From positions 1 to 45,026 of the forward strand of contig DXBX01000037.1 of NCBI GenBank assembly GCA_019116285.1: a stretch of DNA of 45,026 nt, read 5' to 3'. The translations under genes were made by a program, and so were the position numbers. The first letter of the stretch is position 1. Each line of letters begins with the position of its first letter. The notes beneath the pieces are model-generated. The model did not search any database, was not told the origin of the DNA, and worked only from the letters and a program-made list of their open reading frames with translations. Source of the stretch: Candidatus Bacteroides merdigallinarum (lineage in GTDB: Bacteria > Bacteroidota > Bacteroidia > Bacteroidales > Bacteroidaceae). Shown here in pieces: positions 1-45,026 of this stretch.

Positions 1-131
1 GCCAGATGTTTGCCGCCAGCTTCCTTCAGATTCCAACTCGCGTTGGACACCCTTGCTCTTGGCTATACACTTCCTGCTATCGGGCGTGTTACGGACTTGC
101 ACCGATTAGAGAATGTTCATGCTGGGCGAAC
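1..131 (-). ncRNA. Group II intron, 5' part of domain I (probably class IIC), truncated by window edge
   Basis: Read on the minus strand from 131 downward, the sequence begins GTTCGCCCAGCATG and continues with the conserved group II domain I words GGTGCAAGTCC, GCAAGGGTGTCC, GGAATCTGAAGGAAGC and GGCAAAC. The order and spacing resemble the 5' end of bacterial class IIC introns such as the Oceanobacillus O.i.I1 ribozyme. The usual start is GTGYG; here it is GTTCG. The intron starts a few bases after a terminator hairpin (136-179), the typical class IIC target. The reverse transcriptase/maturase and the 3' end would lie to the left of the window and cannot be seen, so activity is unknown. Confidence 0.82.
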
Positions 132-135
132 CTTT

Positions 136-179
136 AAAAGCCGGAGCTGTTTCCCTTGAGAAAAACAGCTCCGGCTTTT
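136..179. terminator. Rho-independent terminator, target of the intron
   Basis: Inverted repeat AAAAGCCGGAGCTGTTT (136-152) and AAACAGCTCCGGCTTTT (163-179) with a 10-nt loop, ending in T tracts on both strands. It can terminate in either direction. On the minus strand the intron begins about four bases beyond it. Confidence 0.85.
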
Positions 180-262
180 TACATACCACTATCCGCTTCG
201 CATACGCTACCTCTCAGCTATCAAGCATTCTTGGAAAAAAGGCAAAATAGCCAGTCATTTTT

Positions 263-294
263 ATTGGAAAAGCGGCAAAAACCGCCTATATTTG
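263..294 (+). promoter_or_regulatory. Bacteroidetes-type promoter for the AAA/DUF4143 ATPase gene
   Basis: TATATTTG (287-294) matches the -7 consensus TAnnTTTG. A TTG (264-266) lies 20 bp upstream at the -33 position. Transcription would start near 300, about 15 nt before the ATG at 316, with AAGGAA between. Confidence 0.6.
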
Positions 295-315
295 CATTAG
301 AAAAAAGGAAATGCC

Positions 316-1659
316 ATGCTGAAAAGAAAGATAGACAGTTATATCCGAAGTTTTTATGAAACTTCCCGCAATGCACTTCTAGTCACTGGTGCACGCCAAA
401 CGGGAAAGACATACTCTATTCGTGAGTTCGGTAAATCATTTAAAAGCTTCATAGAAATCAACTTTATTGATAATCCGGAAGCTGCAGAAATATTCAAATC
501 TGCCAAGGGAAGCAACGATATCTTATTTCGACTATCGGCCATCACTTCCACCCCTTTGATCAAAGGAGAGACTTTGATATTCTTTGATGAAGTCCAACAA
601 TGCCCGGATATTGTAACAGCCGTCAAGTTCCTAGTAGATGAAGGTTCGTACCGCTATGTCTTAAGTGGATCATTATTAGGAGTCGAACTGAAAGATTTGC
701 GGTCGGAACCTGTTGGCTATATGGGAATAAAGGAAATGTTCCCACTTGATTTCGAAGAGTTCATCACCGCAATTGGGCTAAATGAATCTGTCATACAATC
801 TTTGCGGAATGCTTGGGAAACGCACATTCCGGTAGATGATTTCATCCATACCAAGATAATGGAACTTTTCCGTTTATACTTGGTTGTGGGAGGAATGCCT
901 GCTGCTGTAAATAAATATCTAGAAAGTAATAACCTGCAAGAAGTAATGGCTGTGCAACAAGATATCATCCACCTCTACAAACGAGATATCGCCCAATATG
1001 ATCCGGAGAATAAACTTTACATCGAAGAAATTTTCGACCTTATTCCACCGGAACTGAATGCAAAAAATAAACGATTCATCCTAAAGCGCTTGAACGAGCA
1101 CGCCAAATTCGAACGCTATGAGAATAGTTTCCTATGGCTGAAAAATGCCGGTGTAGCCCTGCCCGTCTACAATGTGGAAGAACCTAAAGTTCCGTTGCTG
1201 CTCTCGCGATCGCGCAACCTTTTCAAACTTTTCCAAAATGACATAGGCCTACTAGCTACCCAGTACGCCGAAGGCATTCAGCTGCGTATCATCAAGGGTG
1301 ACAAAGGTATCAATTTCGGCTCTATCTATGAAAATGCAATTGCGCAAGAATTGACAGCCCATGCTTTGGAACCCTATTACTACAACAATAAGAAAAGGGG
1401 AGAATTGGATTTCGTCATAGAACTAAATGGAAAAGTCTTACCTATTGAGGTTAAATCAGGCAAGGATTATGATGTCCATAGGGCTTTATCAAACATCATG
1501 GATTGTGATGAATATCTATTGACCGAGGCGATTGTCTTCAATAATGACAACTTACATAAGGAAGGAAAAATCATCTATGCACCTATCTATATGATGATGT
1601 TCCTCGAGAAAAACAACGTTGCTCCTACTTATTACAAAGTAGACTTGTCCGGACTTTAA
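316..1659 (+). CDS. ATP-binding protein, AAA/DUF4143 family
   Basis: 447-residue cytosolic ATPase of the AAA_14 + DUF4143 type. The Walker A motif GARQTGKT is at residues 25-32 and a Walker B-like LIFFDEVQ lies near residue 92. The C-terminal part holds the DUF4143 region with GELDFVIELNGKVLPIEVKSGK, a pattern resembling a PD-(D/E)XK nuclease core (D, then E-x-K). The family is abundant in Bacteroidetes; its cellular role is not established and it is often found in accessory regions. The start at 316 follows AAGGAA and a promoter. Codon use is A+T-rich, unlike the his genes downstream, which together with the adjacent intron suggests acquired DNA. The gene is complete and has its own terminator. 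Confidence 0.85.
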   Translation: MLKRKIDSYIRSFYETSRNALLVTGARQTGKTYSIREFGKSFKSFIEINFIDNPEAAEIFKSAKGSNDILFRLSAITSTPLIKGETLIFFDEVQQCPDIVTAVKFLVDEGSYRYVLSGSLLGVELKDLRSEPVGYMGIKEMFPLDFEEFITAIGLNESVIQSLRNAWETHIPVDDFIHTKIMELFRLYLVVGGMPAAVNKYLESNNLQEVMAVQQDIIHLYKRDIAQYDPENKLYIEEIFDLIPPELNAKNKRFILKRLNEHAKFERYENSFLWLKNAGVALPVYNVEEPKVPLLLSRSRNLFKLFQNDIGLLATQYAEGIQLRIIKGDKGINFGSIYENAIAQELTAHALEPYYYNNKKRGELDFVIELNGKVLPIEVKSGKDYDVHRALSNIMDCDEYLLTEAIVFNNDNLHKEGKIIYAPIYMMMFLEKNNVAPTYYKVDLSGL

Positions 1660-1677
1660 AATTTGCTTATTACTAAC

Positions 1678-1718
1678 GAAGGTGTGCCGGAATCTTACTT
1701 GCTTCCCGGCACACCTTC
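1678..1718. terminator. Bidirectional terminator between the ATPase gene and hisB
   Basis: Perfect 13-bp arms GAAGGTGTGCCGG (1678-1690) and CCGGCACACCTTC (1706-1718). It lies between two convergent genes, so it can serve both the ATPase gene and the his operon. Confidence 0.8.
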
Positions 1719-1742
1719 ATTACAAGATTTATAGATCCTTTC

Positions 1743-2873
1743 TCACAGCACCCCCTTCGACGAAGGCAGTTCGAAATGATAAACATCCCGACGGACTGCC
1801 ATGCGCAGAGCACGTGCCAAGGCCTTGAAGATGCCTTCTATCTTATGGTGCTCGTTCTGCCCCTCGGCACGGACATGAAGGTTCATCCGGGCGGCATCGC
1901 TCAGAGACTTGAAGAAATGCAGGAACATCTCGGTGGGCATCTCCCCTATCCGCTCCCGATGGAACTCGGCATCCCAGACCAGCCAGGGACGGCCACCAAA
2001 GTCCAAGCAGACCTGGCACAGGCAATCGTCCATCGTCACGGCATAGCCGTATCGCTCGATGCCTCGCTTACTGCCCAACGCCCGGTAAAGACATTCCCCC
2101 AAGACCAAGGCGGTATCTTCGATGGTATGGTGCTCGTCCACCTCCAGGTCTCCACGGACGGTGATGTCCAAATCCATGCCGCCATGCTTGCCTATCTGCT
2201 CCAGCATATGGTCGAAAAAGCCCAGGCCTGTGTGGATACGGCATTGTCCGCTTCCGTCCAGATTCAGAAGGACGTGAATGTCGGTCTCCCGGGTGGTGCG
2301 ATGCACTTCCGCCCGACGTTCTCCGGCAAAAAGATATTCGGCCACACGGTCCCAATCGGTGGTGGCCAGGACACAGGTGTTCTCCAGTTCCTTGTTTCCG
2401 GCCAAGGCAGACTTGTCGGCTTGCAGGAGGATGGCTTTGCAGCCCAAATTATACGCCAGCTCCACATCCGTAGGACGATCGCCGATGACAAAGCTATGCT
2501 CCAAGTCGTAGGCTTCCGGATGGTCCAGATACTTATGCAACATTCCCGTGCGGGGCTTACGGGTAGGGGCATTGTCCTCAGGCAGGCTCCGGTCGATGCA
2601 GATGTCATCGAAGGTAATGCCCTCCCCCGCCAGGGTCTTCAACATCAGGTTATGGGCCGGCCAGAAGGTTTCTTCCGGAAAGGAGGCCGTCCCCAATCCG
2701 TCCTGGTTGGTGACCATCACGAACTCAAAATCCAGTTTCTCGCGAATGAAGCCCAGGTTGCGCATCACCTTGGGATAGAACTCCAGCTTCTCCAGCGAAT
2801 CCAGCTGGTAGTCCACGGGCGGCTCGATAACCAGCGTGCCGTCCCGGTCGATGAAAAGTACTTGTTTCTTCAT
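1743..2873 (-). CDS. hisB: Bifunctional histidinol-phosphatase / imidazoleglycerol-phosphate dehydratase
   Basis: 376 residues carrying two steps of histidine synthesis: dehydration of imidazoleglycerol phosphate and removal of phosphate from histidinol phosphate. The N-terminal half is a HAD phosphatase with the nucleophile motif DRDGT (9-13) and GDRPTD further on. The C-terminal half, from about residue 185, is the dehydratase with its two metal-binding His motifs, EHHTIEDTA and [10 protein letters not shown]. The zinc-binding Cys/His loop of the E. coli enzyme (C-x-H ... C-x-C before RKP) appears to be missing: here the loop reads [16 protein letters not shown]. The ATG overlaps the hisC stop by four bases (ATGA), so translation is probably coupled. 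Last gene of hisGDCB. Confidence 0.95.
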
Positions 2874-3904
2874 AATTTCCGCAATGCCTCCAACAAGGTT
2901 TCATTCTCGGCCATCGTACCCACCGTGATGCGCAGGCAATTGCCGCAAAGAGTCACCGTATGGCGATTGCGCACGATGATGCCCTCGCCCACCAGGTAAT
3001 TGTAGATGCGGGGAGCATCCGTCACCCGCACCAGGAAGAAATTGGCGTTGGAAGGAAAGACTTTCTGCACGCAAGGCAAGGCGGCAAACTCCTTTTCCAG
3101 CCGGTCACGCTCCTGCTTCAACATCTCCACCCAACGCTGTTTCTCGTAATGCCGGTGGAGCATCTCCATAGCCTGCTGTTGGGTCAGTTGGTTGACGTTA
3201 TAAGGATACTTGATTTTGTTGAAGAGGGCGATGATGTCCTCCGAAGCGAAGGCCATTCCCAGACGGATGGCGGCGCAACCCCATGCCTTGGAGAAAGTCT
3301 GCAGGACAATCAGGTTGGGGAATTCATCCAGCCGGGCCAGGAAGGAAGGCGCTTCGGAAAAGTCGATGTAGGCTTCGTCCAAGACCACCAGTCCGTCAAA
3401 TTCTTTCAGAAGTTTCTCTATCTCATCGTGACTCAGGTCATTGCCGGTCGGATTGTTGGGCGAACAGAGGAACATCAGCTTGGTATGCGCATCGGCTGCG
3501 TCCAGCATCCGGCGGGCACTGAACTGGAAATGGTCGTCCAACAGGACCTTGCGGTATTCCACATCGTTGATCTCGGCGGCCACCAGATACATGCCGTAGG
3601 TCGGTTCGATGGCCACCACATTGTCCTGCCTCGGCTCGCAAAAAGCACGGAAGACCAGATCGATGGCCTCATCACTGCCATTACCCAGGAAGATGCGTTC
3701 GGGCGCCACCCCTTTCAGCTTGGCCAGGTTCTTCTTCAGCTCCCATTGCAAGGGGTCGGGATAGCGGTTGTTGGGTCCGTTGTAAGGATTCTCGTTGGCA
3801 TCGAGAAAGACGGAAGCCGTCACGCCTTTATATTCATCACGCGCCGAAGAATAGGGCTTCAGGCGCCAGATATTCTCACGGGTCAGTTCTTGTAAGGTTT
3901 TCAT
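2870..3904 (-). CDS. hisC: Histidinol-phosphate aminotransferase
   Basis: 344-residue PLP enzyme of aminotransferase fold type I that converts imidazole-acetol phosphate to histidinol phosphate with glutamate as donor. Visible motifs are the PLP-lysine signature FSKAWG (204-209, Lys206), SPNNPTGN (148-155), the cofactor-binding DEAYIDF near residue 176 and the arginine-containing IRLGMAF. Length is normal for HisC. It is separated from the upstream hisD by a 231-bp gap filled mostly with palindromic tandem repeats, and it overlaps hisB by four bases. Since hisG, hisD, hisC and hisB all run leftward, the gap is expected to be transcribed with the operon. Confidence 0.95.
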
Positions 3905-3961
3905 TGTTATTGTCAGATAATCATTGATTGTCTCATTCGATAGTTATAAATCTTTTCGTTC

Positions 3962-4132
3962 AAAGGGGAGCCTTTAAAACGTTTAAAGAGGAGCCTTTAA
4001 AACGTTTAAAGGGGAGCCGTTGAAGCGTTCAAAGGGAAGCCGTTGAAACGTTCAAAGGGAAGCCGTTGAAACGTTCAAAGGGGAGCCGTTGAAACATTCA
4101 ACGGGAGTACGTTGAAACGTTCAACGGGATTT
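3962..4132. repeat. Tandem array of 23-bp palindromic units inside the his operon (7.4 copies)
   Basis: Units start at 3962, 3985, 4008, 4031, 4054, 4077 and 4100, with a 10-bp partial unit at 4123-4132. Each has the form AAAGGGGAGCC + arm + ACG + arm. Units 1-2 carry CTTTAAA/TTTAAAG arms; units 6-7 carry CGTTGAA/TTCAACG arms; units 3-5 are intermediate with one mismatch. Both extreme forms pair perfectly, so the changes are compensatory. The array ends three bases before the hisD stop codon. It holds no gene or promoter that I recognise. Confidence 0.92.
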
Positions 4133-4135
4133 GGG

Positions 4136-5410
4136 CTACTCCATTCTCACCTTCACCGCATTCTTATGGGCATCCAAATGTTCGTTGGCGGCCATGGTCA
4201 TGATGGCGGGGCCGATGCGGCGCAGGCCTTCGGGGGTGATTTCCTGGAAGGTAATCTTACGGATGAAGCTGTCCAGGCTGACGCCGCTGTAGGCACGGGC
4301 ATAACCGTTGGTGGGCAGGGTGTGGTTGGTGCCGGAAGCATAGTCGCCCGCACTCTCCGAGGCGTAGGGCCCCAGGAAGACAGAACCGGCGTTCCTCACC
4401 TGTCCGGCCACACGGGCATAGTCCGCCGTCTGGATGATGAGATGTTCCGGGGCGTAGGCATTGGTCAAGGCTATGGCCTCGTCCATGTCGCGCGCCACGA
4501 TGAGCTTGCTGTTCTCCAGCGAGCGGGCTGCTATTTCCCGGCGAGGCAGCAAGGCCAGCTGACGCTCCACCTCTTTCACCACCGCCCGGCAAAGTTCGGG
4601 AGAGGTTGTGACCAGCACCGCCTGGCTGTCCACGCCATGCTCGGCCTGGCTCAACAGGTCGGCTGCCACAAAGACCGGATTGGCCGTCTCGTCTGCCAAG
4701 ACCTCCACTTCCGAAGGACCGGCCGGCATGTCAATGGCCACGTCGCGCAGGCTGACCAGTTGCTTGGCGGCGGTGACATACTGATTGCCCGGTCCGAATA
4801 TCTTGTACACACGCGGTACACTCTCCGTTCCATACGCCATGGCACCAATGGCCTGCACGCCTCCGGCCTTGAAGATACGGCTCACACCGGCCACGCGGGC
4901 GGCGAAAAGAACGGCGGGATGCACCTTTCCGTCCTTGCCCGGCGGGGTGCACAAGACGATTTCCTCACAACCGGCTATCTTCGCGGGAACGGCCAACATC
5001 AATACCGTGCTGAACAAGGGAGCCGTACCACCGGGGATGTACAACCCCACCTTCTCGATGGGAACCGCTTTTTGCCAGCAGGTTACGCCCGGCTGGGTCT
5101 CTACCCGCTTGCCTTCAAAACGTTGGGCGGCATGAAAGGTCTCGATATTCTGCTTGGCCAGGCGGATGGCTGCTTTCAGGTCCTCCCCTATCAAGCCTTC
5201 CGCCTCCTGCATCTCTTCCTCGGTAACGGCCAACGAGTCCAAACGGACTTTGTCGAACTGTACCTCATAATCCAATACGGCACGGTCTCCTTCAGACTTT
5301 ACCCGGTCGAGTATGACACGGACCGTATCAAACAAGCTTTCCACATTCAAGCCCGGACGTTTCAAGATTTCAGGCCACCGGGCCTTGTCCGGATATTCTA
5401 TCTGTATCAT
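4136..5410 (-). CDS. hisD: Histidinol dehydrogenase
   Basis: 424 residues. It is a zinc- and NAD-dependent enzyme that oxidises histidinol to histidine in two steps, the end of the pathway. Signature stretches are FGPGNQYVTAAKQLV, the PSEVEVLADE block, SQAEHGVDSQA with zinc-ligand residues, and the catalytic Glu-His pair in YAPEHLII. I chose the ATG at 5410 (protein start MIQIEYPDK), 13 nt after the hisG stop. The open frame extends to a TTG at 5431 that overlaps hisG, but this adds seven residues not typical of the family. Second gene of the operon. The stop codon abuts the 23-bp repeat array. Confidence 0.94.
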   Translation of the reverse strand: MIQIEYPDKARWPEILKRPGLNVESLFDTVRVILDRVKSEGDRAVLDYEVQFDKVRLDSLAVTEEEMQEAEGLIGEDLKAAIRLAKQNIETFHAAQRFEGKRVETQPGVTCWQKAVPIEKVGLYIPGGTAPLFSTVLMLAVPAKIAGCEEIVLCTPPGKDGKVHPAVLFAARVAGVSRIFKAGGVQAIGAMAYGTESVPRVYKIFGPGNQYVTAAKQLVSLRDVAIDMPAGPSEVEVLADETANPVFVAADLLSQAEHGVDSQAVLVTTSPELCRAVVKEVERQLALLPRREIAARSLENSKLIVARDMDEAIALTNAYAPEHLIIQTADYARVAGQVRNAGSVFLGPYASESAGDYASGTNHTLPTNGYARAYSGVSLDSFIRKITFQEITPEGLRRIGPAIMTMAANEHLDAHKNAVKVRME

Positions 5411-5423
5411 GGCAAATGAAAAT

Positions 5424-6275
5424 TTATACAATCATCTTCTCTATCGGCAGCACCAGGATGCCTTCCGCGCCCAGGGCTTTCAGCTTCCCGATGATTTCCC
5501 AGAAACATTTCTCGTCCAGCACGGTATGTACCGAACACCAGCCTTCCTGCGCCAAAGGCATCACGGTGGGGCTCTTCATGCCCGGCAGGACGGAAACGAT
5601 TTGCTCCAGCTTGTCCTTCGGGGCATTCATCAAGACATATTTCTTGTCCTCGGCGGTCTTGACGGCATCCATGCGGAAAAGCAGCTCCCGCAGGATCTCC
5701 CGCTTCTCCTCGCTCAACTGTTTATTGCCGATGAGCAGGGCCTCGGACTTCATCACGACCTCCACTTCCTTCAGGCTGTTGCTGACCAAGGTGGAGCCCG
5801 AACTTACGATGTCGAAGATGGCATCGGACAGGCCGATACCCGGCGATACCTCCACCGAACCGGTGATGACGTGAATCTCTGCCTTCACGCCCATCTTTTT
5901 CAGATAGGCGGACAGGATGCCGGGATAGGACGTGGCAATCTTGCGGCCGTTGAACCACTCCACACCGGGATAGTCCACTTCCTTGGGCACCGCCAACGAC
6001 AGACGGCACTTGCTGAAGCCCAATCGCTTCACAATCTCCGCATCCTCGGCTTTTTCCACAAACTCATTCTCGCCCACAATACCGATGTCGGCCACGCCCG
6101 TAGCTACGGATTGGGGTATATCGTCATCCCGCAGGAAGAGCACTTCCAGGGGAAAGTTGGAAGACTGCACCAGCAAGGTGCGTTTCGTGGCGTTCAGTTT
6201 GATATCCGATTCTTCCAGAAAGGACATCGTCTCGTCATACAGACGGCCTTTGGCTTGTACTGCAATTCTTAGCAT
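5424..6275 (-). CDS. hisG: ATP phosphoribosyltransferase, long form
   Basis: 283 residues, first enzyme of histidine synthesis: joins ATP and PRPP. The length corresponds to the long (HisG_L) form, which has a C-terminal ACT-like regulatory domain (about residues 210-283) responsible for histidine feedback inhibition and does not need HisZ. The PRPP-binding signature is the segment after ISPGIGLSDAIFDIVSSGST (about residues 145-165), and DIGIVGENEF belongs to the catalytic core. First structural gene of the operon. Its ATG lies about 40 nt downstream of the attenuator hairpin at 6316-6360, so it is the gene directly controlled by that switch. Confidence 0.95.
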   Translation of the reverse strand: MLRIAVQAKGRLYDETMSFLEESDIKLNATKRTLLVQSSNFPLEVLFLRDDDIPQSVATGVADIGIVGENEFVEKAEDAEIVKRLGFSKCRLSLAVPKEVDYPGVEWFNGRKIATSYPGILSAYLKKMGVKAEIHVITGSVEVSPGIGLSDAIFDIVSSGSTLVSNSLKEVEVVMKSEALLIGNKQLSEEKREILRELLFRMDAVKTAEDKKYVLMNAPKDKLEQIVSVLPGMKSPTVMPLAQEGWCSVHTVLDEKCFWEIIGKLKALGAEGILVLPIEKMIV

Positions 6276-6315
6276 ATCTTTTCTACTGTTTTTTGGTTCA
6301 CATTTCTCCGGTTAT

Positions 6316-6360
6316 TGGAAAAAAGAACGAGGCTTGCCAGCAATCACCGGTAAGCCTCGT
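6316..6360 (-). terminator. his operon attenuator hairpin
   Basis: On the minus strand ACGAGGCTTACC (6360-6349) pairs with GGCAAGCCTCGT (6338-6327), one wobble pair, followed by TCTTTTTTCC. This is a standard intrinsic terminator placed between the leader peptide and hisG. Its 5' arm can pair instead with an upstream segment (see antiterminator entry). Confidence 0.88.
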
Positions 6361-6431
6361 CTTTTTCTATGCTTTCTCATTACGCACGACTTCATCGCCC
6401 ACCGAGATTATCCGACGGAATGATGATGAAG
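6348..6431 (-). promoter_or_regulatory. Alternative pairing segments (pause stem and antiterminator) of the his leader
   Basis: All on the minus strand. Segment 1, CTTCATC (6431-6425), lies in the His codon run and is the exact complement of GATGAAG (6396-6390). Segment 2, CGGTGGGC (6404-6397), is directly next to GATGAAG and can form eight pairs, two of them G-U, with GCTTACCG (6355-6348) in the 5' arm of the terminator. So 1:2, 2:3 and 3:4 pairings exist in the order required for classical attenuation. Confidence 0.75.
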
Positions 6432-6455
6432 ATGATGTGCAATGAATGTTCTCAT
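6408..6455 (-). CDS. hisL: his operon leader peptide
   Basis: Fifteen-codon frame starting ATG (6455-6453) and ending TAA (6410-6408): MRTFIAHHLHHHSVG. Five of fifteen codons are histidine (CAT), arranged HH-L-HHH. It starts about 22 nt after the predicted transcription start. Its stop codon lies just before the antiterminator segment, so a ribosome that reaches the stop would mask that segment, whereas one stalled at the His codons would leave it free. This is what the E. coli/Salmonella HisL peptide does; the gene symbol is used by analogy because the sequences are not homologous. It is too short for ordinary gene callers. Confidence 0.85.
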   Translation of the reverse strand: MRTFIAHHLHHHSVG

Positions 6456-6481
6456 AACTATGAATATTTGTTTATCCGCGA

Positions 6482-6513
6482 CAAAAGTATAGTTTTCATC
6501 CGAATATTCCAAA
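6482..6513 (-). promoter_or_regulatory. his operon promoter
   Basis: On the minus strand, TTTG (6513-6510) and TACTTTTG (6489-6482) are separated by 20 bp, matching the Bacteroidetes -33/-7 consensus. The transcript would start near 6477, leading directly into the leader peptide. Confidence 0.75.
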
Positions 6514-6580
6514 GATTTATCGTAAAAAAGATATTTTTTCTTTCAATCCGTACGAAATCGGGCAGATAGGCCTTCGGCAT

Positions 6581-6895
6581 CTACCCCTCTTTCAAGAAAT
6601 CCCAGCCGTGCATCTTCCTATCTACACAGCCGTTGGACTTGAATGTCACTCCCTCTGCTTTCAGCAACTCCACCTGCTCCGGCCAATGGGGCACCGTCCG
6701 CCCCTGGCTGTTTACCACCCGATGACAAGGCAACTGACTGGCGGCCGCAGCTCCACACAAGACACGCCCCACCAAGCGGGAGTGCCGGGGCTTCCCTACC
6801 AACCAGGCTATCTGGCCATAAGTCAACACCTTCCCGTAAGGAATGGAAGCCACCACCGCATAAACCTCCTGCCGGAAAGCCTCCACCTCCATCAT
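6581..6895 (-). CDS. MGMT-family DNA-binding/alkyltransferase-like protein, short form
   Basis: 104 residues consisting only of the C-terminal DNA-binding/active-site domain of O6-alkylguanine transferases: IPYGKVLTYGQIA (helix region), an arginine in place near residue 44, and PCHRVV with Cys57. True alkyltransferase-like (ATL) proteins of this size carry Trp in place of the acceptor Cys; this one keeps the Cys, so it may be a real, though minimal, alkyl acceptor. Start: ATG at 6895 overlaps the upstream ogt stop (ATGA); a second ATG follows immediately. Longer frames reaching back into ogt are shadows. It forms an operon with the full-length enzyme, which suggests a role in alkylation damage. 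Confidence 0.85.
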   Translation of the reverse strand: MMEVEAFRQEVYAVVASIPYGKVLTYGQIAWLVGKPRHSRLVGRVLCGAAAASQLPCHRVVNSQGRTVPHWPEQVELLKAEGVTFKSNGCVDRKMHGWDFLKEG

Positions 6896-7410
6896 TCCTC
6901 CCACGATTGCTCCAAATCCAACAAGTATTTCTTGGCCTCCAACCCTCCTGCATAACCTGTCATCGAATGATTGCTGCCAATGACCCGGTGGCAAGGCACG
7001 AAAAAAGAAAGGGCATTCGCCCCGATGGCGCCGCCCAAGGCACGGACAGCCTTGGCATGCCCCAATTGCATAGCCACCTCGGCATACGAACGGGTCTCCC
7101 CATAAGGAATTTCCATCAATGCCTGCCACACTCTTTGCTGAAATTCCGTACCTGCCAGCAATAGCGGGACATCGAACGTTGTCCGCTCGTGTCTGAAATA
7201 CTCGTCCAGTTGCTGGATAGCTTCCACTTGGACATCCGTTATTTTCTTCTCATACAATGCCCTCAGACACCGCTGCAAACGGTTGTCTATCTTCGTCCTA
7301 TTCCGCCGGTCTATCCAGTCGCAAAGACAAAGCTTGTCGCCCAACGAACCCAGCAATAGATTTCCACAAGGAGACTGATAGGTCTGTACATAAATTGCAT
7401 TCATAGCCAT
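6892..7410 (-). CDS. ogt: Methylated-DNA--protein-cysteine methyltransferase
   Basis: 172 residues. Suicide repair enzyme that moves the alkyl group from O6-alkylguanine (or O4-alkylthymine) in DNA to its own cysteine. The N-terminal ribonuclease-like domain occupies about 1-85. The C-terminal domain contains the HTH region GTEFQQRVWQALMEIPYGETRSYAEVA, the Arg-containing AVRALGGAIGAN and the active-site motif PCHRVIG with Cys140. Length and order fit the Ogt/AdaB type with no Ada regulatory domain. The symbol ogt is used in a family sense. It overlaps the short MGMT-family gene downstream by four bases. Start at 7410 (MAMNAIYV); an ATG two codons later is equally possible. Confidence 0.92.
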   Translation of the reverse strand: MAMNAIYVQTYQSPCGNLLLGSLGDKLCLCDWIDRRNRTKIDNRLQRCLRALYEKKITDVQVEAIQQLDEYFRHERTTFDVPLLLAGTEFQQRVWQALMEIPYGETRSYAEVAMQLGHAKAVRALGGAIGANALSFFVPCHRVIGSNHSMTGYAGGLEAKKYLLDLEQSWEE

Positions 7411-7441
7411 TACTATGATTTTGGAGTCACCTAATATCCCT

Positions 7442-7514
7442 GTTTACGCCGCTAAACACCTACTTTAGCCGCCTAAACAGGGACTTGAGATTCTTAAACA
7501 GGGACTTTAGATTC
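7442..7514. repeat. 21-bp tandem repeats (about 3.5 copies) running into a stop codon
   Basis: Units at 7452-7472, 7473-7493 and 7494-7514 follow the pattern (C/T)TAAACAGGGACTTTAGATTC, with a diverged partial copy from 7442. Dyads span the unit joints: GTTTA (7443-7447) with TAAAC (7453-7457), and TTTAG with CTAAA. CCCTGTTTA upstream can also pair with each TAAACAGGG. The last unit contains the META lipoprotein stop codon (7507-7509). The array lies between that gene and ogt. Confidence 0.75.
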
Positions 7515-8304
7515 TGACCAACACCAGCACCAATGTGTTGGCTTCATCGTAAAAACCGACGCGACCCTCTTGCAGGCGTCCGAAGAAGCGAGTAGCGTTC
7601 AAGGCCTGCTTCACACGGTCTTCCGTCTCCATATCGGGGCAAGCCATCATCGTACTGATGAGCTGAGGGAAGGAAATGGAGGTGGGATTACCCTCTTCCG
7701 TCTGCCAGCCGCCATTGATGAGGTTGCATCCGGCCTGACCATGCAACGTCTGCTCGGCCACATTCAATTCGACAAAAGGCTGGTTCTCCAGGCTATCGGC
7801 AACGGCCACGCCCATGGCCTCCACGATTTTCCACTTGCCGTTCAAGTCGGCGAGGGTCATGTCCGGCGCCTTCTTCTTCAGCACCAGGACGGGGCGTTTG
7901 GTGGAGTTGCCGCACAAACCGATATTCTCGTCGCCCAGGCGGACATACTTCTTCACCTGCGCCAAGGCGTTCAAGACGTTCTGCTCTCCCGTCATGTCCG
8001 GGCACATCATGCGGGTAGTACCCAGCCGGCTCAAATCTATCTTGCCCGGCTCGGCATTGACATCGAACGAACCCAACAAACGGTTGCATCCGGCATGGCC
8101 ATGCACACGTCCCGTGGTCTTGTCAAAACCGATATAAGGAAACATCTGCCCCGGCGCAGGCACCACGGCCGCCCCGTTTATCTCGATAATATTCCATTCG
8201 CCATCAATGTCAGCCAACGACGCGGCCGCTTGCCGGGTGGAACCACACGATGACAAGCCGACCATGGCAGCTGCCAAACAAAATGTCACTAAAATCTTCT
8301 TCAT
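7507..8304 (-). CDS. Lipoprotein with two META domains
   Basis: 265 residues. The start at 8304 gives a lipoprotein signal peptide, MKKILVTFCLAAAMVGLSSC, with lipobox Cys20; the frame stays open further upstream, but that part covers the promoter. Two META (HslJ-like) domains follow: first about 30-145, DIDGEWNIIEINGAAVVP with GHAGCN and MMCPDM; second about 148-260, DLNGKWKIVEAMGVAVAD with GQAGCN and MMACPDME. The conserved Cys pair in each (AGCN / M-C-P) is present in both. META domains occur in envelope stress and motility-related proteins, but the molecular role is unknown. The protein is expected to be membrane-anchored. The 3' end overlaps the 21-bp repeats. Confidence 0.88.
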   Translation of the reverse strand: MKKILVTFCLAAAMVGLSSCGSTRQAAASLADIDGEWNIIEINGAAVVPAPGQMFPYIGFDKTTGRVHGHAGCNRLLGSFDVNAEPGKIDLSRLGTTRMMCPDMTGEQNVLNALAQVKKYVRLGDENIGLCGNSTKRPVLVLKKKAPDMTLADLNGKWKIVEAMGVAVADSLENQPFVELNVAEQTLHGQAGCNLINGGWQTEEGNPTSISFPQLISTMMACPDMETEDRVKQALNATRFFGRLQEGRVGFYDEANTLVLVLVRI

Positions 8305-8376
8305 TGTTCTTGTTGTCTTTAAGTTAGAATAAAAAATAACCGATAAAAAGCGGCCGCTTTGTCCGAGGCCGCACTG

Positions 8377-8405
8377 CAAAGGTAAGAAATAAACCCGAAA
8401 GCAAA
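8377..8405 (-). promoter_or_regulatory. Putative promoter for the META lipoprotein
   Basis: Minus-strand TACCTTTG (8384-8377) fits the -7 box. A TTTG (8405-8402) lies 17 bp upstream, slightly closer than usual. It would give a leader of about 65 nt. Confidence 0.5.
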
Positions 8406-8452
8406 CCATTTGTTCGACATTTGCCGGCAAATACTCCAATGATTTAGGAAGA

Positions 8453-8488
8453 TTTTTATGAATATGTAAGAATTTAGCCGTATATTTG
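8453..8488 (+). promoter_or_regulatory. Promoter for the carboxynorspermidine synthase-bcp-recA unit
   Basis: TATATTTG (8481-8488) matches the -7 box, with the weak TTTATG about 20 bp upstream. Transcription from here would place the 22-bp repeats at 8515-8602 inside a 5' leader of about 160 nt. Confidence 0.5.
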
Positions 8489-8514
8489 CTGACGCAAAGC
8501 GGGCATACCCTCCT

Positions 8515-8602
8515 GCGCGAGCCAAGGTATCGACGAGCACGAGCCAAAGTACCGCGGAGTGCGGGCCAAAGTACCGACAAGCGCGAGACAAAGTACCGCG
8601 GA
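8515..8602 (+). repeat. Four tandem 22-bp units in the leader of the carboxynorspermidine synthase gene
   Basis: Units at 8515, 8537, 8559 and 8581, each 22 bp, with the shape GCGCGAGCCAAAGTACCGCG plus two bases. Units 2-4 share CAAAGTACCG; unit 1 has CAAGGTATCG. There is no strong conserved dyad except CCGC/GCGG in unit 2. The array ends 52 bp before the ATG at 8655. Confidence 0.85.
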
Positions 8603-8654
8603 GCAAAAACGAATGTGACATCATTTTCAACTTTAACAATAACGACTAAAAACA

Positions 8655-9848
8655 ATGGGTAAAGTTCTTATTATCGGTGCAGGCGGTGTAGGTACCGTCG
8701 TTGCGCACAAAGTGGCTCAGAATCCGGATGTATTCACCGACATCATGATTGCCAGCCGCACGAAATCGAAATGCGACGCCGTCGTGAAGGCCATCGGCAA
8801 CCCGAACATCCAGACCGCACAGGTAGATGCCGACAATGTGGACGAACTGGTGAACCTGTTCAACAGCTTCAAGCCCGAAATAGTAATCAACGTGGCCCTG
8901 CCCTATCAGGACCTCACCATCATGGAAGCCTGCCTGAAGACGGGCGTGAACTATCTGGACACGGCCAACTACGAGCCTAAGGACGTGGCACACTTCGAAT
9001 ACAGCTGGCAATGGGCCTACAAGAAACGCTTCGAAGACGCCGGCCTGACTGCTATCCTGGGTTGCGGCTTCGACCCGGGTGTGAGCGGCATCTATACGGC
9101 CTACGCCGCCAAGCATCACTTCGATGAAATCCAGTACCTGGATATCGTGGATTGCAACGCAGGCAACCACCACAAGGCATTCGCCACCAACTTCAATCCC
9201 GAAATCAACATCCGCGAGATCACGCAAAACGGACGGTATTACGAGAACGGCCAGTGGATTACGACCAAACCCTTGGAAATCCACAAGTCGCTGAACTACC
9301 CCAACATCGGCCCGCGTGACTCCTACCTGCTCTACCACGAGGAGCTGGAGTCGCTGGTGAAGAATTTCCCCACCATCAAGCGCGCCCGCTTCTGGATGAC
9401 CTTCGGACAGGAATACCTGACTCACCTGCGCGTCATCCAAGATATAGGCATGGCCCGCATCGACCCGATAGACTACAACGGCATGCAGATTGTGCCCCTG
9501 CAGTTCTTGAAGGCCGTACTGCCCAATCCGCAAGACCTGGGCGAGAACTATGACGGCGAGACCTCCATCGGCTGCCGCATCCGAGGCCTGAAGGACGGCA
9601 AGGAACGCACCTATTATGTATATAACAACTGCAGCCACCAGGCCGCCTACCAGGAAACGGGCATGCAGGGAGTAAGCTACACCACGGGCGTACCCGCCAT
9701 GATCGGCGCCATGATGTTCCTCAAAGGTTTGTGGAAGCGTCCGGGCGTATGGAATGTGGAAGAGTTTGATCCGGATCCCTTCATGGAGCAACTGAACAAA
9801 CAGGGATTGCCCTGGCACGAAGTATTTGACGGAGATTTGGAGGTATAA
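8655..9848 (+). CDS. Saccharopine dehydrogenase family protein, probable carboxynorspermidine synthase
   Basis: 397 residues. N-terminal Rossmann fold with VLIIGAGGVGTVVAHKVA (GxGxxG near residues 8-13) for NADPH, followed by the saccharopine dehydrogenase C-terminal domain. In Bacteroides and Vibrio, members of this length and type condense diaminopropane or putrescine with aspartate semialdehyde to make carboxynorspermidine or carboxyspermidine, the alternative route to spermidine. Assignment to that subgroup rather than to lysine metabolism is inferred from overall resemblance, such as GCGFDPGVSGIYTAYA. It is the first gene of a plus-strand unit; bcp follows two bases after its stop. Confidence 0.85.
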   Translation: MGKVLIIGAGGVGTVVAHKVAQNPDVFTDIMIASRTKSKCDAVVKAIGNPNIQTAQVDADNVDELVNLFNSFKPEIVINVALPYQDLTIMEACLKTGVNYLDTANYEPKDVAHFEYSWQWAYKKRFEDAGLTAILGCGFDPGVSGIYTAYAAKHHFDEIQYLDIVDCNAGNHHKAFATNFNPEINIREITQNGRYYENGQWITTKPLEIHKSLNYPNIGPRDSYLLYHEELESLVKNFPTIKRARFWMTFGQEYLTHLRVIQDIGMARIDPIDYNGMQIVPLQFLKAVLPNPQDLGENYDGETSIGCRIRGLKDGKERTYYVYNNCSHQAAYQETGMQGVSYTTGVPAMIGAMMFLKGLWKRPGVWNVEEFDPDPFMEQLNKQGLPWHEVFDGDLEV

Positions 9849-9850
9849 GT

Positions 9851-10312
9851 ATGATGAACATAGGAGACAAAGCGCCCGAAATACTGGGCGTGAACGAGAA
9901 AGGCGAGGAAATCCGGCTGAACGACTACAAGGGCCGGAAGGTGGTGTTGTATTTCTATCCGAAGGACAGCACGCCGGGATGCACGGCTCAAGCCTGCAAC
10001 CTGCGCGACCACTACACCGAACTGCGCGAAGCCGGCTATGCCGTGATAGGCGTCAGCGTGGACAGCGGGAAGTCGCATCAGAAATTCATCGAGAAGAACG
10101 CCCTGCCCTTCCCCCTGATTGCCGATACGGACAAGAAGCTGGTGGAGCAATTCGGCGTATGGGGCGAGAAGAACATGTGCGGACGCAAGTATATGGGAAC
10201 CTTCCGCACCACCTTCATCCTGAATGAGGAGGGTGTCGTCGAGCGCATCATCTCGCCCAAGGAGGTGAAGACCAAGGAACACGCCTCCCAGATATTGAAC
10301 GGAAACAAATAA
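9851..10312 (+). CDS. bcp: Thioredoxin-dependent thiol peroxidase (peroxiredoxin Q/Bcp)
   Basis: 153 residues. Cytosolic peroxiredoxin that reduces hydrogen peroxide and organic hydroperoxides using thioredoxin. The active-site stretch FYPKDSTPGCTAQACNLRD contains the peroxidatic Cys in TPGC and a resolving Cys five residues later, typical of atypical two-Cys PrxQ/Bcp enzymes. Start at the first of two adjacent codons for Met (MMNIGDKAP). It lies two bases after the upstream dehydrogenase and 20 bases before recA, so the three genes are probably co-transcribed. Confidence 0.93.
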   Translation: MMNIGDKAPEILGVNEKGEEIRLNDYKGRKVVLYFYPKDSTPGCTAQACNLRDHYTELREAGYAVIGVSVDSGKSHQKFIEKNALPFPLIADTDKKLVEQFGVWGEKNMCGRKYMGTFRTTFILNEEGVVERIISPKEVKTKEHASQILNGNK

Positions 10313-10332
10313 CCCTTAATCATTGAAAGAAA

Positions 10333-11376
10333 GTGGCAAAGAAAGACGAACTGAACTTTGAGAATGAAGGTGGCACATCGCAGGTCTCCAGCGAAAAGCT
10401 GAAAGCCTTGCAAGCTGCCATGGACAAGATAGAGAAGAGCTTCGGCAAAGGCTCCATCATGCGGATGGGCAGCGAAGAGGTGGAGGACATCGACGTGATT
10501 CCCACCGGATCCATCGGCCTGAATGCCGCATTGGGCGTAGGAGGCTACCCCCGCGGCCGCATCATTGAGATTTATGGCCCTGAATCGTCCGGTAAGACGA
10601 CCTTGGCCATCCATGCCATCGCCGAGGCGCAGAAGCTGGGCGGCATCGCGGCCTTCATCGACGCGGAGCACGCCTTCGACCGCTTCTATGCGGCCAACTT
10701 GGGTGTGGACATTGACAACCTGCTCATCTCACAGCCGGACAATGGCGAACAGGCTTTGGAAATCGCCGACCAGCTGATACACTCGTCGGCCGTGGACATC
10801 ATCGTCATCGACTCCGTAGCGGCGCTGACTCCCAAGGCGGAGATTGAAGGTGACATGGGCGACAATAAGGTAGGCCTGCAAGCCCGCCTGATGTCGCAAG
10901 CCTTGCGCAAGCTGACCTCTGCCATCAGCAAGACGCGCACGACGTGTATCTTCATCAACCAGCTTCGCGAGAAGATTGGCGTCATGTTCGGCAATCCCGA
11001 GACCACCACGGGCGGCAATGCACTGAAGTTCTATGCTTCGGTTCGTATTGACATCCGTCCGGGACAAGCCATCAAGAATGGGGAGGAGGTGATGGGACGC
11101 CAGACGAAGGTAAAGATCGTGAAGAACAAGGTGGCACCTCCTTTCCGCAGAGCAGAGTTCGACATCATGTTCGGCGAAGGTATCTCACGGGCAGGCGAAA
11201 TCATCGACCTGGGTTCGGACTTGGGCATTATCAAGAAAAGCGGTTCATGGTTCAGCTACAATGACACGAAGCTGGCCCAAGGACGTGATGCCGCCAAGCA
11301 GGTCATCTTGGATAATCCCGAACTGGCCGAAGAACTGGAAACGCAGATTTTCGAGGAATTGAAGAAGGAGAAATAA
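10333..11376 (+). CDS. recA: Recombinase RecA
   Basis: 347 residues, normal length. ATP-dependent strand-exchange protein for homologous recombination and the DNA-damage response. Walker A GPESSGKT is at 82-89. Further hallmarks are [31 protein letters not shown] (Walker B and the loop L1 side) and [24 protein letters not shown] (loop L2). The start is GTG at 10333, giving [10 protein letters not shown] see no separate promoter in the 20-nt gap, so it is probably read from upstream. A strong terminator follows 20 bp downstream. Confidence 0.97.
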
Positions 11377-11396
11377 CCTCCCACCGTAATAACAAC

Positions 11397-11443
11397 AAGG
11401 CGGATGAAGAGGAAAGCCGGTCTTTCCACACTTCATCCGCCTT
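11397..11443. terminator. Terminator between recA and the DUF4252 gene
   Basis: Perfect 13-bp arms AAGGCGGATGAAG (11397-11409) and CTTCATCCGCCTT (11431-11443). It lies between convergent genes and can serve both. Confidence 0.8.
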
Positions 11444-11465
11444 GCTTCTATCCGGGCAGAGGACT

Positions 11466-12125
11466 TCAACGGGCAAACTCTACGTCCATGTCTCTCAACT
11501 GCTTGCCCAAATCCTTCATCTGCTCGCCGAATTGCTTCCAAGTATCGCTATCGAAGTACTTCTGCAAATCCCGGAGGGATTCCAGGTCCTCCAACGATTG
11601 CAAAGCTTGCAAGTTTTCCAGCCCCGATGACGGGTTATACTCCGAAGAAGAAGTATAGAGCAGGATATTCTTCACATCTTCCATGCTCATCAACCCCTCC
11701 AAATAGACAAATCGCAAGGAAGATTCCCCATCTTCAGTCAACATAATCAGTTCCTTGATTTTGCTTCCGCTGCGGGAAATGTAGAACTCAGACGTAGTGT
11801 TTGTCCCTTTTTGCTTCATCAGCAGTTCAAACTTGGACGACTTGAGCAAAGAACGGATATCTTTCATCAAATCCTTGTAAACCGCCTCGTTCTTGGACGT
11901 AGAAAGCAGGCTGACCGAATTCAGGCGTTTCGATGCCGAACCCACATAGATATTGGAAAACAAGTGTGGCCCCATTTCCAACATAGCCTTGGAAATATAG
12001 ACAGACTTGACCCCCTTCATATCACTGTACTTATTGAACAGTTTCTCCTGTGCCTGCCCCCACATAGGAACAAGCAGCAACAACATCATCAGATAAAATT
12101 TAATCTTTCCCATAACTTCTATCAT
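11466..12125 (-). CDS. DUF4252 domain-containing exported protein
   Basis: 219 residues with an N-terminal signal peptide (KFYLMMLLLLVPMWGQAQ, cleavage expected after AQA), then the DUF4252 region with the pattern SVYISKAMLEMGP near residue 41. Start could be the ATG at 12125 or the one at 12113 (MGKIKFYL); the second gives a more usual signal peptide. The C-terminal end is rich in Leu, Glu and Asp heptad-like stretches (LQALQSLEDLESLRDLQKYF), which may form a coiled coil. Third gene of a sigma/anti-sigma/DUF4252 cassette common in Bacteroides; function unknown, possibly a periplasmic target or sensor for that regulatory pair. Confidence 0.85.
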   Translation of the reverse strand: MIEVMGKIKFYLMMLLLLVPMWGQAQEKLFNKYSDMKGVKSVYISKAMLEMGPHLFSNIYVGSASKRLNSVSLLSTSKNEAVYKDLMKDIRSLLKSSKFELLMKQKGTNTTSEFYISRSGSKIKELIMLTEDGESSLRFVYLEGLMSMEDVKNILLYTSSSEYNPSSGLENLQALQSLEDLESLRDLQKYFDSDTWKQFGEQMKDLGKQLRDMDVEFAR

Positions 12126-12131
12126 AAAGGA

Positions 12132-12641
12132 TTATTGTTTGAATTCATTCTTGATTTCCTGATTGACAGCCACTATATCTTGTTGCGAAGCCTCCAATTG
12201 CTCCATACCGGCATTCCAATTCCGCGACATTTCCGCAAAGATGGCCTGCAAGGCTCGATGGGCATCCTCCGGATCGGTAAAGGTATCCTGCGGAGTAGCC
12301 ATCCAGTTTTCCTGACGGATCTCGACAATGCCCCACCCCAAGCCTATGAGCAACAGAAGCGAAGCGGCCACGCTTCCCCACCATAACCGCCGCCTACGCG
12401 AAGCAGACGCTTTACGGTCGATCAATGCCGTCAATTCCGTTTCCAAATCATCGGGTACAACCACATTCTCTTGGGACTTCGTATGCAAGGAAAGGAACAA
12501 GGCACGCTCGGCCTGCAACTCCCCGGGCAATTCGTCTGCGGACAGGAAAGCCTGGTGCAGACTTTCCTCTTCCTGCTCGGTAGTCTGGCCATCGTAATAT
12601 CGGGCCAACAATCTCTCAATCTCTTCTTCTTTCATAGTCAC
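12132..12641 (-). CDS. Putative anti-sigma factor, single-pass membrane protein
   Basis: 169 residues. The N-terminal 85 residues are acidic and cytosolic (EEEIERLLARYYDGQTTEQEEE resembles the beginning of many Bacteroidetes anti-sigma proteins). One transmembrane segment follows at about 86-106 (LWWGSVAASLLLLIGLGWGI), then a periplasmic tail with predicted helices. No catalytic motif is visible. The gene overlaps the end of the ECF sigma gene by 26 bases and is followed after six bases by the DUF4252 gene, so its role as partner of that sigma factor is inferred mainly from position. Confidence 0.75.
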   Translation of the reverse strand: MTMKEEEIERLLARYYDGQTTEQEEESLHQAFLSADELPGELQAERALFLSLHTKSQENVVVPDDLETELTALIDRKASASRRRRLWWGSVAASLLLLIGLGWGIVEIRQENWMATPQDTFTDPEDAHRALQAIFAEMSRNWNAGMEQLEASQQDIVAVNQEIKNEFKQ

Positions 12642-13131
12642 ATAGTTTTAAATAATCTTCTCGTATCTTCTTCCGGGCGCGGGACAATATCACACGAACA
12701 TTGCTTGTACTAAGCCCGGTCAATTGCTCAACCTCCTGATAAGAATATCCCATCATGTCCCGCAGACGTATCACTTGTTGTTGCTGCAAGGGTAAACGGG
12801 CTATCAGTGTCTGCAGGACTTGTGCATTATCGTGCACCTCCGAATCGTCGGGAGCAGCAACCGGCAAACATTCTGTCAACTGCACCTGTTGCCTATCACG
12901 CACGTAATGAGGTGAACGAAGCAAATCTATACACATATTACGCACCAAAGTCATGCAGAAAGCCTCAACATTGTCGATGACGCCCAATGCTTCTCGTTTA
13001 TCCCACAACTTCAGGTAGGCATCTTGCAACACATCTCTGGCATCATCCTCGTTTCCCAACATACGCAAGGCCACTCCGTAGAGTCTCCGATGATAGGGCA
13101 AGAATATTTTCTTAAAATCGGCTGCATCCAT
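12616..13131 (-). CDS. ECF-type RNA polymerase sigma factor
   Basis: 171 residues with sigma region 2 (FLPYHRRLYGVALRMLGNEDDARDVLQDAYLKLW, about residues 10-45) and sigma region 4 (LPLQQQQVIRLRDMMGYSYQEVEQLTGLSTSNVRVILSRARKKIRE, about 113-160), and nothing else, as in extracytoplasmic-function sigma factors. It directs RNA polymerase to a small set of promoters, usually after release from an anti-sigma protein; the gene for a likely partner overlaps its 3' end. No standard TAnnTTTG box was seen upstream in 13132-13235, which would agree with self-recognition, but that is speculative. Confidence 0.93.
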   Translation of the reverse strand: MDAADFKKIFLPYHRRLYGVALRMLGNEDDARDVLQDAYLKLWDKREALGVIDNVEAFCMTLVRNMCIDLLRSPHYVRDRQQVQLTECLPVAAPDDSEVHDNAQVLQTLIARLPLQQQQVIRLRDMMGYSYQEVEQLTGLSTSNVRVILSRARKKIREDYLKLCDYERRRD

Positions 13132-13235
13132 TCGTGTTTATTATAATCATTATACGATTCAATCCGTCTATCGGCCATCCAATGATAAGACGAGAAGAAA
13201 AAGCTTTTTGTTACATGCCTTCTCCTTAAAAATAC

Positions 13236-13265
13236 AATAGGCCCTGTCTCCCGACAAGGCCTATT
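13236..13265 (-). terminator. Terminator between galE and the sigma operon
   Basis: AATAGGCC (13236-13243) pairs with GGCCTATT (13258-13265), extended by TGTC/GACA. On the minus strand the stem is followed by GTATTTTT. The remaining 13132-13431 gap also has CTGTCC/GGACAG (13319-13334) and the hairpin at 13392-13415, and no gene that I can support. Confidence 0.7.
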
Positions 13266-13391
13266 TACAACACAAACACAAAATAAAACACGACAAAACT
13301 ACTATGCAACATATCTGCCTGTCCATAGGGACAGCTGCAAAATTTAGGTATTCACATACATAGCCTTTGCCAGACAGTTACATATAAACCA

Positions 13392-13415
13392 AACAAATAC
13401 AGGGACGTATTTGTT
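13392..13415. terminator. Hairpin just downstream of galE
   Basis: Perfect 9-bp arms AACAAATAC (13392-13400) and GTATTTGTT (13407-13415), 17 bp beyond the galE stop. Probably part of the galE transcript end; a T-rich run follows on the minus strand. Confidence 0.55.
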
Positions 13416-13431
13416 CGGTATGCTTGTTATA

Positions 13432-14466
13432 TTATTGGATTCCCTTTTCGCGTAGGTGCAATTGCCACTTCCACGCAGAGAGCAATGTTTCTTCAATGGG
13501 CGTATCTGCCTTCCAACCTAATTCATTATTGGCCAACGAAGGATCTGCCCATACCTTCTCGATATCACCGGCACGACGCGGAGCAATCTGATAGTTCAAC
13601 TTCACGCCTGTAGCTTTCTCAAATGCTTGTACCAGTTCAAGCACAGAAAGGCCACGGCCGGTACCGATATTGAACACCTCGACTTTTGCCTTCTGTTTCT
13701 TCTCCAAAATACGTGCAATAGCTACCACATGGGCTTTTGCCAAATCCACCACATTGATATAGTCGCGGATGCACGTACCGTCCGGAGTATTATAATCATT
13801 TCCGAAGATGCTCAGCTTCTCGCGGATACCAATAGCCGTCTGCACAATATAAGGAACCAAATTCTGCGGAACCCCGTTAGGCAATTCGCCCAACAAAGCA
13901 GACGGATGCGCGCCTATCGGGTTGAAATAACGCAAAAGGATGGCACTGATAGGAGCACCGGAAGCCACCGTATCCTGAATGATTTCTTCATTAATCTGCT
14001 TCGTATTGCCGTAGGGAGATTCAGCTTTCTTGATCGGAGCCTTCTCGGTTACCGGCAAAATGTCAGGCTGTCCGTAGACCGTACAAGAAGAGGAGAACAC
14101 AATACCTTCTACCCCATACTTGGGCATCAACTCAAGCAAGTTGATCAAAGAACCAAGATTGTTACGGTAATAAAGCAAAGGCTTTTGCACAGATTCGCCC
14201 ACGGCCTTGCTGGCAGCAAAATGGATAATGGCCTTGATGCCTTGATACTTGGCAAACACGCCTTCCAAACCGGCGAAATCCAGACAATCTATCTTCTCAA
14301 ATGCAGGACGGATGCCCGATACGGACTCTATATTGTCCACTACATCGGCACTTGAATTGGAAAGGTTATCAACGATTACTACATCATAACCGGCATTCTG
14401 AAGTTCTACCACAGTGTGCGAACCAATATAGCCCGTACCTCCTGTCACTAAAATTTTTTCTTTCAT
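13432..14466 (-). CDS. galE: UDP-glucose 4-epimerase
   Basis: 344 residues, extended short-chain dehydrogenase fold. Interconverts UDP-glucose and UDP-galactose in the Leloir pathway and supplies sugars for envelope polysaccharides. NAD-binding motif GGTGYIG at 9-15, the catalytic SSSCTVYG and YGNTK (Tyr-x3-Lys) blocks, and RYFNPIGAHPSALLGE typical of GalE. Length is standard. It has its own promoter-like box 38 bp upstream and hairpins downstream, so it appears to be a single-gene unit, although it lies only about 90 bp downstream of rnfA in the same direction and may receive some read-through. Confidence 0.95.
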   Translation of the reverse strand: MKEKILVTGGTGYIGSHTVVELQNAGYDVVIVDNLSNSSADVVDNIESVSGIRPAFEKIDCLDFAGLEGVFAKYQGIKAIIHFAASKAVGESVQKPLLYYRNNLGSLINLLELMPKYGVEGIVFSSSCTVYGQPDILPVTEKAPIKKAESPYGNTKQINEEIIQDTVASGAPISAILLRYFNPIGAHPSALLGELPNGVPQNLVPYIVQTAIGIREKLSIFGNDYNTPDGTCIRDYINVVDLAKAHVVAIARILEKKQKAKVEVFNIGTGRGLSVLELVQAFEKATGVKLNYQIAPRRAGDIEKVWADPSLANNELGWKADTPIEETLLSAWKWQLHLREKGIQ

Positions 14467-14503
14467 CGTATATCGTTTTATGGCATTAAATGCTTAGACG
14501 CTA

Positions 14504-14511
14504 CAAATATA
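14504..14511 (-). promoter_or_regulatory. galE promoter, -7 element
   Basis: Minus-strand TATATTTG (14511-14504) fits the TAnnTTTG consensus. No convincing TTTG is present at -33. Confidence 0.45.
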
Positions 14512-14557
14512 AGTATTTTAATTGGCAATCAGAGAATCTATGGCAAAAAATCTTCCC

Positions 14558-15157
14558 TTATATCCCCAATAAAGCAGATAAGCCTTTGTCAACCCCGGAG
14601 AATCCCATAAAGGCCATAGCCAAAAGGCCGGCCGTCAGCAAAGCTATGGGCGTCCCCTGCATCCCTTTAGGGATAGCGGACAAACTCATCTGCTCGCGCA
14701 TGCCGGCAAACAAAACCAAAGCCAACCCAAAGCCCAAAGCCGTGGAAAAAGCATAGATAACGCCGGTCAACAGGTCAAAGTCTTTCTGAATGACCAGAAT
14801 GGCAACGCCCAAGATACAACAATTGGTCGTAATCAACGGAAGGAAGACGCCCAACGCCTGGTAAAGAGCCGGAGAAACTTTCTTCAGAATAATCTCCACC
14901 ATCTGCACCAAACCCGCTATGACCAGGATGAAGGTAATGGTCTGCAAATACCCCAACTCGAAAGCATCAAGCACGAACCTTTGCAAAAGATAGGTAACAA
15001 TGGTCGATAACGTGAGCACAAAAGCCACGGCTGCCGCCATGCCCAATGCCGTGTCTATCTTCTTGGAAACTCCCAGGAAAGGGCAGATACCCAAAAACTG
15101 AGAGAGGACTATGTTGTTGACGAATATCGCCGATATAAATATCAATAAGTACTCCAT
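14558..15157 (-). CDS. rnfA: Electron transport complex subunit RnfA/RsxA
   Basis: 199 residues, six predicted transmembrane helices. Integral membrane subunit of the Rnf complex, which couples ferredoxin:NAD+ electron transfer to ion pumping across the inner membrane. NNIVLSQFLGICPFLGVS near the N-terminus and LITTNCCILGVAIL in the middle are family signatures with the two conserved cysteines (one per half) that hold an Fe-S centre in current Rnf structures. Last gene of the rnf cluster, nine bases after rnfE. Confidence 0.95.
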   Translation of the reverse strand: MEYLLIFISAIFVNNIVLSQFLGICPFLGVSKKIDTALGMAAAVAFVLTLSTIVTYLLQRFVLDAFELGYLQTITFILVIAGLVQMVEIILKKVSPALYQALGVFLPLITTNCCILGVAILVIQKDFDLLTGVIYAFSTALGFGLALVLFAGMREQMSLSAIPKGMQGTPIALLTAGLLAMAFMGFSGVDKGLSALLGI

Positions 15158-15166
15158 AATGCTACA

Positions 15167-15754
15167 TTATTTATCTTTCTTCAACCGATTCACTATCGCA
15201 ATCAGATACCCCAAAGCGATGAAGGCTCCCGGCGCCAGCACAAAAAGCAGCATGCCGTAGTCTTCAGGGAAAAGCGTCAGCCCAAACACCTTGCCGGTGC
15301 CCAACAGTTCGCGAACACTCCCCAACAAGGTAAGGGCTATGGTAAACCCCAATCCGATGCCCAAGCCATCAAAGAAGGAGGACAACGGCCCATGCTTGGA
15401 GGCAAAGGCCTCGGCACGCCCCAGGACGATACAATTCACCACAATCAACGGAATGAACAAGCCCAATGTGGCATACAGTGCAGGCACATACGCCTGCATC
15501 ACCATCTGAAGCAGGGTAACGAACGAGGCTATGACCACGATATAAGACGGGATGCGCACCATATCCGGTATCAGGTTCTTAATGGCCGAAATAACAGCGT
15601 TGGAGCATACCAACACAAACATCGTGGCCAACCCCATCCCCATCCCATTGAGGGCGGACGAAGTGGTACCCAGCGTGGGGCACATACCCAACAGAAGCAC
15701 AAAGGTAGGATTCTCCTTGACAATCCCGTTCACCAACACTTTCATATTGTTCAT
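15167..15754 (-). CDS. rnfE: Electron transport complex subunit RnfE/RsxE
   Basis: 195 residues, about six transmembrane helices, homologous to RnfA but inserted in the opposite orientation in the membrane. Signatures: NPTFVLLLGMCPTLGTTSSALNGMGMGLA near residue 15 and LIVVNCIVLGRAEAFAS near residue 108, again one cysteine in each half. The start could be Met1 (15754) or Met4 (15745, MKVLVNG). It lies between rnfG (19-base gap) and rnfA (nine-base gap). Confidence 0.95.
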   Translation of the reverse strand: MNNMKVLVNGIVKENPTFVLLLGMCPTLGTTSSALNGMGMGLATMFVLVCSNAVISAIKNLIPDMVRIPSYIVVIASFVTLLQMVMQAYVPALYATLGLFIPLIVVNCIVLGRAEAFASKHGPLSSFFDGLGIGLGFTIALTLLGSVRELLGTGKVFGLTLFPEDYGMLLFVLAPGAFIALGYLIAIVNRLKKDK

Positions 15755-15773
15755 CGTTTGTATCTCCTATTCT

Positions 15774-16388
15774 TTAATGTTCAACTTGCTGCGAGGCTCC
15801 CGTGGTGCCATCCGCCGTGTTTTGTCCGGCATAGGCGGCATAAGCGACATTGACGGCCGAAAGGAAAGCCCGCGTCGTGATGGTGGAGGCGGTAATGTCA
15901 TCCACCTGTCCTCCGTCTTTGTTCACAACCAGCGGAGCCTTGCCGGGATTCATCCCCGTAATATCCCCTTTACTTCCTTTCTTGAACCAAGTATCTGCTT
16001 TCGAGCCAAGGCCGGGTGTCTCCGCATGAGACAAGAGTGAATAATCCAGGATATTCCCCTCCGCATCAAAGCCGACCAGGATACGGAGTTCGCCTCCAAA
16101 GCCCATGGCCGAAGCTTCCACGGCAGCCCCGATATAGGCACCTCCCTTCGTAGCGGGATAGACAGCGTACTCCACGCCATCTACCTCCTGAATCTTCTTC
16201 TCGGCAATAGGGTCATTGTCGAAACCCGGTACGACGGCACGGACAGCATCGCTCAAGGCCTGAGCCTCTGCCCGGGCTATGGGACCTTTCGTCAGTTGGT
16301 TCACATAGGCCAACAAGGCCACGGAAACCACCGTCACGCCCGTCAGCACCAACAGCATATTCTTTAAGGATGATTCCAGTTTCTTCAT
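15774..16388 (-). CDS. rnfG: Electron transport complex subunit RnfG/RsxG
   Basis: 204 residues: one N-terminal transmembrane helix (about 8-30) and a periplasmic FMN_bind domain. In characterised RnfG proteins FMN is attached covalently to the last Thr of a (S/T)GAT-like motif; here the corresponding stretch is DDITASTITTRAF (about residues 163-175). The loop GLGSKADTWFKKGSKGDITGMNPGK is typical of the family. The start codon overlaps the rnfD stop by four bases (ATGA), implying coupled translation. Confidence 0.94.
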   Translation of the reverse strand: MKKLESSLKNMLLVLTGVTVVSVALLAYVNQLTKGPIARAEAQALSDAVRAVVPGFDNDPIAEKKIQEVDGVEYAVYPATKGGAYIGAAVEASAMGFGGELRILVGFDAEGNILDYSLLSHAETPGLGSKADTWFKKGSKGDITGMNPGKAPLVVNKDGGQVDDITASTITTRAFLSAVNVAYAAYAGQNTADGTTGASQQVEH

Positions 16389-17377
16389 TTCTTTCTTGCT
16401 ACCTCCCCGAAGCGTTTAGGTTTGACATACGTATTGATCAGCGGTGTGAATGCGTTCATGATCAAGATGGCAAAGGACATGCCTTCCGGATAAGATCCGA
16501 ACAAACGGATAACCACCGTCAACAGACCGATGCAGATGCCGTACACCAGCATCCCCCGATGATTCATGGGCGAAGTGACATAGTCCGTGGCCATGAAGAC
16601 CGCCCCCAGCATCACACCGCCCGTCAGCAGGTGGGTCAACCCGTCGGCATACTTAACAGGATCCACCCAGTGCATCAGGGAGGTCAACACAAATACCGTT
16701 GCCAGGATGGACACGGGAATATGCCATGTGATAATCTTCCGCCAGAGCAAATAGATCAGCCCCAGCAACAAAGCCAAGGCACTGACCTCGCCGATACATC
16801 CGGGATTATTGCCCAAGAACAGCTCGAAGGCACCGGGCAACTGGTCGGCCGACATGCCGGGCACTCCATTGACGATACCTTTCATCACCGCCAACGGGGT
16901 AGCCGTGGTGACGGCATCCGTATAGGCTGTCACCTGCCCCACGGCCGGCCAACTGGTCATCTGGGCCGGAAAAGAAAGCAGCAGGAATACCCGCCCCGCC
17001 AACGCCGGATTGAACAGATTGCAACCTAGCCCGCCAAACGACATCTTCACCACACCGATGGCAAACAGAGCCCCAAGAATGACTATCCACAGAGGCAGAT
17101 TGGAAGGCAGGTTGAACGCCAACAACACACCGGTGATGAGGGCAGATCCATCCCCGATGGTGGTATGCTCGCGCTTCAGCAGATACCGCCCGATGGCCCA
17201 CTCAAAGAACACGCAGGAAGCCACGGACGTGAGCGTCACTATCAGTGCTCCCACGCCAAAAAGGTATAACGACACCAGGAAGGCCGGCAGCAAAGCCACC
17301 AGCACCCCAAACATATTTCTTCGCACACTGTCGCGGCCATGGACATGGGGCGACAAGGATACTATCAACTTTTCCAT
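16385..17377 (-). CDS. rnfD: Electron transport complex subunit RnfD/RsxD
   Basis: 330 residues, many transmembrane helices, homologous to NqrB. Carries a covalently bound FMN in characterised complexes; the expected Thr is in DAVTTATPLAVMKG near residue 155. Other signatures are SPHVHGRDSVRRNMFGVL at the N-terminus, GCNLFNPALAGRVFLLLSFP, and DYVTSPMNHRGMLVYG. It overlaps rnfG by four bases and follows rnfC after 33 bases. Confidence 0.95.
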   Translation of the reverse strand: MEKLIVSLSPHVHGRDSVRRNMFGVLVALLPAFLVSLYLFGVGALIVTLTSVASCVFFEWAIGRYLLKREHTTIGDGSALITGVLLAFNLPSNLPLWIVILGALFAIGVVKMSFGGLGCNLFNPALAGRVFLLLSFPAQMTSWPAVGQVTAYTDAVTTATPLAVMKGIVNGVPGMSADQLPGAFELFLGNNPGCIGEVSALALLLGLIYLLWRKIITWHIPVSILATVFVLTSLMHWVDPVKYADGLTHLLTGGVMLGAVFMATDYVTSPMNHRGMLVYGICIGLLTVVIRLFGSYPEGMSFAILIMNAFTPLINTYVKPKRFGEVARKK

Positions 17378-17410
17378 TGCTGAGAATCTATATTGCCACT
17401 TCTACAACAC

Positions 17411-18745
17411 TCACTTTGCCTGACGTGCCTTCAACATCGCACCGACCTTCGACTTGCCCAGCCGGACGTAGTCCAGGATGGGACGATTGGACGGACAGGT
17501 GAACTGGCAGGAGCCGCATTCGATGCACGACAGGATTCCTTCCCGCTCCACCCGCTCAAAGTCACCATGCGCCGAAGCCGTGGCCAGCAGATAAGGCTCC
17601 AACCCCATCGGACAGACGGCCACACACTTGGCACACCGGATGCAGGGCTGAACCGCTCCCCGCAGGGCTTCGCGACCGCCCATCAGCAGCACGCCGGAAG
17701 TACCCTTGGACACCGGCACATCCAGGCTGACCAGCGACCTCCCCATCATGGGACCTCCCGCAATGACCTTGCCCGTATCTTCCGGCAGGCCGCCACAGGC
17801 TTCCACCAGCTGACTGACCGGCGTGCCGATGCGCACCAACAGATTGGAGGGACGGGCCAACGACTGCCCCGTGACGGTCACGATGCGCTCGAAGAGGGGT
17901 TTGTTCTTCTGTACGGCCTGGTAGACGGCAAACACCGTGGCCACGTTCTGCACCACGGCTCCCGTGGACACCGGCAATGCCCCGGCGGCCACCTGCCGTC
18001 CCAGCACGGCGTCTATCAACTGCTTTTCTCCACCCTGCGGATACTTCACCTTCAGGGGAACAACCTCGATGCCGGCATAGTCCTCCGCCTCTTTCGTCAG
18101 CAGACGGATAGCGTCCGGCTTGTTGACCTCAATGCCGATGTAGGCTTTCTCCACCCGGATGGCTTTCATCAGGATAGAGATGCCCACGACAATCTCATCG
18201 GCATGCTCCAACATCAACTGGTGATCGGCTGTCAGATAAGGTTCGCACTCCACGGCGTTGACCACGAGACATTCGGCCTTCAGGGGCGGAGGGGGACTCA
18301 GCTTCACATGGGAGGGGAAGCCCGCGCCTCCCATACCCACGATGCCCGCATCGGCAATCTTGCGCAAAATCTCTTCGGGACTGAGGGGACAGTCACGGAC
18401 CAGCGTCTCGCTCCGGTCTATGCCGGGCTCCCACTCGTCCCCTTCGACGTCGATGAAGACAGCCGGACGGGGATAGCCGCTGACGTCTATCGCCCGGTCC
18501 ACCTTGGCCACACGGCCGCTGACAGAAGCATGGACCGGCGCGGACACAAAGCCGCCCGCCTCGGCAATCTTCGTGCCCACCTTCACCTCGTCTCCCTTGG
18601 CCACGACGGGGCGTGCCGGAGCGCCGATGTGCTGGCTCAGCAGGATGACGGCCTGACGCGGCAGGTCGGCCTCATACACTGGGTGATTGGCGGACAGCTT
18701 GTTCTCCTGGGGATGGATGCCCCCCTTTGAAAATGTCTTCCACAT
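17411..18745 (-). CDS. rnfC: Electron transport complex subunit RnfC/RsxC
   Basis: 444 residues. Peripheral subunit that binds NAD(H) and FMN and accepts electrons from, or donates them to, the Fe-S subunits. The N-terminal barrel-sandwich part is followed by GMGGAGFPSHVKL (NADH/FMN-binding loop near residue 136), and two [4Fe-4S] motifs occur in the C-terminal part: CIRCAKCVAVCP and CIECGSCQFTCP. It lacks the long Ala/Lys-rich tail of the E. coli protein, as is usual outside gammaproteobacteria. Sequence WKTFSKGGIHPQENKLS at the start is characteristic. Confidence 0.96.
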   Translation of the reverse strand: MWKTFSKGGIHPQENKLSANHPVYEADLPRQAVILLSQHIGAPARPVVAKGDEVKVGTKIAEAGGFVSAPVHASVSGRVAKVDRAIDVSGYPRPAVFIDVEGDEWEPGIDRSETLVRDCPLSPEEILRKIADAGIVGMGGAGFPSHVKLSPPPPLKAECLVVNAVECEPYLTADHQLMLEHADEIVVGISILMKAIRVEKAYIGIEVNKPDAIRLLTKEAEDYAGIEVVPLKVKYPQGGEKQLIDAVLGRQVAAGALPVSTGAVVQNVATVFAVYQAVQKNKPLFERIVTVTGQSLARPSNLLVRIGTPVSQLVEACGGLPEDTGKVIAGGPMMGRSLVSLDVPVSKGTSGVLLMGGREALRGAVQPCIRCAKCVAVCPMGLEPYLLATASAHGDFERVEREGILSCIECGSCQFTCPSNRPILDYVRLGKSKVGAMLKARQAK

Positions 18746-18759
18746 AATACCTTAGATTA

Positions 18760-19554
18760 TCAGTTCATAACTATGACACCCTGCGGGCAGGCCTCAACGC
18801 ACTTGCCGCAAGCCTCGCACTTCTGCGGGTCGATATGGGCCAGGTTGTCCTCCAACACGATGGCGCCGGAGGGGCACGTCTTGACGCACTTGCCGCAGCC
18901 GATGCAGGCCGACGCACACGCCTTGCGTGCCACGCCACCCTTGTCACGATTGGCACACAGCACCTCCGCCCGACCCCGGGGACGAAGCTCGATGAGTCCG
19001 CGCGGACAAGCCTTGGCGCAGGCGCCGCAAGCCGTGCAGACCGTCGCGTCCACCTCCGGAAGGCCCGTCGAAGGATTCATCTGCAAGCCGCCGAACGTAC
19101 AGGCAGCCGCGCAGTCGCCGCAGCCCAGGCAACCGTAGGCACATGCCGTCTCGCCCTGGCAGAGGGAGGACAGGATGGCGCAACTGCGGGCACCGTCGTA
19201 CACATTGACCTGCGGACGGACGGCGCACGTACCGCTGCAACGCACCGTCGCCACCAGAGGTTCCGCCTGTTCGGCCTGCAGCCCCAGGATGGCGGCCACG
19301 CGGTCCATCACCGCCTGCCCCCCGACGGGACAGCGTTTCCCCTCGAGGGAGCCGGCCTCGACACACGCACCGGCAAACCCGCTGCAGCCGGGATAGCCGC
19401 ATCCGCCACAGTTGGCCTGCGGCAGGACTTCTGCAACTTGGGCGATGCGGGGATCTTCATGGACGGCAAACCGACGGGAAGCCCCGTACAATATCAAGGC
19501 AAGCAACAGGGCTATCACGCCCAAGGCAACCACTGCCAATAGTATCGTATTCAT
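18760..19554 (-). CDS. rnfB: Electron transport complex subunit RnfB/RsxB, multi-cluster ferredoxin type
   Basis: 264 residues from the ATG at 19554 (MNTILLAVVALG). The frame is open to 19593, but that would add 13 residues overlapping the upstream gene. One N-terminal membrane anchor (4-24), then the Fe-S (4Fe-4S) domain CGGCGYPGC (Cys49, 52, 57), followed by several ferredoxin motifs: CLGCGDCAAAC, CTACGACAKACP, CIGCGKCVKTCP and CEACGKCVEACP. The subunit is the entry point for reduced ferredoxin. The stop lies 14 bases before rnfC. Confidence 0.95.
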   Translation of the reverse strand: MNTILLAVVALGVIALLLALILYGASRRFAVHEDPRIAQVAEVLPQANCGGCGYPGCSGFAGACVEAGSLEGKRCPVGGQAVMDRVAAILGLQAEQAEPLVATVRCSGTCAVRPQVNVYDGARSCAILSSLCQGETACAYGCLGCGDCAAACTFGGLQMNPSTGLPEVDATVCTACGACAKACPRGLIELRPRGRAEVLCANRDKGGVARKACASACIGCGKCVKTCPSGAIVLEDNLAHIDPQKCEACGKCVEACPQGVIVMN

Positions 19555-19567
19555 AAGTAACAAAGGA

Positions 19568-19975
19568 TTAAGCAGGTGTAACAAAGAGTTCAAAACGCCG
19601 TGCCAGCCGCTTCCGGCACAGCCGGAGACCTATATAATAAGGTATCAGCACAGCCAGCGACAGTCCCCCGGCAGCCGCCTCGCCCAGCCCCAGTCCCAGA
19701 AACAGGACCAGCGAGCCCAGCAACACCACAAAGGGAACCCCGAAGGCCCACGCCACCGCCCGCCGGCCCAGCGGACGCAAGGACGACACCCACACGGCAT
19801 CGCCCACCCGATAGGCACCGGCATCGTCCGCAACGACCTCGACCAGACGCCCGCACCGCTCGCCCGACCCGCAGGTGGCTTTCGCCCCGCAGGCCGCGCA
19901 TCCCGACGACTGCACCATGCGTATCCGCAGGCGGCGGCCCTCGATGCTTTCCACGATACCCGGATGTCTGGTCAT
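19568..19975 (-). CDS. SoxR-reducing/RseC family protein
   Basis: 135 residues. N-terminal cysteine-rich part (SSGCAACGAKATCGSGERC; Cys26, 29, 35, 41), then a small beta-rich region ending in VGDAVWV, and two predicted transmembrane helices (about 75-95 and 100-118). This matches the RseC/RsxC-associated family, found with rnf genes in many Bacteroidetes; in E. coli RseC is linked to the reduction of SoxR together with Rsx. Here it is the first small gene directly before rnfB, and it begins only four bases after the stop of the DUF3078 gene. Redox accessory function for Rnf is inferred from context. Confidence 0.88.
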   Translation of the reverse strand: MTRHPGIVESIEGRRLRIRMVQSSGCAACGAKATCGSGERCGRLVEVVADDAGAYRVGDAVWVSSLRPLGRRAVAWAFGVPFVVLLGSLVLFLGLGLGEAAAGGLSLAVLIPYYIGLRLCRKRLARRFELFVTPA

Positions 19976-19979
19976 TGGC

Positions 19980-21575
19980 TCACCATGTATAGTTCAGTCC
20001 GAAACCGAAGTTTTCGTTGATCTGGAAGTAAGACCCGTGCTCCGAAGGAGCCACCCCGTCGTCGAAGCGTCCGTAGACGTAGAGCTTGGCGGAGAGGTAG
20101 CGGTTGAGGATGAAATTGAACGTGTTCTCCCACTCAATGCGTACCTTCTCGTAGGACGTCAGATAGTCGAAGCGCGAAGTGACGTTGAGGAAGGAGAAGA
20201 CATTCCATGTCAGGTTGGCCTGCACCTGCGAACCGAAGTCGTGGGCCGTCGTGGCGCCCTCGTCCAGGCCCAGACCCACTTCGTCCACCTCCGGGTCGGT
20301 GACAATCGTCATCGTGTACGTGATGGGGGCCAGGAGGACGGAGAGGCTCAGCTTCTCGCGGTTCAGCTTGTAGTCCATACCGAGACCGGTGGTCCAGTAG
20401 CCGGGCGAGAGGAAGGCCGCGTTCAGCGTCTGGCTGTTGGCCCCGTAGCCGTTGCAGAACTGCGTCTTGAATTCCGTGTGCAGCGTATAATACCAGTGCT
20501 TGATGGCCTGCAGGCCTACCTTCGAGGCAATGCGCAGTTGGTCATTGTTCACCAGAAAGTTGTGGAACTCGTCCGACGGCGCAGAAATGTAGCCCAGCTT
20601 GGCGTCCAGCAGGTTCTCCCACTGCCACTTCTCGCGGTCGTTATAGTTGGCGAAGAGCTGCAGGCTGCCGACGAGCGAGTGGGTGCCCTCGCCGCCGTTG
20701 TACCAGTTGTCCGAGATGTGGCTCTGCGAGAATTGCAGCGAGCCGCTGCCGCCCGTCACCCACCAGTTGGGCTTATGGATTACCACCTCCGGGTCCTCCG
20801 GTTTGACATAGCGCATGCTCTCGGACTTGAAGAGCTTCAGCACGGAGGGGCGCGACTTCTCCTCGCGTTCGATGTTGTCGCGGTATGAGGGTCCGGCCTC
20901 TATCTCATGCTCGGTGAAGCGCACCAGGTCCAGGCGACGGACGTAGGCCGCCAGCAGGGCGCGGTCCACCGCCTCGTCCGTCCGCTCCTGCCGCGTGAAG
21001 GGCGTGACGTCCACCTGCAGCGGAGCAGGCGCGGCGGCCTTGAGCGAGTCGCCCCCGCTGAACCGCCAGTCCAGACGGGAGACGCGGGCCATGGGCCGCT
21101 CATAGTAGGTGAGGGGGACGAACAGCCGATAGTACTCCGGCTCGACGCGTATGTAACGCTCCGGCGTCGAGGGGTCGTTCAGATAGTCCAGCACGCCGAG
21201 GGTGCGCTCGTAGGCCCGGGAGACCGTGTCCAGGCGGTTCGTCTGTGTAGCGGCGTCACGCGTCAGCTTCAGCACGAAATACGGGCGCATCAGCGCGGGC
21301 AGCGTGGGGCGCGGGGGGCGTCGCACTGCGGTGTCCGCGGCCGCGGTGTCCGCAGCCTGCGCGGCGAGGGTGTCGAGGGGGATGAGGGGGATCGTGTCCG
21401 GGGCGAGGGCCGCCGCCGTATCCGCCGCGAGCGAGTCCGCCACGATGGGGGCCGCCCCGGCCGGGGCGATGCTGTCCACATGCTGCGCCAGGCTGTCCGT
21501 CACGGCCTGGGCACGGAGGCCGGATGCGGAGAATAATCCGGCGGTGATGGCGGCAAATAAAACGTTCTTCTTCAT
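19980..21575 (-). CDS. DUF3078 domain-containing outer-membrane protein
   Basis: 531 residues. Signal peptide MKKNVLFAAITAGLFSASGLRAQA, then an Ala/Asp/Pro-rich low-complexity region (about 25-90), a middle region of unknown fold, and a C-terminal part (about 270-531) with alternating beta-strand patterns and a final aromatic NYTW, as in outer-membrane beta-barrels. NWWVTGGSGSLQFSQSHISDNWYNGGEGTHS is the DUF3078 signature. Substrate or role unknown. The gene has a good promoter and runs straight into the RseC/rnf genes with a four-base gap, so it seems to lead the whole rnf transcription unit. Confidence 0.9.
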   Translation of the reverse strand: MKKNVLFAAITAGLFSASGLRAQAVTDSLAQHVDSIAPAGAAPIVADSLAADTAAALAPDTIPLIPLDTLAAQAADTAAADTAVRRPPRPTLPALMRPYFVLKLTRDAATQTNRLDTVSRAYERTLGVLDYLNDPSTPERYIRVEPEYYRLFVPLTYYERPMARVSRLDWRFSGGDSLKAAAPAPLQVDVTPFTRQERTDEAVDRALLAAYVRRLDLVRFTEHEIEAGPSYRDNIEREEKSRPSVLKLFKSESMRYVKPEDPEVVIHKPNWWVTGGSGSLQFSQSHISDNWYNGGEGTHSLVGSLQLFANYNDREKWQWENLLDAKLGYISAPSDEFHNFLVNNDQLRIASKVGLQAIKHWYYTLHTEFKTQFCNGYGANSQTLNAAFLSPGYWTTGLGMDYKLNREKLSLSVLLAPITYTMTIVTDPEVDEVGLGLDEGATTAHDFGSQVQANLTWNVFSFLNVTSRFDYLTSYEKVRIEWENTFNFILNRYLSAKLYVYGRFDDGVAPSEHGSYFQINENFGFGLNYTW

Positions 21576-21605
21576 AGCTTCTGTCAGTTTATGCGTTCAT
21601 GGGTG

Positions 21606-21637
21606 CAAATGTAAGTTAAATCCCGCAGTCGGCCAAG
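21606..21637 (-). promoter_or_regulatory. Promoter of the DUF3078-rnf unit
   Basis: Minus-strand TACATTTG (21613-21606) with a TTG at about 21636-21634, 20 bp apart. This is the only clear promoter box before DUF3078, and I saw none between that gene and rnfB. Confidence 0.65.
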
Positions 21638-21696
21638 GTATTTGTAAAAATGTTATATAGGAAATTGCAAAAGACAAAAAAACAACGAGTACTAAC

Positions 21697-21780
21697 GATA
21701 GTACTATCGCAAGCCATCGATAGTACTACCGCAAGCCATTGATAGCTCTATCGCAAGCCATCGATAGTACTATCGCAAAC
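21697..21780. repeat. 22-bp tandem repeats with a 14-bp palindrome (3.8 copies)
   Basis: Units at 21697, 21719, 21741 and 21763 (last one 18 bp), consensus GATAGTACTATCGCAAGCCATC. Across each joint lies the palindrome CGATAGTACTATCG; unit 3 has GATAGCTCTATC, with intact 5-bp arms and a changed centre, unit 2 one mismatch. Directly after comes TTGAC-TTTTT-GTCAA (21784-21798). The array sits between the divergent rnf and pyrG promoters. The rest of 21576-21966 holds only those promoters. Confidence 0.88.
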
Positions 21781-21917
21781 AGGTTGACTTTTTGTCAAGA
21801 CGTGCGTGAAAGAATGGCAAGGTCTAAAAGCCAGCCGCACACAAAAAGAATAAGGTCAACTACAAGGAAAGCAAGAAAATGTTGCGCCAAATCGTAGGCG
21901 CTTCCCCTTTTTTTGCC

Positions 21918-21925
21918 TACCTTTG
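21918..21925 (+). promoter_or_regulatory. pyrG promoter, -7 element
   Basis: TACCTTTG fits the -7 box, 41 bp before the GTG start at 21967. The -33 box is not obvious. Confidence 0.5.
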
Positions 21926-21933
21926 CACCTTGA

Positions 21934-23583
<1,650 letters not shown>

Positions 23584-23631
23584 TCACACCTATTGTATAT
23601 ATAGCACAGAGCATATAAAGCATACTACCCA

Positions 23632-25488
23632 ATGGATAAAAACACCATTATCGGGCTGGTCCTCATCGGCGTGCTGCTGGTGGGGTTCAGCATCCTGAGC
23701 CGTCCCAGCCAGGAACAGCTGGAAGCCCAGCAACACTACTACGACTCCATCGCCCAGGTGCAGCAACGTGAGGCCGAACTCAAGGCCAAGCAAGAGGCCG
23801 CCCTGGAGAACGAACGGAAGGCCCGTCGGGATTCTTCCGCCCTCTTCCATCAGGCCCTGCACGGGGTGGACCAAGAGGTGACCATCCAGAATAACGTGGC
23901 TAGCCTCACCCTCCACACGAAGGGGGGTGCCCTCCATCAGTCCGTCCTGAAGGAATACAAGGAACAGGACAAGCAGACTCCCCTGACCCTGGTGCGCGGG
24001 GGCGACACGGAGATGAACTTCCTCTTCTATAACCGCGAGGAGATCATCGAGACCAAGGACTATTACTTCACGCCCGTGGCGCAGACGGATTCCAGCGTCA
24101 CCATGCGCCTCCGGGCAGACAGTGCAAGTTATATCGACTTCCAGTACACCATGCATCCGGACAATTACCTGGTGGACTTCACTATCCGGGCCGTGGGCAT
24201 GGACGACAAGCTGGCGTCGACCAACAAGCATGTGGACATCGAGTGGAGTGAGCGTGCCCGCCAGATCGAGAAGGGCTACACCTACGAGAACCGTCTGGCC
24301 GAGCTGACCTACAAGCGCGACGGCGAAGGCTCGGACTACCTCAACGCCAACCAGGACGATGAGGAGGACATCGCCGAGACACTGAACTGGGTAGCCTTCA
24401 AGAACCAGTTCTTCTCCGCCGTGATGCTGAGCGAGGCCGGCTTCCAAAAGGCACACCTCGCCTCCAAGTTGGAGCCGAAGGGCAGCGGCTATATCAAGGA
24501 CTACAGCGCCTCGATGAACACCGCCTTCGACCCCACCGGCGCAGAGCCTACCCGCCTCTACCTCTACCTCGGCCCCAATCACTACAAGACGCTCACCGCC
24601 TTGGACAAGGGCCGCGACAAGGATTGGGAGCTGAACCGCCTGGTATATCTGGGCTGGCCCCTCTTCCGCTGGATCAACAAGTGGATCATCATCAACCTCT
24701 TCGACTGGCTGCAAGGCTGGGGGCTGAGCATGGGTGTGGTACTGCTGTTCCTGACACTCATCGTCAAGGCAGCCGTCTTCCCCGCCACGTGGAAGACCTA
24801 CCTGTCCTCCGCCAAGATGCGTGTGCTGAAGCCGAAGATTGACGAGATCAACCAGAAGTATCCCAAGCAGGAGGATGCCATGAAGAAGCAGCAGGAGATC
24901 ATGGGTGTCTACAGCCAGTATGGTGTCAGCCCGATGGGCGGATGCCTCCCGATGCTGATACAGATGCCCATCTTCATCGCGCTGTTCATGTTCATCCCGA
25001 GTGCCATCGAGCTGCGCCAACAGAGTTTCCTCTGGGCAGACGACCTCTCGACGTATGACGCCATTATCAACTTCCCCTTCCATATCCCGTTCATGGGCAG
25101 CCACCTCAGCCTGTTCTGTCTGCTGATGACGGTGACGAACATCCTGAACGCCAAGTTCATGATGCAGCAGCAGGACACGGGCGCCAACCCGCAGATGGCT
25201 GCCATGAAGTGGATGCAGTACCTGATGCCCGTCATGTTCCTCTTCATCCTGAATGACTATCCGTCGGGCCTGAACTACTACTACTTCATCTCCACCCTCA
25301 TCAGCGTGGTGACCACCATCATCATGCGGCGGACGACCAACGAGGAGAAGTTGCTGGCCCAGCTGGAAGCCAATAAGAAGGACCCCAAGCAAATGAAGAT
25401 GTCCGGCTTTGCCACCCGTCTGGAAGCCATGCAGAAGCAGGCCGAAGAGATGAAGAAACAACGCCTGGCCCAGCAAGGCAAGCGATAA
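23632..25488 (+). CDS. yidC: Membrane protein insertase YidC
   Basis: 618 residues. Inserts and folds inner-membrane proteins, alone or with the Sec translocon. N-terminal transmembrane anchor (5-22, [17 protein letters not shown]), a short coiled-coil-like Glu/Gln/Lys segment, a large periplasmic beta-sandwich domain (about 80-340), and the conserved Oxa1/YidC core of five transmembrane helices from about residue 355 ([22 protein letters not shown], then the cytosolic helical hairpin and [19 protein letters not shown]). Ends with a Lys/Gln-rich basic tail. A terminator follows. Confidence 0.96.
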
Positions 25489-25508
25489 GAATCACACCCA
25501 TTCCTAGC

Positions 25509-25542
25509 AAGGCCGTGCTTCTCTCTGCGGAAACACGGCCTT
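25509..25542 (+). terminator. Terminator after yidC
   Basis: AAGGCCGTG (25509-25517) and CACGGCCTT (25534-25542) form a perfect 9-bp stem, followed by TATT. Confidence 0.75.
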
Positions 25543-25570
25543 TATTCTGCACTAACCCTTATTCACACAT

Positions 25571-26905
25571 ATGACACAGACTACCTACACCAACCGCCAA
25601 ATCTGGCACATCGCCTACCCCATCCTCATCAGCCTCATCATGGAGCAGCTGATCGGTATGACGGACACCGCCTTCCTGGGCCGCGTGGGCGAAGTCGAAC
25701 TGGGAGCCTCGGCCATCGCCGGGGTGTTCTACATGGTCATCTTCATGGTGGCCTTCGGGTTCAGCATCGGCACGCAGATACTCATCGCCCGGCGCAACGG
25801 CGAAGAGAACTACCGCGCCATCGGCCAACTGTTCTACCACGGCATCTACTTCCAGGTATGCCTGGCCGCGGTGATGTTCCTCCTCAGCTACTTCTTCTCC
25901 CCGATGATACTGGAGCGCATCATCTCCTCGCCCGCCGTCTGCCGCGCCGCCGAGGACTACCTGCACTGGCGCGTGTTCGGCGCGTTCTTCTCGTTCAGTG
26001 CGGTCATCTTCCGCGCCTTCTTCCTGGGCACGGTGCAGACCAAGACGCTGACCCTCAACTCCATCGTGATGGTGCTGAGCAACGTGGTGTTCAACTACAT
26101 CCTCATCTTCGGCAACCTGGGCTTCCCGGCCCTGGGCATCGCGGGTGCTGCCATCGGGTCCTCCCTGGCAGAGGGCGTGTCGCTGCTGTTCTTCATCCTC
26201 TATACCCGCCGCCGGGTGGATGTCCGCAAGTACGGCCTGGACCGCATGCCCCGCTTCCGTACGGATGTGCTCCGCCGGATGCTGGACGTGTCCTTCTGGA
26301 CCATGATACAGAACTTCTTCTCCCTGGCCACGTGGTTCCTGTTCTTCCTCTACATCGAGCACCTGGGCGAGCGGGCCCTGGCCGTGACCAACATCGTGCG
26401 CAGTGCCTCGGGCATCCTCTTCATGGTGATGATGGCCTTTGCCTCCACCTGCGGGTCGCTGACCAGCAACCTCATCGGGCGGGGCCACTCGGACAAGGTG
26501 CCGGGCCTCATCCGCCAGCACATCCGCCTGGCCTACCTCTTCGTGCTGCCCCTGGCCGTGCTGTTCGCCGTGTTTCCCCACCTCATCCTGAGCATCTATA
26601 CCGACATGCCCGACCTGCGGGAAGCCGCCGTGCCCTCGCTCTGGGTGATGTGTCTCACCTACCTGGCCCTGGTCCCCGCCAACGTCTACTTCCAGTCCGT
26701 GTCCGGCACGGGCAACACCCGCACCGCCCTCGTGCTGGAACTGAGCAGCCTGACCATCTACACGGCCTACATCACGTGGATCATCCTCTTCCTACGCTGG
26801 GACGTGGCCCTGTGCTGGAGCGCCGACATTGTCTACGGCATCTTCATCCTGCTGTTCTGCTACCTCTACATCCGGTACGGCAAGTGGGTGGGCCGGCAGA
26901 TATAG
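25571..26905 (+). CDS. MATE family efflux transporter
   Basis: 444 residues, 12 predicted transmembrane helices in two homologous halves. Exports drugs or metabolites using a Na+ or H+ gradient across the inner membrane. Typical signatures are the N-terminal IAYPILISLIMEQLIGMTDTAFLGRVGEVELGASAIAG and the second half beginning VSFWTMIQNFFSLATWFLFF. The substrate cannot be told from sequence. The start at 25571 follows the yidC terminator by 28 bases; I see no clear TAnnTTTG box in that gap, so transcription may begin within or before the terminator region. Confidence 0.92.
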   Translation: MTQTTYTNRQIWHIAYPILISLIMEQLIGMTDTAFLGRVGEVELGASAIAGVFYMVIFMVAFGFSIGTQILIARRNGEENYRAIGQLFYHGIYFQVCLAAVMFLLSYFFSPMILERIISSPAVCRAAEDYLHWRVFGAFFSFSAVIFRAFFLGTVQTKTLTLNSIVMVLSNVVFNYILIFGNLGFPALGIAGAAIGSSLAEGVSLLFFILYTRRRVDVRKYGLDRMPRFRTDVLRRMLDVSFWTMIQNFFSLATWFLFFLYIEHLGERALAVTNIVRSASGILFMVMMAFASTCGSLTSNLIGRGHSDKVPGLIRQHIRLAYLFVLPLAVLFAVFPHLILSIYTDMPDLREAAVPSLWVMCLTYLALVPANVYFQSVSGTGNTRTALVLELSSLTIYTAYITWIILFLRWDVALCWSADIVYGIFILLFCYLYIRYGKWVGRQI

Positions 26906-26933
26906 TCCGGACGGCCCGCCGGGGCATAGAAAA

Positions 26934-26978
26934 GGGGGACGCCCCTTTCACAAGGAACGTCCCCCGACCCAATTTTTA
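26934..26978. terminator. Terminator between the MATE and fumarase genes
   Basis: GGGGGACG (26934-26941) and CGTCCCCC (26958-26965), followed on the plus strand by a T run. The genes converge here. Confidence 0.75.
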
Positions 26979-27008
26979 CCTATTTACCTATTTTATTACT
27001 AATACACA

Positions 27009-28649
27009 TCAGCATTTGCATTCCCAGGGCTTCAGCTGCTGGAAGAAGTCGTTGCCCTTGTCGTCCACCAGGATGAAGGCGGGGAAGTCCACCACCTGGA
27101 TCTTCCAGATGGCCTCCATGCCCAGTTCGGGATATTCCACGCACTCGATGCTCTTGATGCTGTTCATGGACAATACGGCTGCCGGGCCACCGATGCTGCC
27201 CAGGTAGAAGCCGCCATGCTTCTTGCAGGCGTCGGTGACTACCTGCGTGCGGTTGCCCTTGGCAATCATCACCATGGAGCCGCCATGGTCCTGGAACTCG
27301 TCCACGTAGGGGTCCATGCGGTTGGCCGTCGTCGGGCCCATGGAGCCGCAAGGCATGCCTTCGGGCGTCTTGGCCGGGCCGGCGTAGAGCACGGGATGGT
27401 CCTTGAAGTACTGCGGCAGGTCCTCGCCGGCATCCAGACGGGCTTTCAGCTTGGCGTGGGCGATATCCCTTGCCACGATGATGGTGCCGTTCAGGCTGAC
27501 GCGCGTGGCCACGGGGTACTGGGACAGTATCTTGCAGATCTTACTCATGGGCTGGTTCAGGTCGATGCGCACGGCATTGCCCTCGCCGGCATTGCGCAGT
27601 TCCTCGGGGATGAGCTCGCCGGGATTGTCATCCAGCTTCTCTATCCATACGCCGTCCTTGTTGATCTTAGCCTTGATGTTGCGGTCGGCCGAGCAGGACA
27701 CGCCCAGGCCGATGGGGCAGGACGCACCGTGGCGCGGCAGGCGGATGACGCGGATGTCATGGGCGAAGTACTTGCCGCCGAACTGGGCGCCCAGCCCGAT
27801 GCGGTGTGCCTCGGCCAGCAGCTCCTTCTCCAGCTCGACGTCGCGGAAGGCACGGCCCGTCTCGTCGCCCGTGGTGGGCAGATTGTCGTAGTAGTGGGTC
27901 GATGCCAGCTTCACCGTCAGCAGGTTCTTCTCTGCCGAGGTGCCGCCGATGACGAAGGCAATGTGATACGGGGGACAGGCCGCCGTGCCCAGCGTCTTCA
28001 TCTTCTCCACCAGGAAGGGAACCAGCGTGCCCGGGTTCTGGATGCGGGCCTTGGTCTCTTGGTAGAAGTAGGTTTTATTTGCCGAGCCGCCGCCCTTCAC
28101 CACGCAGAGGAACTTGTACTCATCGCCCTCCGTGGCCTCGATGTCAATCTGGGCGGGGAGGTTGCAGCGGGTGTTCACCTCGTCATACATGGTGAGGGGA
28201 GCGTTCTGCGAGTAGCGCAGGTTCTCCTCGGTGTAGGTCTTGTAGACTCCCTTGGACAGGGCCTCCTCGTCGCAGAAGCCGGTCCACACCTGCTGGCCCT
28301 TCTCGCCGTGGATGATGGCCGTGCCCGTGTCCTGGCAGAAGGGGAGCTTGCCCTTGCAGGCCACCTCGGCGTTGCGCAGGAAGGTCAGGGCCACATACTT
28401 GTCGTTGTCGCTGGCCTCGGGGTCGGTCAGGATCTTGGCCACCTGCTCGTTGTGCGAGCGGCGCAGCAGGAAGTTGACGTCGCGGAAGGCGGCATTGGTC
28501 AGGCGGGTCAATGCCTCGGGGCTAACCTTCAGGATGGGTTTGCCCTCAAACTCACTCACCGACACGCCCTCCTTGGTCAGGAGGTAGTACTCCGTGTCGT
28601 CCTTGCCCAACTGGAACATGGGCGCATACTTGAATTCGGGTGTTGCCAT
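27009..28649 (-). CDS. Fumarate hydratase, class I (iron-sulfur)
   Basis: 546 residues, single-chain class I fumarase with the alpha and beta parts fused, like E. coli FumA/FumB. Hydrates fumarate to malate (reversibly) with an oxygen-sensitive [4Fe-4S] cluster; the expected first ligand is Cys105 in LPFCQDTGT. Other conserved blocks are the [13 protein letters not shown] region, [17 protein letters not shown] and [17 protein letters not shown]. Start chosen at 28649 ([10 protein letters not shown]); the frame is open to 28805, but that stretch contains the promoter. In gut Bacteroidetes the enzyme works in the reverse direction on the way to succinate, together with fumarate reductase. Confidence 0.95.
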
Positions 28650-28693
28650 AATTACTATAAGTATATATGATTGGTTATTACTGTTCAGCCTCG

Positions 28694-28701
28694 CAAAGGT
28701 A
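28694..28701 (-). promoter_or_regulatory. Fumarase promoter, -7 element
   Basis: Minus-strand TACCTTTG (28701-28694), 45 bp before the ATG. A -33 box is not clear. Confidence 0.5.
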
Positions 28702-28776
28702 GTAATATTCTCGGAATATCCATACCCCCGCACCCATATTTTACACCCCCTCCCCCCGAAAAACCATCCCCGACCA

Positions 28777-28808
28777 TTTGGATACCTCACTGAGTCTCCG
28801 TACATTTG
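28777..28808 (+). promoter_or_regulatory. Promoter of the HU-like/DUF4469 gene
   Basis: TTTG (28777-28780), a 20-bp spacer and TACATTTG (28801-28808). The ATG at 28839 is about 25 nt past the expected transcription start. Confidence 0.7.
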
Positions 28809-28838
28809 CCACTACTAACCCCCAAAATATATTGCATT

Positions 28839-29690
28839 ATGTCAACCACATTCCAGAACCTTATCAGCCTCATGGCCTATGAAGCCGTGCTGACCGAACG
28901 TAAAGACGACTACTACCTCCGTGCCAAGACCGTCGGGTCCCTGGACCTCCGCTCCATCGCCCGCGAGTATGCAGCGCAGAACAACCTCAACGAGGACCAG
29001 GTCTATGCCATCCTCAACGGGGCGGAGCAGATCAAGGCCCGGGCCGTCGCCTCCGGCTACATCGTCAACACCCCCACCGCCCTCTACCAGCCCTCCGCCA
29101 CGGGCACCGTGCTCAAGGCCGACCTCTCCAAGCCCGTGGACCACGACAAGGTGAAGGTCTACGCCACCATCTCCCAGGGCCCGCAGATGCGCGAGGCCAT
29201 GCAGGCCTGCCGCCTGGAGATCTTCACCCAGCCCGCCGTGGTGGGCCCGCTGCTGAACGGCGCCGTGGCCGAGACCCGTGCCGCCGACGGCACCACCCTG
29301 ACCCGCACCGCCCCCACCCCGGGCAAGAACCTCACCCTGACGGGCAGGAACATCAAGGTGGTGGGCACCGACCCCAGCGTGGGCGTCACCCTCACCTCGG
29401 TGGAGAACCCCGACACGGTCATCCGCATCACCCCCGCCGACATCACCATCAACGAGCCTACCCGCCTCATCTTCGTACTGCCCACGACCGTCACCGACGG
29501 GCTGTGGACAGTGAGTGTGACGACGCAGTTTGGCAGCAATCGTATTATGGTCAAGAAGCCACGTACCTATGTACTCGATACCCCACTGGCTGTGGGTACC
29601 GCCTATGTACCCCCCACCGAGAGTGAGGGCAGTGATACAGAGCAGCCCGGCGGCGGTGAGGAAGAGGGCGAAGAAGGCACCTATGGATAA
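28839..29690 (+). CDS. HU-like DNA-binding domain protein with DUF4469
   Basis: 283 residues from the ATG at 28839 (MSTTFQNLISLMAYEAVLTERKDDYYLRAK). Family resemblance: an N-terminal HU-like DNA-binding domain (about 1-125) as found in Bacteroidetes 'DNA-binding domain-containing protein', and a C-terminal Ig-like DUF4469 domain (about 165-250; GKNLTLTGRNIKVVGTDPSVGVTL). The last 20 residues are acidic and Gly/Glu-rich (EQPGGGEEEGEEG), a possible flexible tail. No signal peptide is visible, so it is probably cytosolic. Target and role unknown. It has its own promoter and is followed at once by the 24-bp hairpin repeat array. Confidence 0.78.
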   Translation: MSTTFQNLISLMAYEAVLTERKDDYYLRAKTVGSLDLRSIAREYAAQNNLNEDQVYAILNGAEQIKARAVASGYIVNTPTALYQPSATGTVLKADLSKPVDHDKVKVYATISQGPQMREAMQACRLEIFTQPAVVGPLLNGAVAETRAADGTTLTRTAPTPGKNLTLTGRNIKVVGTDPSVGVTLTSVENPDTVIRITPADITINEPTRLIFVLPTTVTDGLWTVSVTTQFGSNRIMVKKPRTYVLDTPLAVGTAYVPPTESEGSDTEQPGGGEEEGEEGTYG

Positions 29691-29699
29691 AATCTGAAT

Positions 29700-29841
29700 C
29701 GTGCGCCACCGCACGAGCGTAATCGTGCACCCCTGCACGAGCATAAGCGTGCGCCACCGCACGAGCATAAGCGTGCACCACCGCACGAGCATAAGCGTGC
29801 ACCACCGCACGAGCATAGGCGAGCACCCCCGCACGAGAAAA
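29700..29841. repeat. 24-bp tandem hairpin repeats (six copies)
   Basis: Units begin at 29700, 29724, 29748, 29772, 29796 and 29820. Each reads arm + 4-nt loop + arm + AGCATAAG. Units 1 and 3 have CGTGCG/CGCACG; unit 2 has CGTGCA/TGCACG, a paired change that keeps the stem. Units 4-5 show an A-C mismatch; unit 6 is degenerate. The array starts nine bases after the DUF4469 gene stop. Confidence 0.92.
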
Positions 29842-30030
29842 GGTATCCCATTTCCCCTCCTCCGGGGAGGAGGGGTGGCCAAAGGCCGGGGTGGTAGCGG
29901 CAGCAACCAACGCTAAATCCGACCTGGGTTGCCGCTACCACCTCCCCCTTCGGGTACTCACCCCCTCCGGCTCCCCCGTTATCGGGGGAGAGCAACCTCC
30001 CCGGAGGAGGAGAAATAAGTTACCACCGTT
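29842..30030. repeat. Nested palindromic element, long copy
   Basis: Begins GGTATCCCATTTCCCCTCC and ends AATAAGTTACCACCGTT. Inside are GGAGGAGG/CCTCC arms, an inner stem GTGGTAGCGGC (29891-29901) with GCCGCTACCAC (29931-29941), and GCTCCCCCGTTATCGGGGGAG. A short copy with the same two ends but no middle lies at 35561-35612. No gene found in 29691-30163. Confidence 0.75.
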
Positions 30031-30074
30031 CCTATCACCCCCATAAATTATCGGTTAACATCCCCCTACAAACA

Positions 30075-30138
30075 AGGCGCGGATGGCGCGGGACACACGG
30101 ACCTAAACCCTTCCGTGAAATCCGCGTCATCCGCGCCT
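30075..30138. terminator. Large stem-loop between the palindromic element and the IbrB-like gene
   Basis: AGGCGCGGATG (30075-30085) pairs with CATCCGCGCCT (30128-30138); the stem continues with CGCGG/CCGCG and an inner CACGGA/TCCGTG. It lies 25 bp beyond the end of the IbrB-like gene and may end its transcript. The composition suggests a dispersed palindromic repeat rather than a simple terminator. Confidence 0.6.
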
Positions 30139-30163
30139 ATATATTTATATCCTGCCTCCCCGC

Positions 30164-30816
30164 CTACTCGTCCGCATTGAAGGTATATTCCTCCTTCTGG
30201 TCGGGGATGGTGAAGTCGCGGTGGGCGAAGAGCTCGGCCAGGCCGGATATCTGCTTGAGGCGGAGCACCTCGTCGCGGTCCATGCCGATGTTCTTCATGA
30301 TCCACTCGTCGGACATGCCGGCCTTGTCCAGCTCGGCCACGATGTTGGACATCAGCTCGATGTTGTGCGCGCCGCGGGCGCGGTTGTGGCGGATGGTGGA
30401 GGCATGCGGTTGGAGATGTCCTTCTCGATGACCACGACGGGCAGCAGCCCCTTCTCGCGCTCGTAGATGCGCTTGGAGGTCTTGAGCACGCGGTAGCGGT
30501 GGAATCCGTCCACGATGACGTAGCGGTCCTTGTCCGCCTCGTAGTAGCAGACGCAGGGCATGGTGAAGCCGTCCTCCCAGATGGAGAGCTCCAGCAGGCG
30601 CATCTCGGGGGGCGCGACGACGTTGGGGTTGTAATCGTTGGCGAAGACTTTCTCCACGGGCACGGCGCGGACGTTGTACACGGGGCTTTGGTAGGTGTCC
30701 TGCGGGGTCTCCTGCGGAGGGTCCTGGGGGGTATCCTGGGGGGTGTCTTGGGGAGTGTCTTGTGTCCCGAACAGGCTCGGGGTCTCCCCGGTGGTGTCTT
30801 GCTTCTTCTTCCTCAT
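30164..30816 (-). pseudogene. IbrB-like ParB/sulfiredoxin-domain protein, frameshifted
   Basis: Two frames together encode about 217 residues. From MRKKKQDTTGE at 30816: a low-complexity stretch with about six T-P-Q-D units, then a ParB N-terminal-like domain (VEKVFANDYNPNVV ... DGFTMPCVCYYE ... YVIVDGFHRYRVL). Near 30403 one base is missing: reading ATGCCTCC where ATGGCCTCC is expected. After the shift the frame continues as RHNRARGAHN, then MSNIVAELDKAGMSDEWIMK to a TAG at 30164, matching the expected C-terminal half of IbrB. Without the shift, translation runs out of the domain. IbrB and IbrA activate eib genes in E. coli; mechanism unknown. The start overlaps the IbrA-like stop (ATGA). 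The lesion could be real or a sequencing error. Confidence 0.8.
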
Positions 30817-32114
30817 AACATCATGTTCTTGAATTGTTCCATAATCTTGTCCCTGCGGTAGGCCTCCTCCTTGGTGAGGGCGAATCCCATGTACTTGCAG
30901 GCGTGGTCGTTCTTCAGTATGCAGATGCACATGCGCTTGTAGGTGGGTATCTCGCGGAACTCGGGTATGTCGATGTCATCCAGGTAGGCCATGCGCACGG
31001 GGCGCTTGTGGGTCTTGTAGTTGGTGGTGTTCATCACCTCGATGGGCACGCCGGCGTCGCGCAGGCGCTGGATGGTGGTCTCGGACAGTACGCCTCCCTT
31101 GGTGCGCCAGAACTCGATGCTGACGGTCAGCTTGCGCAGGTAGTTGCGCCGGGTCTCCTCGGGCAGGGTGGAGAGGAGGAACTGCATGAATCCCTTCCAC
31201 GTATATCCCTTGGGCAGGCGGATGGACTGCCAGCCCATGGCGCGGGTGCCTCCGTAGATGCCGGTGAAGTTGACGCCGTTGACGCGGCCTATCATCTTGC
31301 CCCAGGTGTTGGGGTCGATGACGCGGTAGAGCTTGAGGCTGTCCTGGGCCTCGCAGAGGAAGGGGCTGGCCACGCGCTGCCGCTCGATGCTGACCCCTGC
31401 CATGTAGTAGAGGTCGTAGAGGTGGTTGTAGGCGTAGCCGAACTTGCCGTTGGCGGTCCAGATGTCCACGGTCTTCCAGTCGAAGAGGGGGTAGGCGTTG
31501 TAGACGTCGTTGCCCAGCTTGGAGGTCCAGCGGTAGTTGTGGTACATCTGGTACTTGCGGGCCAGGTGTATGCTGCGCCAGCGGTTGAAGCTCTCCTGGG
31601 TGCGTATGCCGATGAGGTAGCAGGAGCGGGCGGCGTCCTTCTTCTGGTGGAGCCACTTGGCGAAGTGCATCTGGAACTCATAGTCCCACATCTCGGGGGT
31701 GTAGAAGGGGAAGTCGGCCTTGGTCATGCATCCCTCGGGCATCTGCCGGACCCAGATGTCCCGCATCTCCTCGTCCCAGGGTCGCCAGTAGCTCTGGTAC
31801 ATCGAGGTGCAGGTGGCCACGCGGAAGGGCACGCAGACGCGGTAGACCTCGAGGATGTCCTTGTTGTCCTCCAGGACGCGGTCCACGTACTCGATGGTGT
31901 GGTGGTACTGTATCTCGTAGTCCATGTGGAAGACGCAGAGCTTGCGGTCGGGGCAGTGGCGGCGGATGTAGTCCATGCAGAGGTGCAGCAGCACGCCGCT
32001 GTCCTTGCCTCCGGAGAAGGATACGCACACGTTGTCGAACTCCCGGAAGATGATGTCCAGGCGCTCCATGGCCAGCTCGTAGACGTTCTTGCCGTAGCTG
32101 TTACCTTGATCCAT
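30813..32114 (-). CDS. IbrA-like PAPS-reductase family protein (DUF3440)
   Basis: 433 residues. N-terminal adenine-nucleotide alpha-hydrolase (PP-loop) domain of the PAPS reductase family with the P-loop VSFSGGKDSG (31-40), then DYEIQYHHTIEYVDRVL and a long C-terminal DUF3440 region with DWKTVDIWTANGKFGYAYNHLYDLYYMAG. This order matches IbrA of E. coli. It probably activates a substrate with ATP, but the sulfate-reduction Cys motif is absent in the visible C-terminus, so assimilation of sulfate is unlikely. The same fold is used in DNA phosphorothioation (DndC, SspD). Upstream the GNAT gene overlaps by 14 bases, and downstream the IbrB-like gene overlaps by four. Confidence 0.88.
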   Translation of the reverse strand: MDQGNSYGKNVYELAMERLDIIFREFDNVCVSFSGGKDSGVLLHLCMDYIRRHCPDRKLCVFHMDYEIQYHHTIEYVDRVLEDNKDILEVYRVCVPFRVATCTSMYQSYWRPWDEEMRDIWVRQMPEGCMTKADFPFYTPEMWDYEFQMHFAKWLHQKKDAARSCYLIGIRTQESFNRWRSIHLARKYQMYHNYRWTSKLGNDVYNAYPLFDWKTVDIWTANGKFGYAYNHLYDLYYMAGVSIERQRVASPFLCEAQDSLKLYRVIDPNTWGKMIGRVNGVNFTGIYGGTRAMGWQSIRLPKGYTWKGFMQFLLSTLPEETRRNYLRKLTVSIEFWRTKGGVLSETTIQRLRDAGVPIEVMNTTNYKTHKRPVRMAYLDDIDIPEFREIPTYKRMCICILKNDHACKYMGFALTKEEAYRRDKIMEQFKNMML

Positions 32115-32511
32115 GCCGGGGCTCCTTTCTCATGCGTATGTAGCGTGTCCACTCCTTCTCCACGGTGAAGCCTGCGGCACGGAAGGTGTCGGCATCCTCG
32201 CGGAAGGCCACGGCCTCCAGCGGGGTGCCCGAGAAGGCGGACAGCACCCTCTCCAGCAGGGCGGTGAGCATGGCGGCGTTCTTGTCCCGGATGTAGTAGT
32301 TGTTGATGACGTACCCCGAGCGCTTGCACTCCACGGGGAGGAAGCCCAGGACCACGTCGGAGAAGTCTTCCTTCGCCACGAACCATACGAAGCGGGTCGA
32401 CGTGCGGAAGGGGAAGTTGTAGTTCTGCTTCAGCACCGCGGGGTCCATCACCAGGGGACCCACCAGGCGGTAGAGCTCATCTTCGGTGCCACTCAGTTCT
32501 ATGATATGCAT
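32101..32511 (-). CDS. GNAT-fold acetyltransferase-like protein
   Basis: 136 residues with a plausible GNAT layout: FVWFVAKEDFSDVVLGFLPVE (beta-strands 2-4), YVINNYYIRDKNAAMLTALLERVL (beta-4/helix with the acetyl-CoA-binding turn, though the classic Q/R-x-x-G-x-G/A is not clear), and ADTFRAAGFTVEKEWTRYIRMRK (the C-terminal strand). The overlap with the IbrA-like gene (14 bases) and the same strand make it the first gene of a three-gene operon. Substrate unknown. It could act on the IbrAB-like partners or the same target; that is inference from context only. Confidence 0.65.
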   Translation of the reverse strand: MHIIELSGTEDELYRLVGPLVMDPAVLKQNYNFPFRTSTRFVWFVAKEDFSDVVLGFLPVECKRSGYVINNYYIRDKNAAMLTALLERVLSAFSGTPLEAVAFREDADTFRAAGFTVEKEWTRYIRMRKEPRHGSR

Positions 32512-32531
32512 AGGGTTATTCGTTTATCGGT

Positions 32532-32556
32532 GTAGGGGCGGGGCTTGCCCCCGCCC
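32532..32556 (+). repeat. GC-rich dispersed palindrome, copy 1
   Basis: A 25-bp sequence beginning GTAGGGGCGGGG and ending CCCCCGCCC, a hairpin with a CTTG loop. It occurs exactly in inverted orientation at 39050-39074, and a variant is at 38998-39023. Here it sits between the GNAT gene start and the trpB end. Confidence 0.8.
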
Positions 32557-32562
32557 GGGTTC

Positions 32563-33924
32563 TTACTTGTCTATCTCGTCCAGGTTCTCCTGTATCTCCC
32601 GGTCGGTCAGCTCATAGTTCACCAGGTCGCCGGCCAGGTACTTGTCGTAGGATGCCATGTCGATGAGTCCGTGGCCGGAGAGGTTGAAGAGGATGACCTT
32701 CTCCTCGCCCGTCTCCTTGCAGCGGTTGGCCTCGCGGATGGTGGCGGCGATGGCGTGGCAGGACTCCGGCGCGGGAATGATGCCCTCGGCCTTGGCGAAG
32801 AGGCACCCGGCCTCGAACGACTCCAGCTGCTGGATGTCCACGGCCTCCATCAGCCCGTCCTTCAGCAGCTGGCTGACGATGACGCCCGCCCCATGATAGC
32901 GCAGGCCGCCGGCGTGGATGTTGGCGGGGGCGAAGTTGTGGCCCAGGGTGAACATGGGCAGCAGGGGGGTGTAGCCCGCCTCGTCGCCGAAGTCATAGCG
33001 GAACTGTCCGCGGGTCAGCTTGGGGCAGGAGGCCGGCTCGGCGGCGATATATCTTGTCTGCTTGCCCTCCAGGATGGTGTGGCGCATGAAGGGGAAGGCG
33101 ATGCCCCCGAAGTTGGAGCCTCCGCCGAAGCAGGCGATGACCATGTCGGGGTATTCGCCGGCCAGGGCCATCTGCTTCTCCGCCTCCAGGCCGATGATGG
33201 TCTGGTGGAGGGTGACGTGGCTCAAGACGGAGCCCAGGGTGTACTTACAGTGGGGCGTGGTGCGTGCCAGCTCGATGGCCTCGGAGATGGCGGTGCCCAG
33301 CGAGCCCTGGTGGTTGGGGTGGGCGGTCAGGATGTCCTTGCCGGCGCGGGTGGACATGGAGGGCGAGGGGGTGACCTGTGCCCCGTAGGTCTGCATGATG
33401 CTGCGGCGGTAGGGCTTCTGCTCGTAGCTGATCTTCACCTGGTAGACGGCAGCCTCCAGGCCGAAGAGGCGGGCGGCGTAAGACAGGGCACAGCCCCACT
33501 GTCCGGCACCGGTCTCGGTGGTGACGTTGGTCACGCCCTCCTGCTTGCAGTAGTAGGCCTGCGCCAGGGCGGAGTTGAGCTTGTGCGACCCCATGGGGCT
33601 GACGCTCTCGTTCTTGAAGTAGATATGCGCCGGCGTACCCAGGGCCTCCTCCAGGCCGTAGGCACGCACCAGGGGCGTGCTGCGGTAGTACTTGTACATG
33701 TCGCGCACCGGCTCGGGGATCTCGATCCACTGGTCCGTCTGGTTCAGCTCCTGGCGGCACAGCTCCTCGGCGAAGACGGGATAGAGGTCCTCCGGCTTCA
33801 GGGGCTCGCGGGTGGCGGGGTTCAGCGGGGGCAGGGGCTTGTTCACCATGTCCGCCTGAATGTTATACCAGTACCGGGGAATCTCCTCCTCGGGCAGCAT
33901 GAATCGTTTCTGTCTTTCCTTCAT
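32563..33924 (-). CDS. Tryptophan synthase beta chain-like protein (TrpB2 type)
   Basis: 453 residues. PLP enzyme of the TrpB2 (COG1350) group, longer than normal TrpB and found without TrpA next to it. The PLP-binding lysine is Lys115 in GSHKLNSALA; the phosphate loop is CFGGGSNFGG, and ETGAGQWG is the catalytic-Glu block. TrpB2 makes tryptophan from serine and indole, acting as indole salvage enzyme or with a distant partner. Start at 33924 (MKERQKRFML); the frame stays open upstream through the promoter. No trp genes neighbour it in the window. Confidence 0.93.
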   Translation of the reverse strand: MKERQKRFMLPEEEIPRYWYNIQADMVNKPLPPLNPATREPLKPEDLYPVFAEELCRQELNQTDQWIEIPEPVRDMYKYYRSTPLVRAYGLEEALGTPAHIYFKNESVSPMGSHKLNSALAQAYYCKQEGVTNVTTETGAGQWGCALSYAARLFGLEAAVYQVKISYEQKPYRRSIMQTYGAQVTPSPSMSTRAGKDILTAHPNHQGSLGTAISEAIELARTTPHCKYTLGSVLSHVTLHQTIIGLEAEKQMALAGEYPDMVIACFGGGSNFGGIAFPFMRHTILEGKQTRYIAAEPASCPKLTRGQFRYDFGDEAGYTPLLPMFTLGHNFAPANIHAGGLRYHGAGVIVSQLLKDGLMEAVDIQQLESFEAGCLFAKAEGIIPAPESCHAIAATIREANRCKETGEEKVILFNLSGHGLIDMASYDKYLAGDLVNYELTDREIQENLDEIDK

Positions 33925-33952
33925 AATTGTATGGTATTTGGTGTTCGGGGGG

Positions 33953-33980
33953 CAAATGTAGGCAATATTTCCCATACAAA
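33953..33980 (-). promoter_or_regulatory. Putative trpB2 promoter
   Basis: Minus-strand TACATTTG (33960-33953), with TTTG (33980-33977) only 16 bp upstream. Confidence 0.5.
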
Positions 33981-34052
33981 GAAGTATTCCCTGCAAAAAG
34001 ATAGGCAGGAGGGAAATACAGGCGGCAATCTGTCAATATATGGCCCGCCCCC

Positions 34053-34083
34053 TTGCACACCTCCGACGGATTACCTACCTTTG
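34053..34083 (+). promoter_or_regulatory. Promoter of cardiolipin synthase gene
   Basis: TTG (34053-34055), 20 bp, TACCTTTG (34076-34083). The start codon at 34117 is about 25 nt past the expected transcript start. Confidence 0.65.
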
Positions 34084-34116
34084 CCTCCCACAGACTACCA
34101 ACCATCAACTACAGAC

Positions 34117-35556
34117 ATGGACTGGAACCTCCTCATACAGCAACTGGCCGCCGTGGCCTTCGACCTGGTATTCTGGGTCCTCATCATCGGCACCATCCTG
34201 GTCATCGTCATGGACAACCGCAACCCCGTGAAGACCATGGCCTGGATACTGGTGCTCGTCTTCCTGCCCGTCGTGGGACTGGTGTTCTACATCTTCTTCG
34301 GCCGCAGCCGTCGCCACGAGCGCATCATCGGCAAGAAGGTCTACAACCACCTGCTCAAGAAGCCCATGGCCGAATACCTCTCCCAGCCCCCCGAGGCCCT
34401 GCCCGAGGCCTATGCCCGCCTCATCACCCTCTTCCGCCACGTCAACCAGTCCCTCCCCTTCGAGGGCAACGACGTGCAGACCTACACCTCGGGCTACACC
34501 TACCTCCAGGCCCTGCTGCAAGAGCTGGGCCGCGCCCGCCGGCACATCCACCTGGAGACCTACATCATCGAGGACGACGCCGTGGGCCGCCTGGTGCGCG
34601 ACGCACTGATGGAGCGGGCCCGTGCCGGCGTCGAGGTGAGGGTCATCTATGACGACGTGGGCTGCTGGCACGTCCCCCACCGCTTCTTCGAGACGATGCG
34701 CGAGGCAGGCATCGAGGTGCGCAGCTTCCTCAAGGTACGCTTCCCCCACTTCACCAACAAGGTCAACTACCGCAACCACCGCAAGGTGGTGGTCGTGGAC
34801 GGACAGGTGGGCTTCGTGGGAGGCATGAACCTGGCCGAGCGCTACGTCCGCGGCTTCGACTGGGGCTGCTGGCGCGACACCCAGCTGCGACTGCGTGGCA
34901 GGGCCGTGCACGGCCTGCAGACCGCCTTCCTGCTGGACTGGTACTTCGTGGACCGCATGCTCATGACCGACGCCAGGTACTTCCCCCGCATAGACACCCC
35001 CGCCGGCACCTCCCTCGTCCAGGTGGTCACCAGCGAACCCGTGGGCCCCTGGCGCGAGATCATGCAAGGCCTGCTCATGGCCATCGCCTCCGCCCGCCGC
35101 TACTTCTACATCCAGACCCCCTACTTCCTCCCCACCGACCCCCTGCTGGCCGCCCTCCAGACAGCCGCCCTCAGCGGGGTGGACGTGCGCCTCATGCTAC
35201 CCGCCCGCACCGACAGCCGCCTCACCCAGCTCGCCTCGCGCTCCTACCTGGCCGACGTGCTCCGTGCCGGCGTCAAGGTCTACCTCTACCGCCCCGGCTT
35301 CCTCCACTCCAAGCTCATGGTGTCCGACGACTGCCTCTCCACCGTAGGCTCCACCAACATGGACTTCCGCAGCTTCGAGCACAACTTCGAGGTCAACGCC
35401 TTCATCTACGACACCGAGACCGCCCTGCTGATGCGCGAGGTCTTCCTGCAGGACCAGCGCCAATGCCGCCAGCTCTCCCTCCGGCAGTGGGAGAAGCGCC
35501 CCAGACGGCAGAAGGCCCTGGAGAGCATCGTACGCCTCCTCTCGCCCCTGCTGTAA
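34117..35556 (+). CDS. cls: Cardiolipin synthase (phospholipase D family)
   Basis: 479 residues. Joins two phosphatidylglycerol molecules into cardiolipin, or a closely related reaction, at the inner membrane. Two N-terminal transmembrane helices (about 6-28 and 36-57), then two phospholipase D motifs: HRKVVVVDGQVGFVGGMN (His221, Lys223) and HSKLMVSDDCLSTVGSTNMD (His397, Lys399). Start chosen at 34117 (MDWNLLIQQ); the frame is open far upstream only because it runs antisense to trpB2. The surrounding region is strongly G+C-rich. It ends 4 bp before the short palindromic element. Confidence 0.95.
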   Translation: MDWNLLIQQLAAVAFDLVFWVLIIGTILVIVMDNRNPVKTMAWILVLVFLPVVGLVFYIFFGRSRRHERIIGKKVYNHLLKKPMAEYLSQPPEALPEAYARLITLFRHVNQSLPFEGNDVQTYTSGYTYLQALLQELGRARRHIHLETYIIEDDAVGRLVRDALMERARAGVEVRVIYDDVGCWHVPHRFFETMREAGIEVRSFLKVRFPHFTNKVNYRNHRKVVVVDGQVGFVGGMNLAERYVRGFDWGCWRDTQLRLRGRAVHGLQTAFLLDWYFVDRMLMTDARYFPRIDTPAGTSLVQVVTSEPVGPWREIMQGLLMAIASARRYFYIQTPYFLPTDPLLAALQTAALSGVDVRLMLPARTDSRLTQLASRSYLADVLRAGVKVYLYRPGFLHSKLMVSDDCLSTVGSTNMDFRSFEHNFEVNAFIYDTETALLMREVFLQDQRQCRQLSLRQWEKRPRRQKALESIVRLLSPLL

Positions 35557-35560
35557 CCGG

Positions 35561-35612
35561 GGTATCCCAATTCCCCTCCTCCGGGGAGGAGGAGAATTAA
35601 GTTACCAACGTT
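35561..35612. repeat. Palindromic element, short copy
   Basis: GGTATCCCAATTCCCCTCCTC followed by CGGGGAGGAGGAG and ATTAAGTTACCAACGTT. It has the same ends as the element at 29842-30030 but without its middle 135 bp or so. The CTCCTCCGGGGAGGAG stem can act as a terminator for cls. Confidence 0.8.
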
Positions 35613-35635
35613 AGAAACCAATACAACATATAAAT

Positions 35636-37046
35636 ATGAACCAAACCACCCACTACCTCCGCCTCCTCGCCCTCCCGGCCCTCGCCCTCCTGATGGCCGC
35701 CTGCGCCGACGACACGGACACCCCATCCACCGCCACCCCGGACGGCGACCTCACCGGGCAACCCGTCCGCTTCACCGCCACCGGACTATCCGTCACACCC
35801 GCAGGCATCGCACAAACCAAGGCCGACAACCCGGAGACCAACTTCCCCAAGAACGGCAGCACCATGAAGGTAACCATGGCCGACGCGAACCAAAACACTC
35901 TGCAAGAGGCCGTCTACACCTACTCCGCAACCAACGGCTGGACATCCACCGCCCCCCCTCCTCTGGCCCGACACGCAGAACAAATACTTGTTCACCGCCA
36001 TCAGCCCCGCAAATGCGGACATAACTAATCCCCCCTCCCCACAGAGTGGACGGCAGACAACCTGACAAAGTATGAGGAGATACGCACCACCACCGGGCCG
36101 CTCACAACCAAGGCCACGCAGAGCCTCCCCCTCACCCTGCTCCATGCGCTGGTAAAGGTGCAGGTAGTATCCACCTCCGGGCAGCCGGTCACGGTGAAGG
36201 ACGGCGAGACGTTCTACACCCTCTACACGGCGGACAATGTGGTCTATGAGGGGTATCTGACGCCCGTCGGCCATACAGAAGAGTTCCAGTTCATCTCCGA
36301 CAAGGTATATAAGGTGACGGCAATGCTGGCGGCGGGGACATTGGTGACGGCGTGCGATATGCCGGGTTACACCGCCATTGTCTGCCCTGCAGAGGGACAG
36401 CTATCTACGGTATGGCCGATGAATAATACCGAAAAGGTAATGATACTGGGGGAACTAGATGACACGGATATGACGACTATTAGGGGACATAATAACATAA
36501 CAGATCTCCTGCTCATGGATGTAACGGAAATAGGGACAAGTGCACTTAATTATTGCACTAACCTTGTCACCGTCAACCTGCCAAAGGCCAAATCCATAGG
36601 AAATGGAGCCTTCCTGAGGTGCAGTAAGCTTACAACTGTCAGCCTGCCGGAGGCCACATCCATAGAAAATGCAGCCTTCATAGGCTGTCGTGCACTTACC
36701 ACCGTCAATCTGCCACAGGCCACATCTATAGGAAACATGGCCTTCTATAGTGACAGTGAGCTCTCCAATATCAGTCTGCCTCTAGCCACAAATATAGGAA
36801 ACAATGCCTTCGGGATATGCATCAAACTCACCAGGATCTGCCTGCCCAAGAACGTTCAACTTGGAAACACTCCTTTTACAAATTGCATTGCCCTCACCAC
36901 CCTCTTCCTCAGCGATACAGACGCTACCGAGCGAGATGCCGAAGCTAGAAGGCGTCACCTGGCAAACCATCCACTATGGCTACACCGGCGGCAACTACCT
37001 CGACCCCGCCAACTATTCCGGCCACTGGCCCGAAACCACTAACTAA
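35636..37046 (+). pseudogene. Fimbrillin-family/BspA-type leucine-rich repeat lipoprotein, broken by three frame lesions
   Basis: Starts with a lipoprotein signal ending LLMAAC (lipobox Cys near residue 22) and a fimbrillin-like N-terminus (QPVRFTATGLSV). Frame 1 stops at 36028. Restoring frame needs removal of one C from the 7-C tract at 35952-35958 and addition of one C to the 6-C tract at 36030-36035; then EWTADNLTKYEEIRTTTGPL continues to five or six BspA-type LRR_5 repeats (S-x-x-LP-x-A-x-SIGNxAF, 36500-36850). A CGAGCGAG tandem duplication (36928-36935) breaks frame again just before GVTWQTIHYGYTGGNYLDPANYSG, which ends at 37046. Present-day products would be a 130-residue fragment and an internal piece. 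The LRR part is less G+C-rich than its flanks. Confidence 0.8.
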
Positions 37047-37058
37047 CCCTACATCATT

Positions 37059-38027
37059 ATGACCCATAAACTACCCCCCATCCTTTGCGGCCTCTCCCTC
37101 CTGGCCCTGGCCGCCTGCTATGACAACGAGCCGCAGATCACCATGCCCACCCCGCGCCCCGGCAGCGTCTCCGTGTCCCCCACGTGGGACGGCGCGGAGG
37201 GACGGGCCGTCCGCACCCAGGTGATGGCCTACACCGACGACGGGCGCCTCAACCTGGGCATCTTCTGGCCCGGAAGCCTCACGCCCGGCACATACCACGC
37301 CTTTGCCTACACCCCCGGCTCGCCCAACCTCACCCTGGAGTACGGCACCGCCCGCGTGGAGGGCTACGGCCCCGTCCTCCCCGACGTGGGCGAGCTGTGG
37401 ACGGGCTATGCCGACTTTGACGTGCAGGCCGGCCGCGAGACCTCCATCCCCCTCACCATGCAGCCCCAGACCCGCCTGCTGACCCTCGCCCTCCGCGTGG
37501 ACGGGGGACAAGCCGAACGGGTGCGCCGCCTCACCGCCACCCTCACCGGCGTGCGCCGCTCCCGCGTGGTGGACCCCGTGCAGGCAGCGGCCCTCGAGGC
37601 TGCCACCCGTGCGGAGGATGACCCGGACAGCGGCACCGCCCGCCTGGAGTTCACCTATGACGGCACGGCCTTCACCGCCTCCGCCCGACTGCTGGGCCTC
37701 GTGCCCGGTGCCGAGTACCGCCTCCGCATCACCCTCATCGACACGGACGGTAACACCGACACCCAGGACTTCGACCTCACCGGGGACCTCGCGGACTTCG
37801 ACTCCGAGGGCGGCACCTCCCTGCCCCCCGACGGCTTCCGGCTGGAGGCCGGCATCACCCTGCCCGAGCCCGAGCCTACCCCCGACCCGGATCCCGAACC
37901 GGAACCCGAGCCTGAGCCCGAGCCCGAGCCCGAACCCGATCCCACCCCCGTCGGCCCCCTGTTCAGCATAGACGGCTGGACCCCTGCGGATGATGCCGGG
38001 GGCGGGGCGGACATGGAAGTACAATAA
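37059..38027 (+). CDS. Surface lipoprotein, FimB/DUF5119-like
   Basis: 322 residues. Lipoprotein signal MTHKLPPILCGLSLLALAAC with Cys20. A region of beta-strands follows (about 35-275) in the manner of fimbrial anchor or tip lipoproteins of Bacteroidales (DUF5119 resemblance, e.g. SLTPGTYHAFAY and the strand pattern RLLTLALRVDG). Near the C-terminus is a proline-glutamate repeat (PEPEPEPEPE-type, about residues 268-294, DNA about 37860-37940 built of 6-bp units), then a short GWTPADDAGGGADMEVQ end like those of fimbrillins. It is placed between two fimbrillin-family genes. The family assignment is moderate; the envelope location is well supported. Confidence 0.7.
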   Translation: MTHKLPPILCGLSLLALAACYDNEPQITMPTPRPGSVSVSPTWDGAEGRAVRTQVMAYTDDGRLNLGIFWPGSLTPGTYHAFAYTPGSPNLTLEYGTARVEGYGPVLPDVGELWTGYADFDVQAGRETSIPLTMQPQTRLLTLALRVDGGQAERVRRLTATLTGVRRSRVVDPVQAAALEAATRAEDDPDSGTARLEFTYDGTAFTASARLLGLVPGAEYRLRITLIDTDGNTDTQDFDLTGDLADFDSEGGTSLPPDGFRLEAGITLPEPEPTPDPDPEPEPEPEPEPEPEPDPTPVGPLFSIDGWTPADDAGGGADMEVQ

Positions 38028-38060
38028 CCCCTATAGATAACCCTTTAATACTGGAATGAT

Positions 38061-38984
38061 ATGAACTATCCCTTGAAACCGCTGCTCCTGGCAGCCTCCG
38101 CCCTCCTGCTGGCCACCGCCTGCACCAACGAGGACAACCAACCCGACATCGTGGACATCACCCGTCCCATTGACCTCCGCCTCAGCCCCGCCGCCCCCGT
38201 GACGGCGGACACCAAGGTGGCCATTGACGGCACCGACTTCGCCTCCGCCGACGAGATAGGCCTCTACCTCGCCTGGACCGACGGCGCCACGGCACAAGTC
38301 CCCATCACCTCGTCCATCGCCCAAACCACGTGGCAGGGCAACGCCTTCTCCGGCGAGTCCCTCTACTGGCAGAACACGGCGGACCATCACACCCTCTATG
38401 CCTACTATCCCTATGCGGACGGTGTGACCGGCTACCAGGTGCCCGTCACCCTCCCCGCCATGCAGACCGCCACGGATGAGGCCTCCCGCAACATCCTCTA
38501 CGGCACCTTCAGCGGCAAGGCACAGAGCAGTGTAACGATAGAGATGGGCCACTGCATGAGCGTGGTGAACATCACGCTGGAGAAGGGCGCAGGCTATGGT
38601 GCCACCGACCCCCTGCCCGACATCACCGACGTAGTACTCTCCGGCAGCTACCACACGTCCGGCACGCTGGACCTGGCCACGGGTGAGGTGACGGCTGATG
38701 CCGCAGGCACCACGTCCCCCATCACCACGTACCTCAACGGCACCACCTACCGCGCCATCCTGCTGCCGGGCGAGACCCTGGGCAACATCGTCATCACCAC
38801 GGAGGACGGCACGACCTATACGTACCGGCCCACGGAGACGGTCACCACCAAGGCCAATACGCAGTATAACTTCACCCTGCAGCTGAATAAGGCAGAGGTG
38901 ACACTGGGCGACCTCGACATCTTGCAGTGGGGCACGACAGAAGCCACCGGCGGTGCCAATATGAACATCCCGGCAGGTAACTAA
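38061..38984 (+). CDS. Fimbrillin family lipoprotein
   Basis: 307 residues. Lipoprotein signal ending LLATAC (Cys21), then a fimbrillin-type fold: LYAYYPYADGVTGYQVPVTLPAMQTAT, the VNITLEKG core strand after HCMSV, YRAILLPGETLGN, and the C-terminal block DLDILQWGTTEATGGANMNIPAGN, close in pattern to the end of Mfa1/Bacteroides fimbrillins (NW-x-D/T). It is probably exported, lipid-modified and assembled at the cell surface as a pilus or adhesin subunit after protease cleavage. Third gene of a surface-protein cluster, 33 bases after the previous one. A terminator follows. Confidence 0.85.
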   Translation: MNYPLKPLLLAASALLLATACTNEDNQPDIVDITRPIDLRLSPAAPVTADTKVAIDGTDFASADEIGLYLAWTDGATAQVPITSSIAQTTWQGNAFSGESLYWQNTADHHTLYAYYPYADGVTGYQVPVTLPAMQTATDEASRNILYGTFSGKAQSSVTIEMGHCMSVVNITLEKGAGYGATDPLPDITDVVLSGSYHTSGTLDLATGEVTADAAGTTSPITTYLNGTTYRAILLPGETLGNIVITTEDGTTYTYRPTETVTTKANTQYNFTLQLNKAEVTLGDLDILQWGTTEATGGANMNIPAGN

Positions 38985-38997
38985 CCCCCCGAACGAA

Positions 38998-39031
38998 GTA
39001 GGGGCGGCCCTTGCGGCCGCCCCTTTTCATT
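38998..39031 (+). terminator. Terminator after the fimbrillin gene; variant of the GC-rich dispersed palindrome
   Basis: GGGGCGGCC (39001-39009) with GGCCGCCCC (39015-39023), loop CTTGC, followed by TTTTCATTT. Preceded by GTA as in the related copies; three inner stem pairs differ from those in a compensatory way. Confidence 0.75.
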
Positions 39032-39049
39032 TATATATACCCATACCAA

Positions 39050-39074
39050 GGGCGGGGGCAAGCCCCGCCCCTAC
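39050..39074 (-). repeat. GC-rich dispersed palindrome, inverted copy
   Basis: The reverse complement is identical over 25 bp to 32532-32556. It starts 10 bp beyond the rsmD stop (39085) and may terminate the rsmD transcript. Confidence 0.8.
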
Positions 39075-39084
39075 GGTTCCCCCG

Positions 39085-39624
39085 TCAGCGGAAGAAGGAG
39101 AAGTTGACACTGCCATAGGCCCGGTGCTCCACGAAGCGGGGGTGGGTGTCGAAGGTGTTGCGCTTGCCGTGCTCCAGGATGAAGAGCCCGCCGGGCTTCA
39201 GCAGGGTGCCCCCCAGGACAAGGTCGGGCAGGGTCGGCAGCTCCTTCAGCTCGTAGGGCGGGTCGGCAAAGACCAGGTCGAAGGCGCTGTGCGTGGTGCG
39301 CAGGAAGCGGAACACGTCGGAGTGTACGGGGAGCCACCGTTCCTCCTTCAGCTCGCGCATGACGCGGCAGATGAAGGCGTAGTGGTCGCGGTCCTTCTCG
39401 ACGGACACCACCCGGGCACAGCCGCGGGACACCAGCTCGAGGCTGATGCTGCCCGTGCCGGCAAAGAGGTCGAGGGCCTCCACCCCGTCTTCCTCGAAGT
39501 CATAGTAATTGGAGGTCAATACATTGAAGAGGTTCTCCTTGGCAAAGTCCGTGGTGGGACGTGCCTTGAATGTGCGGGGCACGTCGAAGTGCCGCCGCTT
39601 GTAGATGCCACTGATTACTCGCAT
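39085..39624 (-). CDS. rsmD: 16S rRNA (guanine(966)-N(2))-methyltransferase
   Basis: 179 residues. SAM-dependent enzyme that methylates G966 of 16S rRNA in the small subunit. The opening MRVISGIYKRRHFDVP and the RPTTDFAKENLFNVL block are typical of RsmD. SAM-binding LDLFAGTGS is at 51-59 and the catalytic DPPYE motif at 121-125. Length fits the family. It lies 49 bases downstream of the DUF3822 gene on the same strand, a pairing common in Bacteroides. Confidence 0.95.
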   Translation of the reverse strand: MRVISGIYKRRHFDVPRTFKARPTTDFAKENLFNVLTSNYYDFEEDGVEALDLFAGTGSISLELVSRGCARVVSVEKDRDHYAFICRVMRELKEERWLPVHSDVFRFLRTTHSAFDLVFADPPYELKELPTLPDLVLGGTLLKPGGLFILEHGKRNTFDTHPRFVEHRAYGSVNFSFFR

Positions 39625-39673
39625 AGGATGAATAGAAGTTAAGAAGTTAAGGAGTTAAGAAGGGGGAGGGCGG

Positions 39674-40438
39674 TCATTCCCTCCTTATCCCCAGGAAGTC
39701 CATCCGTACCCCGGCCTGTGCCACGAACACCCGTCGCACGAACTTCCCCAGTCCGCGTACCCAGTCGTCGCCCCGGGCGGCCCGTCCGCAGAGGTGCAGC
39801 TCGTCGCGCTCCTGGTCGAAGCCCAGGGTGTTCCAGGCGCAGAGCAGGTAGTAGGCGCGGTCCTCGTCGCGGGTGCAGGGATAGGAGTTGCACAGGAGGA
39901 GGCGTCCCCCGTCGTAGCAGAAGACCTCGGTCCGCTCGCGGTGTACCTGGACGTACATCTTGCGCGTGTTGCCTTGGCGGCTCTTCTCCGCAAAGAGGTC
40001 CAGCAGGGGGGAGACCTGCGCCCGGAGGGTGGCGCCGGGCCACCGCTCCTGCACGAAGTCGCACACGCTGCGGTCCACGCCGTAGAGGACCACGAGGTTG
40101 TTGCGGTGCAGGATGTCGTAGCGCACCTCCTCGTGGGGGCGGCGGGGGTGGTTGAAGTAGAACACCGCTTCGGCCTGCTCGTCCTCGAAGAGCTCCAGGG
40201 GCATCAGGGTGAAGCGGGGGGTGGCCGCCAGCACGTACACCTGCCGGTAGGGGCGCCCCAGCCACTCCCAGGTCTCGAAGGCCCGGCGCAGGTTGGCGGC
40301 CAGGGGCAGGGACTCGTCCACGGGCCAGTCCTCGCAGGTCTCCTCCCCGCTCAGGGGGTTGAACACCGAGAAGGCCAGGCCGTCCGCATCCACACGGACG
40401 GACAAGGTGTATTGTTCCGAGAGGTTGAAATCTGTCAT
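39674..40438 (-). CDS. DUF3822 family protein
   Basis: 254 residues from the ATG at 40438 (MTDFNLSEQYTLSVRVDADG). The family is predicted to have an ASKHA (actin/hexokinase-like) fold; segments YTLSVRVDADGLAFSV and TRKMYVQVHRERTEVFCYDGGRLLLCNSY look like the paired beta-sheet repeats of the two lobes. No catalytic residues can be assigned. The function is unknown; it is conserved upstream of rsmD in Bacteroidetes. The frame is open up to 40525, but the extra part is the promoter region. Confidence 0.85.
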   Translation of the reverse strand: MTDFNLSEQYTLSVRVDADGLAFSVFNPLSGEETCEDWPVDESLPLAANLRRAFETWEWLGRPYRQVYVLAATPRFTLMPLELFEDEQAEAVFYFNHPRRPHEEVRYDILHRNNLVVLYGVDRSVCDFVQERWPGATLRAQVSPLLDLFAEKSRQGNTRKMYVQVHRERTEVFCYDGGRLLLCNSYPCTRDEDRAYYLLCAWNTLGFDQERDELHLCGRAARGDDWVRGLGKFVRRVFVAQAGVRMDFLGIRRE

Positions 40439-40511
40439 AGGCAATGATTCATGAGTAGTTATTCTCCCGCGGATGCCGGGAATGTCACTTGAGTTTGCTA
40501 TATTCGCGGCG

Positions 40512-40543
40512 CAAATGTAGGACAAAATAGAGAATTATACAAG
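40512..40543 (-). promoter_or_regulatory. Promoter of the DUF3822-rsmD unit
   Basis: Minus-strand TACATTTG (40519-40512), 20 bp, CTTG (40543-40540). The -33 box overlaps the leader of the divergent helicase gene (start 40546). Confidence 0.6.
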
Positions 40544-40545
40544 TA

Positions 40546-41952
40546 ATGCTACACAACTATCTGGAAAAACAGGTGCGCTCCCACTTCCCCCACACGCCCA
40601 CGCCGGACCAGGACCGGGCGCTGGGACTGCTGGCGGCGTTCCTCACGTCCACCGACCCGGAGGGGGCCTTCATCCTGCGGGGCTATGCGGGCACGGGCAA
40701 GACATCGCTCATCGGTGCCCTGGTGCGTACGCTGGACACCTTGAAGCAAAAGGTGGTGCTGCTGGCTCCCACGGGCCGGGCGGCGAAGGTCTTCGCGGCC
40801 TATGCGGGGTGCCCCGCCTTCACCATTCACAAGCGCATCTACCGCCAGCGGGCCTTCAACGGCGAGGGGGGCAACTTCACCCTGAACAATAACCTGGCCA
40901 CGCATACCCTCTTCATCGTGGACGAGGCATCGATGATTGCCAACGAGGGACTGTCCGGCGCCATGTTCGGCACGGGCCGCCTGCTGGACGACCTGGTGCA
41001 CTTCGTCTACAGCGGCCAGGGCTGCCGCCTGCTCCTGACGGGCGACACGGCCCAGCTGCCGCCCGTGGGCGAGGAGCTCAGCCCCGCCCTCTGCGCCGAC
41101 GCCCTGCGGGGCTATGGCCTCCGGGTGACGGAGACGGACCTGACGCAGGTGGTGAGGCAGGAGGCGGAGTCGGGCATCCTGTGGAACGCCACCCGCCTGC
41201 GGGAGGCCATCGCCGGCGAGGACTTCGCCGTCCTGCCCCCCATCCGCCTGGAGGGCTTCGCCGACATTCGCCCCCTGCCGGGCACGGAGCTGATAGAGGC
41301 GCTGGAGGACTGCTACGCCAAGGACGGCATGGACGAGACCATCGTCATCTGCCGCAGCAACCGCCGGGCCAACCTCTACAACGAGGGCATCCGCCGCCGC
41401 ATCCTCTGGCGCGAGGAGGAGCTGGAGGGGGGCGACCTGCTGATGGTGGCCAAGAACAACTACTATTGGACGGGCCGGGAGAAGGACACCGACTTCATCG
41501 CCAACGGCGAGACCGCCATCGTCCGCCGCGTCCGCCACACCCGCGAGCTCTACGGGTTCCGCTTTGCCGACGTGACCCTCCGCCTGCCGGACAACAACGA
41601 CCTGGAACTGGAGACCACCCTCCTGCTGGACACCCTGCACAGCGATGCCCCCGCCCTGACCCGCGACGAGGCCGACCGCCTGTTCCACGCCGTGCTGGAG
41701 GACTATGCCGACATCCCCACCAAGTCCGAACGGATGAAGCGCCTCAAGTCCGACCCGTACTACAATGCCCTCCAGGCGAAGTATGCCTATGCCGTCACCT
41801 GCCACAAGGCGCAGGGCGGACAGTGGCGTAACGTCTTCCTGGACCAGGCCACGATGCCCGAAGAGTACCTGACGCCCGACTTCTTCCGCTGGCTCTACAC
41901 GGCCTTCACCCGCGCCACGGGGACGCTCTACCTGGTGAATTACACGCCATAA
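40546..41952 (+). CDS. RecD-like ATP-dependent DNA helicase
   Basis: 468 residues, superfamily 1 helicase. Walker A GYAGTGKT (46-53), Walker B with Q-loop IVDEASMI near residue 125, motif III LLLTGDTAQLPPVGE, and the C-terminal UvrD_C_2-type motifs VTCHKAQGGQW and YTAFTRATGTLYLVN. Shorter than RecD2 (lacking its long N-terminal domain), as in the Bacteroidetes family annotated 'ATP-dependent RecD-like DNA helicase'. It likely unwinds DNA in 5'-3' direction during repair or recombination. Start at 40546 (MLHNYLEKQ) lies 106 bp from the divergent DUF3822 gene. Confidence 0.88.
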   Translation: MLHNYLEKQVRSHFPHTPTPDQDRALGLLAAFLTSTDPEGAFILRGYAGTGKTSLIGALVRTLDTLKQKVVLLAPTGRAAKVFAAYAGCPAFTIHKRIYRQRAFNGEGGNFTLNNNLATHTLFIVDEASMIANEGLSGAMFGTGRLLDDLVHFVYSGQGCRLLLTGDTAQLPPVGEELSPALCADALRGYGLRVTETDLTQVVRQEAESGILWNATRLREAIAGEDFAVLPPIRLEGFADIRPLPGTELIEALEDCYAKDGMDETIVICRSNRRANLYNEGIRRRILWREEELEGGDLLMVAKNNYYWTGREKDTDFIANGETAIVRRVRHTRELYGFRFADVTLRLPDNNDLELETTLLLDTLHSDAPALTRDEADRLFHAVLEDYADIPTKSERMKRLKSDPYYNALQAKYAYAVTCHKAQGGQWRNVFLDQATMPEEYLTPDFFRWLYTAFTRATGTLYLVNYTP

Positions 41953-42056
41953 GTGGTACTTTTTACTAAAAATAACAGCCCGCAGGGGGCACTTGTCCGA
42001 GGTTTTTCGTATCATTGCACCCAATTCATACAAACATACCTTTATACATATCTACA

Positions 42057-43139
42057 ATGAAGAAGCTGACAACTATCGCAAGCCTGCTGCTGTGCCTCCT
42101 CCTCATCGGTCCGGCCGCACAGGCACAAGAGAAGAATGAAGACGCCCGCTACCTCGCGGGGGCCGTACCCGAAGAGAACGGCAAAGTAGTCTTTACCAAG
42201 GAATATAGCATCCCCGGCATGACGCAAGACGAAGTGTTCGACCGCATGCTGCAGTGGATGGACGCCCGCCTCAAGGAGAACAAGAACGACAGCCGCGTGC
42301 TCTATAGCAATAAGGAGAAGGGACAGATCGTGGGCACGGTGGACGAGTGGATTGTCTTCAGCTCCAACGCCCTCTCGCTGGACCGCACGCGCCTCCTCGC
42401 ACAGTTCACCGTCCTCTGCCAACCCGAGGCCTGCACCTTCCACGTGGAGAAGATCCGCTACATCTACCGCGAGGGTGAGGAGAGATACACCGCCGAGGAG
42501 TGGATCACCGACAAATACGCACTGAACAAGTCGCAGACCAAGCTGGTGCGCGGACTGGCCAAGTGGCGCCGCAAGACCGTGGACTATATGGACAACCTCT
42601 TCCAGCAGGCTGCCGATGCCCTCAGCGCCGTGCCCGATGAAACGGCCGTAGAGCCCGCTCCGGAGGCTGTGCAAGAGGCTGCCACCCCCAAACGCCAGGT
42701 GGTCATCACGCCTAAAAACAAGGTGACGGTACAACCCGCCAAGGCCACACCGACCGCTCCCGTCGTCTCCCCCACTCCGGCGCCGGCCGCCACGAAGCAG
42801 GCCTCGCCCGACGAACTGTCCGACGACCTCATCCAACCCAATGCCGGCCGTCTGGTCATTGTCATCGGCGACGACCCCTTCAACCAGACCATGATGACTG
42901 CCAATGCCGGCGGTTCGTTGGGACGGATGAACGGACGCCGTGTGGTGTTCACCATCCTCTCGCCCGAACAGTCGCATGACCTGCTGGACAGCACGGATAC
43001 CTACACCGTCCGCTTCTATCCCAATGGCAGCACCGTCCCCAGTGTCGAGTTGCAGTGCCGCAAGCTGGCCTCGCCCGAGACACCCGAAGGCATGCCACGC
43101 ACGTATGTAGGTGAAATTCTGAAAGCAACAGTACAATAA
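42057..43139 (+). CDS. DUF4468 domain-containing exported protein
   Basis: 360 residues. Signal peptide KKLTTIASLLLCLLLIG with cleavage expected after AQA. DUF4468 region at about 35-150 (VVFTKEYSIPGMTQDEVFDRMLQWM ... AQFTVLCQPEACTFHVEKIRYIY), a Pro/Ala/Thr-rich linker (about 200-258), and a C-terminal beta-rich domain (LVIVIGDDPFN ... TYVGEILKATVQ) possibly resembling a second small domain. Function unknown; DUF4468 proteins are common exported proteins in Bacteroides. Start at 42057 rather than upstream, since this gives the signal peptide. One base separates its stop from the next gene. Confidence 0.85.
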   Translation: MKKLTTIASLLLCLLLIGPAAQAQEKNEDARYLAGAVPEENGKVVFTKEYSIPGMTQDEVFDRMLQWMDARLKENKNDSRVLYSNKEKGQIVGTVDEWIVFSSNALSLDRTRLLAQFTVLCQPEACTFHVEKIRYIYREGEERYTAEEWITDKYALNKSQTKLVRGLAKWRRKTVDYMDNLFQQAADALSAVPDETAVEPAPEAVQEAATPKRQVVITPKNKVTVQPAKATPTAPVVSPTPAPAATKQASPDELSDDLIQPNAGRLVIVIGDDPFNQTMMTANAGGSLGRMNGRRVVFTILSPEQSHDLLDSTDTYTVRFYPNGSTVPSVELQCRKLASPETPEGMPRTYVGEILKATVQ

Positions 43140-43140
43140 T

Positions 43141-43332
43141 ATGAACCAGGAGATAGAAAAAGCCATGACGGGCGGCATCGTCTTCAAAGGACATAAGGAA
43201 CGCCCCAAGGAAGAGCCCAAGATCAAGACCAAGGCCAAGAAGAAGACCTACATCACAGGACTTCACGGATCCGGTGCCGCCAAGATGAAAGCCGAGATAC
43301 GCCACAAGCGTGCCAACCGGCATAAGAAATAA
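43141..43332 (+). CDS. Small basic protein, 63 residues
   Basis: 63 residues, MNQEIEKAMTGGIVFKGHKE followed by two Lys-rich runs (KIKTKAKKKTYITG and the C-terminal KAEIRHKRANRHKK). About one third is Lys/Arg/His, so it is probably nucleic-acid-bound. It begins one base after the stop of the DUF4468 gene, and a terminator follows, so it is the last gene of that unit. I do not recognise the family. Gene reality is supported by the tight spacing and the good reading frame. Confidence 0.65.
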   Translation: MNQEIEKAMTGGIVFKGHKERPKEEPKIKTKAKKKTYITGLHGSGAAKMKAEIRHKRANRHKK

Positions 43333-43384
43333 ACATCACTTGGACATCCCAAGGTGACAAGTTCATTGTCACATATCCTCTGGA

Positions 43385-43423
43385 GAGAGTTCTCAGCCGT
43401 GAGGCCGGGAACTCTCATTTTTT
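43385..43423 (+). terminator. Terminator after the small basic protein gene
   Basis: GAGAGTTC (43385-43392) and GAACTCTC (43409-43416), then ATTTTTTA. Confidence 0.8.
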
Positions 43424-43489
43424 ATCCTACAGGCACAGATTTAACAGAAATGTAACAGAGGCCTCATACAGACCTCCCGCATAAATCAT

Positions 43490-43497
43490 ACCTTTGC
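43490..43497 (+). promoter_or_regulatory. GDPD gene promoter, -7 element
   Basis: TACCTTTG, 22 bp before the start codon at 43520. The -33 region has no clear TTTG. Confidence 0.5.
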
Positions 43498-43519
43498 AAA
43501 AGTAATCCATACACTAAGC

Positions 43520-44302
43520 ATGACACTTATGAAACTGAAAGCAATCCTACTGACCTCCGCCCTGCTGCTGGCCACCCTTGGCACCACGCAGGCCCAACAA
43601 TCTACACAAGTCATTGCCCACCGCGGCTTCTGGAAGACGCCCGGCTCGGCACAGAACTCCCTCGCCGCCCTGGTGAAGGCAGACTCCATCCGGTGCTACG
43701 GCTCGGAGTTTGATGTCTGGCTGACCAGCGATAACCAATTGGTGGTGAACCATGACGACACATTCCGCGGCGTCACGGTACAAGATGCCACCGTGGCCGT
43801 CTGCACCGCCATCCGCCTGGAAAACGGCGAATCCCTCCCCACCCTGCGCCAGTACCTGGAGCGTGCCCGCACCCTCCACACCCGCCTGATCCTCGAACTG
43901 AAGTCCCACCGCACCCCCGAACAGGAGACCCGTGCCGTCGAGGGCATCGTCCGGATGGTACACGAACTGGGATTGGATGCACGCACGGAGTATATCTCCT
44001 TCTCGCGCCATGCCACCCGCGAGTTTATCCGCCTCGCCCCGCAGGGTACGCCAGTCTACTACCTGGAGGGCGATGTCGATCCGCAAACCCTCAAGGACTG
44101 GGGCTGTGCCGGCGCCGACTATCACTTCAGCGTCTTCCGCCAACACCCCGAATGGATAGACCAATGCCACCGCCTCGGCCTGAAGGTCAATGCCTGGACC
44201 GTCAACAAGGCCGAAGATATGCAATGGCTCATCGGCCACGGCGTGGATTTCATCACTACCAACGAACCGGTATTGCTACAACAAATCCTGCTAAAGAAAT
44301 AA
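43520..44302 (+). CDS. Glycerophosphodiester phosphodiesterase family protein
   Basis: 260 residues. Signal peptide (LKAILLTSALLLATLGTTQAQ) directs it to the envelope. Hydrolyses glycerophosphodiesters to glycerol 3-phosphate and an alcohol in this family. Conserved blocks: IAHRGFWKTPGSAQNSLAAL with the catalytic His-Arg, SEFDVWLTSDNQLVVNHDD with metal ligands and the second catalytic His, LILELKSH, and VNAWTVNKAEDMQWLIGHGVDFITTNEP. Start is 43520 or the ATG three codons later (MKLKAILL), which also gives a signal peptide. It stands alone between a terminator and the recombinase gene. Confidence 0.9.
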   Translation: MTLMKLKAILLTSALLLATLGTTQAQQSTQVIAHRGFWKTPGSAQNSLAALVKADSIRCYGSEFDVWLTSDNQLVVNHDDTFRGVTVQDATVAVCTAIRLENGESLPTLRQYLERARTLHTRLILELKSHRTPEQETRAVEGIVRMVHELGLDARTEYISFSRHATREFIRLAPQGTPVYYLEGDVDPQTLKDWGCAGADYHFSVFRQHPEWIDQCHRLGLKVNAWTVNKAEDMQWLIGHGVDFITTNEPVLLQQILLKK

Positions 44303-44346
44303 TTCCCATCCCCCCGGCGTGCCCGATTTTCCCCTATAAAAGCTAT

Positions 44347-44378
44347 AATTGCCAATATTCAACTATCAATTGGCAATT
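44347..44378. repeat. Inverted repeat directly before the recombinase start
   Basis: AATTGCCAAT (44347-44356) and ATTGGCAATT (44369-44378), perfect 10-bp arms, 12-bp gap containing CAACTATC. It ends 4 bp before the ATG at 44382 and covers the ribosome-binding region. Possible operator, or hairpin controlling translation. Confidence 0.75.
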
Positions 44379-44381
44379 TAT

Positions 44382-45026
44382 ATGGCTACAGTAACAGCAA
44401 GATTCCGTCCTTCCATGGTACCGGGCAAGGAAGGCACCCTCTACTACCGGGTGACCCATCAGCGGGTGTCCCGGCAGATAGGCACCGGCCACAAGTTGTA
44501 TGCCGGCGAATGGGACGCCCGCGGGACAATCATCCTCCGGGACACCGGCAACCCGGCGCGGCTGCGCTACCTCCGCACCTTGGAAGAACAGGTGCGGAAA
44601 GACCTGGAGCGGCTGCGGGAACTCATCCGACAGTTGGACCGCTCCGGCAAGGACTATACGGCCGGGCAGGTCGTGGACGCCTTCCGGACATCGGCGGACG
44701 ACGCGGGCTTCCTCTGCAGCTTCGTCCGCCACCTGGCCCGGCGGCTGAAGCACTCCGGGCAAGAGCGCCTGGCCGAGACCTACACCACCTCCCTCCACAG
44801 CTTCCTGCGGTTTTATGGTTCCGACCGCGACCTGTCTTTCGCCGGGATCGACTCCGACCTGATGGGCCGCTACGAGGCCTGGTTGAAACGGCAGGGCCTG
44901 GCCCTCAACACCGTCTCCTTCTACCTGCGCAACCTCCGCGCCATCTACCACCGTGCCGTGGAAGCCGGGCCTTAACGTGGCGGTGCTTGCCTTTGCTTGC
45001 GGGATGTGTGTCATGTCGGGTGCGAC
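44382..45026 (+). pseudogene. Tyrosine recombinase N-terminal part, interrupted by an in-frame stop; continues to window edge
   Basis: From ATG 44382 (MATVTARFRPS): the N-terminal arm-DNA-binding domain (LYYRVTHQRVSRQIGTGHKLY) and SAM-like core-binding domain (GFLCSFVRHLARRL ... LNTVSFYLRNLRAIYHRAVEAG) seen in Bacteroides integrases and invertases. TAA at 44973-44975 ends it at 197 residues, before the catalytic domain. The same frame remains open beyond, to the window edge, and the tail LRDVCHVGCD resembles the domain joint F-x-D-V-x-T-G-x-D of such recombinases, so the stop may be a point lesion in a longer gene. A short solo N-terminal protein is the alternative. Confidence 0.65.

Follow-up and report, generated by a model that had tools for sequence, protein, structure and literature searches.

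The region upstream of hisG in Candidatus Bacteroides merdigallinarum carries a leader that is very probably a ribosome-mediated transcription attenuator, predicted to raise transcription of hisGDCB when charged tRNA-His is short, with a histidine response that we infer. It lies on the minus strand of contig DXBX01000037.1, within the 45,026-nucleotide stretch that was analysed as a whole (the window). Sequence and comparison show a short His-rich open reading frame (ORF) and complementary segments, their conservation among relatives, and how far segment 2 lies from the His codons and the stop codon. The first-pass annotation of the window had proposed such a his attenuator, and reading base by base placed its promoter, His-rich ORF, pairing segments, terminator and hisG where it had put them on the minus strand. 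The proposal is supported by the presence of the ORF before hisG in 86 of 93 regions from the genus, and by three helices that pair in 69 leaders from other genera.

On the minus strand, the putative promoter consists of an upstream TTTG (6510-6513) and, 20 nucleotides farther on, the element TACTTTTG (6482-6489), which has the form TAnnTTTG; the two together are what we take to be the Bacteroides promoter consensus. The leader ATG stands 26 nucleotides past TACTTTTG and opens the ORF MRTFIAHHLHHHSVG (6408-6455), a short frame rich in codons for one amino acid, with five His codons among 15 and with predicted translation. These codons, CAT CAT (CTT) CAT CAT CAT, occupy 6420-6437 and are the predicted stall sites. 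Segment 1 falls within the ORF. Its outer strand, GCACATCATCTTCATC (6425-6440), forms a duplex with 6396-6384, where duplex energies place the outer 3' strand GATGAAGTCGTGC (6384-6396). Its inner strand, TCCGTCGG (6412-6419, codons 13-15), was assigned by RNAalifold and pair counts as the partner of segment 2. Segment 2, CGGTGGGC (6397-6404), is the 5' strand of the antiterminator and begins three nucleotides past the leader stop codon. Segment 3, GCTTACCG (6348-6355), located by alignment and folding, is the 3' strand of the antiterminator and overlaps the 5' arm of the terminator, GACGAGGCTTACC (6349-6361). The 3' arm of the terminator, GGCAAGCCTCGTT (6326-6338), is segment 4; covariation and folding support both arms, and a U tract of six T residues lies at 6319-6324. 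An intrinsic terminator is found before the first structural gene, together with an antiterminator that excludes it.

The antiterminator pairing of CGGTGGGC (6404-6397) with GCTTACCG (6355-6348) was found as first annotated. The pairing given for segments 1 and 2, CTTCATC (6431-6425) with GATGAAG (6396-6390), is likewise present, but it shares no base with CGGTGGGC; it lies within the outer half of a 1:2 hairpin, which is larger than had been described and encloses CGGTGGGC. Competition base for base is provided by the inner half of this hairpin, in which TCCGTCGG (6419-6412) pairs with TCGGTGGG (6405-6398). The outer duplex of this leader has an energy of -15.2 kcal/mol (z -0.99). Over 81 genus leaders (five of the 86 were dropped, as their segments were missed by the search pattern), outer duplex energies showed a modest gain over mononucleotide shuffles (mean z -1.18, median rank p 0.15).

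Of the genes downstream of the leader, hisG comes first and encodes ATP phosphoribosyltransferase (5424-6275, ATG at 6275; Pfam HisG and HisG_C). It is followed on the same strand by hisD for histidinol dehydrogenase (4136-5431 as the listed ORF, whose true start may be internal; Pfam Histidinol_dh), by hisC for histidinol-phosphate aminotransferase (2870-3904, named by its place and Pfam Aminotran_1_2), and by a bifunctional hisB with a HAD phosphatase-like part and IGP dehydratase (1743-2873; Pfam Hydrolase_like and IGPD). HisA and HisF, recognized by Pfam, are encoded on contig 30 of the same genome, in a separate operon after a hisH-like gene named by eye. Inspection by eye of that operon (L383, 840-890) revealed a short 5' UTR and, between a promoter-like motif and hisH, no His-rich ORF, so only hisGDCB seems to be attenuated. 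The closest named relative found is Candidatus Bacteroides intestinavium, with a HisG 98% identical and an identical leader peptide. A protein search returned 7,996 HisG relatives and nothing bearing on regulation. A phage origin was considered and rejected, since megablast, the one search used, found nothing close to 5000-7400 among 50,697 phage records. On the minus strand at 6581-7410, ahead of the his operon, lies a pair of overlapping ORFs, each with a match to the methylguanine-DNA methyltransferase DNA-binding domain; positions 1-47 of that strand contain part of a group II intron (RF02001), truncated where the window ends.

In the proposed mechanism, RNA polymerase would start just after TACTTTTG, and a ribosome would initiate at the leader ATG without the aid of a Shine-Dalgarno sequence. 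With sufficient histidine, this ribosome would reach the stop codon and place its footprint over segment 2 (CGGUGGGC); segment 3 would stay free, the terminator would form, and transcription would stop before hisG. With charged tRNA-His short, the ribosome would stall on a His codon and break the 1:2 hairpin, leaving segment 2 free. Segments 2 and 3 would then pair (GCUUACCG) ahead of the terminator, and RNA polymerase would read through. Were no ribosome loaded, the 1:2 hairpin would mostly keep segment 2, with termination as the default.

Folding of the leader was compared with that of shuffled sequences. The folding energy of the leader (6480-6310) is -53.2 kcal/mol (z -4.29), with 1 of 200 shuffles equally good, and that of the terminator piece (6397-6318) is -30.3 kcal/mol (z -4.60), with none of 200 equally good. 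When part of the 1:2 hairpin and the right arm of the terminator were omitted (6408-6340), the antiterminator was the minimum free energy structure at -17.7 kcal/mol (z -1.73), equalled by 10 of 200 shuffles. A simple terminator scan of 6200-6600 reported two other sites and left the leader terminator out of its output, perhaps because an A.C mismatch breaks the stem and the rule demands an unbroken stem beside the T run.

The leader is widely conserved in the genus. hisG was found in 94 of 99 genus genomes, and upstream DNA was obtained for all but one, which is cut at a contig start. Two of the seven regions without the ORF end at a contig edge, and R1, a covariance model built only from Bacteroides leaders, finds the leader of both genomes at the end of another contig, which leaves five hisG genes without one (L069, L079, L080, L082 and L090). 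The absence of a conserved His-codon ORF or of alternative stems among relatives, which the first-pass annotation had named as fatal to its reading, was looked for and is not what these genomes display. As seen by eye, L079 and L080 have a promoter-like motif directly before hisG, and in L069 and L082 a coding stretch seemingly reaches hisG. Leader ORFs contain four to seven His codons in 82 of the 86 cases, three in 2 and two in 2. TAnnTTTG occurs within 75 nucleotides upstream of the leader ATG in all 86, and TTTG stands 19-20 nucleotides from it in 79, compared with 0.24 expected from shuffles; a Shine-Dalgarno-like match was found just upstream of the ATG in none of the 86. Segments 2 (CGGTGGGC) and 3 (GCTTRCCG) are near-invariant across them. 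Among the contigs of named genomes (the best 80 of 581 matches, partly the same genomes as the genus set), 76 carry the leader, including those of B. fragilis, B. xylanisolvens, B. faecis and B. salyersiae; of the other 4 among these best 80, two are truncated by the contig edge, a third has a CGGTGGGC-like motif with two His codons, and the last has nothing. R1 gives one strong match per genome (66-130 bits) in 88 of the 99 genus genomes, the next best match scoring 39 bits. The weak R1 matches examined, five from the genus (L372-L376) and two from the family at 36 and 38 bits (L371 and L377), have neither hisG nor a convincing His-rich ORF and were rejected as members.

Next, we examined the pairing of the three helices. 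On A1, the alignment of the 86 genus leaders, the terminator is paired in 94.4% of cells and has 93 double-change cells compared with 33 after shuffling (reached in 0 of 500 shuffles); these shuffle ranks, as the tool warns, are not probabilities. The inner 1:2 helix and the 2:3 antiterminator are paired in 97.4% and 97.7% of cells, with double changes of 1 versus 0.8 (292 of 500 shuffles) and 7 versus 4.5 (49 of 500), respectively. Covariation for both is weak within the genus because segments 1 and 2 scarcely vary there. RNAalifold on A1 recovered the 1:2 helix and the terminator unprompted. The structure given to R1 consists of the 1:2 helix and the terminator, with 2:3 absent. Searched through the family at E 0.001, this model matched in 103 of 201 genomes, a denominator taken regardless of the presence of hisG, and 81 of 83 fetched matches, a subset of those listed, lie upstream of hisG. 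In an alignment of 69 R1-matched leaders, all from other genera, the 2:3 helix is paired in 92.1% of cells, with 12 double-change cells versus 4.3 shuffled (1 of 500), a count that is unbiased by the model structure since R1 lacks 2:3. Its covariation score beats that of every slid version, one of which has 13 double-change cells at 49% paired. The inner 1:2 helix is paired in 91.4% of cells, with 44 double-change cells versus 14.1 (0 of 500) in an alignment fitted to this helix, and the terminator has 66 versus 17 (0 of 500). The covariation that the first-pass annotation had asked for is thereby seen as double changes in all three stems beyond the genus.

The position of segment 2 was also consistent with masking by a ribosome. 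In every one of the 86 genus leaders, its first base lies 15-25 nucleotides beyond the last His codon and at -13 to +10 nucleotides relative to the stop codon. This extends to the genus the closeness of stop codon and segment 2 first noted here, and the spacing suits masking in all of them for the footprint size assumed. In the 69 leaders of the wider family the corresponding ranges are -7 to 24 (3 of them below 12) and -23 to +12. For a folding model, all 86 leaders were truncated just before the right arm of the terminator and folded without the RNA that lies under or upstream of the ribosome. The leading edge of the ribosome was assumed to lie 11 nucleotides downstream of the A-site codon's first base; values of 9 and 13 gave the same picture. 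With the ribosome at the first, second or last His codon, the mean predicted probability of 2:3 pairing was 0.944, 0.95 or 0.970, as against 0.005 at the stop codon and 0.265 (median 0.017) with no ribosome. For the leader of the window it was 1.0 at the His codons tested and 0.0 with the ribosome either at the stop or absent. The low value at the stop is mostly due to segment 2 being masked, and the spacing of segment 2 is the better evidence. As long as no ribosome is loaded, the 1:2 hairpin is predicted to keep the antiterminator from forming, with covariation seen only beyond the genus and with 26 of the 86 leaders favouring 2:3 in the folding model even then.

We asked whether other explanations could account for these features. 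The His-rich peptide might itself be the functional product, for instance a metal-binding microprotein, with the terminator incidental, and the four to seven His codons kept in nearly all genus leaders would suit such a role. Against this, one and the same RNA, the inner strand of the 1:2 helix, encodes the peptide tail in more than one frame, with PDE or PNE for example in most genus leaders: the three frames are used 80, 6 and 0 times in the genus, the six others reading HHYLTNNR or HLTNQFGGQ, and 44, 16 and 9 times in the family, the latter counts being approximate for a few poorly aligned rows. At least four His codons in seven are found in 63 of 69 family leaders. It is the RNA rather than the peptide tail that is conserved, and His codons and RNA pairing are common to nearly all leaders. 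The ORF is moreover tied to hisG, the three mutually exclusive helices stay paired, and a Trp-rich analogue exists in the same genome; a peptide with a function of its own is accordingly a very improbable reading.

An attenuator governed by the ribosome must also be weighed against one in which a trans-acting protein or small molecule selects between terminator and antiterminator. That the antiterminator can form without a ribosome in 26 of the 86 leaders, according to the folding model, speaks for this possibility, but the distances of segment 2 from the His codons and the stop codon suit the assumed ribosome footprint in all 86, and no Rfam riboswitch or T-box was matched at the gathering threshold in the whole window, with only His_leader appearing up to E 1 in 6200-6600. 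We consider a trans-acting selector to have just a slim chance of being correct. Termination at a constant rate, merely trimming hisGDCB, or an action on translation or Rho access in place of the intrinsic terminator, would agree with full-length folds, in which the terminator dominates both with the ribosome at the stop codon and without a ribosome (P34 of 0.975 and 0.974), and with the 17 of 28 His-rich leaders from genomes sharing only the phylum that have no intrinsic terminator by the rule used. Yet the family has kept an antiterminator in base-for-base competition with the terminator, one that would be needless at a constant rate of termination, and we regard such schemes as exceedingly unlikely for this leader. 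Ribosome-mediated attenuation remains the reading that we prefer.

In a phylum sample, hisG was found in 103 of 118 genomes, and upstream regions were read at 89 of the 102 other hisG loci. Where HisG is at least 40% identical to that of the window, an ORF with at least three His in seven codons precedes hisG at 54 of 59 loci, and one with at least four at 48 of 59; where it is at most 34% identical, a His-rich ORF was found upstream at none of 30 loci (of 43, 30 were read). Over the 89 loci, antisense controls gave 4 and 1 such ORFs at the two thresholds and shuffles 3.7 and 0.05. In a class sample of 27 loci, drawn from the top matches in 69 hisG-bearing genomes and including two genus genomes and one family genome already counted, 24 and 22 have the ORF, with 4 and 0 in antisense. 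Judged on identities rather than a tree, His-rich leaders appear to track the type of HisG and not the phylum as such. Exchange of entire his operons among these groups has been suggested (PMC8305728); the accessible text of that paper uses 'attenuation' once, as background, and 'leader' zero times.

When an automatic search for the antiterminator was run across the phylum, p 0.05 was reached by 14 of the 51 leaders that could be tested, with a mean z of -0.94. Of the 78 leaders in that search, which include two genus loci, 27 have no terminator by the rule used. Because this automatic search is weak outside the family, the full switch is claimed for the family only. By eye, and left out of the counts, GGGTAAGC stands opposite GCTTACCC in L178 and L194. 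At loci guessed to be flavobacterial (L183, L187, L189, L190, L193 and L196-L198), a different terminator of the AACCCGTTTGAG type was seen by eye, and several of these loci have a leader ORF whose end overlies a CTCAAGCG-like stretch potentially able to pair with that terminator. The 17 leaders with no terminator by rule (L268-L273 and L276-L286, out of L260-L287) may be under Rho or translational control. Most of them have 7-11 scattered His codons, and several have GTG starts.

Leader-peptide attenuation requires a ribosome that keeps up with RNA polymerase. If the attenuator reading is true, ribosomes would track RNA polymerase closely on this leader, and the layout conserved through the genus, together with His-rich ORFs before similar hisG genes across the phylum, argues for coupling, at least on leaders. 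A much broader claim is that there is one Bacteroidota-wide histidine attenuator, sharing a common ancestor with the enterobacterial his leader, moved between phyla with a hisGDC[NB] operon, refitted to starts without Shine-Dalgarno sequences, and proving close coupling of polymerase and ribosome on leaders throughout the phylum; we hold this to be rather unlikely. As judged from sequence, the mechanism is classic, and what is new is the RNA family, by Rfam's measure, its spread, and the handle that it offers on coupling in Bacteroidota. The leader would be a ready reporter for coupling in gut bacteria whose leader ORFs have no Shine-Dalgarno-like sequence, and could supply a histidine-responsive part for Bacteroides genetics as well as a candidate RNA family with no Rfam entry at threshold. 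In the main text as accessible, a study that classes six other phyla as runaway (PMC13323073) and another on coupling (PMC7858274) contain no word beginning with Bacteroid-.

Attenuators are reportedly among the predictions made for Bacteroidetes/Chlorobi by Vitreschak et al. in 2004. The first-pass annotation knew of few studied cases in Bacteroidetes. In the open PMC literature, to the extent of the text accessible, no description of a his attenuator of Bacteroides was found, but hints from the phylum exist. Flavobacterium psychrophilum has a structured element 5' of hisG that is conserved in other genera of Flavobacteriaceae and has no Rfam match, and strong clues for leader-peptide attenuation at amino-acid operons were described in the same work (PMC9723704). 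This element shares phylum and place with the leader described here, while the accessible part of that paper gives no hisG peptide or antiterminator; the guessed flavobacterial loci above differ from the Bacteroides leader in their AACCCGTTTGAG-type terminator. A map of B. thetaiotaomicron reports small ORFs in long 5' UTRs that are reminiscent of attenuation leaders, its accessible main text being free of the word 'histidine'. His attenuators have been predicted in the Bacillus cereus group, Erysipelotrichales and Peptostreptococcaceae, with a leader peptide of three to five consecutive His codons, a terminator and an antiterminator (PMC9413887). They resemble the present leader by description and belong to another phylum, and 'bacteroid' is absent from that paper in its accessible text.

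Comparison with the leader of E. coli K-12 gave a similar overall design. In hisL, whose peptide translated by eye is MTRVQFKHHHHHHHPD, a His run is followed by Pro-Asp codons, by complementary stretches seen by eye after the run, by a terminator, and then by hisG, hisD and hisC; E. coli HisG is 44% identical to that of the window. The antiterminator strand differs by eye, and no Shine-Dalgarno-like sequence precedes the Bacteroides ORF. R1 finds hisL with 29.5 bits (E 1.6e-6 in 5 kb), and decoys that keep the His run with the rest shuffled score as high as the real leader in 4 of 300 and 8 of 300 cases. The sequence likeness to hisL beyond the His run seems slight, and may reflect either descent or convergence. 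In the reverse direction, the His_leader model RF00514 matches the region 6200-6600 with 23.7 bits, below its gathering score of 49, and 7 of 20 further loci match it with 24.7-29.9 bits, all below threshold.

Another parallel lies within the same genome. On contig 71, at 5295-5441 (locus L388, about 1501-1680), Rfam's Bacteroid-trp RNA (RF01692), which has been listed as a likely cis-regulatory RNA in the accessible text of PMC2864571, is matched with 70.4 bits. By eye, this leader has an ORF, MRQIARTYWWWRPLQLQQS, with Trp-Trp-Trp, then a terminator and a trpB-like start. It differs from the his leader in that tryptophan takes the place of histidine, and the his leader has no RF01692 match at threshold; the trp leader is a second leader of this design in the same genome.
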